From Desulfobulbaceae bacterium (GTDB taxonomy: Bacteria > Desulfobacterota > Desulfobulbia > Desulfobulbales > Desulfobulbaceae), in NCBI GenBank assembly GCA_015489765.1, contig WFZC01000139.1, positions 1-55,577 of the forward strand: a stretch of DNA of 55,577 bases. The letters are read 5' to 3'. Under the pieces are notes generated by a model. That model saw only the letters and a list, made by a program, of their open reading frames with translations, searched no databases and was not told where the DNA came from. Shown piece after piece: positions 1 through 55,577 of the stretch. Position numbers and translations under genes: made by a program. The first letter of the stretch is position 1. Every line of letters starts with the position of its first letter.

Positions 1-1
1 A

Positions 2-2569
2 TGGAGTGTTGCCCGATTAACAAAATATGCGCATCCATATCTCTTTCAACAAACTCCACGTGATGATATCGAAAGGCTCTTTTTTCTTTTCCAAACCCTT
101 GGACCTCTACAAAAATACCATGGGTCGCAAGGGGAAATTACATTAACTGTAAATTCTAAGGGAAAACAGATAATCACCGGAAATTATACCGCCCGTGCCA
201 CTTTTCAGAATGGAGATGCGACAATTCAGGTTGTGATCATCAGAGAAAATGAGAAATGGAGCATTTCCAGCTTTGTTGTCAACTCTGAGTCATTTCAAAA
301 AAAAGCGATTCAGGATACAGGCCAAAAAGATAAAAAATTGTCCAGAACTGAACTGGAACAAAAAGTGGCGGAAATTCTGTCACAAAATACCATCCAAAAA
401 AGACGAAATGTTGAATTTGTCTTTCAGCTGGCAAAAATTTACCGGAAAGAGGGAAAGATAAAAAAGGCGATCCCCCTGTACGAGAAAGGACTGCAGGTCG
501 ATGCCTCTGATTTGCACAAACAATTTCTGCTTGCCCAATTGCTCCTGAAAAATAATCGCCGCAATGATGCTATCCCTATCCTGCAAAATATTTTCGAATT
601 CTCGGAGGACTGGCCATTATGTCAACAGAGCGTGAATCTGCTGAAAAAACTTCATGCAGAGATACCGGATACCGCTCCACAAAAGAAAATAGCATATAAT
701 AAAGTCAAAGTGCTGCTTGTTCCCATTGGTAATCCGAATAAACAGCTTCTACTCGAATTGAGATCGGCCCTGCAGAACGAACTGGGTATCCAGATCTCCA
801 TTGCCAAAGAATCGATCAATCCCGGCAAATTCGACATACGACTATCCGACAAATATATTGCTGATATATTTAAAAAAATTACAAAAAACCTCTCAAAGCT
901 CCAGTTCGATGAAATTACAAACAAACTCAATATAACCAAAGATAATTTACGCTCTTCATTACCACAATCCAGATTTATCCTGTCGTATCTGGATAAATTA
1001 GGACCAGAGGGGATTGCAAGCCGACAACAATTTGAAAAGAACCTTAAAAAATTAAGTACATCGGGACAGTATTATACTGAAACAATCACCAAAAAAATCC
1101 GGCAACGTTTTCCTTTCCGCCTGGATGAACCGATACAAAGTTATATCGGAGTTACAGCGGAAGACATAGGCTGTCACGGCTGCAATTTCCTGTATGGAAA
1201 GACGATAGGTATTTACGGGGCCATTTCTTATTACAGGTTCACGGCAAAATTCAATGGTGAATCGGACAACAGGCCAAGGCTGCTCAAACGACTGTTGAAA
1301 CAGGCCCTTTCCAGCATAAACTTCACCTTCGGAATCCCACGATGCAATACGCCCTATTGCGCACGCGCATTTCCCAATAATTTACAGGAACATGATGCCA
1401 AATCGGAACATCTCTGCAGAATATGCAAGGCCAGGCTGGAGACCTTTAAAAAACATCCCGTAAGCGACACCATGGCTTCCGAATACAGTCATCTTGGTGA
1501 ACGTTATCTTGACAAAGGGAAATGGGAGCGCGCAGTTGAAGCATTTAAAAAGGCGATTGTCAATGACCCCACCCTGGGTCCAGCCTTTGAAGGTTTAGGC
1601 ATTGCCTTGGCCAATATGAACAAATTTACCGAGGCCATAAAGGCATATAAAAAGGCCATTGCCGAATATGAAAAATCAGCAAAAATAAATCCGGGGAAAG
1701 TGTATGAGAACCTGGGCGTTGCCTTTCGGAATGCAGGTCGGAAAAACAAGGCATTTTCAGCATACATCAAGGCGGAGTCCTTAACTGCTGTTTCCGATTT
1801 TACAAATATATTCCTGGGAAACCATTATCTCTCCGAACAACAATATCAAAAAGCCCTGAACGAATTTCTGGCCGCCCGAAAACAAAATCCAGCCAACAAG
1901 GAAGCCGGTTATGGTATTGGCATTGCCTATGTTCATCTGGGAAAGCACCAAAAAGCCATTCCGTATCTTGAAGAAATTCAGTCAGCCTATTCGGATAACG
2001 GAGAATTTTACAGCCTGCTTGGAAGCTGTTATCACGAAACAGGAAAAAAGGACCAGGCAGTCCACTGCTACCGGAAAGCCATACAATTAAACCCAAAGCT
2101 CCCCACCGTCCATTACAATTTTGGATTATTGCTGGAACAGCAAGACCCAGCAGCCGCTGTTGATCAGTTTCAAAAAGCCACTAAACTCAATCCTTCATAT
2201 GTCGATGCCTATACTCAACTTGGCATAACCTATGGGAAACTGGGACGTCTGTATAAATCAATCGGCTCATTACGGGCTGCACTGAGTTTATCCCCGAATG
2301 ACGCAACCATACGAAACAACTTGGGATACACCTATTACCTGCAAAAAAAATACAACAGGGCAATACAGCAGTACGATAAGGCCATCCACCTCAAGCCGAA
2401 ATTTGCCCTTGCCCATTATAATAAGGCCATTGCGCACTATGCCCTGAATGAGTTTGACTCCGCCATCAAACACTTTGATATTGCCAAAAAATTACATTAT
2501 CCCTGCTCAAAAAAATTTGAGGCTGCACTGGCAATTCATCGTTCAGATATTACGGAAGGGTCTCAATAA
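2..2569 (+). CDS. TPR protein with degenerate archaemetzincin (M54-like) domain, 5' end outside window
   Basis: The reading frame is open from base 2, so the gene starts before the window; a GTG at 233 is internal, not the start. About 855 residues are visible. In order: a small domain ending near 290 that resembles NTF2-like DUF3887/DUF4019 folds (weak call); one or two TPRs (about 410-640); an archaemetzincin-like domain (about 690-1460); and about ten TPRs (1480-2540). The archaemetzincin call rests on the GVTAEDIG and NFLYGK segments and on the tail C-x4-C ... D-x-K-S ... L-C-x-x-C. The zinc motif HExxHxxGxxHC aligns without gaps to SSINFTFGIPRC (1310-1345), so all three zinc His and the catalytic Glu are lost while the four structural Cys remain. 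I infer a non-catalytic binding or scaffold protein. Its partner and cell location are unknown. Confidence 0.8.
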   Translation, partial: WSVARLTKYAHPYLFQQTPRDDIERLFFLFQTLGPLQKYHGSQGEITLTVNSKGKQIITGNYTARATFQNGDATIQVVIIRENEKWSISSFVVNSESFQKKAIQDTGQKDKKLSRTELEQKVAEILSQNTIQKRRNVEFVFQLAKIYRKEGKIKKAIPLYEKGLQVDASDLHKQFLLAQLLLKNNRRNDAIPILQNIFEFSEDWPLCQQSVNLLKKLHAEIPDTAPQKKIAYNKVKVLLVPIGNPNKQLLLELRSALQNELGIQISIAKESINPGKFDIRLSDKYIADIFKKITKNLSKLQFDEITNKLNITKDNLRSSLPQSRFILSYLDKLGPEGIASRQQFEKNLKKLSTSGQYYTETITKKIRQRFPFRLDEPIQSYIGVTAEDIGCHGCNFLYGKTIGIYGAISYYRFTAKFNGESDNRPRLLKRLLKQALSSINFTFGIPRCNTPYCARAFPNNLQEHDAKSEHLCRICKARLETFKKHPVSDTMASEYSHLGERYLDKGKWERAVEAFKKAIVNDPTLGPAFEGLGIALANMNKFTEAIKAYKKAIAEYEKSAKINPGKVYENLGVAFRNAGRKNKAFSAYIKAESLTAVSDFTNIFLGNHYLSEQQYQKALNEFLAARKQNPANKEAGYGIGIAYVHLGKHQKAIPYLEEIQSAYSDNGEFYSLLGSCYHETGKKDQAVHCYRKAIQLNPKLPTVHYNFGLLLEQQDPAAAVDQFQKATKLNPSYVDAYTQLGITYGKLGRLYKSIGSLRAALSLSPNDATIRNNLGYTYYLQKKYNRAIQQYDKAIHLKPKFALAHYNKAIAHYALNEFDSAIKHFDIAKKLHYPCSKKFEAALAIHRSDITEGSQ

Positions 2570-2867
2570 TAACCGCCTTACTGGACGAGCTGGCAAAAAC
2601 ATGATACAAAGGTTTCTGTCCAATCCGCATTGATCTTCCGGTTCAATATTTTTTATTTGATTAGCACCAAGACGCGGTAAAATGTAATTTGTCTGGTTCC
2701 ACTACGTTCAGGCAGACATGCAATTTTTCAAATAATCTGTGTGCATCCGCGTCCATCCGTGGTTTGCAAATAAAGTGGTCCTACAATTATATGGCACTTT
2801 TTGAACCACTTCCGAGGATTGACGGTAATCAGTATTTTTTCTATTTCCTCGCACAAGGCCTGTAATA
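2570..2867. other. Intergenic region with degenerate dispersed repeats
   Basis: No convincing gene lies here. At about 2735-2770 is a segment of the TCTGTGTGCATCCGCGTCC type ending in CCATCCGTGGTTT, a low-complexity motif that recurs in many environmental bacterial genomes. A fragment AAGACGCGGTAAAATG sits near 2670. A weak sigma70-like promoter for hemC may be TTGACG (2819-2824), a 17-bp spacer and TATTTC (2842-2847). The hemC ribosome site is AAGG at about 2854-2857. Confidence 0.4.
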
Positions 2868-3803
2868 ATGAAAAAAACCGTAAAAATCGGCACCAGGGCC
2901 AGCCTCTTGGCTGTCACCCAGTCCACCTGGGTAAAAAATCAAATTGAAGCCCAATATCCGGACACATCGGTGGAACTGGTTAAAATCACCACCAAAGGAG
3001 ACAAAATTCTCGATGTACCGCTGGCCAAGGTCGGGGGCAAGGGACTCTTTGTCAAGGAGATTGAAGATGCCCTGCTGGACGGCCGGATCGACCTTGCCGT
3101 TCACTCCATGAAGGACGTGCCCACTGACCTACCGGATGGTCTGCATGTGGCCGTCATTCCACCCCGGGAAATAGCGCTTGACGCCTTTATCTGCAACCAC
3201 TCGAAAACCATCGAAGACCTGGCCCAAGGGGCCGTCATCGGCACATCGAGTCTCAGGCGCAAGGCGCAGCTGGCCGCCCTGCGTCCAGACCTGCAAATAA
3301 AGGACCTGCGCGGCAACCTTGACACCAGGCTGCGGAAACTCGATGAAGGCCAATATGATGCCATCATCCTTGCCGGTGCCGGATTGAACCGACTGGGTAT
3401 GCAGAACCGGATTACCTCTTTCTTTCCTCCTGAGCAGATGCTGCCCGCCATTGGCCAGGGTGCGCTCGGAATAGAACTGCGCAACAGCGACGATGAACTG
3501 CTGGCGGGCATGCAGTTTCTCCACCACCGGAAAACAGCGGTTACCGTGGCCGCGGAACGCGCCTTTCTCCTGCGCCTGGAAGGCGGCTGCCAGGTACCCA
3601 TCGGCGCCCACGCTGTTTTGAAAGGTGATACCGTCAGCTTAAGCGGCCTTATTGCCGGGGTGGACGGCCGCCGGGTCTTACGCGAACAACAAAGCGCGCC
3701 GTCCGAGCGGGCAGAGAACCTGGGCAGGTCCCTTGCCGAGCTCCTTCTTGATCGCGGCGGCCGGGCAATTCTTGATGAGGTCTACCGGGAAACGTTGCCA
3801 TGA
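2868..3803 (+). CDS. hemC: Porphobilinogen deaminase (hydroxymethylbilane synthase)
   Basis: Polymerises four porphobilinogen molecules into hydroxymethylbilane in cytosolic tetrapyrrole synthesis. At 311 residues it has the normal family length. The N-terminal IGTRASLLAVTQ, the KGLFVKEIE and HSMKDVPT segments, and the LRGNLDTRLRKL motif are all present. The dipyrromethane-cofactor cysteine is C241 in LEGGCQVPIG. The ATG is preceded by AAGG. Its stop overlaps the start of cobA-hemD in an ATGA, so the two are very likely co-translated. The next two steps, ring closure and methylation to precorrin-2, are carried by the neighbour, so this pair feeds siroheme, cobalamin and, in sulfate reducers, alternative haem synthesis. 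Confidence 0.97.
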   Translation: MKKTVKIGTRASLLAVTQSTWVKNQIEAQYPDTSVELVKITTKGDKILDVPLAKVGGKGLFVKEIEDALLDGRIDLAVHSMKDVPTDLPDGLHVAVIPPREIALDAFICNHSKTIEDLAQGAVIGTSSLRRKAQLAALRPDLQIKDLRGNLDTRLRKLDEGQYDAIILAGAGLNRLGMQNRITSFFPPEQMLPAIGQGALGIELRNSDDELLAGMQFLHHRKTAVTVAAERAFLLRLEGGCQVPIGAHAVLKGDTVSLSGLIAGVDGRRVLREQQSAPSERAENLGRSLAELLLDRGGRAILDEVYRETLP

Positions 3804-5359
3804 ACCACCGGAAATCACAACTACCCGGCAAGGTGTACCTGGTCGGGGCCGGCCCCGGTGCCCCGGGCCTGATTACCCTGCGGGGAAAACATCTGTTGGA
3901 ACGGGCCGAAGTGGTGGTCTATGATTACCTGGCCAACCCCAAGCTGCTTCGTCATGTGCCGGAAACAGCGCAGCTGGTCTATGCCGGCAAAAAGGGCGGC
4001 GGCCTGCATGCCTTTACCCAGGCCCAGATCAACACACTGCTGATCGATTTTGCCCGCCAGGGTAAACGGGTGGTCCGGCTCAAGGGCGGTGACCCTTTTA
4101 TCTTTGGCCGCGGCGCCGAGGAAATTGAAGAACTGGTGGCCGCAGGCATTGACTTTGAAGTCGTGCCCGGAGTTACCTCGGCCACCGCTGCCGCCACCTA
4201 TGCGGGGATTCCCATTACCCATAGAGAGTACACGGCATCGGTCGCCTTTATAACCGGCCACGAAGCGCCCGGCAAAAAGGAATCAAATATTGCCTGGGAC
4301 AAGCTGGCCACCGGCGCCGGCACCATCGTTGTCTACATGGGGATCAAAAACCTGCCCGTTATCACTAAAAAGCTGATTGACAACGGCCGCCCCCCCGACA
4401 CCCCGGTGGCCGTTGTCCGCTGGGCATCCACGCCGGAACAGCACTCGGTTGAGGGCACCCTGGCCACCATAACCGAGGTTGTCAACCAGGCGGGAATCAT
4501 CCCGCCGGCACTGATCATTGTCGGTGACGTGGTCAGACTACGCTCCACCATTGACTGGTTTGAAAAACGACCGCTGTTCGGCAGACACATGGTCGTCACC
4601 CGGACCAGGGAACAGGCCAGCGAACTGGTTGCCCTGCTGGAGGAAAACGGCGCCGACTGCCTGGAATACCCGACCCTGCACATGGAACCGGCCCGCGACT
4701 ACACCCTGCTTGACAACGCACTGGCCAGAATAACAGAGTATGACTGGCTCCTGTTCACCAGTATCAACGCCATAACCTGGTTTTTTGACCACCTCTGGAA
4801 AAAAGACATGGATGTGCGCAGTCTCGGCGGACCAAAAATCGCTGTGGTTGGCAGGGCAACGGCCAAAAAACTGCGCAACTACGGCCTGAAGGCTGATCTT
4901 ATCCCTGAAAAATTCACCGGTGAAGGGCTGGCCGCCGCCCTGATCGATACCGGCATGGATGGAAAAAAAGTCCTTCTGCCCAGGGCCGAAAAGGCACGGG
5001 AAATTCTGCCGGAAATGCTTACCGAAGCAGGGGCCGAGGTGCGGGTTGCACCGGTCTACCGGAATGTCCCGCCCCAGGGCAGAAAGGATGAATTACGGCA
5101 AAGGTTGGAAGAGCAATCCATTGACCTGGTGACCTTTACCAGCTCGTCAACGGTTGATAACTTTCTCACCATGGTGGATGCCGATTCAGAGGAAGAACTG
5201 CACCGGTTGATGGACCCGGTCAAAATCGCTGTCATTGGACCGATCACCGCCGAGACCGTTGCCCGGCATGGCCTCAGGGTCGATATCCAACCGCAGGAAT
5301 ACACCATTGCCGACATGGTCAATGCTATTGTTGCCTACTACCGGAAGGATGGGGACTGA
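3800..5359 (+). CDS. cobA-hemD: Fused uroporphyrinogen-III C-methyltransferase / uroporphyrinogen-III synthase
   Basis: Bifunctional 519-residue protein. Residues about 8-255 are the SAM-dependent methyltransferase (SUMT/CobA): VYLVGAGPGAPGLITLRG at the start, VVRLKGGDPFIFGRG, VVPGVTSA, and YMGIKNL further on. Residues about 260-519 are the HemD uroporphyrinogen-III synthase half, with VVTRTREQAS at its start and the LVTFTSSSTVDNF segment. Together they close hydroxymethylbilane to uroporphyrinogen III and methylate it at C2 and C7 to precorrin-2. The fusion next to hemC is a common arrangement in Firmicutes and delta-type bacteria. Its ATG overlaps the hemC stop by 4 bases. Its own 3' end overlaps the next gene by 11 bases. 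Confidence 0.96.
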   Translation: MNHRKSQLPGKVYLVGAGPGAPGLITLRGKHLLERAEVVVYDYLANPKLLRHVPETAQLVYAGKKGGGLHAFTQAQINTLLIDFARQGKRVVRLKGGDPFIFGRGAEEIEELVAAGIDFEVVPGVTSATAAATYAGIPITHREYTASVAFITGHEAPGKKESNIAWDKLATGAGTIVVYMGIKNLPVITKKLIDNGRPPDTPVAVVRWASTPEQHSVEGTLATITEVVNQAGIIPPALIIVGDVVRLRSTIDWFEKRPLFGRHMVVTRTREQASELVALLEENGADCLEYPTLHMEPARDYTLLDNALARITEYDWLLFTSINAITWFFDHLWKKDMDVRSLGGPKIAVVGRATAKKLRNYGLKADLIPEKFTGEGLAAALIDTGMDGKKVLLPRAEKAREILPEMLTEAGAEVRVAPVYRNVPPQGRKDELRQRLEEQSIDLVTFTSSSTVDNFLTMVDADSEEELHRLMDPVKIAVIGPITAETVARHGLRVDIQPQEYTIADMVNAIVAYYRKDGD

Positions 5360-5768
5360 TTGCCGCCGCCTTTTGCACCCGGTGCATTGCTATCGTATCG
5401 AGCTGCGCCAGGGGAAAAAATCGACCGTCCTTGCCAATTCATACGAACACAAAAAAACCTCTCCGGAGCAGGCCATTCTCTGCCGGGTCTGCTGCGCCGC
5501 CATCACCACCCCCGGCCAAGGCATGGCCAAAGACGGTCTCTATGAACATGTATTTTTCAATCCTGCCGGGATAGCCTTTGAAATTCGTTGTTACAAACGA
5601 GCGCCGGGATGTCTTATCCGGGGTGAGCCAACCGCTGCCTTTTCCTGGTTTGACGGCTATAACTGGCAATACGCGCTCTGTTCCACCTGCCTCACCCACC
5701 TGGGCTGGTGGTTTACCGCCCGCCAGGACTCATTTTTCGGCCTGATCGCAAACCGGCTGATGGAATGA
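5349..5768 (+). CDS. Stand-alone CULT-domain (cereblon-like) protein
   Basis: A 139-residue protein, nearly all of which matches the CULT fold, the thalidomide-binding domain of cereblon. The zinc site is C45-x2-C48 and C111-x2-C114. The aromatic cage is W100 and W106 (SWFDGYNW) plus W120 in HLGWWF, in the same W-x5-W ... W order as in cereblon. The NPAGIAFEIRCY, APGC and PTAAFSWF segments are also typical. Known single-domain bacterial CULT proteins bind uracil/imide-like ligands in vitro, and their physiological role is unsettled. The ATG at 5349 lies inside the end of cobA-hemD and gives an 11-base overlap, which suggests co-transcription with the tetrapyrrole genes. No good ribosome site is visible, so the exact start is uncertain. 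A functional link to tetrapyrroles is inference only. Confidence 0.82.
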   Translation: MGTDCRRLLHPVHCYRIELRQGKKSTVLANSYEHKKTSPEQAILCRVCCAAITTPGQGMAKDGLYEHVFFNPAGIAFEIRCYKRAPGCLIRGEPTAAFSWFDGYNWQYALCSTCLTHLGWWFTARQDSFFGLIANRLME

Positions 5769-5861
5769 TAGCGGCAAAATACTTGCAAAGAGAAGGCAAT
5801 TGTTTTCAGTCGGGCACCAGAAAACAGGACAGAAAAAATCGAAATTTTTCGGGGAATCTGA

Positions 5862-6497
5862 TCAAAAGAGGGCCACAGGTTCCGCGTCCTGAAGGGTCAA
5901 CAGATCAAGAATGCCCAACCGTTCGAGCAAGAGGGTTGTTTCACAGATCTGCAAAAGATGGACCTTGTATCCCCTGATCAGCGGTTGCTCAGATGGCAGA
6001 AATTTCAGCCCGCACAGATGATACACCAAACACTTGAGTACCCCTTCGTGGGTGATAACCAGGACCTTTTCTCCCGGCCAGTTACGGGCAGCATCCCGTA
6101 ATGCCGCCCTGGCGCGGGCCAGGACTTCGAGACGCGACTCGCCCCTCGGTGGTCGAAAATGCCATCCCCGGCGCTGCTGGCGGGCAAAATCCTCGCCCCG
6201 GCGCTCACGCAGCTCACCATAGGTAAGGCCGGACCACTCGCCCCAGTCCTGTTCCCGCAGACGTTGATCGGTATGCATGGGCAGGCGCAGGCTTTCATTG
6301 ATCAGTTTGCCGGTTTCCCTGACCCTGCCCAGGTCACTGATCAAGATACGATCCCAAGGCAGCCCCTGCAACTGCTTACCCCAGGCGACCGCCATTTCCC
6401 GTCCCTGTTCGGACAAGGGGCTGTTTTGCCGTCCCTGGATACGTTGTTCTCCATTCCAGAGGCTGTGCGAATGACGAATACATCCAAAACGAGTCAT
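5862..6497 (-). CDS. Histidine phosphatase family protein (phosphoglycerate mutase-like / CobC-like)
   Basis: A 211-residue cytosolic protein of the branch-1 histidine phosphatase superfamily. The catalytic motif near the N-terminus reads IRHSHSLWN (R8, H9), so the usual RHG is RHS. GEWSGLTYGEL carries the acid residue region and VITHEGVLKCLV the second catalytic His. Small enzymes of this type include alpha-ribazole phosphatase (CobC) and non-specific sugar-phosphate phosphatases. The tetrapyrrole genes next door make a cobalamin role attractive, but the gene is on the opposite strand and convergent, so this is only a suggestion. No signal peptide is seen. Confidence 0.8.
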   Translation of the reverse strand: MTRFGCIRHSHSLWNGEQRIQGRQNSPLSEQGREMAVAWGKQLQGLPWDRILISDLGRVRETGKLINESLRLPMHTDQRLREQDWGEWSGLTYGELRERRGEDFARQQRRGWHFRPPRGESRLEVLARARAALRDAARNWPGEKVLVITHEGVLKCLVYHLCGLKFLPSEQPLIRGYKVHLLQICETTLLLERLGILDLLTLQDAEPVALF

Positions 6498-6607
6498 ACA
6501 AACACCGTGTTATCCCAAAAATAGGTATTTCAAATTCCGGGTCTGGAGTCAGCCGCCTTTAGCCATTCTATAAAGCAGACATAGCAGCAACAGGTTTTCA
6601 AGAACAA

Positions 6608-7516
6608 TCACCTGACCAGGGCATGGACCCCGACCACCTGTACCCTGGCCTGGATGGTTGGGCCGCAATCGGTCAAGGCGTTCAGGGTGGCCCGATGGGG
6701 ATGTCCGATTCCAATCGCCCAGCCCTTTTCCCGGGCCCGGTCAACCAGGCGGTCAAGCTGGCGACAGATCTTCTTTTCATCCAGAACATTATCCAGGAAA
6801 ACATGCCGCCTGGCCGTGGGAACACCCATCCGCCGGGCCTCATCCAGGCCGGTAGAGGCTGCGGTTGTATAGGAATCCACAAAAAAAAGGCCCTTTTTCC
6901 TTAAAACGGCCAACACCTCATGCATGGCGGCCCGGTCCTCGGTAAAGCGCGATCCCATATGATTATTACTGCCGATGGCATGGGGAACACTTTTTAAATC
7001 CTCCGCAATCAGCGCCTGTATCCGCTGCCTGGAATAGTGCCTGTACAGCGCGCCCGGACCCGGGTTGACAGCAGGGTCACGGGCCTGCATGGGCAGGTGC
7101 AGCATTACATCTCGTCCCTTTTCCCAGGCCAGCTCCTCCTGCGTTTTGGTATATGGGGCTTTAGGCAGAAAGGAAAAGGTTAAATCAAGATCAAGGGCGA
7201 TAAGACGACGACCAATCTGCTGGTGATACCCCATGTCATCGATAATGATGGCGATCCGGGGACGACCTTCTTGTGCCCCCCAGGCCCCGGACCCCTGACC
7301 TCCGGTCTCTGCCGCGGCTGTATCGCGCGGTTCGGGCAGATTAGGTTCCTCAAAAACAATGGTTGTTTTATCTGTTTTGCCTGCCGTTTCAACTGCCGGC
7401 GATGTTTTCCCGGGCTCCCCGTCCGATGGAGAAAAGCGGCAGGACAGCAGCAGAAGCACAATCATTGCCAGGGCAAGGAAGTGCAGCATACGGGCGAGGT
7501 TGTATCTATGTCTCAC
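6608..7516 (-). CDS. Divergent polysaccharide deacetylase family protein (YibQ/DUF610), probable lipoprotein
   Basis: A 302-residue protein. The N-terminus is a membrane segment ending in LLLLSC, which fits a lipobox, so an envelope lipoprotein is likely. A low-complexity linker of about 60 residues follows. The deacetylase-like barrel starts at RIAIIIDDMGY (DD metal-ligand region) and continues through MLHLPMQA, SNNHMGSRFTED, FFVDSYT and GIGHPH. These are the signatures of the divergent polysaccharide deacetylase family, whose substrate is not established. It starts 4 bases after the stop of the polyprenyl synthase gene and belongs to the same minus-strand operon, consistent with a cell-envelope role. 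Confidence 0.87.
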   Translation of the reverse strand: MRHRYNLARMLHFLALAMIVLLLLSCRFSPSDGEPGKTSPAVETAGKTDKTTIVFEEPNLPEPRDTAAAETGGQGSGAWGAQEGRPRIAIIIDDMGYHQQIGRRLIALDLDLTFSFLPKAPYTKTQEELAWEKGRDVMLHLPMQARDPAVNPGPGALYRHYSRQRIQALIAEDLKSVPHAIGSNNHMGSRFTEDRAAMHEVLAVLRKKGLFFVDSYTTAASTGLDEARRMGVPTARRHVFLDNVLDEKKICRQLDRLVDRAREKGWAIGIGHPHRATLNALTDCGPTIQARVQVVGVHALVR

Positions 7517-7520
7517 TTAC

Positions 7521-8534
7521 TTACTGTTTCCTGGCCAGAATATAGCCGGCAATGGCGACCAGCAGTTGATAACTCTCCTGCTCATCACCGGTGATAAACA
7601 TTTCAAGGGAGGCTACCGCCTCCTGGACAAGGGACTCGGCCCGGCCGCGGGCAAAACGAAAACCGCCGAGTCTGTCCAGTAAAACCCGCAGCCGTTCACA
7701 GGACTGGACATCCGACCTGTCACCAGTCAACAGGGAATGCAGTTCCCTATGCTCCTCTTCATTTGCCTTTTCAAGGGCGGCAATGAGCGGCAGGGTAATC
7801 TTTCCCTCCAGAAAATCGTTGCCAACCTTCTTGCCGGTTTCCTTCTGGTTGCCAAGATAATCCAGCAGGTCATCCACCACCTGAAAGGCCACGCCCACCT
7901 TCTGGCCGTACCGGCCAAGCGCCTGCTGCTGTGCTGAAGTGCCGCCGGCAAACATGGCCCCCAGCATGCAGGTCGAGGCAATGAGGCTGGCGGTCTTCCG
8001 CTCGATGATGGCAAAGTATTTTTCCTCGGTAAGGGCCAGGTTCCCGGCATGCCGAATCTGCAGATACTCACCATCGACCATGGCCCCGGTCGCCCTGCAG
8101 AACACAGACAGACCATCGGGACCGGTCAACTGGCCGATCAGGTGCATGGAACGGGCATGCAGCCAGTCTCCGGCCAGGATGGCCACCGCCATGCCGTATT
8201 TATTCCGCACCGATTCCCGCCCTCGGCGGGTACGGGCGTGGTCGATGACATCATCATGGATCAGGGTCGCCACATGTAGATATTCAAGGGCGGCGGCCAG
8301 GAGATACAACTGGTCATCCCTGCGGCCGCAGATCGTGGATGAAAGTACTGTCAACAGGGGCCGTATCCGTTTGCCGCCGCCGAAAATTGCGTATTCAAGA
8401 ACTTCGGCAAGCAGAGGATCGCAGTTTTGCAGGGCCTCTGCGATGTCCAGGCGCATCGCCTGCTCAACATGCCCTGCAACCCGGGCGGCCACCTCACCCA
8501 ACCGGGCCTGACTTTCTTTACTGACTGTCATCAC
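7521..8534 (-). CDS. Trans-isoprenyl (polyprenyl) diphosphate synthase
   Basis: A 337-residue all-helical prenyltransferase that condenses isopentenyl diphosphate onto an allylic primer to make long-chain polyprenyl diphosphates for quinones. The first Asp-rich motif is HDDVIDHARTRRG and the second is VVDDLLDYLG; GGGKRIRP binds the diphosphate. Length and motifs fit the IspB/heptaprenyl-octaprenyl group; chain length cannot be read reliably. Two possible ATG starts lie one codon apart (8534 and 8531). The start overlaps the 3' end of dinG by 17 bases, which supports operon transcription from dinG into this gene and on into the deacetylase. Confidence 0.93.
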   Translation of the reverse strand: MMTVSKESQARLGEVAARVAGHVEQAMRLDIAEALQNCDPLLAEVLEYAIFGGGKRIRPLLTVLSSTICGRRDDQLYLLAAALEYLHVATLIHDDVIDHARTRRGRESVRNKYGMAVAILAGDWLHARSMHLIGQLTGPDGLSVFCRATGAMVDGEYLQIRHAGNLALTEEKYFAIIERKTASLIASTCMLGAMFAGGTSAQQQALGRYGQKVGVAFQVVDDLLDYLGNQKETGKKVGNDFLEGKITLPLIAALEKANEEEHRELHSLLTGDRSDVQSCERLRVLLDRLGGFRFARGRAESLVQEAVASLEMFITGDEQESYQLLVAIAGYILARKQ

Positions 8535-10506
8535 GTTCCTGATTAAAAAAAGTTGTTACCGCCTCTACGTCCCGGACAAGGGGACAGGGAGGCAGGCTCT
8601 TGCGAAACCGTCGTCCATACCCCTTGGAAAACAAGCGGACATCAAGGATAGCGATTACGCCCCGATCATCGGATTTGCGCATCAGGCGACCAACCCCCTG
8701 ACACAAAGTCAGGATGGCCCGTGGCACCTGGAAATCAAAAAAAGGATTTCCGCCCATGGCGCTGATTCTCTTCATGCGGGCCATAATAACAGGGTCGCTG
8801 GGGACTTCAAATGGTAATTTATCAATTATGAGCAAACTCAGACTCTCGCCGGGAATATCCACCCCCTCCCAGAAACTGGCAACCGCAAAGAGTACTGACT
8901 CGGTTTCCCTGGAAAAACGGCGCAGCAACTCATGCCTGGGCCCATCACCCTGCCGAAGGACAGGAAAGGCAATTTTCTCTTCCAAGGCGTAAAAGGCCGC
9001 ATCCATGGCCTTAAACGAGGTAAACAACACCAGGGTTCTCCCGCCTGCAGCTGTAATCAACTGCTCCAGCCGCGCGTGCAGTTCCTGCTGATAGGTATCG
9101 GCCGCCGGCTCGGGAAACGTATCTTCGGGTATGTATAGCAGGGTGCGGTCCGCATATGGAAACGGCGAGGGAAAGGACAGGGTCGGCGTATCTTCGGCCA
9201 GGCCAAGACGGCCAAGAAAATAGCTGAAATCCCCCCCGGTGGTCAGGGTGGCGGAGGTAAAAACACAGGCCCCGACCATGGAAAAGAGACTCTCCTGCAG
9301 CTCGGCCGCCACATCAATGGGCGTGGCGGACAAGACAAGGTTCTTCTCCCGCCGTTCAAACCAGTGCACATACTGCACCTCACCCTCCGGCAGATCATCA
9401 AATGACTCCGCACAGATACATTCCAGCTCGGTTTTCAGATCCCGGCAGCGAACTCCATACTGGGTCCATGGTTCCCTGCCTTTCCCACAACCCTCAAGGA
9501 CATCAGCCAAGGCAGCAAAGGCCGACAGCAGCATGTCCCGTTTTTCCATTAGCGAAGGTGAGGCCCGCAGCAGCTCACCCAGGGGGAACCGTCCCCGCCG
9601 GGCCGGAAACATGGCCGCAAACTGCTCCATGCGGCCGGCCAGGGCATTGATCTTTTGCAACAGTTCCCGCCGCTGCCCCGGCCCCAATCCCTCGCTGGAA
9701 CTTCGTTCAATGTCGGCCACCAGATCCTTGACCTGATAGCGGGAAAATGAACAGCCAAAAAAGCGGGTGGCCACTTTTTCCACATGGTGCGCCTCATCAA
9801 AGATAACCACCTCGTACCGGGGCAACACCTCGCCATAACCACCCCGTCGCACGGCAAGGTCGGAAAACAGCAGATGATGATTCACCACCAGCACTCGGCA
9901 GGAGGCCGCCTCCCGGCGCAGACGGTTGAGAAAACAACGGCGTCCGTCAGGGCAGTCACCGCCAAGGCAGAAATGGGACTGACAGCAGATCCTTCGCCAG
10001 AGCGGTGAGGCGGAGGAGAGCCAGTCCAGTTCGGCTCGATCACCAAAACGGGTCTGGTCGATCCAGCTCCTGATCCTTTCAATCGCCGAACCGGTGAACA
10101 GCTCTTCCTGGTCTTGGGAGCACTGTTGGTGCCATCGGTAGAGACAGAGATAATTCTGGCGCCCCTTGACACAGATGGCCTTCAATTCGGGATCGATATA
10201 TCGGCGTATAAAGGGAATCTCGCGGTCCAGAATCTGGTCCTGGAGATTGCGGGTATTGGTGGAAACCACGACTTTTTTCCCACTCAACACCGCCGGAACC
10301 AGGTAGGCCAGGGTCTTGCCGAGACCGGTTTCCGCCTCGATGGCCAGGGAAATGGCCGCTGCACCCGAATCTTCCGAATCTTCCAGATCGAACAGCAGCT
10401 CACCAATGGCCGTTGCCATTTCCTGCTGGCCTGGCCTGGCCTCATAGCCGGGAAGATGGCGGGCAAGCGCTCCCATTGGGCCGAAAATCCTTTCCATCCC
10501 GATCAA
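8518..10506 (-). CDS. dinG: DinG-family ATP-dependent DNA helicase
   Basis: A 662-residue XPD/DinG-type superfamily 2 helicase, a 5'-3' DNA/R-loop unwinding enzyme. It shows Walker A in EAETGLGKT (about residues 56-64), STNTRNLQDQIL, the DEAHH box, and the C-terminal VASFWEGVDIPGE and QGVGRLMR motifs. A cysteine cluster between motifs I and II (KGRQNYLC, then CCQSHFC and GGDCPDGRRC) fits the 4Fe-4S site of this family. An alternative ATG lies three codons in (MERIFG). First gene of a tight cluster with the polyprenyl synthase; a 78-base gap separates it from the HEAT protein upstream. Confidence 0.92.
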   Translation of the reverse strand: MIGMERIFGPMGALARHLPGYEARPGQQEMATAIGELLFDLEDSEDSGAAAISLAIEAETGLGKTLAYLVPAVLSGKKVVVSTNTRNLQDQILDREIPFIRRYIDPELKAICVKGRQNYLCLYRWHQQCSQDQEELFTGSAIERIRSWIDQTRFGDRAELDWLSSASPLWRRICCQSHFCLGGDCPDGRRCFLNRLRREAASCRVLVVNHHLLFSDLAVRRGGYGEVLPRYEVVIFDEAHHVEKVATRFFGCSFSRYQVKDLVADIERSSSEGLGPGQRRELLQKINALAGRMEQFAAMFPARRGRFPLGELLRASPSLMEKRDMLLSAFAALADVLEGCGKGREPWTQYGVRCRDLKTELECICAESFDDLPEGEVQYVHWFERREKNLVLSATPIDVAAELQESLFSMVGACVFTSATLTTGGDFSYFLGRLGLAEDTPTLSFPSPFPYADRTLLYIPEDTFPEPAADTYQQELHARLEQLITAAGGRTLVLFTSFKAMDAAFYALEEKIAFPVLRQGDGPRHELLRRFSRETESVLFAVASFWEGVDIPGESLSLLIIDKLPFEVPSDPVIMARMKRISAMGGNPFFDFQVPRAILTLCQGVGRLMRKSDDRGVIAILDVRLFSKGYGRRFRKSLPPCPLVRDVEAVTTFFNQERDDSQ

Positions 10507-10584
10507 CCGCCGCTCCTAAAAAGGGGCTGAACTCCCGGACAGACAGGGATGCCGGCAAGGAGGGTAAAAACCGCGGTCGCCATG

Positions 10585-11013
10585 TCAGCCCTCTTTCCCT
10601 GCCGGCTGTAAAATATCACGGGCAACCTCCACCACCTGATCATCCGGATCGCCAAGCATGGTTTTTACCCAGGCAAGGGCCTCCCGGCTGCCGATGATCC
10701 CCAGTACACTTGTTGCCTCACCCCTGATCCAGCTTTTTTCATTGCCAAGCTGGCGCGTAAGTGACGGCACGGCCAAGGCGACATTGTCAGGATCCTCTTC
10801 AACAAGATATTCAAAAAGAACAGAGACACCAAGGCGGACGGCAAACCGTTCATCAGTCAGCAAATCGCCGGTCCATTCATAGTAGCGGTTGTCTTGCCTG
10901 TACATGGCAACAATATTTTCTACATGCCCCATGTTGAGAAAATCGGCCATGACCTGGAGGAGTTCGGCATCACTGACTGTTTGTCTCCCCTCCTTTCTGT
11001 CTTTTGCCTGCAT
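10585..11013 (-). CDS. Small HEAT-repeat protein
   Basis: I place the start at the ATG at 11013 because GGGGAAAGG lies five bases upstream; the frame is open for 52 more codons upstream without a good ribosome site. The product is then 142 residues. The middle and C-terminal parts contain two or three HEAT-like helical repeats (VRLGVSVLFEYLVEE, IRGEATSVLGIIGS and the following helix pair). There is no signal peptide and no catalytic motif. HEAT proteins act as protein-binding scaffolds; the partner is unknown. It is divergent from the sensor kinase gene, with about 190 bases between the two starts. Confidence 0.72.
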   Translation of the reverse strand: MQAKDRKEGRQTVSDAELLQVMADFLNMGHVENIVAMYRQDNRYYEWTGDLLTDERFAVRLGVSVLFEYLVEEDPDNVALAVPSLTRQLGNEKSWIRGEATSVLGIIGSREALAWVKTMLGDPDDQVVEVARDILQPAGKEG

Positions 11014-11200
11014 GAAAACCTTTCCCCGCAATGACTGTTCTTTCTTGAAAATTCTCCTACTCGTCTTCCTTACCATGCCTCCGCCCCGCCGGCAATCCGA
11101 GATTGGTCGCAGCCACGCTTGACAGTGGCTTTTTTCAGGGGTAAAAGTAGGATTGCATAAAAGACTCAAAATTTCTTCCCGTCAGTATCCTGACAATTAG

Positions 11201-13030
11201 ATGGTTGATCTCCAACATATCCCGGTAGCGTCCAGGACAGACAGAATGGTCTACCTGGAAAAGGATGAAAAAATCCTCATAGTTGACGACTATCCCGATT
11301 TTGTCCTTCTGTTGCAGGATTTTCTTGAAGAACATGGTTTCCCCAGCACCAGCGCCGGTTCCGCCGCCCGGTTACGGCAGATTGTCGATAGGGAGAATAT
11401 CGCCCTGGTGCTGCTCGATATCGGCCTGCCGGATGCAAGTGGTCTGGAGCTGCTGCCCGAGCTTAAAAAAAAGCATCCCGACCTGGCCGTTATCATGCTC
11501 ACGGCCGTGACCGACCTGGAGACCGCCCTTGCCTGTATTCGCAAAGGCGCGGACGACTATCTGACCAAGCCGATCAAATTTTCCGTCCTGCTCGCCACCC
11601 TGAACACCGTCCTGGAAAAACGTCGTCTTTCCATAAACAATCGCCGCTATCAGCAACAAATCGAACAGGCAAGGTTCAGGAACCAGCTCCTCCATGAACT
11701 GACCCTGCAGATGAATACCGCCTACCTGAGCATGACCGATCTGGACGAGATTCTGCTCGCCATTCTGGTCGGCATAACCGCTGAACAGGGACTCCGCTTC
11801 AACCGGGCCTTTCTCGCCCTCTTTGATGAACAGGATGGGGCCCTTGTCGGCAAACTGGCCATCGGCCCGGGAAACAGAGAAGAAGGCGCCCGGATTTGGC
11901 ACGATATGCAGGCAAACAATCTCTGTTTCGAGGACCTGATCAACCGCATCAGGGGACAGAGTTTCATCGAAAATTCCGCAGTCAATCATATCGTCCAGGC
12001 CCTGCGGATCGATGCGGACCAGAGTGATCATATCCTCATCCAAGCCGCCCGCAAACGAAAAACCATCCAGGTGGTCGACGGCAAAAGCAGCTGGCCGGTG
12101 CCGCAGGAACTCCTTTGCCTGCTGGAGGAGGAATCCTTTGTGATCGTTCCCCTTTATTCACCCGGCAGGTCGCTTGGTGTCATCATTGCCGACCACTTTG
12201 TTTCCGGAAAACCTATTACCAAATCCCGAATCCGGGACCTGGAGAGCTTTGCCTCCCAAGCCAGCCTGGCCATTGAACACTGCCGCATGTATATGGCCAT
12301 GAACAATCAAATCCAGGAGCTAAAGGCCGTTACCAGGGAACTGGAACAGAACCGGGACCTGTTGATTGAAGCCGAACGGTATTCAGCGGTCGGGCATATG
12401 GCGGCCCAACTGGCCCACAAGATTCGCAACCCCATTACCTCCATCGGCGGCACCGCCCGGCTGCTGGCCAGGAAAACCAGTGATCCGGAATGGTTGAAAT
12501 TTCTCAACATGATGACCGCCGAGGTCATCAAAATCGAAACAACGCTGGAGGACCTGTTCAACTTTGTCGAGACGGTCCAGCCGGAGAAGAAACCGGTTTC
12601 CCTGCATGAGCTGCTGACCAGGTCGCTTATGTTATATTACTCGACCATGAAAAAACAAAATATCAGTCACGGATTGGTCATCCCAGAACCGGAACCCCGG
12701 CTCCTGCTTGACCCCAAACTCATGCATCAGGCCTTTGTCCACCTCATCCGCAACAGTATCGAGGCAATGCCCGACGGCGGCAACCTGGAAATCACCGTCA
12801 CCCCGCCTGCCGAAGACATGATCGAGGTAGTTTTTCAAGACACCGGCCCCGGCATTGCCGATGCCCACCTGGCACTGGCCACGGACCCGTTTTTCACCAC
12901 CAAGACATTCGGCACCGGCATGGGGTTGACACTGGTCAAACGAATCATCAAAGACCACCAGGGCTCTTTTCTCATTGAGCGCAAGAGCTCGGGCGGAACC
13001 AGATTTATCCTCCAGCTGCCGGCCGGCTGA
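11201..13030 (+). CDS. Receiver-GAF-histidine kinase hybrid signalling protein
   Basis: A 609-residue cytosolic protein with no transmembrane segment. Residues about 23-140 are a receiver domain (ILIVDDYPDF, phospho-acceptor D73 in LLDIGLPD, TKPIKF). A coiled linker follows, then a GAF-like domain at about 170-370. The kinase core follows: H-box with H406 in AAQLAHKIRNPITS, N-box in HLIRNSIEAMPDG, and G-boxes DTGPGIAD and GTGMGLTLVKRII. The order, receiver first and kinase last, means it probably takes phosphate or input from another kinase and then signals on. No cognate output regulator is adjacent. A start at the internal ATG of MVYLEKDEK (11246) is also possible. Confidence 0.92.
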   Translation: MVDLQHIPVASRTDRMVYLEKDEKILIVDDYPDFVLLLQDFLEEHGFPSTSAGSAARLRQIVDRENIALVLLDIGLPDASGLELLPELKKKHPDLAVIMLTAVTDLETALACIRKGADDYLTKPIKFSVLLATLNTVLEKRRLSINNRRYQQQIEQARFRNQLLHELTLQMNTAYLSMTDLDEILLAILVGITAEQGLRFNRAFLALFDEQDGALVGKLAIGPGNREEGARIWHDMQANNLCFEDLINRIRGQSFIENSAVNHIVQALRIDADQSDHILIQAARKRKTIQVVDGKSSWPVPQELLCLLEEESFVIVPLYSPGRSLGVIIADHFVSGKPITKSRIRDLESFASQASLAIEHCRMYMAMNNQIQELKAVTRELEQNRDLLIEAERYSAVGHMAAQLAHKIRNPITSIGGTARLLARKTSDPEWLKFLNMMTAEVIKIETTLEDLFNFVETVQPEKKPVSLHELLTRSLMLYYSTMKKQNISHGLVIPEPEPRLLLDPKLMHQAFVHLIRNSIEAMPDGGNLEITVTPPAEDMIEVVFQDTGPGIADAHLALATDPFFTTKTFGTGMGLTLVKRIIKDHQGSFLIERKSSGGTRFILQLPAG

Positions 13031-13053
13031 CAGATCGCTCCAGAGATGTCAGA

Positions 13054-14490
13054 TCAGGGGGCCGAAGATTCACTGTTTGGAGACTGTCCCCGCAGCCACG
13101 AACTCAGCACCGCTACCAGCCCGATCCAGCTGCCAACCACAAAGGTCTGATGCAATGCACCGATGAACGGGATGACCTGGTCCGGAGTATATTCCCTGAT
13201 GTCAAGTCCGCCCGTAAGGTTTCCATAGGCATGGGCAAAGATAAATCCCGCCAGCGCCGTTCCAAGAAGCATGCCCATGTTTCTGCTTGTTGCCAGCAGG
13301 CTTGAGGTAATACCGCTTTTATCATGGGCGACCCCGGCAAGGGCGGCCGCTGAATTCGGGGCCAGGAACATGGCCTGACCAACACCGAGCAGGGCAAGGG
13401 CGGTAATGATATAGAAGGCGGGGGTATCGGCGGTCAGCCGGGTCAACAGGAGAAGACTGCACAGACAGATGGACAGACCGGTACTGGCGATGATGCGGGC
13501 GCCGATTCTATCATGCAGCCGGCCGGCCAGCGGCGCCACAAAAAAGACACAAAGCGGCACCGCCATCATGAACCAACCCACCTGGTCCGGTGGAAAACCC
13601 CGCACCGAACTGAGATAAAACGGCATCAACAGCAGAACAAAGAACAGGACCACAAAGGAAAGCATGGCGCTGAGCATGGCCATGGCAAAAAAACGGTCCC
13701 GGAAAAGACGAACAGGCAGCAGGGGCCGCTTCTGCCGCAGTTCATGAACAACAAACAACAGCCAGAGAAGGGGAACCGCGGGCAGGATGTACCATGACCA
13801 GGGAAAGGGGGAGTGTCCGCAGCAGCCCTTGCCGGCAGAGGTGAGCAGAACAACGGTCGCGGTTACGGCCAGCAGATACAGACCGCCTCCTGCCAGATCA
13901 AATCTCCGTATGCCATCGAACGGACGGGCCGGACTGCCGACAGAGGTCAATGTCTTGCCATAAAAGATATACACCAGCAGGCCGACCGGAACCGTCACCA
14001 GGAAGATAAAACGCCAATGGGACCAGCGTAGCAACAGGCCGCTGAGTACCGGCCCGGTCATAAGTCCCAGGGAGGTGGCGATTCCGACCATTCCCAACCC
14101 TTTTCCGAGATGTTTGCGGGGATAACTGCTGTTGATCAGGGCCGGCCCCATGGCCATCATCATGGATGCGCCGGTGGCCTGGACAAAGCGTGCTCCGATC
14201 AGAAATCCAAGTGACGGGGCAAGGGAACAGAACAGGGAGCCTGCGGTAAAAAACGCAATACCCCGGCTATACAAACGCCCCTGGCCGATACTGCCTGACA
14301 GGGAACCCCAGAACAGCAGGGTCACTGTGACGGTCAACAGATACATCAGGACCACCCATTCCGTCATCGCCAATGAGCCGCCAAGCACCTTCATCAAGGT
14401 GGGCAGGGCCACGTTGACCATGGAGCTGTCCATGGTCGACATGAAAACACCGATCGAAACCAGAAGAAGAATACGATGATGCCTCTGCAT
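13054..14490 (-). CDS. MFS transporter, DHA2 (14-TM) drug-exporter type
   Basis: A 478-residue integral inner-membrane protein with about 14 hydrophobic helices. The N-terminus carries the family-specific motif MDSSMVNVALP, and the helix 2-3 region reads FWGSLSGSIGQGRLYSRG. QATGASMMMAMGPALI and GLMTGPVLSGLL correspond to the motif B and C (antiporter) regions. This places it with EmrB/QacA-type proton-driven exporters. The substrate cannot be predicted, and no membrane-fusion partner (EmrA) or regulator is adjacent. It converges with the kinase gene, 23 bases apart. Confidence 0.9.
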   Translation of the reverse strand: MQRHHRILLLVSIGVFMSTMDSSMVNVALPTLMKVLGGSLAMTEWVVLMYLLTVTVTLLFWGSLSGSIGQGRLYSRGIAFFTAGSLFCSLAPSLGFLIGARFVQATGASMMMAMGPALINSSYPRKHLGKGLGMVGIATSLGLMTGPVLSGLLLRWSHWRFIFLVTVPVGLLVYIFYGKTLTSVGSPARPFDGIRRFDLAGGGLYLLAVTATVVLLTSAGKGCCGHSPFPWSWYILPAVPLLWLLFVVHELRQKRPLLPVRLFRDRFFAMAMLSAMLSFVVLFFVLLLMPFYLSSVRGFPPDQVGWFMMAVPLCVFFVAPLAGRLHDRIGARIIASTGLSICLCSLLLLTRLTADTPAFYIITALALLGVGQAMFLAPNSAAALAGVAHDKSGITSSLLATSRNMGMLLGTALAGFIFAHAYGNLTGGLDIREYTPDQVIPFIGALHQTFVVGSWIGLVAVLSSWLRGQSPNSESSAP

Positions 14491-14628
14491 TGGACGGGAA
14501 AGGATCAGGCGCTGAAAAAAGACAGCAGGGAAGATAGAAAATTTCCGGAACAGTTATTCACAAACAGGATCCGGACATGAAATGGACAGGGGGAGCGGTG
14601 ATGACGATAATCGGGAAACAAAGAGAAA

Positions 14629-15318
14629 TCAGTATGAAAAACTGATGGAAACACCGCCGTACAGGATATCCTTTCCCTCGGCCTCCTGGCCGGAACTTGC
14701 CCGAAAGGCTGAGGACTCCCCATCCTGACCGGGCAGGGTCCGGGACCACTGCACCTCCGGGGTGATGGTAATATATTTTTTATAGGAAACAGGCATGTTT
14801 AACAAAAAAGAAAAGATGCGGCCGTTACCGATGCTGTAGGGATCATCCATAAGCATGGTCTTGCCGGCCAGACCGAGAACTATGTCATCATAGGGTTTGT
14901 AGGAGGTGGAGAGATCAAGGGTGAGATACCAGGACCTGCTGTTATCGAAAGCATTAAACCCCATGGGATCATCAAGCCCCAGATACACCGCGCCAAGGTT
15001 ACCTTCGACAGCGCCGGAGGTATAGATATATCCTGCCGAAAAACCAAGCAACCCAGATGAACCTTCATAGGAAAAGGTGATACTTTGGCCATTCAGGCGG
15101 GCCTTGTCCGCGGCCAGTCCCTTATAGAGGTCTCTGGAATTTGTAATCCGCACAGCCGGAGTTTTTCCCACATCAACCCCGTACAGGCCGGCGGCAAGCA
15201 GCCTGTTAACGGCGCTGTCCCACAGGGGCAGATCATCACTCTCCGCCCGCAGCGGACTGCTTTGCGCCAGCATGGCAACAAGCGCCAGAACATATATCGA
15301 GAGAGTGTGAATTTTCAT
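14629..15318 (-). CDS. Probable small outer-membrane beta-barrel protein, unrecognised family
   Basis: A 229-residue protein with a Sec signal peptide (cleavage likely after SSPLRA, about residue 25). The mature part alternates polar and aromatic residues in short strands (ITFSYEG, AGYIYTS, WYLTLDLSTSYK, ITPEVQWS) and ends in SISFSY with a terminal aromatic residue, the recognition signature for outer-membrane insertion. Strand count suggests an 8-stranded barrel or similar. I do not recognise the family. Neighbouring genes give no hint of function. Confidence 0.68.
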   Translation of the reverse strand: MKIHTLSIYVLALVAMLAQSSPLRAESDDLPLWDSAVNRLLAAGLYGVDVGKTPAVRITNSRDLYKGLAADKARLNGQSITFSYEGSSGLLGFSAGYIYTSGAVEGNLGAVYLGLDDPMGFNAFDNSRSWYLTLDLSTSYKPYDDIVLGLAGKTMLMDDPYSIGNGRIFSFLLNMPVSYKKYITITPEVQWSRTLPGQDGESSAFRASSGQEAEGKDILYGGVSISFSY

Positions 15319-15508
15319 CAGACGCGCATTAGTTAGAGTGGTTCATCAGTTACTACTATAATAATGCACCCGGCCCAAAAAACCAATACAATTTTTTGAA
15401 CCCGCGCGAAAAAACAAATACAAAAAACTGTTCCTTTCGCAAGCAACTCGTCGTTGCCAATAGATAAAGAAGAAACTGACAGCCCTACGGAAAAAACTAC
15501 TGGCCGGT

Positions 15509-16747
15509 TTAGGCAGTAATTTTCCTGGGTAGCAGCAGGTTGAGCACCACCCCGACAATGGCGGCCAGACCGATACCCCGGACCATGAAATCGGCATAAC
15601 CAAGGGCCATATCACCGATACCAAAGACCAGAATCAGGGAGACGATGATCATGTTTCGCGGCTGGGCAAGATCGGTACCCTCCCGGACCAGGCTGTTCAT
15701 ACCGATGGTGGCGATAGTTCCAAAGAGCAGGGTCATGATCCCGCCCATGACCGGGGTGGGTATTGTACCGAGGATCGCCCCCAGGGTCCCGGAAAACGAG
15801 AGGACTATGGCCGTCAGGGCAGCCCAGGTCATGATAGCCGGATTAAAGGCACGGGTCAGGGTCACGGCCCCGGTCACCTCGGAATAGGTGGTGTTTGGCG
15901 GGCCGCCGACCATGGCGGCGAAGGAAGTGGCCAGGCCGTCGCCAAGAAGTGTCCGATGCAGGCCCGGCTTTTCCAGAAAATCTTCTCCCACAACATGACT
16001 GATCGCCAGCATATCACCGATATGTTCGATGGCAGGCGCAATGGCCACCGGCACAATAAAAAAGACCGCCTGCCAGTTGAGTTTGGGAAAAACAAAGGCG
16101 GGAACGGAGAAAAACGGCGCCTTGAACACCGGGGTAAAATCGACCAGGCCAAAAAAGAGAGCAACAATATACCCGGCCCCGATCCCGATTAAAATGGCCA
16201 GCAGACGAACCATGCCCCTGCCGAGCAGAACCGCGAGAACCGTTACCAAAAGAGAACTGAGAGCAACAACCAGCGCTGGTCCCTGGGCCACCAGCACCGT
16301 GCCGCCGTCACCGGTTTTGCCCATGGCCAGATGCACGGCTACCGGCGCCAGGTTGAGCCCGATCACCATAATGACCGGACCAACAACAACCGGGGGCAGA
16401 ATTTTTTTGATTATTGAACGGCCCCGCATCATTATCAGGCCGGAGAGAAGCAGGTATACCAACCCGGCTGCCAGCAGGCCGGAGAGGGTGGCCGGGATCC
16501 CCCAGGTCTTGACGCCGTAGATGATGGGAGCGATAAAGGCAAAGGAAGAGGCCAGAAATATCGGTACCATTCTCCTGGTAACAACCTGGAAGATCAAGGT
16601 ACCGACACCGGCGGTAAACAGGGCGACACTGGGATCAAGCCCGGTTAGAATCGGCACCAGGACAAGGGCGCCAAAGGCCACGCAAAGCATCTGCATACCG
16701 ATAACCGCCTGCCGGACGATTGTCATTGTCTCGCTTTTCTCCTCCAT
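15509..16747 (-). CDS. uraA: Uracil permease (NCS2 family)
   Basis: I start at the ATG at 16747 (MEEKSETM) because AAGGAGAG lies three bases upstream; the frame extends 21 codons further without a ribosome site. The 412-residue product is a multi-pass inner-membrane nucleobase:proton symporter. It has the NCS2 pattern of hydrophobic helices with [14 protein letters not shown] (EH in helix 8 region), [13 protein letters not shown] and [15 protein letters not shown], typical of UraA-type uracil carriers. It follows upp in the same direction by 92 bases, so uptake and phosphoribosylation of uracil are paired. Confidence 0.95.
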
Positions 16748-16839
16748 GTTCTCTCCTTTATTGTTCTCGTTTGTTCCAGAACCCGGTCCGGAAAATGATG
16801 CGGGTAACAAACCGGGCCATTGCCTGCCGGCCGCAACTG

Positions 16840-17466
16840 TTACTTTGTCCCGAAAATTTTATCTCCGGCATCACCCAGGCCCGGTAATATATACCCGTCC
16901 CCGTTGAGATGATCATCAATAGCGGCAACGTAAATATCAACATCGGGGTGTGCCTTTTTCATCCGCTCAATCCCTTCCGGCGCCGCCACAAGAAAGATCC
17001 CTATAATGTCTCTGCACCCGGCGCGTTTAAGCATGTCCACCGTTGCCACCAGGGTCCCGCCGGTGGCCAGCATGGGATCGAGAATCATGGCCTTGCGCTG
17101 GTCAATATCCTGCACCAGTTTTTCAAAATAAGTGACCGGTTCCAGGGTCTCCTCATTACGGTACAATCCCACCACCGACACCTTGGCGCTGGGAATGGCC
17201 TGCAACACTCCGTCCATCATGCCGATGCCGGCACGCAGGATCGGGACAATGGTGATTTTTTTCCCCTTGATCCGCTCCACCTTGACCGGGCCGGACCAGC
17301 ACTCTATGGTCACCTTCTCGGCGGGCAGGTCACGGGTGGCCTCGTAGGTCAACAACATGCCAACCTCGGACGACAGGTCACGAAAATCCTTGGTGGAAAT
17401 ATTTTTTTCCCGCAATAACCCCAGCTTATGGCGAATCAGCGGATGATTGATTTCATAAACAGCCAT
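16840..17466 (-). CDS. upp: Uracil phosphoribosyltransferase
   Basis: A 208-residue cytosolic enzyme that converts uracil and PRPP to UMP. Family motifs are present: the N-terminal [13 protein letters not shown], the PRPP-binding [10 protein letters not shown], and the C-terminal [11 protein letters not shown] that closes over uracil. Normal full length. The start is ATG with AAAGGAGAAC just upstream. First gene of the upp-uraA pair; a uracil-DNA glycosylase gene lies upstream on the same strand about 270 bases away. No PyrR-type leader is apparent. Confidence 0.97.
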
Positions 17467-17738
17467 GTTGTTCTCCTTTGCAGCTATTGATCATGGAAAA
17501 AGCGACCCACGCTATCACATTTTCACAATTCCGACCAGGTATAAAAAAGGACTGGCAGATATAATTATTATTGATTACCACCATTGTCTGGCAACGGGGA
17601 ATAACAGCGCTACAGCTATAATCTCAAATTGTATTCAACAGTGCTTATGCCTGATTTCATTCAAGCTGAGCTTTAGCGGTAATCAGGTAATTATTTCTTT
17701 GCCATAACATGGTCGCAACATCCTTTTTCCGGGGAGAT

Positions 17739-18551
17739 TCACCGGCCGAGCTGACGCTGCAGCATTTGCAGGTCCTGCCAGACCATCTGTTTCATCTCCG
17801 CATGCCGGAGAAGAAAACGGGGATGAAAGGTGGGCATGATCCGGACCGAAACACCACCGGCGCCTCCATAGGAATAAAAACGGCCCCGCAACCGGACCAG
17901 CGGAGCGTTGGAGCCGGTGAGCAAAGAGGCTGGCAACTCACCCATGGCCAGGATGAACGCCGGCCGCAGGGCAGCGATTTCCTGTTGCAGGTGGGCAAAA
18001 CAGCGAAGGGCGCATTCCCTGTCCGGTGGCCCATCCGGGATCACACACTTGACCAGGTTACAGACATACACCTCCTCCATGGATAGCTTGATGGCTGCCA
18101 TCATCTTCCGGAGCATGTCATCTTCCGCTGTTCCGAAGATGGCGCCGGCACCTTCCGGTGAACCTGGAAAATCTCCGACCACCATCAGACGGGGATGGTC
18201 CGGCCCCCGACCTGGTAGCTGACGCAAACGATGGCCCTTGCTTCCGCACTGTCCGCAGTCACCAATCTGTTGCTGTATCATGGCTATGGAGAGCTGTGGG
18301 CCCCGACCCTGCCGCCGGACCGTTACCGCACCCGGTCTCTGCCTTGGCCTGCCACCACCCAAAGAATCTGATAAAAAAAGCCGCTGCAGTTTCTCTTTCC
18401 GCGGATAATGGGTGATACCGACACTATAGTGAAAGCGCAGCAGGTCCCGCACCCGCATGGTCAACTCTCCCAGCAGAAGAGGATTCACGATTTCGGGGGT
18501 ATCCCTTGCCTCGGGCTGATTATTTTTTTTTGCTGACAACTCGTTATCCAA
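17739..18551 (-). CDS. Uracil-DNA glycosylase, family 4/5-like (4Fe-4S)
   Basis: A 270-residue protein. The catalytic core (about residues 95-270) shows CGQCGS, the uracil-binding motif A region VVGDFPGSPEGAGAIFG, VYVCNLVKCVIP with C-x-L-R-C further on (iron-sulfur cysteines), and the second motif TFHPRFLL. It excises uracil from DNA in base-excision repair. Motif A reads GDFPG instead of the common GEAPG, so specificity might differ slightly. The first 90 residues are an extra N-terminal region without a recognised domain. It is divergent from the FmdB-type gene. Confidence 0.88.
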   Translation of the reverse strand: MDNELSAKKNNQPEARDTPEIVNPLLLGELTMRVRDLLRFHYSVGITHYPRKEKLQRLFLSDSLGGGRPRQRPGAVTVRRQGRGPQLSIAMIQQQIGDCGQCGSKGHRLRQLPGRGPDHPRLMVVGDFPGSPEGAGAIFGTAEDDMLRKMMAAIKLSMEEVYVCNLVKCVIPDGPPDRECALRCFAHLQQEIAALRPAFILAMGELPASLLTGSNAPLVRLRGRFYSYGGAGGVSVRIMPTFHPRFLLRHAEMKQMVWQDLQMLQRQLGR

Positions 18552-18662
18552 TGCTTATTTTCATCAAAACTAAGAGAGTACCAAAATTATGGAAAGAGAT
18601 ACCCCGGCAATTTCCGGATGAAACCACACCGGGGTTGGTCCCTAAATACTCAGGAGTAGACC

Positions 18663-18878
18663 ATGCCTATTTATGAATATGTCTGCCGTGACTGCAAAAA
18701 CCATTTTGAAGTGTTGACCACCTCGACCCACGCCGACGAGCCGGCCAAATGCCCGAAATGCGGGAGCATGAAGGTCGCCAAAACCATCTCCGTCTCCAAC
18801 TTTCGTATGGGTTCGGCCAAACCGGCCATTCCAGGCGGTGCCCTGTCCGGATGCTCCTCAAAATCCGGCTTTTCTTGA
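18663..18878 (+). CDS. FmdB-family zinc-ribbon protein
   Basis: A 71-residue protein starting MPIYEYVCRDC and containing two CxxC pairs (CRDC, CPKC), the zinc-ribbon signature of the FmdB putative regulatory family. The tail is Gly/Ser-rich (GGALSGCSSKSGFS), as usual for the family. CAGGAG lies six bases before the ATG. The function of most members is unproven; some are regulators of formamidase or amidase genes. A possible small hairpin (ACCGGCC / GGCCGGT, 18891-18909) lies after the stop. Confidence 0.9.
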   Translation: MPIYEYVCRDCKNHFEVLTTSTHADEPAKCPKCGSMKVAKTISVSNFRMGSAKPAIPGGALSGCSSKSGFS

Positions 18879-18936
18879 GCGTGACAGGTCACCGGCCCGG
18901 GTGGCCGGTAATTATAACACCTCGTCTCCTCGACAA

Positions 18937-19266
18937 CTATTTGCTTTTTTTCTTCCTGGTCTTGAACTCATAGACGGTTTCATTGTCCTTGAGCAGGCCA
19001 TATTTTTTCCGGGCCAGTTCTTTGAGATAGGCATCATCGGTCCGCAGCCGTTCAATCTCGGCGGCAAGTTCCCGGTTCCGCTTTTCAAGCCGCTGATTTT
19101 GCAACGTCAAAGCGGAGACCTGCCTGCGATGCCGGTAATAACTCATCAGACTGTGACCGGGCAGGAAGAGCAGTAACAGGACAACAACTGTTGCCACCAG
19201 GAGAATAATCCTGTGCAATCGTTTGCGTTCCTGTCGACTGAGCCTGTTTTTCCGCTGCCTGGTCAT
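18937..19266 (-). CDS. FtsB/DivIC-family septum formation initiator
   Basis: A 109-residue bitopic membrane protein. The N-terminus is strongly basic (RQRKNRLSRQERKR), a single membrane helix covers about residues 20-37, and a coiled coil follows (about 45-80, VSALTLQNQRLEKRNRELAAE). It ends with the family signature ELARKKYGLLKDNETVYEF. Members link the periplasmic divisome subunits FtsQ/FtsL. The usual neighbours, eno or mur genes, are not present here. Confidence 0.88.
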   Translation of the reverse strand: MTRQRKNRLSRQERKRLHRIILLVATVVVLLLLFLPGHSLMSYYRHRRQVSALTLQNQRLEKRNRELAAEIERLRTDDAYLKELARKKYGLLKDNETVYEFKTRKKKSK

Positions 19267-19315
19267 AATTTTTTCTTTATTTTTTCGTAACTTCTCGATA
19301 AGTGGTGATATAAGT

Positions 19316-19402
19316 TTGGATCCCCGCCCAACAGACTGCGGGGATGACGCTCTGAATTGCCTGCAACTGGGTCATTCCGGCAGGTTGTTGGCCGGAATCC
19401 AT
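19316..19402. repeat. Composite palindromic repeat, two inverted hairpins
   Basis: Hairpin 1 pairs ATCCCCGC (19320-19327) with GCGGGGAT (19338-19345). Hairpin 2 pairs ATTCCGGC (19374-19381) with GCCGGAAT (19391-19398). The outer edges TTGGATCC and GGAATCCA make the two units inverted copies of one motif of the GTCATTCC...GGAATCCA type, a common dispersed palindrome in proteobacteria-like genomes. It lies between the divergent ftsB-like and DUF523 genes. Confidence 0.7.
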
Positions 19403-19466
19403 ATAATTAGCAGTAACTTATCATCAGTTATCAAGAAGTTACACTTTTTCTTCACAACACGATGAA

Positions 19467-19886
19467 ATGACAAACTCTGCTGAAAAATACCTGGTCAGCG
19501 CCTGCCTGATCGGGTTGTGCACCCGCTATGACGGCAGATGCAAACCGGACACCCGCTGCGTGCGGCACATCGAAGGCCACTGCTGGCTACCTGTCTGCCC
19601 GGAGCAGCTCGGCGGTCTGCCCACCCCGAGAACACCGGCCGATCTTGTCGGCGGTGACGGCCACGGGGTACTGGCAGGCACGGCCCGGGTCATCGATGAA
19701 AACGGTCATAATGTCAGCGCCAAGTTTATCCGCGGCGCCGAGCAGGTGCTGAAAATCGCCCGTGCCCAGAATATCACCCACGCCCTGCTCAAATCCGGCA
19801 GCCCTTCCTGCGGCATCGGCGACCCAGTCGGGGTCACCGCGGCCCTGCTCCTTGAAAACAATATAACCTGTACCGAGTTTGGTTGA
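19467..19886 (+). CDS. DUF523 family protein
   Basis: A 139-residue protein with the DUF523 signatures: YLVSACLIGLCTRYDG near the start, CPEQLGGLPTPR in the middle and LLKSGSPSCG near the end. Conserved cysteines in these motifs suggest a metal or redox site, but the family has no established function. It precedes the convergent tatC gene by 17 bases. The composite palindromic repeat lies upstream. Confidence 0.9.
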   Translation: MTNSAEKYLVSACLIGLCTRYDGRCKPDTRCVRHIEGHCWLPVCPEQLGGLPTPRTPADLVGGDGHGVLAGTARVIDENGHNVSAKFIRGAEQVLKIARAQNITHALLKSGSPSCGIGDPVGVTAALLLENNITCTEFG

Positions 19887-19903
19887 TCAATCCCAAAATC
19901 CCC

Positions 19904-20719
19904 TTACCGGCCGGGGCCGTCTTTCCTGTCCTCTTTCTCCGGATTCTGGCCAGCGCCACTGCCTGTTGCCAGCAGGCGGATAATCAGGATGCCCGCCTCA
20001 TAGAGCATATACAACGGGACGCCCATCAGGGCCATATTGACCGCATCCGGAGTCGGGGTCAGCACCGCCGCCAGGATGGCGATACCGAGAATGGCAAAAC
20101 GCCTGTTCCGCTCAAAGGCCTCACGGGAAATAAGCCCCACCTGGTTGCTGAAAATCATGAAAACCGGAAGTTCAAAGATAACGCCGAAGGCCAGAATGAA
20201 AATGGTGACAAAATTCACAAAACGGCCAATGGAAATCACAGCCTTTAAGTCTTTTGACTGAAAACCGAGCAGAAATTTCACTCCAAAGGGCAGGGTCACC
20301 ATGTAACAGAAAATGGTTCCCGCATAGAACAGCAGACAGGTGGCGGCAACAAACAGGTATAAACGCCGGCCGGTGACGCCAAAGGGTTTTCCCATGGCCC
20401 GCCACAGCACATAGGTAAGCAGGGGCATCAGCAGGTACAGGGCGCCGAAAAACGCCACCTTGACATGGGCAAGAAAGGGGCCGGCAACGGAAAAAAAATA
20501 GAGCTTTTCATGGAGATGGTTTTGCAGGGAAAGAATCAGGCCGCTGGAAAGAAAGAACAGGGCAACCGTGAGTATGACCACGCTTATGAGCAACAGTCGG
20601 GCCGACTTGTGCAGCTCGCTGATAAATATGACCAGATTATTACGCACGGCTCTCCAGAAATGGGACGTTGGATGATTTTTCTTCCGCTCAAAGGTAGCAA
20701 ACCAGTCCCTGAAAAGCAA
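19904..20719 (-). CDS. tatC: Sec-independent protein translocase TatC
   Basis: A 271-residue inner-membrane protein with about six helices, the receptor of the twin-arginine export pathway for folded proteins. Diagnostic segments are GPFLAHVKVAFFGALYLL (periplasmic loop and helix 2), ILAFGVIFELPVF (helix 4, with the conserved Glu) and LTPTPDAVNMALMGVPL followed by YEAGI. The start is a TTG without an obvious ribosome site, and no ATG precedes the first helix, so the N-terminus is uncertain. The first 30 residues (FERKKNH...) are longer than usual. tatA/tatB are not in the window. Confidence 0.9.
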   Translation of the reverse strand: MLFRDWFATFERKKNHPTSHFWRAVRNNLVIFISELHKSARLLLISVVILTVALFFLSSGLILSLQNHLHEKLYFFSVAGPFLAHVKVAFFGALYLLMPLLTYVLWRAMGKPFGVTGRRLYLFVAATCLLFYAGTIFCYMVTLPFGVKFLLGFQSKDLKAVISIGRFVNFVTIFILAFGVIFELPVFMIFSNQVGLISREAFERNRRFAILGIAILAAVLTPTPDAVNMALMGVPLYMLYEAGILIIRLLATGSGAGQNPEKEDRKDGPGR

Positions 20720-20755
20720 TTGAAAGAGGATTGACGATTGACATCGGCCCGCTGA

Positions 20756-22093
<1,338 letters not shown>

Positions 22094-22094
22094 A

Positions 22095-22134
22095 GCGTTT
22101 GAGCGTTCAAGCGTTCAAGCGTTCAAGCGTTTGA
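22095..22134. repeat. Five tandem 8-bp repeats (GCGTTYRA)
   Basis: Five uninterrupted octamers: GCGTTTGA, three times GCGTTCAA, then GCGTTTGA. They begin one base after the serS stop and run into the last codons of ddl on the other strand: the ddl stop lies in the third unit. Because 8 is not a multiple of 3, any change in copy number changes the last residues of Ddl. Confidence 0.85.
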
Positions 22135-23071
22135 GCGCCTTTGCCCGTTCGATCCCCAGCTCTATCAACTTATCAAGAAGAGCCGGAAAATCAAGACCAT
22201 GGACTGTGGCTGCCTGTGGCAGCAGACTGGTCGGGGTCATGCCGGGGATGGTGTTTGTTTCCAGCAGCACCAGATCATCTCCGACAATGATCATGTCCGT
22301 CCGACTGTAGCCGCTTAGTTGCAGGGCCCGGTGCGCTGCCAAGGCGTATTGCTGTGCCTTGTCCCAAATGGTGTCGCTGACCTTGGCCGGACATATTTCC
22401 CGGCTGGCACCTTTTTTATACTTGGCCTCATAATCAAAAAAGTCGAAACGCTTATCCGGTATGATTTCAACGAGCGGCAGGGCCTCAGGATTATCATTAC
22501 CAAGGACGCCGACGGTAATCTCCCGCCCCTGGACAAACTCCTCCACCATGACCTCCCGGTCATACTGAAACGCCTTGCCAAGGGCCTTGGGCAGCTCTTC
22601 CGGCTGCCGGACAATGGACATGCCCAGGGACGATCCCTGCCGGACCGGTTTAATAACCAGCGGCAGCCGCAACCGGTCAAGGATCCGGGCCGGTTCATCA
22701 ATATCGGCCACAGTCGCCATTTCCCAATCCGCCACCGGCAGGCCATGCAGGCGATACATGGTCTTGGCCAGATTTTTATCCATTGCCATGGCACTGCCCA
22801 GCACCCCGGACCCCTGGTAGGGAATGCCCAACAGCTCGAGCAATCCCTGCACAGTACCGTCTTCGCCGTGCAGGCCGTGCAGAAGAATAAAGGCTGCGTC
22901 AATGTCTGCGGCATCAATCGTCAGTTGCGCAAGATCAGTTGCCGGATCATAACGGGTAACGATATACCTTGCGGGATCAAGCGCCTTTTCCACTCCGGCG
23001 GCCCCGTCCAGGGACACCTGGCGCTCACCGGATGTACCGCCCGCGATCAGGGCCAGTCGTATTTTTTTCAT
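22115..23071 (-). CDS. ddl: D-alanine--D-alanine ligase
   Basis: An ATP-grasp enzyme that makes the D-Ala-D-Ala end of the peptidoglycan stem. The ATG at 23071 (MKKIRLALIAGG) follows GGGAGAG; a TTG four codons upstream is less likely. At 318 residues it has normal length. Seen are GGTSGERQVSLDGA, LLHGLHGEDGTVQG, KPVRQGSSLGMS, and the C-terminal metal/ligand segment LLETNTIPGMTPTSLLPQ. The gene is outside any mur cluster. Its final residues (KALKRLNA) are encoded within the tandem octamer array. Confidence 0.96.
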   Translation of the reverse strand: MKKIRLALIAGGTSGERQVSLDGAAGVEKALDPARYIVTRYDPATDLAQLTIDAADIDAAFILLHGLHGEDGTVQGLLELLGIPYQGSGVLGSAMAMDKNLAKTMYRLHGLPVADWEMATVADIDEPARILDRLRLPLVIKPVRQGSSLGMSIVRQPEELPKALGKAFQYDREVMVEEFVQGREITVGVLGNDNPEALPLVEIIPDKRFDFFDYEAKYKKGASREICPAKVSDTIWDKAQQYALAAHRALQLSGYSRTDMIIVGDDLVLLETNTIPGMTPTSLLPQAATVHGLDFPALLDKLIELGIERAKALKRLNA

Positions 23072-23421
23072 ATTCTCTCCCAAGAAAATTTCATCCGCTC
23101 GTAAACGCGCATCTCATTCTCTGACCAAGGTATAGAGATAGCGGGTGAAAGGCAATAAAAAAACCTGCGCACCGGCGGGCAGCACAGGGTTACACATTGA
23201 GCATGATCCAGGTTCCTGAACCACCTGACTCCCATGTATCACAGGCGATTCGCTGCAAATCCTGATAAACCCTGAAATCACGGCCTGGTCCACGTCCCGG
23301 AATAACCGCGTACAAAAAAAATTCCCCTGCCGGCAACCGACAGGGGAAAAACAACTGTTATATTCATCGGAGGTTCTCCGGAAGCTCTGGAAAAATGCGC
23401 CTTCCGGAAACCATGCCCTCC
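23072..23421. other. Intergenic region between ddl and EF-hand gene
   Basis: No gene is visible in these 350 bases. The part next to ddl holds its promoter region. The part next to the EF-hand gene holds a clear terminator (23313-23347). The stretch between, about 23160-23310, is GC-rich with a few short hairpins; I see no known riboswitch or RNA signature in it. Confidence 0.4.
23313..23347 (-). terminator. Rho-independent terminator of the EF-hand gene
   Basis: Read on the minus strand, TTCCCCTGTCGG pairs with CCGGCAGGGGAA across a short loop and is followed by a run of seven T. It lies about 75 bases after the stop of the EF-hand gene. Confidence 0.8.
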
Positions 23422-23658
23422 TTATTTTTTGTCCTTGGTTATCAGAGTTGCATACTCTTCCGGACTCAGCTTGCCGTCGGCATTGGCATCGGCCTTGACA
23501 AATAGCTCTTTGCTGATTCCGGCAGCCTGCGCCTCACCCTTTGAAAGTATACCGTTCTGATCGGCATCAATGGTTTTAAAGGTCGGAGCAGCGGCAAACG
23601 CGGAAACGGCAAACAGGGAAACCAGAATTGCGGGAATTACTTTTTTTAACATCGTCAT
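23422..23658 (-). CDS. Secreted small EF-hand protein
   Basis: A 78-residue protein: a Sec signal peptide (about 1-23, ending SAFAAA) and then a mature domain of about 55 residues with one EF-hand pair. The two calcium loops are DADQNGILSKGE and DANADGKLSPEE, both with Asp/Asn at positions 1, 3 and 5 and Glu at 12. It should bind calcium in the periplasm or outside the cell. GGAGG lies just upstream of the ATG. It is monocistronic, with its own terminator. Confidence 0.88.
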   Translation of the reverse strand: MTMLKKVIPAILVSLFAVSAFAAAPTFKTIDADQNGILSKGEAQAAGISKELFVKADANADGKLSPEEYATLITKDKK

Positions 23659-24151
23659 ACCTCCTAAAGTGTTTCAAGTGTTTTTTCTTTCCATTCGTTT
23701 TTGGCCAAAACGATTGCGGACACGTTCCATAGCGTCCGTATGCCATCTGTAAAGCAAACAGCATGCCAATGATAATTATTTTGTTTTTTCAAGATATTAG
23801 CCAAAAAGTTTCTCAACAAAACACCAAAACTGTCTGGCCAGGGAAACACTTCGGGGGAGCAAGATGGCCCGGCAATGCTTTCGCTGGCATGAAATCCATT
23901 CCTCCGGTCATGGACATAGTGATCACGACAATCTTCATCCAGGTGCTCCAGAATCTCCCGTAACATATCGTAGGAACATTTTTCTCTAAGAGCAGCAAAA
24001 CCCTTTGACCAGCGCCTGCCCACTCTATACGAAAAGGAAAATAACCCCTGCAGACATGAAAAAAATCTTCAGTCCCCGGAGAGAGACACCTGATGCGTAG
24101 ACGCAGGGCCGAAAAAAGAGGAAAAATGCGGCGCATTTACCAGTTACCGTC
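23659..24151. other. Gene-poor stretch upstream of the FAD-linked dehydrogenase
   Basis: About 490 bases without a gene I can support. A minus-strand frame at 23664-24023 (119 codons, segment MLREILEHLDED) has no ribosome site and no family that I recognise. It could be a decayed gene remnant. The EF-hand promoter must lie at the left end. Confidence 0.35.
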
Positions 24152-24157
24152 TATAAT
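24152..24157 (+). promoter_or_regulatory. Perfect -10 box TATAAT six bases before the glcD-like start
   Basis: TATAAT is a consensus -10 box. Only AGGGGC separates it from the ATG at 24164, so transcription would start at or next to the start codon. No good -35 box is found at 16-18 bases upstream. This suggests a leaderless transcript, or that the box is fortuitous. Confidence 0.45.
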
Positions 24158-24163
24158 AGGGGC

Positions 24164-25540
24164 ATGCTCAGCAAAGAAACTCTCCAGCGTTTACAAGACA
24201 TCCTTGGCCGGCAACACCTGTTGACCGAACCCGAAGATCTGACCTGCTACAGCTTTGACGGCAGCGGCGGCGATATCGCCCCCCAGGCCGTTGCCTTTCC
24301 AGAAACCAGCGGCCAAATTGCACAAATTCTGAAGCTGGCCAACAAGCACAACTTTCCGGTCGTGCCCCGCGGCGCAGGCTCGGGCATGACCGGCGGCGCC
24401 GTGCCGACCTGCGGCGGCCTGGTCCTTGCGACCAGCAGGATGAACAGGATACTTGAAATAGACCCGGAAAACATGATCGCTGTTGTCGAACCAGGGGTCA
24501 TCACAGGGGAACTGCAGGCAAAACTTGCGCACCAGGGCCTGATGTATCCACCCGACCCTGCCAGTCTCAAGTTCTGCACCCTGGGCGGCAATGCCGCTGA
24601 ATGCGCGGGCGGGCCGAGCGCCGTCAAATATGGCGTTACCAGGGATTATATCATCGGTTGCCAGGCTGTACTCCCAACCGGCGCTGTTATCACCACCGGC
24701 GTGCGCACCGAAAAGGGCGTCACCGGCTATGACCTCACCCATCTCTTGATCGGCTCCGAAGGTACGCTGGCGGTTTTCACCAAGCTCATTCTCCGCCTGC
24801 TGCCCCTGCCCGAGGCCAGAAAGACCTTTCTCCTCCTCTTTGATTCCATCAAACAGGCGGTTGACCTGGTGGCCCGAGTTCTGGCCGCCGGTATCATGCC
24901 CTGTACCCTGGAATACATGGACCAGACCGCCCTTGGGGTTATTCGCGACCGGTTACCCACTCCCCTGCCGGAGAAGACCAGGGCCCTGCTTCTGATAGAG
25001 ATTGATGGCAGCGTTGATGAGGTCAGGCGCCAGGGGAAAAGGCTGCGCACCTTTCTTGAAAACAGGCAGGTAATGCTGAGGGAGGCAAAAACCAAAGAGG
25101 AGCGGGAGGAACTCTGGCTGGCAAGAAGGGCCATCTCACCGGCCACCTTTGCCCTGAAACCCCACAAGATAAGCGAGGATGTGGTGGTGCCGAGATCAAA
25201 AATTCCCGATCTGGTCCGCCTGACAACCGGACTGGCGAGGGAGCTGGAGCTGACAATCCTGACCTTTGGCCATGCCGGTGACGGCAATATCCATGTCAAT
25301 ATCATGCTCGATAAAAACAATACGAATGAATATTCCCGTGCCCGGCAAGCAAAGAAACGACTTTTTGAAGCGGTCATTCAACTTGGCGGAACCCTGTCCG
25401 GTGAACATGGGATCGGCACCACCAAGGCCCCTTTTCTGGAGCTGGAAATCACCCCGGAAACCATGTCCCTGATGCGGAAGATCAAACATCTTTTTGACCC
25501 CAACAACATCCTCAATCCTGGAAAAATATTTCCGCATTGA
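24164..25540 (+). CDS. FAD-linked glycolate/D-lactate dehydrogenase (GlcD-like)
   Basis: A 458-residue flavoprotein that oxidises a 2-hydroxy acid such as glycolate or D-lactate. The FAD_binding_4 (PCMH-type) half covers about 40-215: VVPRGAGSGMTGGAVP, then CTLGGNAAECAGGPSAVKYG and LLIGSEGTLAVFT. The C-terminal oxidase half includes TFGHAGDGNIHVNIM and GTLSGEHGIGTTKAPFLE, then FDPNNILNPGKIF. The N-terminus MLSKETLQRLQDI is typical of the family. No iron-sulfur (CCG-domain) partner such as GlcF or LutA is adjacent, so its electron acceptor is unknown. The start is only six bases after a TATAAT box. Confidence 0.93.
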   Translation: MLSKETLQRLQDILGRQHLLTEPEDLTCYSFDGSGGDIAPQAVAFPETSGQIAQILKLANKHNFPVVPRGAGSGMTGGAVPTCGGLVLATSRMNRILEIDPENMIAVVEPGVITGELQAKLAHQGLMYPPDPASLKFCTLGGNAAECAGGPSAVKYGVTRDYIIGCQAVLPTGAVITTGVRTEKGVTGYDLTHLLIGSEGTLAVFTKLILRLLPLPEARKTFLLLFDSIKQAVDLVARVLAAGIMPCTLEYMDQTALGVIRDRLPTPLPEKTRALLLIEIDGSVDEVRRQGKRLRTFLENRQVMLREAKTKEEREELWLARRAISPATFALKPHKISEDVVVPRSKIPDLVRLTTGLARELELTILTFGHAGDGNIHVNIMLDKNNTNEYSRARQAKKRLFEAVIQLGGTLSGEHGIGTTKAPFLELEITPETMSLMRKIKHLFDPNNILNPGKIFPH

Positions 25541-25690
25541 TTATTCCCTAATTCCCGGTTGACAGAAAATCACTTTCAGAATAAAATGTGATATTCAGAC
25601 ACTTATAAGTCGCAACCGGTCATTCATGGACCGAAGACTGCGTAAACAGGTAGATGGAACATGCCATCGAAGAAAGGATGTGAATAAATC

Positions 25691-25885
25691 ATGATAGAAG
25701 TTGAAGTCAGGGGTGATCTCGAGTACGCCATTCGGCAACTGAAAAAAAAGTTGCAGATAGACGGCATCAAGCGTGAACTCAAACGGCGTGAATACTACGA
25801 AAAACCCAGCATAAAGAAACGGCGCAAAGCCGCGGAGGCCCTTCGCAAGCTTCGCAAATTCAACCGGATGCGGCGTCAATACTAA
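25691..25885 (+). CDS. rpsU: 30S ribosomal protein S21 (bS21)
   Basis: A 64-residue, highly basic protein (MIEVEVRGDLEYAI ... RREYYEKPSIKKRRK ... RRQY) of normal length. It helps the 30S subunit pair with the Shine-Dalgarno sequence. AAAGGATG lies upstream of the ATG. The gene is followed at once by a strong terminator, so it is monocistronic or ends the transcript. Confidence 0.96.
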   Translation: MIEVEVRGDLEYAIRQLKKKLQIDGIKRELKRREYYEKPSIKKRRKAAEALRKLRKFNRMRRQY

Positions 25886-25905
25886 ACGCGGCTTCCCTGA
25901 TTTTG

Positions 25906-25940
25906 TCCTGCCGGTGTTCTGCGCCGGCAGGATATTTTTC
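25906..25940 (+). terminator. Rho-independent terminator after rpsU
   Basis: TCCTGCCGG (25906-25914) pairs perfectly with CCGGCAGGA (25924-25932) across a nine-base loop, followed by TATTTTTC. It lies 20 bases after the rpsU stop. Confidence 0.88.
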
Positions 25941-26056
25941 TCCCCGTTCCCGCTGAAATTCTGCATTATCGGCGCGGAACCGTCGCGCTTCAATATCCAT
26001 GCATGCCCCGTCACCGATCGACGGTTACATTTCTCTTGCCCCGGGTGTTACACCCC

Positions 26057-26953
26057 ATGTCGGAATTCTCCTCTGCTCTTGATCTATTTCTTCAATATCT
26101 CGTTGTTGAACGCCGACTTGCCGAAAATACCATCAAGGCGTATCATTCCGATCTCGAATTTTTTTTCGACTTTCTGCAGGCGCGGGATGTCACCACCCTC
26201 TCCCGCATTCAGCCCGAACATATTCGGGCTTTTTTCGTCAACTGTCACAAACGCGGCATCAGCACCAGAACCAACGGTCGCCGTCTGGCCGCCCTGCGCA
26301 CTTTTTTTTCCTTCACGGCCGGCAGCGGCCTGACCGGCGAGGACCTGCTGGTAAATATCGCTGGACCGAAAATCGGCAAGGCCCTGCCAAAGGCGCTGAG
26401 TATCGCCGAGGTGGACGCCCTGCTCTCCCTGCCGGCCCGGACGACTCCCCTTATTTTGCGTAACCATGCCATGCTGCACATGCTGTATGCAACCGGTATC
26501 AGGGTGTCGGAACTGGTCGAGCTGCCAGTGACCGCCTGCAATCTGAGCAGCTGTCACCTGCGGATTCTCGGCAAGGGAAGCAAGGAACGAATGGTACCGT
26601 TTAATGAAACAACAAGGGACACAATCGAGGAATATCTCCAGAGGGCGCGGCCACTGATCCTGAAGGGAAGACAGTCACGGGTCCTGTTTGTCTCCAACCG
26701 GGGCCGTGCCATGAGCAGGGGACGTTTCTGGCAGATCATAAAGGAATGGGCACGGGGAGCCGGCATCAACCATCCGGTCAGCCCGCACATGCTCAGGCAC
26801 TCGTTTGCCACTCATCTTCTTGCCGGGGGAGCGGATCTTCGGGCCGTGCAGATGATGCTTGGCCACTCCGATATCGCCACCACTCAGATATACACCCATG
26901 TGGACAGGTCACGCCTGAAATCCATCCATCAGCGTTTTCATCCCAGGGGATAA
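26057..26953 (+). CDS. xerD: Tyrosine recombinase XerD/XerC
   Basis: A 298-residue site-specific recombinase that resolves chromosome dimers at dif. I use the ATG at 26057 (MSEFSSAL) because it gives the usual XerD length and N-terminus. The SAM-like core-binding domain is at about 5-90. The catalytic residues are Arg in TGIRVSEL, Lys in GKGSKER, His/Arg in [12 protein letters not shown], His in [14 protein letters not shown] and the final Tyr in the same segment. It matches XerD somewhat better than XerC by length and the [14 protein letters not shown] motif. It is not linked to a prophage or integron, supporting a housekeeping role. Confidence 0.9.
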
Positions 26954-27049
26954 GCAATCACGTCCGATCGGGATTACCCGTCCCCCCAATTGACACGGGA
27001 CTGGCTCATCCATGTGGGAACAAATGAATAGGTAACACCTGAAAATTCT

Positions 27050-27871
27050 TCAATTCCCGTGGGCTTGGGTAAAAGGCGAATGGGTGATTACGGCATGATG
27101 GCTGGGTTGGCGGAGGGTCTTTTGCAGCGGCTGCATGTAGCGGGCAATACTCTGTTGCACCACCCCCATCTGCTGAATCTTTGTATTTGCCAGTCGCAGT
27201 CGCTCCACCAGCTCCGGATCGGTAGCCTTATTGGCCGCCAGATAATACCCCTTTTCATTCATCAGCAGGACCGGGACCACCTCATCCAGACAATGGCCGG
27301 TTTCAGCCAGGGCCCTTGCCATGGTAAATTCATTGCCGGTAATCAGGTCGGCCCGGCCTTTCAGAAACACGCGCATCTGTTCCTGTTTGTTGCGGGTGAC
27401 GATCAGCTCTCTGGCAGGTGACAGCCCCATATCCTTTAATTTCTTTGTCAGGGCATAACCAAGAATGACAACCGTTGTGTAGTTCTTGAGATCAGCCGGA
27501 CTGCTGACCTTGATATCATTGCGAAAGGCAAAACGATACAGATAGGTCCGTTTATGGAGAATCGGCCCGATCCACTGGAAGAGATTTTCGCGGTCCGGGG
27601 TCCGGTTAATCGTATAGACGAAGCTGCCGGGAGTATGCAGTACATTGATATAGGTCCGTTTCCAGGGATAAGACAGAATATAGGGCTGCAACCCCACCTG
27701 TTTGAAAATAGACCGGACAATGTCGGTGGCAATACCGACGATTTCACCATTTTCCGTGTAATGAACGGGCGCCAGTTCTTCCGTGAAAACAACGGGATCT
27801 CGCGATGCGGCAGACGCAGCTTCGGCGCCGGCAAAAAACAGTAATACGACCAGCACTATATATCGAACCAT
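27050..27871 (-). CDS. Periplasmic solute-binding protein (SBP_bac_3-like)
   Basis: I start at MVRYIVLVVLLFF (27871), which makes an ideal Sec signal peptide ending AEAASA; nine more codons are open upstream. The mature part, about 250 residues, has the two-lobed fold of polar amino-acid binding proteins: FTEELAPVHYTENGEIVGIATDIV, SYPWKRTY, and GRADLITGN in lobe 2. No permease or ATPase gene is adjacent, so it may be an orphan binding protein or a stand-alone sensor. The C-terminal 20 residues are His/Pro-rich and not part of the fold. Confidence 0.82.
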   Translation of the reverse strand: MVRYIVLVVLLFFAGAEAASAASRDPVVFTEELAPVHYTENGEIVGIATDIVRSIFKQVGLQPYILSYPWKRTYINVLHTPGSFVYTINRTPDRENLFQWIGPILHKRTYLYRFAFRNDIKVSSPADLKNYTTVVILGYALTKKLKDMGLSPARELIVTRNKQEQMRVFLKGRADLITGNEFTMARALAETGHCLDEVVPVLLMNEKGYYLAANKATDPELVERLRLANTKIQQMGVVQQSIARYMQPLQKTLRQPSHHAVITHSPFTQAHGN

Positions 27872-28211
27872 CTCCACCCCACCCATGAAAAATTTCAAGC
27901 CGCTGAAATTACATCACTCTATCACTAAAATAGAGGGAGGACAAGAAGAAGATATCGACGCTGGCCGATAAAATGGGGACATTGCGTAATTACCTATGCA
28001 ATCCAGGTTCTGCGAGGTGAGGGGCCTCCCATGGGTAGCCATGTTTTCGACCGTCGTAACAAAACTTAGGATGGTGGCAGGCAGCAAGAACCAGCGTAAA
28101 AAGGCCACAGACATATTGAAATATTTCAAGGAAGCCTTTTTACGAGGTAACGCGGCAGGTACGGTATTTTCACACCTTGCAGCAGATCGCTTGTGAAATA
28201 TACGGGGTAGA
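27872..28211. other. Intergenic region with a possible dispersed-repeat remnant
   Basis: No gene is supported here. At 27971-28010 is TGGGGACATTGCGTAATTA followed by CCTATGCAATCCAGG, which resembles the GGGGACA...TAATTA signature seen beside REP-associated transposases in delta-type genomes. No transposase is in the window. A minus-strand frame crossing this region has no recognisable product. Confidence 0.35.
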
Positions 28212-28982
28212 TTATACGCTAAGCAAAGGGCCGGGAGCGCTCTGTTCCGCCAGCACCGGTTCCAGGCATTGGCGCATTCCTTTACACCCATGCCGGATGG
28301 CCTGGACAACCAGGTCCGGATGGTTGTTGGTTTCACTTAAATGGGCAAGAACAAGGGCTTGCAATGGACCGTCCCCAAGGCGGCGGACCAGGGAGGCGGC
28401 GTCACCGTTGGCAAGATGGCCCATGTTTGAACGGATCCGCTGTTTGAGCGGTAGGGGATAGGGCCCGGCCTGTAACATCTCCGGATCATGGTTGGCCTCG
28501 AGAACCAGGCCATGGCAACGGCCCAGAAGATGTTCCATCAACTTTGTAAGTTTGCCGGTATCCGTGCAGTAGCCGAGGCTCCGTCCCCCGCTTTGGATAA
28601 CAAAACCCACCGGATCGGCGGTATCATGGGATACGGCAAAGGGGTGTATTGCAAAGTCGGCGATCCGGAAGCCGGCGCCGGTGGAAAATTCCCGAAATTT
28701 AAAAACCTTTCCCAGTTTTTTCTCCGAAGCGGCAAAGGTGGCGCTATTGGCATACACGGGCAGGTGATACCGGCGGGACAAAACACCTGCGCCGGCAATA
28801 TGATCATTATGCTCGTGGGTGACCAGGATTGCCTGCAACCGGTCCGGGGAACGGCCAATGATTGCCAGCCTCTTGGCAATCTCTTTGCCGGAAAAACCGG
28901 CATCGATGAGGATGCCGCCACCCTCTGTTTCTACATAGGTACTGTTCCCCCTGCTGCCGCTTCCCAGCACGCAGAATTTCAC
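28212..28982 (-). CDS. MBL-fold metallo-hydrolase, YycJ/WalJ-like
   Basis: A 256-residue cytosolic metallo-beta-lactamase-fold protein. The start is GTG, five bases after GGGAG. The N-terminus FCVLGSGSRGNSTYVE is characteristic of the YycJ group. Zinc ligands are in THEHNDH, in the HDTADPVGF segment and in LAHLSETNNHP. YycJ proteins are thought to act as nucleases in DNA repair or cell-wall coordination; the substrate is not settled. It is the last gene of the minus-strand series after dut, with a 42-base gap. Confidence 0.87.
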   Translation of the reverse strand: MKFCVLGSGSRGNSTYVETEGGGILIDAGFSGKEIAKRLAIIGRSPDRLQAILVTHEHNDHIAGAGVLSRRYHLPVYANSATFAASEKKLGKVFKFREFSTGAGFRIADFAIHPFAVSHDTADPVGFVIQSGGRSLGYCTDTGKLTKLMEHLLGRCHGLVLEANHDPEMLQAGPYPLPLKQRIRSNMGHLANGDAASLVRRLGDGPLQALVLAHLSETNNHPDLVVQAIRHGCKGMRQCLEPVLAEQSAPGPLLSV

Positions 28983-29024
28983 AATTTACTCCCGTAATCT
29001 GTTCAACCGCAACTATACCTGCGC

Positions 29025-29498
29025 TCAACGCCCGGTGTGTCCAAAACCGCCGCTTCCGCGCCGGGTGGCCTCAAGCTGGTTGACCGGACAAAGAATCATC
29101 CTGCAGACCGGCGCCAGCACCAGTTGCGCAATCCGGTCCCCGCGATGGACCAGGTAGGGGCTTGCGCCATGATTTATCAAACCGACCTTGATCTCGCCGC
29201 GGTAATCGGCATCTATGGTACCTGGTGAATTGATGACCGTGATTCCGTGTTTGACTGCCAGGCCGGAACGGGGCCGCACCTGCAGCTCAAAGCCAGGAGG
29301 AATAGCCACTCCGAAACCGGTAGGAATCAAAACAATCCTGCCCGGCAGTATTTCAACCGGATGCTCCACAGCCGCCCCGATATCCATGCCGGCTGCCTGG
29401 GTTGTTGTATATTCCGGCAACCTGAGATCACGACACTGATCCGGATCCAACCAGCAGAAATCAACGGCTACTTCCTGTATATCATGGTCCATAATCAT
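29025..29498 (-). CDS. dut: dUTP diphosphatase
   Basis: A 157-residue trimeric dUTPase that splits dUTP to dUMP and diphosphate, preventing uracil incorporation into DNA. The family motifs are present: [45 protein letters not shown], and the C-terminal arm [12 protein letters not shown] that closes the site. An ATG two codons downstream (29492) has a slightly better-spaced GGGAT and is equally possible. It is downstream of pnp, separated by a repeat and a hairpin. Confidence 0.96.
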
Positions 29499-29608
29499 CC
29501 CCGGTTAACCGGCGGCCCAGACCGGCGGGCCATGACAGCACAACAAAAAATGACAATCAACAGCTTAATGTTTACCCGCAGAGCGTTGGAACAAGAAAAA
29601 ATGTTCTT

Positions 29609-29637
29609 GTAGCACCACGCAACATGCGTGGTGCTAC
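29609..29637 (-). terminator. Perfect 13-bp hairpin, probable terminator of the pnp transcript
   Basis: GTAGCACCACGCA (29609-29621) pairs perfectly with TGCGTGGTGCTAC (29625-29637) over a three-base loop. Read on the minus strand it is followed within eight bases by TTTTTTC. It lies after pnp and before dut. A bidirectional or mRNA-stabilising role is also possible. Confidence 0.6.
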
Positions 29638-29665
29638 ATACCATTTGTCGCTCCACATAATTTTA

Positions 29666-29767
29666 GGATAAACCAGCATGGACTAGACCTGATTTTACCG
29701 TTCCAGCCACAACGAATGATGAAAATAGTCCGAAAGGACACAGCTACGCGGACTATTTTCGGATAAA
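29666..29767 (-). repeat. Dispersed double-hairpin repeat, copy A
   Basis: Starts GGATAAACCAGCATGG and ends in CGGACTATTTTCGGATAAA. The 3' hairpin is perfect: GAAAATAGTCC pairs with GGACTATTTTC. Shares most of its bases with copies B, C, D and E. It sits three bases from the pnp stop. The strand is nominal. Confidence 0.85.
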
Positions 29768-29769
29768 GA

Positions 29770-31857
29770 TTACTCCTCCCCGTCTTCCAGGGCCGCCTTT
29801 CTGCTCAGGCGAATGCGGCCCCGACTGTCAATATCAAGGACCTTGACCCGAACCGTATCGCCTTCGTTCAGGACATCGGTTACCTTGCCCACCCGTTCCT
29901 TTTTCAACTCGGAAATATGGACCATGCCATCGGTACCCGGCAGAATCTGAACAAAGGCGCCAAAATCCTTGACCGTGCGGACCACGCCTTCGTAAACCTT
30001 GCCGATTTCGGGCATGGCCGTCATCTCCTCAATATGCTTGACCAGGGCCTCGCCCTGTTCGGCGCTGGTTGAAAAGATCTTGATGGTGCCGTCATCCTCG
30101 ACATCGATCTTGGACTCGTATTCAGCAGTCATCTCCCGAATTATCTTGCCGCCGGGGCCGATGATATCACGTATCTTGTCAGGATGAATCTTGATGGTGA
30201 TGTATTTGGGCGCATACTCGGAAACATCACGGCGCGGAGCAGCAATGGCCTCCTCCATTTTTCCAAGTATATGCAGACGACCATCCCTGGCCTGGGACAG
30301 GGCCCGGCCCATTATCTCCCGGTCAACCCCGTCGATCTTGATATCCATCTGCAGGGCGGTAATGCCTTCCCTGGTACCGACAACCTTGAAATCCATATCA
30401 CCAAGATGATCTTCATCGCCGAGAATATCGGTCAACACGACGACCTTGTCATCCTCCTTGATCAAACCCATGGCCACTCCGGAAACAGGGCTCTTGATGG
30501 GCACACCGGCATCCATCAGGGCCAGGCTGCCGCCGCAGACCGTGGCCATGGAGGAAGACCCGTTGGATTCCAGGACCTCGGACACCACGCGCATGGTGTA
30601 GGGGAAGCTGTCGCCATCGGGAAGAACGGCCTCGATACCCCGGCGGGCAAGGGTACCGTGGCCAATGTCCCGCCGGCTCGGCCCGCGCATGAACCGTACT
30701 TCGCCGACACAAAAAGGCGGAAAATTATAATGGAGCATAAACCGGCGGTAGACATCGCCGGACAGTCCCTCAAGGTGCTGTTCATCCCGTTCACTGCCAA
30801 GGGTCGCGATTACCATGGCCTGGGTCTCGCCCCGGGTAAATAGCGCCGAACCATGGGCACGGGGCAACACACCCACTTCGCAGGAGATGGGCCGCACCTC
30901 CGTAAAACCGCGTCCGTCAAGCCGCTCGCCCTTGTCGACAATACGGGCGCGCATGATCCTCTTTTTATAGGCGGAAAGCAGATCGCTCACCTCGGATTCA
31001 CTGGTATATTCATCCTCGTCAAGGGCGGCCAGGACCTCTTCTTTCAACTGGTCATACCGATCCTTCCGGGCCATCTTGTCGGCCGTGGTAACCACTTCCT
31101 CCATACCGGCAGCGGCAAGTTTTTCCACCCTGGCCTGCAGTTCCTCGTTAAGGGCCGGGGGTTCAACCTCACGTTTTTCCTTGCCAACCTGCGACCGCAG
31201 GTCGTTTTGCAGGGCAATGAGGGGCTGCATTCCTTCATGGGCGAAAAAAATCGCCTCCAGCACCACATCCTCGGCCAACTCCCCGGTCCGGCCTTCGACC
31301 ATGACAACCGCCTTTTCGGTCCCGGCAACCACCAGATCCATGTCCGACTTTTCCAACTCTGTTTTTGTCGGATTAAGGACATAGTCCCCATCAATATAGC
31401 CGACCCGGGCAGCGGCAATCGGTCCCTGCCAGGGAATATCGGAAATGGCAAGGGCAGCCGAGGCGCCGTTCATGGCCAGAATGTCGGGATCAATTTCCTG
31501 GTCCGCCGAAAAAACGGTTATGATGACTTGGGTTTCGCACATATAGCCCTTGGGAAAAAGCGGCCTGAGCGGTCTGTCGATCAGACGGCAGGTCAACACC
31601 TCTTTTTCACTGGGACGACCGATTTCACGACGGAAATAACTTCCGGGAATACGGCCGGCGGCATACATCCGTTCCTGATACTCGATGGTCAGGGGTAAAA
31701 AACCCATGTCCTTGCTCTTTTTCTCCGCCACCGCAGTGACCAGCACCATGGTATCACCGCAGGTCACCACCACGGAGCCGCTGGCCTGTTTTGCCATTTT
31801 TCCGGTTTCAAAGGCCATGCTGCGGCCACCGATAACGGTCTCAACTTTTTTCTGCAT
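29770..31857 (-). CDS. pnp: Polyribonucleotide nucleotidyltransferase (PNPase)
   Basis: A 695-residue trimeric 3'-5' phosphorolytic exoribonuclease of the degradosome. I start at the ATG at 31857 (MQKKVETVIGG), five bases after AGGAG. In order: RNase PH domain 1 (with LTIEYQERMYAAGRIPGSYF), the linking all-helical domain, RNase PH domain 2 (GETQAMVIATLGS, and GRREIGHG-like RRDIGHGTLARRG), KH domain (IIGPGGKIIREM) and S1 domain (YEGVVRTVKDFGAFVQILPG). The pnp-after-rpsO order is the classical one. The leader has a hairpin at 31908-31931. Confidence 0.97.
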   Translation of the reverse strand: MQKKVETVIGGRSMAFETGKMAKQASGSVVVTCGDTMVLVTAVAEKKSKDMGFLPLTIEYQERMYAAGRIPGSYFRREIGRPSEKEVLTCRLIDRPLRPLFPKGYMCETQVIITVFSADQEIDPDILAMNGASAALAISDIPWQGPIAAARVGYIDGDYVLNPTKTELEKSDMDLVVAGTEKAVVMVEGRTGELAEDVVLEAIFFAHEGMQPLIALQNDLRSQVGKEKREVEPPALNEELQARVEKLAAAGMEEVVTTADKMARKDRYDQLKEEVLAALDEDEYTSESEVSDLLSAYKKRIMRARIVDKGERLDGRGFTEVRPISCEVGVLPRAHGSALFTRGETQAMVIATLGSERDEQHLEGLSGDVYRRFMLHYNFPPFCVGEVRFMRGPSRRDIGHGTLARRGIEAVLPDGDSFPYTMRVVSEVLESNGSSSMATVCGGSLALMDAGVPIKSPVSGVAMGLIKEDDKVVVLTDILGDEDHLGDMDFKVVGTREGITALQMDIKIDGVDREIMGRALSQARDGRLHILGKMEEAIAAPRRDVSEYAPKYITIKIHPDKIRDIIGPGGKIIREMTAEYESKIDVEDDGTIKIFSTSAEQGEALVKHIEEMTAMPEIGKVYEGVVRTVKDFGAFVQILPGTDGMVHISELKKERVGKVTDVLNEGDTVRVKVLDIDSRGRIRLSRKAALEDGEE

Positions 31858-32168
31858 ACATACTCCTGTCTCGGCCAGTGCCGATTGATGAAGGCCCAAC
31901 AATCACTGCCGGGAAATTCTTTTTTCCCGGCACTATGTCAATCCTTTGAAATCTTCCGGGTTTCATACCCGTTCCCCCGGGGGCATAATTCATATGTGAC
32001 TCCCCGCACCCTGCGGGATGTCGTCCATTACCCGGAAATATTGCATTTGTTATGATCAAAGGCTGACGACCGCCATGTTCCATTATTGAAGAATCGCCCT
32101 GCGACCAGGGTAAACGATTGCCAAAATAATAGCGCCCACGGTAGGACAAGCGCCTTTGCCGCAAGGTA
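31858..32168. other. rpsO-pnp intergenic region with hairpins
   Basis: About 310 bases without a gene. Inverted repeats are GCCGGGAAA / TTTCCCGGC (31908-31931) and CCCGCA/TGCGGG at about 32004-32018. In other bacteria the rpsO-pnp spacer carries the RNase III site through which PNPase controls its own mRNA; by position these hairpins are candidates. A TTGACA at about 31934-31939 (minus strand) might be part of a pnp promoter. Confidence 0.45.
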
Positions 32169-32438
32169 TTACTTACGGATTCCGAGTTCCTTGATCAGGT
32201 TCCGATACCTGGTTATGTCCTTTTTCTGCAGATATTTGAGCAGACTGCGCCGTTGTCCGACCAGCTTCAACAGGCCGCGCCTGGAATGATGGTCTTTGGC
32301 ATGTTTTTTAAAATGCTCGGTCAGGTACTGAATCCGCTCCGTCAACAGGGCTATCTGCACCTCGCAGGAACCGGTATCGGTATCATGGGTTTTGAACTTC
32401 TCGATAATCTCTTTCTTCTTTTCAGTTGTCTGTGCCAC
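32169..32438 (-). CDS. rpsO: 30S ribosomal protein S15 (uS15)
   Basis: An 89-residue protein of exactly the usual length, binding the 16S rRNA central domain. Seen are [22 protein letters not shown], the [16 protein letters not shown] turn that contacts rRNA, and the [21 protein letters not shown] tail. GGAGG precedes the ATG. It is separated from truB by a 393-base gap containing a MITE-like element, so it may have its own promoter. Confidence 0.97.
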
Positions 32439-32831
32439 AATGGACCTCCATTTGTCGTCCTTCTGCTGCCAGGGAAGCCGTTACCGCGCCCTCAGCCTCC
32501 ACAGGAGTCTGGATTAATCCGTTCCTTTGATCCGAACCGGAGGGACGGTCCGGGAAACGGGGTAAGTCAACTTGTGATGGCTAAGTAAAAACTTCGATCT
32601 ACTGCGTCGTGTGTCCTGTGGCGATTCTCGACATACTACATGTATAGTCAAGACCCGCCACAGGACACTACTCCTTGGAGTCTACACTTCGCTCCGCTTA
32701 CCTGTATATCTGTGTTTTTACTTAGCCATCTTTAAGCATTGTCTGGACTTTTTACGAGTTCATCAACTTATTTTTTACCTGATTTTATCCCTGATGTATC
32801 CGCTATGTTAAGAATCAGGAACATTTTTTTA
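32439..32831. other. truB-rpsO gap occupied by a MITE-like element
   Basis: The gap is unusually long for this operon. The part 32576-32767 is repeat DNA (see the element entry). The part 32439-32575 is GC-rich and must hold the rpsO leader. The AT-rich part 32768-32831 follows the truB stop. Confidence 0.6.
32576..32767 (-). mobile_element. MITE-like element, copy 1
   Basis: Perfect 17-bp terminal inverted repeats GATGGCTAAGTAAAAAC (32576-32592) and its complement (32714-32730) bound a 155-bp non-coding core. A further 37 bases (TTTAAGCATTGTCTGG onward, to 32767) are also shared with copy 2, giving about 190 bases in common. No transposase or clear target duplication is seen. It is inserted inside the truB-rpsO part of an essential operon. 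Confidence 0.82.
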
Positions 32832-33590
32832 TTATTTTTTCGTACAGGCCAGGGCCTGGTCAACACTCATCATAGCCGATAACAGGTGCTCCAGCGCATT
32901 GTCCGCATCCAGCAGCGTGCCGGCAAGTGCGTCCTCGACCGTGAAACCGCTGCTCTCTGTCCGCCTGAGAGCATACAGATGAGCGCCACAACCCAGGCTC
33001 TCTCCAATGTCAGCCGCCAGCACTCGAATATAGGTGCCGCGGCTGCAGACAACCTCGCACTCAAGCAAATGTGTGCTGGCATCATAACGGAGACAGCAGA
33101 GGCTGTAAATTTCAATGGCCCGGGGTTCCTTGCGTATCATAATTCCCTGCCGGGCATAATGATACAAGGGCTTGCCCTTGTGCTTTGCCGCTGAAAAGGG
33201 CGGCGGCGCCTGCAGTTGCGGGCCGACAAATCGCTGCAGACACTGTTCAATGTCAGCGGGCGTCAAATCGGGCACAGCTCTGGTAGCTGTGATCCTGCCC
33301 TCCCGGTCCTGGGTCTCGGTTTCCATGCCAAGCTGCAAAACAGCCCGATACCGTTTCCTTCCCTGCATGAACTCTTCTATATGCCTGGTCGCTCCCCTGC
33401 CTGCGCAGACAATAAGCAACCCCGAGGCAAAGGGGTCCAGGGTGCCGGCATGCCCGACCTTTTTCACCCCGAGAAGTCGACGTACCTTTCGGACAATACC
33501 AAAAGAGGTAATGCCGGTCGGCTTGTCGATCAGGGTCACCCCGGCCGAAAAAGGCCGTCCGTTGACCAGAACAGGTTCCCATCGGGCCAT
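32832..33590 (-). CDS. truB: tRNA pseudouridine-55 synthase
   Basis: A 252-residue enzyme that makes pseudouridine 55 in the T-loop of tRNAs. Motifs: VTLIDKPTGITSF, then KVGHAGTLDPFASGLL with the catalytic Asp, YHYARQG and VVCSRGTYIRVLAADIG. It lacks a large C-terminal PUA extension, as usual for short TruB proteins. It follows rbfA directly by 79 bases; the nrnA/DHH phosphoesterase gene often found between the two is absent. Confidence 0.95.
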   Translation of the reverse strand: MARWEPVLVNGRPFSAGVTLIDKPTGITSFGIVRKVRRLLGVKKVGHAGTLDPFASGLLIVCAGRGATRHIEEFMQGRKRYRAVLQLGMETETQDREGRITATRAVPDLTPADIEQCLQRFVGPQLQAPPPFSAAKHKGKPLYHYARQGIMIRKEPRAIEIYSLCCLRYDASTHLLECEVVCSRGTYIRVLAADIGESLGCGAHLYALRRTESSGFTVEDALAGTLLDADNALEHLLSAMMSVDQALACTKK

Positions 33591-33669
33591 GCGTCAACCG
33601 TTTACCTGCAGCCAGGTCACTTGCCGCCGCACCTTGTTGTCCATTTGCTCAAATCCTGTCCGCCGTTTC

Positions 33670-34080
33670 TCAATGGTGGTCGTCGCCGCCGTCATGCTCG
33701 GTTGCTATCTCCTGTAACAACCTTTCAATACGGTCAACCTCTTCATTGACATCATCAAAGTAAAAAGTCAGATCAGGCGTATAGCGCAGGTTTATTGTTC
33801 TTGCCAGGTGACTGCGGAAAAACCCCCGTGCCTTGCGCAGGGCCCGCAACACGACTTTGGCATCACCACCCACCGGCAAAACAAAATAGATCCTTGCCTG
33901 TTTCAGGTCCGGAGAGACCACCACCTGGGAAAAACTTATCGTCGCAAGACGCGGATCCGCCACCTCCCGCAAAAGCAGAAGGGAAAGCTCGTTTTTTATC
34001 GCCTCGGCCACCCTTTTGGGACGGGTGGATTTGGGTTTTCCCAGGCCGGGCAGGGTAAAATCAAATTCCATCGGTAGCAT
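33670..34080 (-). CDS. rbfA: 30S ribosome-binding factor A
   Basis: A 136-residue KH-like protein needed for late 16S rRNA maturation and cold adaptation. Family segments: RVAEAIKNELSLLLLRE, DPRLATISFSQVVVSPDL, and LRYTPDLTFYFDD. The tail HDGGDDHH is a common acidic/His end in this family. Two in-frame ATG codons lie three codons apart (34080 and 34071). It starts nine bases after the infB stop. Confidence 0.95.
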   Translation of the reverse strand: MLPMEFDFTLPGLGKPKSTRPKRVAEAIKNELSLLLLREVADPRLATISFSQVVVSPDLKQARIYFVLPVGGDAKVVLRALRKARGFFRSHLARTINLRYTPDLTFYFDDVNEEVDRIERLLQEIATEHDGGDDHH

Positions 34081-34089
34081 ACAAAGGCG

Positions 34090-36828
34090 TTACAGGGTTG
34101 CCTCGACCTCCTCCATGACAAAGGCCTCGAGGGTATCGCCGATCTTGATGTCATTAAAATTCTCGACTCCGATACCACATTCGTAGCCGCTTAACACTTC
34201 CTTGACATCATCCTTGAATCGCTTGAGTGAAGCGATCTTGCCGGTATAGATCACCACCCCGTCCCGCAGGACCCGCACGTTTGCATTACGTTCAATCTTG
34301 CCGTCAATAACCGCACAGCCAGCAATAGTTCCAACCTTGGGGACATTGAAGGTATCCCGGACTTCGGCCGTGCCGATGATCCGTTCGGTAAAGGTTGGCT
34401 CCAACATCCCGACCATGGCCTTTTCAATGTCCTCAAGGGCATGGTAAATAACCTCGTAGGAGCGGATGTCCACACCCTCGCGCTCGGCAAGGTCCTTCAC
34501 CTTGACCGAGGGCCGGACATTGAAACCGATGATAATCGCATCCGAGGCAACGGCAAGATGGACGTCATTTTCCGTTATCGAGCCGGTGCCCTCATGCAGG
34601 ACCCTGACCTTGATCTCATCGGTGGACAGTTTTTCCGCCGCCTGGCCGAATGCCTGCAATGTTCCCTGCACATCGGCCCGTAATATGATCTTCAGTTCCT
34701 GAACATCCTGCTCCGCCATCTTCTCAAACAGGTTGTCCAGAGATACCTTGGAGGCCGAGGCCAGTTCGCTTTCCCTGGCCTTGAGCTGCCGGGAAGCGGC
34801 AACCGACTTGGCCATCTTTTCATCGGGTACGACAACAAATTCATCTCCGGCGTGGGGAACTCCGCTGATCCCCTGCACCTCCACCGGAATGGCCGGTCCC
34901 GCCTCCTGGACCCGTTCACCGCGTTCATTTAACAGCATACGGACTTTGCCGTGGAACATGCCGGCAACAAAATTATCACCGGGCCGCAGGGTTCCCTCCT
35001 GCACAAGCACAGTGGCCACCGGCCCGCGTCCCTTGTGCAGCTGGGCCTCGATAATAGTCCCCTTTGCCCGTCGCGTCGGGTCGGCCTTCAACTCGAGCAA
35101 TTCAGCCAGCAACTGGATGTTTTCCAGCAACTCCTCTATACCGATCCCCTTTTTGGCCGAGGTCTCACAAAAAATCGTATCTCCGCCCCAGGCCTCGGGC
35201 AAAAGCCCGAACTCTCCCAGCTCCCGCTGGACCCGTTCCGGATTGGCGTTATCCTTGTCAATCTTGTTGACAGCCACCACGATGGGTACATCCGCTGCCT
35301 GGGCGTGGGCAATGGCCTCCTTGGTCTGGTCCATTACGCCATCGTCGGCCGCGACAACCAGAACCACAATATCGGTCACCTTGGCGCCACGGGAACGCAT
35401 CTCGGTAAACGCCGCATGGCCGGGTGTATCGACAAAGGTCAAATCCCCGGATGGTGCCTTGACGTGATAGGCACCAATATGCTGGGTAATACCGCCGGCC
35501 TCGCCTTCGGCCACATCGGTTTTTCGTATGGCATCGAGGATGGAGGTCTTGCCGTGATCGACATGGCCCATCACCGTCACCACCGGCGGACGGGGTATGG
35601 CTTCGCCGCCCTGCTCATCCTCCTGCACCTGGAGAGCTTCAATTTCAAGCTCTTCGGTCATGGCCTGCTCCACCTCATAGCCAAAATCCGATGCTACAAG
35701 AATGGCCGTATCAACATCGAGGGACTGGTTAACCGTAGCCATGACCCCAAGCCCCATGAGCTTGGCTATCACCTCGCCCACCTTGACCCCCATTCTCTTG
35801 GCCAACTCACCAACGGCAATGGTTTCCACCACCTTGATCCGTTTCTTGATCGCCTTTGTCTCGGCAACAGGCGTCTGGGGAGCTGATTTTTTCCTGGAAC
35901 CATTCTTTCTTTTCCGTCCGCGGCGGGGACGCATGTACTCGACATCACCATTCCGGGAAAAATCAATGCGGCGACGCCCTTTTTTGCCGCTCTTACCCCC
36001 CTTCCGGGACCTGTCCTGCTCACCGCCGATGGCAACCACCCGTTTGCCCTTTTTCTTCCCCCTTGCCGAACCGCGATCACTGACATTCAACGGTTCCTGC
36101 ATGGGACCGCCACCGGCCTGTTTTGAACGGGCGGGCCGGCGTGCAGGACGTGTTTTCCTTTCCGGGACCTGGATGGTGACCTGTCCCACAACCCTGGCCA
36201 GACTTTTGGGACGTTTCGGCTCTTCGGGTTGTTTTTCTTCCGGTTCCTCAGGAGCGGCAGAGGATTCTTCCTCAACAGATTCTGTTGCCGGTTGGGATGT
36301 CTCCTGTTCCTTCTTCCCTTCTTCGGGGCCAGGGACAGATGCTTCCTCTGCAGCCTCTTTTCCATCCGGTTCCGCCTCGACCTCGGCCTTGTCATCGGCA
36401 GGGGCCGGCTGCGGTTCCTCACCGCTGACGACCGGTGTTGCCGCCTCCATCTCCTCAGCTTGCGGAGCAACACTCTCGGCCACAGGTTCGGAAGATTCCA
36501 CCACCGGCTCGTCCGGGGCTGTCTCCACGGCCCGACTGATCTCTTCCTCCCTGGCGGCCTTTTCCTTCTGGGCCTTGGAGCGGCGGCGGACAACCGTTTT
36601 TGTCCGTCTGCGCACCTTTGTCGGCCGTTTTTTCATCTGGATATGTTCATCGGTGACCTCAACCGCCCCGTGTCCAAACACCTTGCGGCGAATCTCGGCA
36701 GCCATATCTTCATCCACCGTTGAACTATGCCCTTTGATCGGATATCCCAAGGCTATAAGCTTATCAGCCAGCTCCTTGCTTTTCAGTCCCGCCTCTTTGG
36801 CCAACTCATAAATACGGACCCTGCTCAT
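34090..36828 (-). CDS. infB: Translation initiation factor IF-2
   Basis: A 912-residue GTPase that brings fMet-tRNA to the 30S P site. Residues 1-55 are the first IF2_N domain (VRIYELAKEAGLKSKELADK). A long Glu/Pro/Lys-rich disordered linker covers about 60-320. A second IF2_N domain is at about 335-390. The G domain follows: VMGHVDHGKTSILDAI (G1), DTPGHAAF (G3) and NKIDKDNANP (G4). The remaining part is the C1 and C2 domains. Its ATG overlaps the ylxR stop in an ATGA. Confidence 0.97.
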   Translation of the reverse strand: MSRVRIYELAKEAGLKSKELADKLIALGYPIKGHSSTVDEDMAAEIRRKVFGHGAVEVTDEHIQMKKRPTKVRRRTKTVVRRRSKAQKEKAAREEEISRAVETAPDEPVVESSEPVAESVAPQAEEMEAATPVVSGEEPQPAPADDKAEVEAEPDGKEAAEEASVPGPEEGKKEQETSQPATESVEEESSAAPEEPEEKQPEEPKRPKSLARVVGQVTIQVPERKTRPARRPARSKQAGGGPMQEPLNVSDRGSARGKKKGKRVVAIGGEQDRSRKGGKSGKKGRRRIDFSRNGDVEYMRPRRGRKRKNGSRKKSAPQTPVAETKAIKKRIKVVETIAVGELAKRMGVKVGEVIAKLMGLGVMATVNQSLDVDTAILVASDFGYEVEQAMTEELEIEALQVQEDEQGGEAIPRPPVVTVMGHVDHGKTSILDAIRKTDVAEGEAGGITQHIGAYHVKAPSGDLTFVDTPGHAAFTEMRSRGAKVTDIVVLVVAADDGVMDQTKEAIAHAQAADVPIVVAVNKIDKDNANPERVQRELGEFGLLPEAWGGDTIFCETSAKKGIGIEELLENIQLLAELLELKADPTRRAKGTIIEAQLHKGRGPVATVLVQEGTLRPGDNFVAGMFHGKVRMLLNERGERVQEAGPAIPVEVQGISGVPHAGDEFVVVPDEKMAKSVAASRQLKARESELASASKVSLDNLFEKMAEQDVQELKIILRADVQGTLQAFGQAAEKLSTDEIKVRVLHEGTGSITENDVHLAVASDAIIIGFNVRPSVKVKDLAEREGVDIRSYEVIYHALEDIEKAMVGMLEPTFTERIIGTAEVRDTFNVPKVGTIAGCAVIDGKIERNANVRVLRDGVVIYTGKIASLKRFKDDVKEVLSGYECGIGVENFNDIKIGDTLEAFVMEEVEATL

Positions 36829-37067
36829 TCAATACTCCTGTCCTGTTTCGTCAATACTTTATAACGAAATGCCCGGTTCAACCCTTTCTTATTCTTCAAC
36901 AATCGTTCCAAGCAAGACTCCTGTCGGCAGCAGTATACTGCACGTCCGGGAAATATCCTACTCTCCACCATTACACCTTTTTCCAACACAAAACGCCGCA
37001 ATTCCCCCTTGGGCCGCCTGGCTCCGCATCCCTTGCAGGTACGCACAGGCACATGCCCCCGCTTCAT
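36825..37067 (-). CDS. ylxR: YlxR family RNA-binding protein (DUF448)
   Basis: An 80-residue basic protein with PVRTCKGCGARRPKGELRRF and GRAVYCC, the YlxR signature. It almost always lies between nusA and infB, as here, and is thought to bind nucleic acids or ribosomal RNA. It overlaps both neighbours by four bases (ATGA with nusA upstream and with infB downstream), which implies tight translational coupling. Confidence 0.94.
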   Translation of the reverse strand: MKRGHVPVRTCKGCGARRPKGELRRFVLEKGVMVESRIFPGRAVYCCRQESCLERLLKNKKGLNRAFRYKVLTKQDRSIE

Positions 37068-38515
37068 CCGGCTTCCGTGTCATTGTTTCCGGTGGCCGGC
37101 TGATCCTCTGCCGGTGCATCTTCCTCCTGCGGGGAAGCAGCGGTTTCCGCCGCAACATCTTCAGGTGCCGGTCCCGGGGTCTCAGCTTCCCCAGCAACGG
37201 GCTCTGGTCCCTGCCCGTCCCCACCTGGTTCAGCCCGGTCAATCGCTTCGGGCTGCTGTTCACTCTCCATGTCCACCGGTGGAATTTCGGCGGCAAGGAT
37301 CTTTATTGTTTCGGCCTGCTCTTCTCCTATTCGCCCGGCGGCTGCAATCTCTCCCGGCTCCATTTCGGCCAGCATGGCCGCGGAAAGGATTCCGGCGGCA
37401 AAAAAACGGTCCGCCATCCCCTCATCAACGCCCTCGATGGCAATCAGACTCCGATAACCGGGATTTTCAAGATTTGCATACCGTTGTTCGCTCTTGACAT
37501 CAATACGCCAATTCATCAGTTTGGATGCCAGGCGCACGTTCTGCCCCTGCCGACCGATGGCCAGGGAAAGCTGATCATCCGGGACAACAACCAGCAGAAG
37601 TTTATTTTCCTCATCAACAATGACCATGGAAACTTCCGCCGGCGCCAGGGCATTGTACACATATTTGGCCGGATCCGGACTCCAGGGAACGATATCGATA
37701 CGCTCCCCCTGCAGTTCCTGGACAACATTCTGTACCCGCGACCCCTTCAGGCCGACACAGGCTCCCACCGGATCAACATCCGATTCAATAGAGGACACTG
37801 CAATCTTGGCCCGGAACCCGGGCTCCCGGCTGCACCCCATTATTTTGACGATACCCTCTGCAATTTCAGGAACTTCCAATTCAAAAAGTTTAATAAGAAA
37901 CTCGTTGCAAGTGCGGCTGAGCAGCAGCTGCGCATCTCTGCTGTCCTGGCGCACCTCCTGTAGATAGGCACGAATACGATCACCCTGTTTGAATGAGCGT
38001 TTGGGAATCTGTCCCTCCCTGGGTAGGACGGCATCGGTCCGCCCCAGGTTGACGATCATCTTCCCCCGTTCAAAACGCTGGACAATCCCGTTGACGATGG
38101 TTCCCTGGCGATCACGAAACATATCGTAAATGACTTCGCGCTCGGCATCCCGCATCCGGTGAATGATCACCTGTTTTGCCGACTGGGCCGCTATCCTTCC
38201 GAGATCGGCTATATTGTCAAGTTTCTCCCCGAGATCATCCTCAAGCTCAACCTCCGGATCCAGCATCCGCGCCTCATCCAGGGAAATCTCGGTTTCCTCG
38301 TCAAAGACCTCTTCCACCACGGTCCGGTACTGAAACACCTCGATTTCACCGAGCTCTTCATTGAACTGCACCTCGATATCCCGCCGGCTGCCGAACTTTT
38401 TCCTGACCGCTGACCGGACAGCCTCTTCAATGGCATCAATCAACAATGCCCTGTCAATGCCCTTATCACGGCAAATCTGATCGAGAATTCTCTTTAAATT
38501 TTCCGTTCCCACCAT
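37064..38515 (-). CDS. nusA: Transcription termination/antitermination factor NusA
   Basis: A 483-residue RNA polymerase-binding factor. The N-terminal domain spans 1-125, S1 at about 130-200 (IVNGIVQRFERGKMIVNL), then KH1 and KH2 (VDPVGACVGLKGSRVQNVV; LAIGRQGQNVRLASKL). A helix-hairpin-helix-like segment (about 365-410) and a Glu/Pro/Ala-rich acidic tail of about 70 residues follow. In this position it is co-transcribed with infB and rbfA and is probably autoregulated, as in other bacteria. Confidence 0.96.
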   Translation of the reverse strand: MVGTENLKRILDQICRDKGIDRALLIDAIEEAVRSAVRKKFGSRRDIEVQFNEELGEIEVFQYRTVVEEVFDEETEISLDEARMLDPEVELEDDLGEKLDNIADLGRIAAQSAKQVIIHRMRDAEREVIYDMFRDRQGTIVNGIVQRFERGKMIVNLGRTDAVLPREGQIPKRSFKQGDRIRAYLQEVRQDSRDAQLLLSRTCNEFLIKLFELEVPEIAEGIVKIMGCSREPGFRAKIAVSSIESDVDPVGACVGLKGSRVQNVVQELQGERIDIVPWSPDPAKYVYNALAPAEVSMVIVDEENKLLLVVVPDDQLSLAIGRQGQNVRLASKLMNWRIDVKSEQRYANLENPGYRSLIAIEGVDEGMADRFFAAGILSAAMLAEMEPGEIAAAGRIGEEQAETIKILAAEIPPVDMESEQQPEAIDRAEPGGDGQGPEPVAGEAETPGPAPEDVAAETAASPQEEDAPAEDQPATGNNDTEAG

Positions 38516-38601
38516 GATTTTACTCCAGCTTTGCCGGTCGGCCGCTAACCTCTCATACCGGACTCACTCATTTGTCGTCGCCGTGGTCCCGAAAAACCAC
38601 G

Positions 38602-39069
38602 TTACTCAAGAATCAACCTGGCCCGCGCAATGTCCGCCGGCAAAAATCTCTCGGTCCGTCCGTCAACGTCAAGAAGGACCTCTCCATTATTCATACCTTG
38701 CAGTCTACCGATAAATACCCGTTGATCATTTCGTTTTTCCCGTAATTTAATTCGGGCCATTCGACCGGAAAAACGAATAAAATCTTTTTCTTTTTTCAGC
38801 GGACGTTCCAGGCCGGGTGAAGAGACCTCAAGATGATAGGCATGCTCGATGGGGTCCTCGACCTCGAGATAACTGCTGACCTCACGGCTTACCCGCGTGC
38901 AGTCGTCCAGGGTCACACCACCGGGCCGGTCAATAAAAAGCCGCAGCACCCAGCCATGCCCTTCCCGCCGAAACTCGATGTCCACCAGTTCAATGTCCAT
39001 ATCGGTCAACAGGGGAACAATAAACGCTTCCACCTGCGCTATGACACCAATCGTCCCGTTACCCGCCAT
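38602..39069 (-). CDS. rimP: Ribosome maturation factor RimP
   Basis: A 155-residue protein for 30S assembly. The N-terminal alpha/beta domain has VDIEFRREGHGWVLRLFIDRPGGVTLDDC, ending in the YHLEVSSPGLERPLKKEKDF motif that is diagnostic of the family; the C-terminal SH3-like domain follows. First gene of the rimP-nusA-infB operon, 86 bases before nusA. Two tandem copies of a dispersed repeat lie in its upstream region. Confidence 0.95.
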   Translation of the reverse strand: MAGNGTIGVIAQVEAFIVPLLTDMDIELVDIEFRREGHGWVLRLFIDRPGGVTLDDCTRVSREVSSYLEVEDPIEHAYHLEVSSPGLERPLKKEKDFIRFSGRMARIKLREKRNDQRVFIGRLQGMNNGEVLLDVDGRTERFLPADIARARLILE

Positions 39070-39127
39070 ATATGTCCGTTAAATTTCCGTTCATCTAATA
39101 CAACAGACCATCCGCGCCTTCGAAGAA

Positions 39128-39215
39128 ACCGGCATGGCTGGAGCATATTTTGCCGTTCCGGCCACAGCAAATGGTGAAAATAGTCCAAAAGAACACAACT
39201 TCGTGGGCTATTTTC
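39128..39215 (-). repeat. Dispersed double-hairpin repeat, copy B
   Basis: GGCATGGCTGGAGCATATTT starts the unit; GAAAATAGTCC and GGGCTATTTTC form the 3' hairpin. Directly followed by copy C, so the two are a tandem pair between rimP and the tRNA-Gly gene. The strand is nominal. Confidence 0.85.
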
Positions 39216-39314
39216 GGATAAACCAGCATGGCTGGACCAGATTGGCCAACCACAACAAACAATGAAAATCTCCGACTCCGGCATGGGCAGCCATATCCTC
39301 CGTGGGCTATTTTC
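39216..39314 (-). repeat. Dispersed double-hairpin repeat, copy C
   Basis: Begins GGATAAACCAGCATGGCTGG, exactly as copy A does, and ends GGGCTATTTTC. The middle is diverged, with an insertion (CCGACTCCGGCATGGGCAG) between the halves of the second hairpin. Confidence 0.82.
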
Positions 39315-39437
39315 GGATAAAAAGGCAATAAAAAAAGCGGGCAGAGCCCACTTTCTCGTACATTGATTCCCAATCAATCAATGTATGGCCGGTTGATTCA
39401 CCCAAAAAAGCAAATCAATGTATTGAAGAGTGCCCAT

Positions 39438-39513
39438 TGGAGCGGGCAACGGGGCTCGAACCCGCGACCCCAAGCTTGGGAAGCTTGTGCTCTGCCAACT
39501 GAGCTACACCCGC
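39438..39513 (-). tRNA. tRNA-Gly (anticodon CCC)
   Basis: A 76-base cloverleaf including the encoded CCA end. The acceptor arm is GCGGGTG/TGCCCGC, the D arm GCTCAGTTGGCAGAGC, the anticodon stem CAAGC/GCTTG around loop TTCCCAA, and the T arm GCGGG TTCGAAC CCCGT. Loop positions 34-36 read CCC, so it decodes GGG glycine codons. It lies upstream of rimP on the same strand. Confidence 0.95.
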
Positions 39514-39802
39514 CCATCAATACATAAAAACGGTTAAATATACTTGCCAAAGATATTTTTGTCAAGAGGACAACACCGGATAATAAATGATAGCCACCGG
39601 ATATGGAAAAAACAAAGAACCCCTTGACAGCCGGAAGTCGCAATGTTTACCTCAAGTTATGAAAAAGGAAATCGGAGCCATGTCGGCATCATCCTGTTGC
39701 AACGATCTGTTACATGCACGATGAAAAACCAGAATACGTCGAAAAAACAACTGTCAGGCAGCCAACCTGAACAAAAAAAATTCTACACAAGAGGAAACAA
39801 TC

Positions 39803-40165
39803 ATGACCCAAAACGTTGTAATCGTTCTGTCCTGCGGAACCGACAATCCTAACCGATCCACCCGCGGCATCCATCTGGCCACGGTTGCCCATAAAGAGGG
39901 CAAAAACGTCAAGGTCTTTTTACTTGATGAGGCCGTCAACCTGGTCAAGAAGGGGATGATCGACAACCTGAAGGCGGCAACCGGCGATGTCGCCGATGAC
40001 CTGATGACCTACCTGCAGGCGCACGAGGTGCCGCTTCTTGCCTGTACCCCATGCGCCAGGGCCCGGCAGATTGGAGAAGAAGATCTCATAGAGGGGGCCC
40101 GCATGGCAACCGCCATGGAACTGATAGAAATCTGCTGTGACGACGCAGCGGTCATCAGCTTGTAA
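39803..40165 (+). CDS. DsrE-family protein
   Basis: A 120-residue cytosolic alpha/beta protein of the DsrE/DsrF/YchN superfamily: VVIVLSCGTDNPNRSTRGI, then VFLLDEAVNLV, and LLACTPCARARQIGEEDLI. The two cysteines in ACTPC are placed where sulfur-carrying or redox cysteines sit in related proteins. A role in sulfur transfer is plausible, but dsrF/dsrH/tusE genes are not adjacent. GAGGAAAC precedes the ATG. A possible promoter is TTGACA near 39624. Confidence 0.83.
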   Translation: MTQNVVIVLSCGTDNPNRSTRGIHLATVAHKEGKNVKVFLLDEAVNLVKKGMIDNLKAATGDVADDLMTYLQAHEVPLLACTPCARARQIGEEDLIEGARMATAMELIEICCDDAAVISL

Positions 40166-40201
40166 ACCATCAGGAACAACAATCTCCAACAGTTTGGTTG
40201 C

Positions 40202-41101
40202 ATGCAGCGGATATTCCCCTTTCTTCTCTTTCTCGGCCTTGGGGTCTTTCTCAGGCGTCTGTCTGTTTTTCCCAAAGAGACCGATCGTAGCCTCAACCTG
40301 TATGTTATCTACATCGCCCTGCCGGCCCTGATCCTGCTCAAGGTTCCCACCCTGGTACTATCCAGGCAAATGCTGGTGGCCGTGCTCATGCCCTGGGCAG
40401 CTCTTGTCACCTCTGCCCTGCTGGTGCTTATGGCCGGGAAACTGGGCCGCTGGTCCCGTGATACCACAGGGGCGCTGTTACTGGTTGTGCCGCTGGGCAA
40501 TACCTCTTTTCTCGGCATCCCCATGGTGGAACAATTTTTCGGCGGTTCAGCGGTTTCCTATGCCGTCCTTTATGACCAGTTCGGCTCTTTCCTGGCCCTG
40601 GCCACCTATGGCACCCTGATCCTGGCCCTGTATGGCAAGGGCGCCCGGCCCGGCCCGGGACAGGTCGTAAGAAAAATCATCACCTTCCCGCCCTTTCTCG
40701 CCCTGCTGGCCGCGCTTTTTCTGCCCATCCAGCCAATAGCGGCCGCCTGCAAGCCGGCGTTGACCATGGCGGCCGGTTCCCTGGTGCCGGTGGTCCTGGT
40801 GGCCATCGGCTTTCAGATGCAACTTCTGTTGCCGCGCCATGAAATTGCACCTTTTACCCTTGGTCTTTTTATCAGGCTGCTCATGACCCCGGTACTCTTT
40901 CTGCTGGCCTGTAAATTCTTCGGCCTTACGGGCACCGCTGTCCGGGTCTCACTCTTTGAAACCGCCATGCCGCCAATGGTGACAGCGGGAGCGCTGGCCT
41001 CCATTGCCGATCTGAAGCCGGGACTCACCTCGGCCATGGTCGGTTTCGGCATTCTCCTTTCATTTGTCAGCCTGCCGATAATCTTTCAATGGATACAGTG
41101 A
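40202..41101 (+). CDS. AEC (auxin efflux carrier) family transporter
   Basis: A 299-residue inner-membrane protein with eight to ten hydrophobic helices. The Pro-rich breaks IALPALILLKVP and VPLGNTSFLGIPMVEQFFG (helix 4) and the C-terminal FETAMPPMVTAGALA are the family's substrate-site segments. Bacterial members carry malate, malonate or other organic acids; the substrate here is unknown. It overlaps the following small gene slightly or abuts it, depending on that gene's start. Confidence 0.9.
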   Translation: MQRIFPFLLFLGLGVFLRRLSVFPKETDRSLNLYVIYIALPALILLKVPTLVLSRQMLVAVLMPWAALVTSALLVLMAGKLGRWSRDTTGALLLVVPLGNTSFLGIPMVEQFFGGSAVSYAVLYDQFGSFLALATYGTLILALYGKGARPGPGQVVRKIITFPPFLALLAALFLPIQPIAAACKPALTMAAGSLVPVVLVAIGFQMQLLLPRHEIAPFTLGLFIRLLMTPVLFLLACKFFGLTGTAVRVSLFETAMPPMVTAGALASIADLKPGLTSAMVGFGILLSFVSLPIIFQWIQ

Positions 41102-41712
41102 ACCGTATGAAAACAACACCCTGTCCCACCATAACCCTGATACCTGCTCCCGGACAAAGCAAACGGTTGGCCACTCTGCTGCAGCGGGGATTTCTCATCC
41201 CCTGCGCAGAGCCGATTCCCCTGGAGACAGTGCTGCTCGGCCTGCCGGGATTTACCAGGGAGTATATCCACAACAGGATCGAAACCATTTTTATTAACGG
41301 CACTGCCGCCGATTCACTGGCACAGTCCGTCTGGCCGGGCTGCACAGTGGCCCTTTCCGCCGCCATGCCCGGACTGGCCGGGGCGATTTTCCGAAAAGGC
41401 GGTCCGCATGCGTCCCTGCGCACGCCTCCTCCGGTTTCCCTGCCAGCTGACCATAACCGGCATGAATTCCTGACCCTGAAGCTGTTCAACCTGGTTGCCG
41501 ACGATTGCGTACAACCGTTACTTAACCGGGGGATCCTGATGAGAAACCCCACCCTGGCACGTTTTTTCAAAAACCGGGCTGACCAGCTGCCGCAGATCCT
41601 CACCGCCATCATCCTCAACAGAACACCGATTCCAATAAACAGGGCCATACAACTGCCGGAGAACCAGGACTTATTCCTGGTCAGGACAGAGAGCGATACC
41701 GCAGATACATAA
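41089..41712 (+). CDS. Uncharacterised protein
   Basis: A 207-residue protein of no family I can name. It looks genuinely coding: the segment REYIHNRIETIFINGTAAD followed by CTVALSAAMPGLAGAIFRKGG is well formed and Gly/Ala-rich in a way typical of conserved delta-type hypothetical proteins. No signal peptide or long membrane helix is seen. The first ATG (41089) overlaps the permease by 13 bases; the ATG at 41107 (MKTTPC) starts after the permease stop and is equally likely. Confidence 0.6.
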   Translation: MDTVNRMKTTPCPTITLIPAPGQSKRLATLLQRGFLIPCAEPIPLETVLLGLPGFTREYIHNRIETIFINGTAADSLAQSVWPGCTVALSAAMPGLAGAIFRKGGPHASLRTPPPVSLPADHNRHEFLTLKLFNLVADDCVQPLLNRGILMRNPTLARFFKNRADQLPQILTAIILNRTPIPINRAIQLPENQDLFLVRTESDTADT

Positions 41713-41760
41713 ACCCCATCTTCTTCCCTCAAGTCCGCGCCGGTCTTGGGATTTTTCCTG

Positions 41761-41788
41761 TTGCCGCTCCACCTGCATAGAGTATACT
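41761..41788 (+). promoter_or_regulatory. Probable promoter giving a leaderless DHH-CBS transcript
   Basis: TTGCCG (41761-41766), a 16-base spacer, and TATACT (41783-41788). The ATG of the next gene is at 41795, so transcription would start at about the A of the ATG. No ribosome site lies between. Confidence 0.6.
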
Positions 41789-41794
41789 GCCCGT

Positions 41795-44551
41795 ATGGAT
41801 GTTATAACCACCCATATAAATGCGGATTTTGACGGACTGGCGTCCATGATCGCGGCCAAAAGACTCTATCCGGACGCTGAACTTGTCTTTGCCGGCTCCC
41901 AGGAAAAAAACGTGCGTGAATTTCTGGCCCAGGAATTTGGCAATATTTATGAATTCAGGAAGGTCAGGCACATCGACATGAAGGCCGTTACCCGCCTGAT
42001 TGTGGTTGATACCCGCCGACCGGGCCGCATCGGCCGCCTGCAGGAATGCCTTGACAACCCCGGCCTTGAGCTGCACCTCTACGACCACCATCCCGACAGC
42101 CCCGGTGACATGCAGGGCACGGTCGAATATATTGAACCGGTCGGCTCCACAACCACTATCTTTGGCAGAATATTCCAGGAACGCGGAATCGAACCAACCG
42201 GAGAAGAAGCCACGCTCATGGCCCTTGGCATCTATGAGGACACCGGCTGTTTTCTCCACTCGACCACCACTGCCCAGGACATGGAAACAGCGGCCCGGCT
42301 TCTCCGATTACAGGCCAACCTGGACGTGGTGACCCAGTTTGTTTCCCATGACCTGAGCGGTGATCAGATCGGTCTGCTCGGCAAGCTGCTCAAACAGGCG
42401 CAAACCTACAGTATCAATTCGGTTGAGGTGGTCATCGTCAAGCTGACCCTTCCCGAATATGTCGATGATTTTGCCGTTCTTCTCCGCAGGCTTATGGTCA
42501 TGGAAAATATCAATGTCCTGTTCGGGCTTATCTGTATGGGTGAGCGCATGTACCTGATAGCGCGCAGTCGGGTGCCGGAAGTCAATGTCGGCCGGATCGC
42601 CCGCGAATTCGGTGGTGGCGGTCATGCCTCGGCGGCATCAGCGACTATTAAGGACATGACCCTGTTTGAAGCCGAAGAAAAACTGATCTCCCTGCTTCAG
42701 TCGCAGATCAAGCCAAAGGCAATCGCCGGTGAAATCATGTCCTCCCCGGTCCTGACCGTACCGCCCGATACCACCATCAACGAGGCCAACTCCCTGTTGA
42801 CAAGGTACAACATAACCGTCCTCCCGGTGGTCACCCATTCCCCGGCGGCTGCCAAGGACGGGCAGCCAGCCGGTCTGGAGGGCATGATTTCACGCCGGGT
42901 GGTGGAGAAGGCGATTTTCCACAAACTGGGACACCTGCCGGTATCCGAATACATGACCACCGGAATCGCCACCCTGCCGACCACCGCAACCCTGGGCGAT
43001 ATTCAGGAACTTATTATTGAACACCGGCAACGCCTCATCCCCATTATGGAAGGCGAGAACCTTGTCGGCGTCATTACCCGCACCGACCTGCTCAACCTGC
43101 TGATTGGTGACCCGGCCCATATGCCAAAAAACCTCCTCCAGGAGGATGAGCACCCTTCCGTTGCCGGCAGTCGCAATCTCAGCTCCCTTATCACTGATAA
43201 CCTGGACAGGGAGATGGTCCTGCTGCTGCGTAGTGTCGGGGAAACGGCAGAGGAACTCGGTTATGATGCCTTTGTCGTTGGCGGCTTTGTCCGTGATCTG
43301 CTCCTGCATATTAAAAACCTGGACATTGATATCGTTATCGAGGGGGATGGTATCCGCTTTGCCAAGGAACTGGCACAAAGAATGAATGGAACCGTCCGTA
43401 CCCATGAAAAATTCGGGACGGCAACCGTTCTCCTGCCGGATGAGCGTAAAATAGACGTGGCCACCGCCCGCCTGGAGTACTACGAATATCCTGCCGCCAT
43501 GCCGACGGTGGAACTTTCATCGATCAAGCTGGATCTGTTCCGGCGTGATTTCACCATCAATGCCATGGCCATCCATCTCAATCCGTCACGATTCGGCACC
43601 CTGGTGGATTTTTTCAACAGCCAGAACGACCTGAAGGAACGAAGGATCAGCGTATTGCACAACTTAAGCTTTGTTGAAGATCCCACCCGCATCTTCCGCG
43701 CCATCCGTTTTGAACAGCGGCTGGACTTCCGCATCACCCCGCATACGGAAAAACTGATAAAAAATGCCGTGCGCATGAACCTGTTCAACCGCTTTTCCGG
43801 ACCGCGCTTTTTCGGTGAACTCAAGCAGATTCTCAGCTCTGACAATCCTCTGCCCGCCCTGCGGCGGATGAACGAATTCTCCCTGTTTCCCTTTCTTTGG
43901 CCGGACCTGCGGCCCAATTGCAAGATCAACCGCAGATTCATCCATCTCATCACCCAGGCCGCGCGGGCCATATCCTGGTTTCGCCTGTTATACCTGGACC
44001 GGGAATGTTCCTTCTGGGCAGTATATATCCTTGCCATCATGAGCAGGTCCAGGGTCAGGGAACTTTTAAACTTCTGCGATCGTTTTGAGCTGCCGCCCAA
44101 GACACGAAAAATGCTTGTCCGGCAAAAAACAGAAGCTGAACGTATTGCCGGCGAAATGCTCCGGCGTCCGTTTATGAAGGCAAGTGAAATCTACTGGCTG
44201 CTCCTTGACCTGGATAATGTGGGTCTTCTCTACCTGATGGCCATTGCCCGAAAAAAATACATAAAAAAAGCGGTGTCTCTTTTTGTCACCTCCCTGCGGG
44301 ACACGGCCCCCCTTATCAACGGTCATGACCTGCTCACGCTCGGGTTTGAACCGGGACCGCAGTTTCGTACCATGATCAACCATGTGCTCGAGGCACAGCT
44401 CAACGGTGAAATTCAAACAAAAAAAGACGCTTTTACCCTTGTCAAAGAGAACTATCGTCCTTATCAGTCAAAAAGAGATCAGACGCTGGAGGAATCTCAT
44501 TCCCGTCAGGGTGGAAATTCATCAGCTTCCGGTTACCAATCCATGGACTGA
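41795..44551 (+). CDS. DHH/DHHA1 - CBS - CBS - tRNA nucleotidyltransferase/poly(A) polymerase fusion
   Basis: A 918-residue cytosolic multidomain protein. Residues 1-310 are a DHH phosphoesterase with DHHA1: THINADFDGLAS, VVDTRRPGR, YDHHPDSPGD, and GGGGHASAASATI. Residues 315-440 are two CBS domains (EIMSSPVLTVPPDTTINEA; VSEYMTTGIATLP). Residues 480-900 are a class II nucleotidyltransferase: FVVGGFVRDLLL, the catalytic NLDIDIVIEGDG, RRDFTINAMA, and RAIRFEQRL. Such fusions are known in delta-type bacteria and are thought to add the 3' A or CCA of tRNA while the DHH part degrades nanoRNA or cyclic dinucleotides. The CBS pair likely senses an adenine nucleotide. Confidence 0.92.
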   Translation: MDVITTHINADFDGLASMIAAKRLYPDAELVFAGSQEKNVREFLAQEFGNIYEFRKVRHIDMKAVTRLIVVDTRRPGRIGRLQECLDNPGLELHLYDHHPDSPGDMQGTVEYIEPVGSTTTIFGRIFQERGIEPTGEEATLMALGIYEDTGCFLHSTTTAQDMETAARLLRLQANLDVVTQFVSHDLSGDQIGLLGKLLKQAQTYSINSVEVVIVKLTLPEYVDDFAVLLRRLMVMENINVLFGLICMGERMYLIARSRVPEVNVGRIAREFGGGGHASAASATIKDMTLFEAEEKLISLLQSQIKPKAIAGEIMSSPVLTVPPDTTINEANSLLTRYNITVLPVVTHSPAAAKDGQPAGLEGMISRRVVEKAIFHKLGHLPVSEYMTTGIATLPTTATLGDIQELIIEHRQRLIPIMEGENLVGVITRTDLLNLLIGDPAHMPKNLLQEDEHPSVAGSRNLSSLITDNLDREMVLLLRSVGETAEELGYDAFVVGGFVRDLLLHIKNLDIDIVIEGDGIRFAKELAQRMNGTVRTHEKFGTATVLLPDERKIDVATARLEYYEYPAAMPTVELSSIKLDLFRRDFTINAMAIHLNPSRFGTLVDFFNSQNDLKERRISVLHNLSFVEDPTRIFRAIRFEQRLDFRITPHTEKLIKNAVRMNLFNRFSGPRFFGELKQILSSDNPLPALRRMNEFSLFPFLWPDLRPNCKINRRFIHLITQAARAISWFRLLYLDRECSFWAVYILAIMSRSRVRELLNFCDRFELPPKTRKMLVRQKTEAERIAGEMLRRPFMKASEIYWLLLDLDNVGLLYLMAIARKKYIKKAVSLFVTSLRDTAPLINGHDLLTLGFEPGPQFRTMINHVLEAQLNGEIQTKKDAFTLVKENYRPYQSKRDQTLEESHSRQGGNSSASGYQSMD

Positions 44552-44631
44552 GCAGAGCCGGTCCTGTGGGCAGGCTGAAATCGGTCCTGGTATCAACAGG
44601 GCCACCTTTATTCCATGGGAAAAAAATAACG

Positions 44632-44679
44632 CATGAAAATAGTCCCTAACAACAAAACTTAGCGGGCTCTTTTCAGAAA
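44632..44679 (-). repeat. Dispersed double-hairpin repeat, part-copy D
   Basis: Only the 3' half is kept: GCATGAAAATAGTCC then AACAACAAAACTTAGCGGGC and CTTTTCAGAAAA. The stem GAAAATAGTCC / GGGCTCTTTTC has two changes. It ends about 20 bases before the ferredoxin ATG. Confidence 0.7.
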
Positions 44680-44699
44680 ACAGTATAAGGAGAAATACA

Positions 44700-44894
44700 A
44701 TGGCAAAACAAGTCGTAATCGATACCGATGAATGCATTGGCTGCGAATCCTGTGTTGAGCTCTGTCCGGACATCTTCGCCTTTGACGAAGCGGCCGGACA
44801 TGCCACGGTCATCAAGCCCGAAGGCGGTGACGAGGCCTGCATCGAAGAGGCGGTCGGGTCCTGCCCAGCCGAATGCATCACCTACGAAGACTAA
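44700..44894 (+). CDS. Ferredoxin, single [4Fe-4S] type
   Basis: A 64-residue acidic electron carrier. The cluster ligands are in CIGCESCVELCP, and the last one is in GSCPAECI; the second cluster motif is reduced, as in the small ferredoxins of sulfate reducers. It passes low-potential electrons between dehydrogenases and reductases in the cytosol. AAGGAGAAATACA lies directly before the ATG. A strong terminator follows. Confidence 0.94.
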   Translation: MAKQVVIDTDECIGCESCVELCPDIFAFDEAAGHATVIKPEGGDEACIEEAVGSCPAECITYED

Positions 44895-44922
44895 ACGGAT
44901 ACTTAACAAGAAACCTATAATT

Positions 44923-44962
44923 CTACCCGGCGCAGGTCATCCTGGGCCGGGTAGTTGTTTGT
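44923..44962 (+). terminator. Rho-independent terminator after ferredoxin gene
   Basis: CTACCCGGC (44923-44931) pairs perfectly with GCCGGGTAG (44946-44954), followed by TTGTTTGT. Confidence 0.8.
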
Positions 44963-45025
44963 AGACGTAACTTTTCAAAGACAAACATGCGGAGGGCGGT
45001 TTCCGGCCTGCAAATCAGCAATACA

Positions 45026-45646
45026 ATGGACATCAATCACACCATACAACAACTCATAATCCTGGCGCCGCCTTTTCTGCTGGCATTGACCTTTCACGAA
45101 CTGGCCCATGGGTACGTGGCCTGGAAGCTTGGTGACCCGACGGCAAAAAATAGTGGCCGCCTGAGCATGAATCCGCTCAAACACCTTGACCCGCTGGGCG
45201 TCATTGCCTTTATTATTATGAAAATCGGCTGGGCCAAACCTGTGCCGGTCAATCCCCGCTATTTCAAGGACCCGCAAAAGGGCATGTTGCTGGTCGCGTT
45301 GGCCGGGCCAGGGGCCAATATTGTGCTGGCTGTTATTAGCGCTATCCTGGTTCGTATTCTTTTGATGGCACCGGGTATACCCATCTCTATTCTCAGGCCC
45401 CTTGGCGGTATGCTGGTGGCCAGTGTCTGGATCAATATCATGCTGGCGGTCTTCAACTTTCTGCCCATCCCGCCGCTGGACGGATCCAAAGTCCTGATAG
45501 GTATCCTGCCCCGGCAGACGGCGCGCAGTTATGCCCGGCTGGAGCCGTTTGGCTTTATTCTTCTTTTGGGCCTGTTTTATACCGGAATCATCTCAAAAAT
45601 CATCCTGCCGATTATCTCATTTGCCAACGGCCTGCTCCTGGGCTGA
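45026..45646 (+). CDS. Site-2 protease family (M50) membrane metalloprotease
   Basis: An approximately 206-residue inner-membrane protein, starting MDINHTIQQLIILAPP; an upstream ATG (44987) would add 13 residues. Zinc ligands are HELAHG in the first helix and the Asp in PIPPLDGSKVL. The NPLKHLDPLG and LAGPGANIV segments are typical of the short S2P (YwhC-like) group. These cut transmembrane segments of substrate proteins; the substrate here is unknown. The gene ends in a strong bidirectional terminator shared with fadL. Confidence 0.9.
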   Translation: MDINHTIQQLIILAPPFLLALTFHELAHGYVAWKLGDPTAKNSGRLSMNPLKHLDPLGVIAFIIMKIGWAKPVPVNPRYFKDPQKGMLLVALAGPGANIVLAVISAILVRILLMAPGIPISILRPLGGMLVASVWINIMLAVFNFLPIPPLDGSKVLIGILPRQTARSYARLEPFGFILLLGLFYTGIISKIILPIISFANGLLLG

Positions 45647-45665
45647 GGCAGACTATTGTGTCTGC

Positions 45666-45706
45666 AAAAAAACGGGCATGGAAATAGTTCCATGCCCGTT
45701 TTTTTT
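45666..45706 (+). terminator. Bidirectional terminator between the protease and FadL genes
   Basis: ACGGGCATGGAA pairs with TTCCATGCCCGT across ATAG, with a T run on the plus strand and an A run (T run on the minus strand) on the other side. It stops both convergent transcripts. Confidence 0.9.
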
Positions 45707-45747
45707 ATTGCGGCCCAAGCAGCCGCCTGTCATACACCCGAGTATGA

Positions 45748-46977
45748 TTATAATTTGTATGTCAGGCCCAGGGCGACCACATGGGCGCCGGAACCACTGA
45801 ATTCACCGTTAATGACATGGTTGACGGCGCTGCGGTCATCTTTATCGTCATAAAGATAACCGATACCCACATTCAAATGCTCATTTGCCTGGTAACGAAC
45901 GCCAAAGGAATAGATACAGGCATCTGAATCCGGCAGATCAAAGGCAAGGGTGGAATCGGGAATCGGCGTCTTGTCATAGGCAAAACCGGCCATCAGGGTA
46001 AATTTATTCTTCATGTCATAGGTCAATCCGATACGATAGGTATCACTGTCATCCCAGTTCTTGCTCTTGGGCTGGTCAAAGGCCATGTTCAACACCGGAT
46101 TGGCAAGGGGTGCCGGGTAGGTAAAATCAAGGTTATCATAGCTGGACCAGAAGGTGCGTTCATATTCCAGCTCAACGGTCAACTGATCAAAAAAGGTGTA
46201 GGAACCGGCCAGGGAAAGGACTGCCGGCAGCGGCACGGAAACGGCGCCGGAACCGTTATAGACCCCGGGGCCAGCGGAAGTCGCAAGGTAGGCATCTCCT
46301 TCGAGATCAAGATCAACTTTGGAACGATAGGTAACACTCAAATTCATCTCCGGTGTGGGGCGGACACTGGCGGCAAGATTGTATCCGACCTCCCAGGTGT
46401 TGCCGTCCATATCTCGACTGGCGGTTACCCCGGGCGCGACCATGCCTGAGCTACGCACCGTTGCATCGGCATATATGGTCCGGATTCCGGCGGCCAGCGA
46501 AAACATATCATTGATCTTATACGAGCCCGAAACCCCGAACTCAAAGACCTTCAAGGTAAATTCATTGGCAAAGGTCTTTGGAAAGGGCTGCCGCCATTCC
46601 TTGGACAGACCGCCTGGAACGCCATAGGTAAAACCTACGCGAAAATTATGATAATCCGGGGAAACGGCAAAAAATGTCGGCAGCACAAAATCCTCTTTGT
46701 CCGATTCCCCGTTAAAAAAAGAACTCCGGTTATCGGCATAGGAAATGGATTTCAGACGGATCCATTCCGCGTTACCTTCAAGAAATCCGCGGTCCTCCAT
46801 CCAAGACATGTTGGCGGGGTTAGAATAGGCGGTATCCGCGCCCCTGGTATAGGCCACATTCGCCCCGGCCTTGGCAACACTGTTAACCGACTGTTCCGGG
46901 ATCCGATACCCGGCCCCATAAGCGGTTCCACTGACGGCCAGTCCAATAACGGCGGCCCCGGCAATTATTTTCTTCAT
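45748..46977 (-). CDS. OmpP1/FadL family outer-membrane transporter
   Basis: I start at the ATG at 46977 (MKKIIAGAAVIGLAVSG), six bases after GAGGAGAA. The 409-residue product has a signal peptide ending in the GTAYGA region and then the FadL-type N-terminal plug YRIPEQSVNSVAKAGANVAY, followed by about 14 strands. The C-terminal strand ends ALGLTYKL. FadL proteins carry long-chain fatty acids or other hydrophobic compounds across the outer membrane. The acyl-CoA ligase upstream on the same strand fits a joint uptake and activation route. Confidence 0.92.
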   Translation of the reverse strand: MKKIIAGAAVIGLAVSGTAYGAGYRIPEQSVNSVAKAGANVAYTRGADTAYSNPANMSWMEDRGFLEGNAEWIRLKSISYADNRSSFFNGESDKEDFVLPTFFAVSPDYHNFRVGFTYGVPGGLSKEWRQPFPKTFANEFTLKVFEFGVSGSYKINDMFSLAAGIRTIYADATVRSSGMVAPGVTASRDMDGNTWEVGYNLAASVRPTPEMNLSVTYRSKVDLDLEGDAYLATSAGPGVYNGSGAVSVPLPAVLSLAGSYTFFDQLTVELEYERTFWSSYDNLDFTYPAPLANPVLNMAFDQPKSKNWDDSDTYRIGLTYDMKNKFTLMAGFAYDKTPIPDSTLAFDLPDSDACIYSFGVRYQANEHLNVGIGYLYDDKDDRSAVNHVINGEFSGSGAHVVALGLTYKL

Positions 46978-47027
46978 GTCAGTTCTCCTCTTCACTAAAG
47001 TTGATTAGGTTTGTCTGTTCTCTCATA

Positions 47028-47119
47028 ACCCCGCATGGCTGGACCATATTTTACCATTCCAGCCACAACAGATAAGCGTAGACTTCGAATGATGCAAATA
47101 GCACAAAATGACACAACCT
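47028..47119 (-). repeat. Dispersed double-hairpin repeat, copy E
   Basis: Contains CCGCATGGCTGGACCATATT and a hairpin GGCTGGA / TCCAGCC; the second half is diverged (AATGATGCAAATAGCACAAA), with an insertion GATAAGCGTAGACTTCG. It lies between the acyl-CoA ligase stop and the FadL start. Confidence 0.78.
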
Positions 47120-47135
47120 CTCTTCTTCCGCCGTT

Positions 47136-48860
47136 CTATACCGATGAATCGGGCATGGTGTCGGCCGTATACAGATAACGCTTTATTTTATGGGTAGCCG
47201 TTTTGATAAACGGTTCCCGCCGTTCCAAAATTCGTGACAGTTTGGAGGTCGATGACAGCTGTCGATTGACGGATTTTCTGATCTCTTCCAGCTCTGAAAT
47301 TATATAAGTGTGCCGCTGTTCTCTGGATTGTCCGGCGGTGACTTCATCGATAAAATCATAGTCGGGATAAACCCAGGCCTCGATTTTCCCTCTGTTCTCA
47401 AGCACCAGGGATTCCACCAGCAGGGGATAGCTATTTAACTTGTGCTCGATGGTCTCAGGATAAATATTTTCACCGTTGGCCAGAACGATAACCGACTTTG
47501 AACGTCCCTTGACATGGACATTTCCTCTTTCGTCAATCAGGCCAAGGTCTCCCGTCTTCAGCCAGCCGTCATCGGTAAACGTTTCCGAAGTGGCCTCGGG
47601 ATCATTCCAATACCCCAGCATAACATTGTCGCCCTGTACCTGGATTTCACCAATACCAGATTGTTCATCGGCATCGGCAATCCTGATCCTGACACCGGGT
47701 ATGGGCTTGCCGGTTGAACAGAGGGCAATGGAGGTATCTCCATAGGGTCCACCGGCGACAAGAGGCGACGACTCCGTCATTCCGTAACCGATTAAATAAG
47801 GAAAACCGGCTGTCCGCAGGAAGGCCTCAATTTCAGGATTCAAGGCCGCTCCGCCGATACCCATGACCATCAGGCGACCGCCGAAAAAACCTTCCAGTTT
47901 CTTTCCTATCCTGCGATAGACAAGTTTACGCCCCATGGAATAACGGCATAACAGAGAAAGGAAAGCGCTTTTTTCAATGGTGGGCAGGATACGTTTTTTG
48001 TAAATTTTCTCTATGATGAGCGGTACAACCAGCATGCCATGGGGCCGCTCCCGGGCACATATTTTCTGTAAAACGGCCGGGGTGGGTGTCTTGCCCGCAT
48101 ACACAACCCGGCATCCCCTGCTCATGGGCAAAAGAAAGCCGACGGTAAATTCATAGGTATGGGCAATCGGCAGGACGGACAGAAAGACCATCTCTGGTTC
48201 AAGGGAAATAATGGCGGTTGCCGAAGCCGCATTCGCGCACAGATTGGCATGACTGAGCATAACCGCCTTGGAAAAACCGGAAGTGCCGGAGGTATAAAGA
48301 ATGGAAGCCGGATCCTGGGCAGCCACCTCTGGAAAGGCAAAGGAGCCGGTATCCGCCACATCTTCAAAACGGGTGAAGGCCGTTGCAAGAAAATCGGAAA
48401 AAGGCTGGACCTGCAACACGTCTGTATCATCGATATAATCATCCAGGGTAACAACTGTTGTCAGCTCTTTTTGTATATCATAAATCTTTTCTATCTGCCG
48501 CTGGGTAAGAAAAACGACATCACATGCCATTTCTGTCAGAATGTGATGAACATCGGCCTCGGGAAGATCGGGCAGCACCGGCACCGCCACAGCCCCCAGG
48601 CGAACAATTGCCAGATAGACAGTTACCCAGTTCTGTGAATTTTCACCCAACAGTCCTACCCGGTCACCCCTGGAAACACCAATATCCTGGAGAAGAGCCG
48701 CAATCAGAAGAATCCGCTCATGGAAGGATCTGTAGGTAAGCGGTTCCTCAAGAGCCATACCGACGGCGGGCAAGTCGCCATACTTACGACAACTCTCGTC
48801 AATAAGCTGATTTAAGGTGGTCACGTTCTTCTGGAGAACTGGTAACTGCGGATCGGCCAT
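47136..48860 (-). CDS. AMP-forming long-chain acyl-CoA ligase
   Basis: A 574-residue adenylating enzyme. Core motifs: the phosphate loop YTSGTSGFSKAVMLSH, the substrate segment LIGYGMTESSPLVAGG, DDGWLKTGDLG with the catalytic Asp, and KGRSKSVIVLANGENIYPETIE. The fold and the SSTSKLSRILERREP segment match long-chain fatty-acid CoA ligases (FadD15-like). Seen just upstream of fadL on the same strand, it would activate fatty acids after outer-membrane uptake. The final Lys that completes the adenylation step is expected in FIKTATHKIKRYLY. Confidence 0.93.
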   Translation of the reverse strand: MADPQLPVLQKNVTTLNQLIDESCRKYGDLPAVGMALEEPLTYRSFHERILLIAALLQDIGVSRGDRVGLLGENSQNWVTVYLAIVRLGAVAVPVLPDLPEADVHHILTEMACDVVFLTQRQIEKIYDIQKELTTVVTLDDYIDDTDVLQVQPFSDFLATAFTRFEDVADTGSFAFPEVAAQDPASILYTSGTSGFSKAVMLSHANLCANAASATAIISLEPEMVFLSVLPIAHTYEFTVGFLLPMSRGCRVVYAGKTPTPAVLQKICARERPHGMLVVPLIIEKIYKKRILPTIEKSAFLSLLCRYSMGRKLVYRRIGKKLEGFFGGRLMVMGIGGAALNPEIEAFLRTAGFPYLIGYGMTESSPLVAGGPYGDTSIALCSTGKPIPGVRIRIADADEQSGIGEIQVQGDNVMLGYWNDPEATSETFTDDGWLKTGDLGLIDERGNVHVKGRSKSVIVLANGENIYPETIEHKLNSYPLLVESLVLENRGKIEAWVYPDYDFIDEVTAGQSREQRHTYIISELEEIRKSVNRQLSSTSKLSRILERREPFIKTATHKIKRYLYTADTMPDSSV

Positions 48861-48878
48861 ATTGATAGATATATGTTT

Positions 48879-49063
48879 GATGAACTCGTAAAAAGTCCAG
48901 ACAATGCTTAAAGATGGCTAAGTAAAAACACAGAGATACAGGTAAGCGGAGCGGAGACTCCGAGCAGTGGTCTTCTGTGGCTGGTCTTGACTATACATAT
49001 AGTCTGCCCACGAATCGCCCTGGGACACACGACGCAGTAGATCGAAGTTTTTACGACGCCATC
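48879..49063 (+). mobile_element. MITE-like element, copy 2 (inverted relative to copy 1)
   Basis: The 34 bases TGATGAACTCGTAAAAAGTC through AATGCTTAAA (48879-48912) and the 151-bp core that follows match the reverse complement of copy 1. The left inverted repeat GATGGCTAAGTAAAAAC is perfect. The right one reads GTTTTTACGACGCCATC and has diverged at three positions. It lies just upstream of the acyl-CoA ligase start. Confidence 0.82.
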
Positions 49064-49262
49064 ATGTTTGTTTTTTTACTCTCTTAGTCAACGGGTATCG
49101 GCGGAACCGCTTGTTCCCCAACAAAAAATCATGTATAAAATATACCGGTTCAACAACTAATGTCAAAGCTAAATACACCAAAATCCCACCGGCTATTTTT
49201 TTCTAATATGGCAATTTCACATGTTTTATTTAAGAAAATACCAACAGAACGGGCCAAAAAAC

Positions 49263-49291
49263 TTGACAAAGGATGAAAACACACTTTACAA
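49263..49291 (+). promoter_or_regulatory. Possible promoter of the D,D-carboxypeptidase gene
   Basis: TTGACA (49263-49268), a 17-base spacer and TTACAA (49286-49291). It would give a leader of about 215 bases. Confidence 0.4.
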
Positions 49292-49513
49292 ATATAGGAG
49301 AAATCGACTTTTTACCTGAAAATAGGGTTACCCCGTGTTGCAAGCGTACCATGCTATTTTTTTATAGTTTGTTGTGCATTCAGACATGCTGGCTAATCCA
49401 AAAATATCCCACACAGTTTTGTCGCTCGGAACTATTTTCACTGTCTGTTGTGGCTATGGCTTAAGAATCAGGCCCTGCCATGCCGGTTTATTTTTTTATA
49501 CAAAAAAAATTTC

Positions 49514-50536
49514 ATGAACTTTCGGCTCCAACAAGTAATTTTCTGTATTCTTGCGGTACTGCTCATCTGTGTCCACAGTGCAGCCGGTGCCCCAATACCT
49601 ATCCTTGACCTGACAGCTAAACACCTGCCCGGACAACAGCAGGAAATAGCGCCGATTGAATATGCGGTGGAAACCGGATGGATTGATCTTGGAGAATACT
49701 GTGATATTTCCATGGTCAAGAAACGGGTTGCCCCTGTCCGGCGTCCAGCCCTCAGGTTACCGAAAATAGGGAAATGGATCAGCTCAAGAAGTATCATGAT
49801 CATGGATGCCGATACTGGCGAGACCCTGTTTGCACGGGCGCCCGACACTCCACGCCAACCCGCATCAACCATTAAGGTGCTGACCGGCATGATCGCCATC
49901 AAATCCCTGAACAACAACGATAGGGTCGGTGTCAGCCGCCATGCCGCCTGCATGCCGAGGTCAAAGATTTATCTCGACACCAGAAAGCAGTACAAGGCCG
50001 ATGATCTGATCAATGCCGTTCTGTTGGCTTCTGCCAATGATGCCAGTGTTGCCCTGGCCGAAAAAATTGCCGGCAGTGAAAAAGATTTTGCCCACATGAT
50101 GACCCTGCGGGCCAAACTCTGGGGGGCGACCCGGACAATCTGCCGGACTGCCACCGGATTGACGGCAAAGGGACAACATTCAACTGCCAGGGACCTGGCA
50201 ACCATTTTTCGTCATGCGATGAGAGACAATGAATTCGCCCGGCGTATGCGCCAGGTAAAAATCAGGACTTCTTTTGGTAAAACCCTGCATAACCATAACA
50301 GGGCACTGTGGAGGGTCAAAGGGGCCAGGGGCGGCAAAACAGGTTATACCCTGGCTGCCCGCCAGACTTATGTTGGCGAGTTTTCAAGAAAGGAAGGATC
50401 CATTATCGTTGCGATAATGGGAAGTGAAACCATGTGGTCGGACATCAAGCACCTTGTCGAGTACGGATTTATCCGTAAACGGCAGATTGCGCACCTCAAT
50501 GCCCGTCCACAGACACGGTTGGCCAGGGCCCATTAG
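49514..50536 (+). CDS. D-alanyl-D-alanine carboxypeptidase (S11, PBP5/6-like)
   Basis: I start at MNFRLQQVIFC (49514), which gives a clean signal peptide ending in HSAAGA; the frame is open 22 codons further up. The 340-residue product has a 75-residue linker and then the penicillin-binding fold: SxxK in PASTIKVLTG, SxN in ASANDASVAL, and KTG in GGKTGYT. It trims the terminal D-Ala of peptidoglycan in the periplasm. The C-terminal beta domain and membrane-anchoring helix of PBP5 are missing, so it is probably soluble and periplasmic. Confidence 0.92.
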   Translation: MNFRLQQVIFCILAVLLICVHSAAGAPIPILDLTAKHLPGQQQEIAPIEYAVETGWIDLGEYCDISMVKKRVAPVRRPALRLPKIGKWISSRSIMIMDADTGETLFARAPDTPRQPASTIKVLTGMIAIKSLNNNDRVGVSRHAACMPRSKIYLDTRKQYKADDLINAVLLASANDASVALAEKIAGSEKDFAHMMTLRAKLWGATRTICRTATGLTAKGQHSTARDLATIFRHAMRDNEFARRMRQVKIRTSFGKTLHNHNRALWRVKGARGGKTGYTLAARQTYVGEFSRKEGSIIVAIMGSETMWSDIKHLVEYGFIRKRQIAHLNARPQTRLARAH

Positions 50537-50571
50537 AGTCGTCAGGCGCACAAATCAAGTCTGCGGAAATC

Positions 50572-50607
50572 ATAAAAGGCCGGCGGAAATTTTCCCGCCG
50601 GCCTGTT
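50572..50607 (-). terminator. Terminator between carboxypeptidase and CheY-like gene
   Basis: AGGCCGGCGG pairs with CCGCCGGCCT over a seven-base loop. On the minus strand it is followed by TTTTATG and serves the CheY-like gene; it may also stop the carboxypeptidase transcript. Confidence 0.75.
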
Positions 50608-50652
50608 GCCATCTTGGCCATACCATGTATCCGGAGGCCACGAATCGTTTTT

Positions 50653-51027
50653 TCAGGGATTCTGTTCAAGCTGTTTTTCCACAAGCTCCAGTATTGCCTC
50701 CCGCTTAAATGGCTTTTCCAGGGTGGCAATATCTCCAAGATAACCGGCCATGGTCAGATACCGTTCCGCTTTAATGGCCCCGCCTCCTGAAATAGCCAGA
50801 ATCCGCATATCCGGATAATCCCGGACAAGTTCCATAATAAATTTCAACCCGTCTTTCACCGGCATGATCATATCGGTGATGATCAGATCAAAGGCGTAAC
50901 GGGTTACCAGACGCATGCCCTCTTCTCCATTTTCAGCGGTGTGTACCTCGTATCCCTCATGACCGAGCATCTGTGCCAACATCTGACGAATCTGCTCTTC
51001 ATCGTCTACAACCAGTATCCGTTTCAA
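50653..51027 (-). CDS. Stand-alone CheY-like response regulator
   Basis: A 124-residue single receiver domain: ILVVDDEEQIRQML with the acidic pocket, phospho-acceptor Asp in LIITDMIMPVKDG, the Ser of AISGGG (switch Ser/Thr position), and Lys in LEKPFKREAIL. There is no output domain, so it acts by protein contact, as CheY does. No chemotaxis or kinase gene is adjacent. Its neighbour upstream on the same strand is the DUF1566 protein, separated by a terminator. Confidence 0.92.
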   Translation of the reverse strand: MKRILVVDDEEQIRQMLAQMLGHEGYEVHTAENGEEGMRLVTRYAFDLIITDMIMPVKDGLKFIMELVRDYPDMRILAISGGGAIKAERYLTMAGYLGDIATLEKPFKREAILELVEKQLEQNP

Positions 51028-51124
51028 TGGTCAAGCCTCCTTCGTCTTTTTCAGTTACAATCAGTACATTACAATACCTTTCACCACTGAACATCGGCAC
51101 CTGTTTCCGGTGGACGGAACATTA

Positions 51125-51167
51125 TTAAAAGAGGGGAAAGGATTTCTCCGGCAAGAACTCCTTTCCC
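51125..51167 (-). terminator. Terminator of the DUF1566 gene
   Basis: Read on the minus strand, GGGAAAGGA and TCCTTTCCC form a nine-base stem (51134-51142 with 51159-51167), followed by CTCTTTTAAT. Confidence 0.7.
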
Positions 51168-51211
51168 ATTCAATATTGTATAATTTGCAAATAATCAATT
51201 CAAGGACTTTT

Positions 51212-52153
51212 TCATTTTCTCCCTCTGTCAAGACGGCAAAAGCGGCCAAACCCCCCCGGGATTGTCCCGGAAGACCAGAAGGCCCGGCCATGCTTATAGT
51301 CGACGAACCAATATCCCCCCGGTTTGCGCACAGCATCGACAAAGATAAACGGCTGCTCAGTGGAAAAACAGGGATGAAGGTACTGGTCCTTGTTTTTCTG
51401 TCGTTCCATCAGGGAAAGAGCCTCGGCCATTGAGGGGAAGCGCCAGTCATTATGCCCGGCAAAGCCATCGTTATTGAGTTTTTCGAGAGCTTTGCGCATG
51501 GAACGATGACTCATAATATCCAACCCCTCCCGTTGCCACATCAGCCCTGTTACCAGGTCGGTTACGGTTGCCCCATCTCCATTATCGACAAGTACGTTGG
51601 GAAAGTCACCGGTGGGATTGCGCTCATGATCGACCAGGTTGTACTTTTGTACAAGGACGACAACATCCTCTTCAGAGAGTTCTGCAGGGCCAGCGGGAAG
51701 GGTGATAGTTTGGACCTGCGTCTGCACTTCATCGACTCCGGGCAGGCCGCTTTCTCCAAGTCCTTGCTGTTTCTGTTCTTGCACAGGAATAATTCTGGAG
51801 CTGTCTGTCGCCTCGATGATATTGGCTTTAAGCCAGCTCTTCAACTCCTCGTTGATACCATAGCTCCTCTCGTACAGGGCAACCTTGCCTTGGCCGTCAA
51901 CACACCTTTGCACCATATCCTCCGGTGCGAGTATTTCAGCAACTACACGGGCATGCTTTATCCCCCGTTCCATGAGACAAAGCCGGGGGACATCCCCCCA
52001 GTCATCAATAAAGAAATAATAAATACGTTCATTTTTGCTGCGAATCCGCTCCTTTCCACCCCAGGACTCAAATGTTCCAAAGGTGTATTCGGGACACATC
52101 TCCCAATCGATAACCTGATCACTCTGTAAATTCAAAAGTGTGAACAATCCCAT
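51212..52153 (-). CDS. DUF1566 (Lcl C-terminal) domain protein
   Basis: A 313-residue protein. I start at MGLFTLLNLQ (52153), six bases after GTGGAGG. There is no signal peptide. The C-terminal 130 residues are the DUF1566 domain: ATVTDLVTGLMWQREG, then HNDWRFPSMAEALSLM and the YWFVDYKHGRAFWS segment ending CRLDRGR. The N-terminal 180 residues hold a beta-rich part and a Gln/Glu-rich linker (EQKQQGLGESG) but no domain I recognise. DUF1566 domains occur in extracellular lectin-like or glycan-related proteins, yet this one seems cytosolic; its role is unknown. Confidence 0.82.
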   Translation of the reverse strand: MGLFTLLNLQSDQVIDWEMCPEYTFGTFESWGGKERIRSKNERIYYFFIDDWGDVPRLCLMERGIKHARVVAEILAPEDMVQRCVDGQGKVALYERSYGINEELKSWLKANIIEATDSSRIIPVQEQKQQGLGESGLPGVDEVQTQVQTITLPAGPAELSEEDVVVLVQKYNLVDHERNPTGDFPNVLVDNGDGATVTDLVTGLMWQREGLDIMSHRSMRKALEKLNNDGFAGHNDWRFPSMAEALSLMERQKNKDQYLHPCFSTEQPFIFVDAVRKPGGYWFVDYKHGRAFWSSGTIPGGFGRFCRLDRGRK

Positions 52154-52564
52154 AGAAAACCTCCACAAATAAGATGGGCAACAAGGCGGGAAGATGATAT
52201 TTTCCCAGCTATTTGATAGACCATTTTACTTTATAATAATATTCATTACTATGTCAACCATGAAAACATGGCCAGTCTCAGACAATCCCGCCCAAACCGG
52301 TTACCCCTTTCTGACAGGCAGGGCCCAGGCAATTTTCCCGAAACAATGGCTCTTGACAGCTGCCGGGCAACTGCGTATAAATCACCGATACTTTAAGAAC
52401 ACAATCAACGATGGAAAAAAGCTGTTCCGACAATTTTGTTAACCAGCAGGATGGTGGAATCCAAAATATAAAATATCCCCCCTGAACCTGCGATCTGATA
52501 ACCAGAGATACCGGCTCACATTGCAACGCTCCAATTTCTTTATCTTCTTTTTAAGAGGTCAATC
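52154..52564. other. 410-base divergent intergenic region
   Basis: Lies between the divergently transcribed DUF1566 protein and the OB-fold operon and must carry both promoters. The first 100 bases are AT-rich (ATTTGATAGACC, TTTACTTTATAATAAT). An 82-codon frame at 52194-52442 shows no ribosome site or recognisable product, so I do not call it. Confidence 0.4.
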
Positions 52565-53413
52565 ATGTTTCGTCTCCGAATATTTCCCTGGTTCTTTTTC
52601 ATTATATTTTTCCTGACCGGGATATGCGCGGGAATACCTTACAAAGCTGCCGCAGCCGCCCCCACTGCGAAACCTCTTCAGGGCAAGGTGGTTGAAACCA
52701 TGAATGCAGGGGGGTATACCTATCTGCGACTGCAGAATGGCACCAAAGATGTCTGGGTTGCTATCCCGGAGACCAGGGTCGCGCAAGGAGAGCAGGTTAC
52801 CTGTCTCCCGGGTATGCCCATGACCAACTTCAAGTCCAAGACCCTTGGCCGCACCTTTAAAACAATAATTTTTTCTTCCGGCCTTAAACAGAACGACCGG
52901 GCATCAATGGCCAACCCGCATGGTGGCAAGGCAGCCATGACATCGGACGGGCAGAACAGCTTTGCAGAGGCCCTGCGGGCGGAGCAGGGCGGCGGCAAGA
53001 CGGTCTCTCCCATGGCCGGCGGCGCCGGGATGATGGGTGGGACGATGATGGCCTCCGGTGGCAGCAGCAGCGCTGTTGTCCCGGCAAAGGACATCAAGGT
53101 TGACAAGGCCAAGGGGAAAAACGGTTATACCGTTGGTGAATGTTTCAGCCAAGGGAAGAAACTGAACAACAAAAAGGTGCGGGTCCGGGGTAAGGTGGTC
53201 AAAATTTCTCACATGATCATGGGTAAAAACTGGGTCCATATCCAGGATGGCACTGGCAATCCCATGGAAAACACCCATGATCTCGTTGTCACGACCCAGG
53301 CAGACCCGAAACTTGATTCCACGGTCCTGGTTGAAGGCACCCTGCATGCAGACAGGGATTTCGGCGCCGGCTACAAATACAAGGTCATCATAGAAGACGC
53401 GGATATAAAATAA
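52565..53413 (+). CDS. Exported protein with two OB-fold (NrfJ-like) domains
   Basis: A 282-residue protein with an N-terminal signal peptide/helix (about 8-30, FFFIIFFLTGICAG). The first small beta domain (38-100) reads GKVVETMNAGGYTYLRL, VWVAIPE and GMPMTNFKSKTLGRTFKTI, the pattern of NrfJ-related proteins. A Gly/Met-rich linker (about 125-175, GGAGMMGGTMMASGG) follows. The second domain (190-280) has VRVRGKVVKISHMIMGKNW, then VEGTLHADRDFG, another OB fold. NrfJ proteins are periplasmic partners of cytochrome c nitrite reductase pathways, but none of those genes is here. AAGAGG precedes the ATG. It leads the operon with the next three genes. Confidence 0.8.
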   Translation: MFRLRIFPWFFFIIFFLTGICAGIPYKAAAAAPTAKPLQGKVVETMNAGGYTYLRLQNGTKDVWVAIPETRVAQGEQVTCLPGMPMTNFKSKTLGRTFKTIIFSSGLKQNDRASMANPHGGKAAMTSDGQNSFAEALRAEQGGGKTVSPMAGGAGMMGGTMMASGGSSSAVVPAKDIKVDKAKGKNGYTVGECFSQGKKLNNKKVRVRGKVVKISHMIMGKNWVHIQDGTGNPMENTHDLVVTTQADPKLDSTVLVEGTLHADRDFGAGYKYKVIIEDADIK

Positions 53414-53422
53414 CATCCAGCC

Positions 53423-54367
53423 ATGCATGTTGTCCTTGTTGGTCCGGGCGCCCTGGGCTCCATGCTGGCGGTGCGGCTGGCACCACTGCTTGTGAAAAAG
53501 GAAGAATCCCTCACCCTGCTCGATCATAACCGGCAACGGGCAGACCATATTACCGGCAGTGGAATTACCCTGTATCAGGGAACTGATGCCTCACAGGTAA
53601 CAACAATCCATCCGGTTATCACCACTGACCCGACCGCTATTTCCCAATGCGAAGTTATTCTTCTTTGCGTCAAAAGCGGTGCCACAGCCCAGGCCCTGTT
53701 GCATGCATCTCCTCTCATCAGAGAAGATACGTTGATTGTCGGCCTGCAAAACGGCATGGCCCACCTGGAAAATCTGCGACGGACAAGAGGGATTGCCGTA
53801 GCCGCTGTCTCGTCTGCGGGAGCAACCCTTATGGCCCCGGGCCAGGTCATGGATGGCGGAGCAGGAGTGACCAGGTTCGGATTGCTCACTCCCCTGCCCT
53901 CCCCGCCAAAACGGCTCCATGACCTGGTTGCCCTCTTCAACAGGGCCGGCCTGGAGGCGGAAGCGGTGTCGGATATCATGGCCCGAATTTGGGAAAAACT
54001 CTTTGTCAATGTGGCCATCAATGCCCTGACAGCCATCCACAGGCGAAAAAACGGCCAGCTGCTCACCTCATGTTCAATCCGAAACAGCATGAAAAAGGCC
54101 GTCTCAGAAGCCATGACCGTGGCAAGGGCCCAACAGATAGAAATTGATTATGATCCGGTTGCCACTGCCTTTGCAGTCTGCCGCAGGACGCGGAACAACA
54201 CCTCTTCCATGCTCCAGGATGTCCTCAAACAACGTCCCACCGAAATAGAGGCCATTAACGGATTTATCGTTGAACAGGGGAAACAGCTGGGTATCGATAC
54301 GCCGGTAAACGCAGAACTTGTCCGCCAGGTCAGGGAAATTGAACAATCATGGCAGGCAGGGGCATGA
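53423..54367 (+). CDS. 2-dehydropantoate 2-reductase family (PanE/ApbA)
   Basis: A 314-residue NADPH-dependent reductase that makes D-pantoate for coenzyme A. The N-terminal Rossmann motif is VVLVGPGALGSMLAVRL. LLCVKSGATAQAL and LQNGMAHLENL, then AAVSSAGATLMAPGQV follow. The C-terminal helical domain has the catalytic-Lys segment IWEKLFVNVAINALTAI. Some relatives reduce other 2-oxo acids, so I leave the symbol blank. It starts nine bases after the OB-fold gene. Confidence 0.9.
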   Translation: MHVVLVGPGALGSMLAVRLAPLLVKKEESLTLLDHNRQRADHITGSGITLYQGTDASQVTTIHPVITTDPTAISQCEVILLCVKSGATAQALLHASPLIREDTLIVGLQNGMAHLENLRRTRGIAVAAVSSAGATLMAPGQVMDGGAGVTRFGLLTPLPSPPKRLHDLVALFNRAGLEAEAVSDIMARIWEKLFVNVAINALTAIHRRKNGQLLTSCSIRNSMKKAVSEAMTVARAQQIEIDYDPVATAFAVCRRTRNNTSSMLQDVLKQRPTEIEAINGFIVEQGKQLGIDTPVNAELVRQVREIEQSWQAGA

Positions 54368-54954
54368 ACAGCATACCGGGCAGAATAAACCCGGCCCTGC
54401 TGGGATTTGACTTTGACGGCGTTATCGCCGATACCGCCGAGGTGTTTATCCGCCTGGCCTGTGAAAAATATGACTTTTGTAATATCCGTATCGAGGATAT
54501 TACAAATTTTGAAGTGGAACAATGCCTGCAAATCGCCCCGGAAATCGTGCAGGCGATCTTTATGGAAATCCTGCTCGATTCCATAGGTACCGGCCTGCAG
54601 CCCATGCCCGATGCGGTTCAGGTCCTTGGCGAGCTTACCGAACAGACGGAGGTGACGGTGGTCACCGCCAGGCCGGAGGCTAGGCCGGTGTATGCCTGGC
54701 TGGAGAAATTCCTGCCCCCAGGGGCCTGTTCCCGTATCCGAATCATTGCCATAGGCGCCCATGATAACAAGGCGCTGCCCATCAAGCAGGCCGGTCTCAG
54801 CCATTTCATCGACGACCGGGCTGAAACCTGCACCGAGTTAAGCAGGGACGGCATTGGCGCCATTGTTTTTGACCATCCCTGGAACAAAAACCGCCATTGC
54901 CTGCCAACCGTCTCAAACTGGCAGGACATCCGGGCGCTCTGCCTGGAAGAATAA
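54364..54954 (+). CDS. HAD-family hydrolase
   Basis: A 196-residue protein starting [13 protein letters not shown], with its ATG overlapping the panE-like stop by four bases (ATGA); an ATG five codons up is also in frame. Motif I is [12 protein letters not shown] with the catalytic Asp pair, motif II is [10 protein letters not shown], and motif IV is IDDRAETC. The arrangement resembles the 5'(3')-deoxyribonucleotidase (NT5C) branch. The substrate is unknown. Coupled to its neighbours by short or negative gaps. Confidence 0.85.
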
Positions 54955-54967
54955 CGAATACACTCCC

Positions 54968-55390
54968 ATGAAATGCCCGAAATGCGGTACCGCAATACCC
55001 CTGTATAAAAATCCTGTTCCCACTGTGGACATTATCATTGAAACAGAGGGAGGAGTCGTTCTGATAGAACGGAAAAATCCTCCATTTGGCTGGGCATTGC
55101 CCGGCGGCTTTGTTGATTATGGTGAATCCTGTGAACATGCCGCCATCCGTGAGGCCAGGGAAGAAACAGGGCTGAAGGTTACCCTGGTAAGGCAGTTCCA
55201 CACCTATTCTGATCCTGAACGCGATCCCAGGCAGCACACGCTCTCAACCGTTTTCATCGCCTGGGCAAAAGGGACTCCCCAGGGAGCGGATGATGCCCTG
55301 CAAGCAAAAATATTTACCCGCGCCTCCCTGCCGCCCCTGGTCTTTGACCACGGAAAAATCCTTGAAGATTACTTCACCGGGAAATATTAG
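54968..55390 (+). CDS. Nudix hydrolase with N-terminal zinc-binding motif
   Basis: A 140-residue enzyme. I start at the ATG at 54968 ([16 protein letters not shown]); the frame extends upstream without a ribosome site. The Nudix box is [23 protein letters not shown] (positions 55108-55176) with the Gx5Ex7REUxEExGU residues. CPKCG gives half a zinc ribbon. Nudix enzymes of this ADP-ribose/NADH pyrophosphatase-like type hydrolyse nucleoside diphosphate derivatives. Last gene of the four-gene operon; its end overlaps the RHS remnant by 17 bases. Confidence 0.92.
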
Positions 55391-55577
55391 AGTTGCTAAT
55401 TTCCATCAATCCACAGCAGTAGTTCAGAAAGCGCCAGGTTGCCTGATTGACCTTGCCGGTGGCGGGATCAACCAGGCCGACCGGATCGGGCTGGGTGAAC
55501 CTGCCGGTCTTGGGATCAAGGTAACGGGCGCCCATGGAGACAAGACCGGTCTCCTTATCCAGCTGCTTGCCGAGAAA
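55374..55577 (-). pseudogene. 3' end of an RHS-repeat gene, truncated or rearranged
   Basis: The minus strand is open from the right edge of the window and ends in TGA at 55374-55376. It encodes LGKQLDKETGLVSMGARYLD and then PKTGRFTQPDPVGL, the RHS-repeat-associated core that marks the end of RHS/YD-repeat toxins. Normally the core continues with an NLY-type segment and then a variable toxin. Here it goes into ATWRFLNYCCGLMEISN and stops after 67 visible residues, running into the nudix gene. So the toxin tip appears to be lost or exchanged. The 5' part is outside the window, so whether the whole gene is intact cannot be judged. Confidence 0.72.

Follow-up and report, generated by a model that had tools for sequence, protein, structure and literature searches.

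Archaemetzincins (peptidase family M54) remain poorly understood, and CarG is the one well-studied bacterial relative, a non-proteolytic regulator. In Myxococcus xanthus, this M54 protein is inactive and has CarD as its binding partner (PMC8156234; PMC9304148). Two archaeal archaemetzincins of known structure had no activity on standard substrates, and the four Cys of AfAmzA form a zinc finger (both from PMC3427221); this Cys4 site is a structural one in AmzA and in CarG. In the open-access archaemetzincin literature, covered mostly as titles and abstracts, no TPR fusion is described, and the open-access literature on pseudoproteases together with TPRs gave nothing related. A first-pass annotation of the DNA that we analyse here had called a pseudoprotease within a TPR protein an undescribed architecture. 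Within the titles and abstracts just mentioned, this holds for the TPR fusion; it does not hold for inactivity as such, as inactive M54 proteins are known (CarG, NF033824).

Gene, contig join and domain order

The window is the whole stretch of DNA that was analysed, 55,577 nucleotides from a Desulfobulbaceae bacterium (contig C139). It starts mid-gene: an open frame at 2-2569 on the forward strand runs past its left end, and the 3' 93% of the gene lies at 1..2569 (+), with the rest of the coding sequence upstream on another contig, C278. The first 69 bases of the window are identical to the end of C278, and the join of the two contigs is based on sequence only, namely on this 69-base overlap, on the frame being kept and on the signal peptide that is gained. 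The upstream sequence, which the first-pass annotation had proposed to obtain for the true start, gives a GTG at L009:9310 on C278, soon after an in-frame stop, and a full coding sequence of 918 amino acids with a signal-like N terminus.

Along the protein, a predicted signal peptide and the N-terminal domain are followed by about three TPRs, a dead M54 domain and a further array of about ten TPRs. The predicted signal peptide, MKIFFRQQPIIFRISIKILALCLFLSPLFSPKYSIAF, is encoded on C278 and precedes the N-terminal domain (2..340, +), for which a Pfam search found no match. The window protein has a signal-like N terminus, judged by eye, as do all five relatives whose N terminus is complete, and it is on this call that the 918-residue protein is predicted to be exported. 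The N-terminal TPR segment (353..667, +) is drawn from a TPR_14 match at residues 139-180 and from an alignment with the relative L056, which shares it. The C-terminal array (1484..2506, +) is matched by the Pfam families TPR_1 (181.7 bits, 9 stretches) and TPR_2 (177.3 bits, 10 stretches), both above the Pfam cut-offs. Behind the gene, parts of the intergenic segment 2658-2835 recur at nine other sites of this genome with 73-84% identity, and by these matches it is a dispersed intergenic repeat.

An archaemetzincin domain and its lost active site

The region at 692..1459 (+, residues 294-549) is, by its homology, an M54 archaemetzincin domain, which bears out what had been read from the letters at 690-1460. 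Indeed, PF07998 matches the window protein with 39.5 bits (cut-off 24.4), and the archaemetzincins of the PDB (3zvs, 4axq, 3lmc and 2x7m) match it by sequence with E values of 4e-9 to 1e-7. The NCBIfam model NF033823 gives 70.7 bits, below its cut-off of 145, and NF033824 (non-proteolytic archaemetzincin-like protein), which we take to be the family of CarG, gives 43.9 bits against a cut-off of 250. Profile-profile and structure comparisons, which the first-pass annotation had put forward as checks, both lead to M54. The hhalign comparison gives a probability of 99.3% (E 4e-20) for the match between the profile of the dead family and that of the canonical M54 proteins of the same phylum. The AlphaFold2 model of the domain (pLDDT 92.5) was compared to 4axq with VIA-align (Z 23.0, rmsd 1.7 over 161 residues), and this predicted model reaches Z 22.7-23.4 with all four listed archaemetzincin entries and about 14 with other metzincins. 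The M54 fold of the dead domain is thus a predicted one, and the model is not fully independent, because its input alignment included canonical M54 proteins, which favours the M54 fold; unlike the model, the PF07998 and PDB sequence matches came from the single sequence. A full-length structure prediction from the single sequence was unsuccessful (pLDDT 42). By both the alignment and the model, the domain contains an insert of about 80 residues, mostly helical (812..1063, +), which is absent from canonical M54.

The former motif HExxHxxGxxHC now reads SSINFTFGIPRC (1310..1345, +), in an alignment without a gap. All three zinc-ligand His and the catalytic Glu are lost, just as the first-pass annotation had stated, and no HExxH was found across the whole 918 residues. 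In the Met-turn, C-A-R replaces C-x-M, so that Arg stands in place of the Met; this loss, the helical insert and the true start on another contig come in addition to what had been noted before. The four structural Cys, the D-x-K-S turn and the NFLYGK segment had been described as kept, and they are indeed seen in the alignment, as is S-x-x-R. The retained Cys4 zinc-finger cysteines are, in full-protein numbering, C511, C516, C535 and C538 (1343..1426, +), with codons at 1343, 1358, 1415 and 1424. At every canonical M54 locus that was inspected in the phylum, HExxH and the third His are present.

Relatives, selection and spread

The whole-genome search covered the window's own phylum, and seven relatives were found, all in this phylum, which makes eight dead proteins with that of the window. 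A scan of genome contigs gave the same-genus relative only (L011, which lies at the same site, upstream of hemC, and matches the last 578 residues with 93% identity; its contig begins inside the gene), and alignment-based searches added six more (L027/L056, L012, L024, L025, L026 and L067). Plasmid records (searched by tblastn) and viral contigs contained no relatives. In an evenly drawn sample of the phylum, 4 of 395 genomes carry a relative besides the window's genome, and in the window's class the dead protein is found in 3 of 258 genomes, window included; a second even draw from the phylum was made up of nearly the same genomes. The collected homologues have the loss of the motif in common: HExxH is absent from all eight members, the loss is gapless, and an Arg occupies the third zinc-ligand His position in each of them.

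These proteins fall into type A (the window, L011 and L027) and type B (the other five). Type A keeps the Cys4 ligands and type B retains one Cys of the four. In type A, where the overall identity is about 38% (L027/L056 is 38% identical to the window protein over the M54 domain), the dead-site letters are conserved as SS..F.F.IPRC, the former Gly being F or D, and in type B, KELVPASLK is invariant at the dead site. In a tree, the eight dead proteins stand on one side of a branch against 41 canonical M54 proteins (support 99/95), and masking the 12 motif columns does not break up this group (SH-aLRT 90), with long branches making the depth of the grouping less certain. The canonical frames that were aligned are short single-domain proteins with no evident signal peptide. 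Two further observations can be recorded here. Directly ahead of the NFLYGK strand, the window (at 1172-1183) and L011 have an extra CxxC (CHGC); L027 and type B lack it. One genome, G278, has both a dead TPR-linked M54 gene (L056 8466-9722) and a canonical one (L058 3476-4300).

The placing of the pseudoprotease between TPR arrays, as first annotated, stands for the window protein; its relatives share the N-terminal TPR stretch only. In L056, a protein of 418 residues, a signal-like segment precedes two or three TPRs, and the dead M54 domain closes the chain; its identity to the window protein is 37% across 386 residues, and it scores 42.6 bits against PF07998. In type B, the signal peptide is followed by an N-terminal domain of another kind, then by helices that resemble TPRs and finally by the dead M54 domain. 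When the profiles of both types are compared, 339 columns align, from the TPR stretch through to the end, and together with the layout of L056 this makes TPRs followed by a dead M54 domain appear to be the arrangement common to the relatives. The C-terminal array of about ten TPRs belongs to the window protein, and neither L056 nor type B shares it.

Strong purifying selection acts on the C-terminal half of the M54 domain (1136..1459, +; 108 codons), which differs from that of L011 by 1 amino-acid change and 7 synonymous codon changes (dN 0.004, dS 0.106), whereas the C-terminal TPRs have 27 amino-acid-changing and 23 synonymous codon differences. Changed residues number 1 in 108 in this half and 41 in 470 elsewhere (p 0.003), which makes it the most conserved part; the contrast in substitution type between M54 core and TPRs is borderline and comes from one genome pair (Fisher p 0.053). 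Pairs within type B have a dN/dS of about 0.05-0.1, and the frames are open in every relative. The dead domain is thus maintained, given the few amino-acid changes in its M54 half and the low dN/dS of type B.

The dead M54 domains of L012/L057 and L025/L054 are 90% identical over 193 residues, yet their dS is about 1. L012 is from the same family as the window's genome and L025 from another class; this likeness, together with the scattered occurrence, suggests horizontal transfer, with which it fits. The sporadic distribution points in turn to an accessory function. A conserved gene neighbour was sought in the flanking ORFs of the loci, and no common family was found, except for the same-genus synteny. 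In G058, the type B copy lies in an array (L057 7293-15000) of single genes parted by near-identical, regular repeats (eight of about 105 nt and seven of about 186 nt). This array resembles a cassette array, and a putative integron was considered from its regular repeats.

Proposed function and comparison with known systems

As seven relatives share the loss and are nevertheless under strong selection, the dead enzyme has probably taken on a new role as a binding module. We propose, with moderate confidence, an exported and probably periplasmic TPR scaffold whose dead M54 cleft binds a peptide or protein without cutting it, since export is predicted and the score for the CarG type is far too low. 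The dead archaemetzincin domain would sit between the short N-terminal and the long C-terminal TPR arrays, with the Cys4 zinc still stabilising its C-terminal subdomain. The former substrate cleft, with its Arg at the third zinc-ligand His position, would hold a peptide or protein segment uncut, and the TPR arrays would recruit further partners, so that the protein might assemble or sense an envelope complex. A bolder version, which we regard as an unlikely one, is that of a hitherto undescribed family of exported pseudo-archaemetzincins that turned the three-His site into an Arg pocket for a peptide, on a TPR scaffold, and spread horizontally in the phylum; the feature recognised by such a pocket would perhaps be a carboxylate or a C terminus.

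The main rival to binding by the cleft is that the M54 domain is a mere structural spacer or stability element, with all of the function in the TPR arrays and a cleft that binds nothing. No ligand is known, the Cys4 zinc is structural in relatives (PMC3427221), most of the Cys are missing from type B, and the two types have different residues in the cleft; however, no part of the protein is better conserved between two related genomes than the C-terminal half of the domain, and the dead-site letters are conserved within each subgroup, which leaves this reading somewhat unlikely. The protein could also be a regulator like CarG, bound to one dedicated partner as CarG is to CarD, since CarG, itself an inactive member of M54, acts by binding tightly to a protein (PMC8156234; PMC9304148). 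We find this improbable: CarG, in which HQx2Hx2Ex2HC and the Met are retained, binds two zincs, is transcriptional and always adjoins carD, whereas the window protein is predicted to be exported, has no conserved neighbour and falls far short of the CarG-type cut-off.

Pseudoenzymes often regulate their active relatives, and the coexistence of a dead and a canonical gene in G278 would agree with the dead protein acting as a decoy or inhibitor, in competition for the substrate of an active archaemetzincin. This is nevertheless very unlikely, as a search of the window's genome (97% complete) gave no second M54 match up to E 1, and as the aligned canonical proteins are short, single-domain and devoid of an evident signal peptide. 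The disappearance of all catalytic letters could finally be that of a decaying pseudogene, or of a protein still active through other residues. We give almost no credit to either, since every relative has an open frame and the rest of the protein is free of HExxH; decay is rejected on a dN/dS well below 1.

The binding scaffold that we favour can be set against three kinds of known proteins. The TPR scaffolds MamA and PrsT (NF040959, TIGR02917) have a comparable TPR array, the window protein scoring 157.8 and 124.4 bits, both below the cut-offs; this similarity is generic, and we know of no M54 domain in either family. The likeness to the archaemetzincins AfAmzA (3zvs/4axq), MkAmzA (2x7m) and MlAmzA (3lmc) extends to the predicted fold (Z about 23), the strand and helix order, the Cys4 site and the NF[VIL][FY]G and S-x-x-R segments. 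Unlike them, the window protein has no zinc-ligand His, catalytic Glu or Met-turn Met, and it has the insert of about 80 residues, the TPR fusion and the predicted export. With CarG, it shares being an M54 relative with the Cys4 ligands kept, CarG being non-proteolytic. CarG has lost only the Glu, to Gln, and keeps three His, whereas the window protein has lost every catalytic and catalytic-zinc ligand; CarG is small and partners the transcription factor CarD, whereas the window protein carries TPRs and is predicted to be exported. The pseudo-archaemetzincin is thus already known as a kind (CarG, NF033824), and what is new here, within the literature covered, is a TPR-linked lineage, exported by prediction, without the catalytic zinc site. 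It is a natural test of which parts of the M54 fold matter after catalysis is lost, and, as a second inactive M54 lineage next to CarG, it suggests that this fold was co-opted for binding on more than one occasion.
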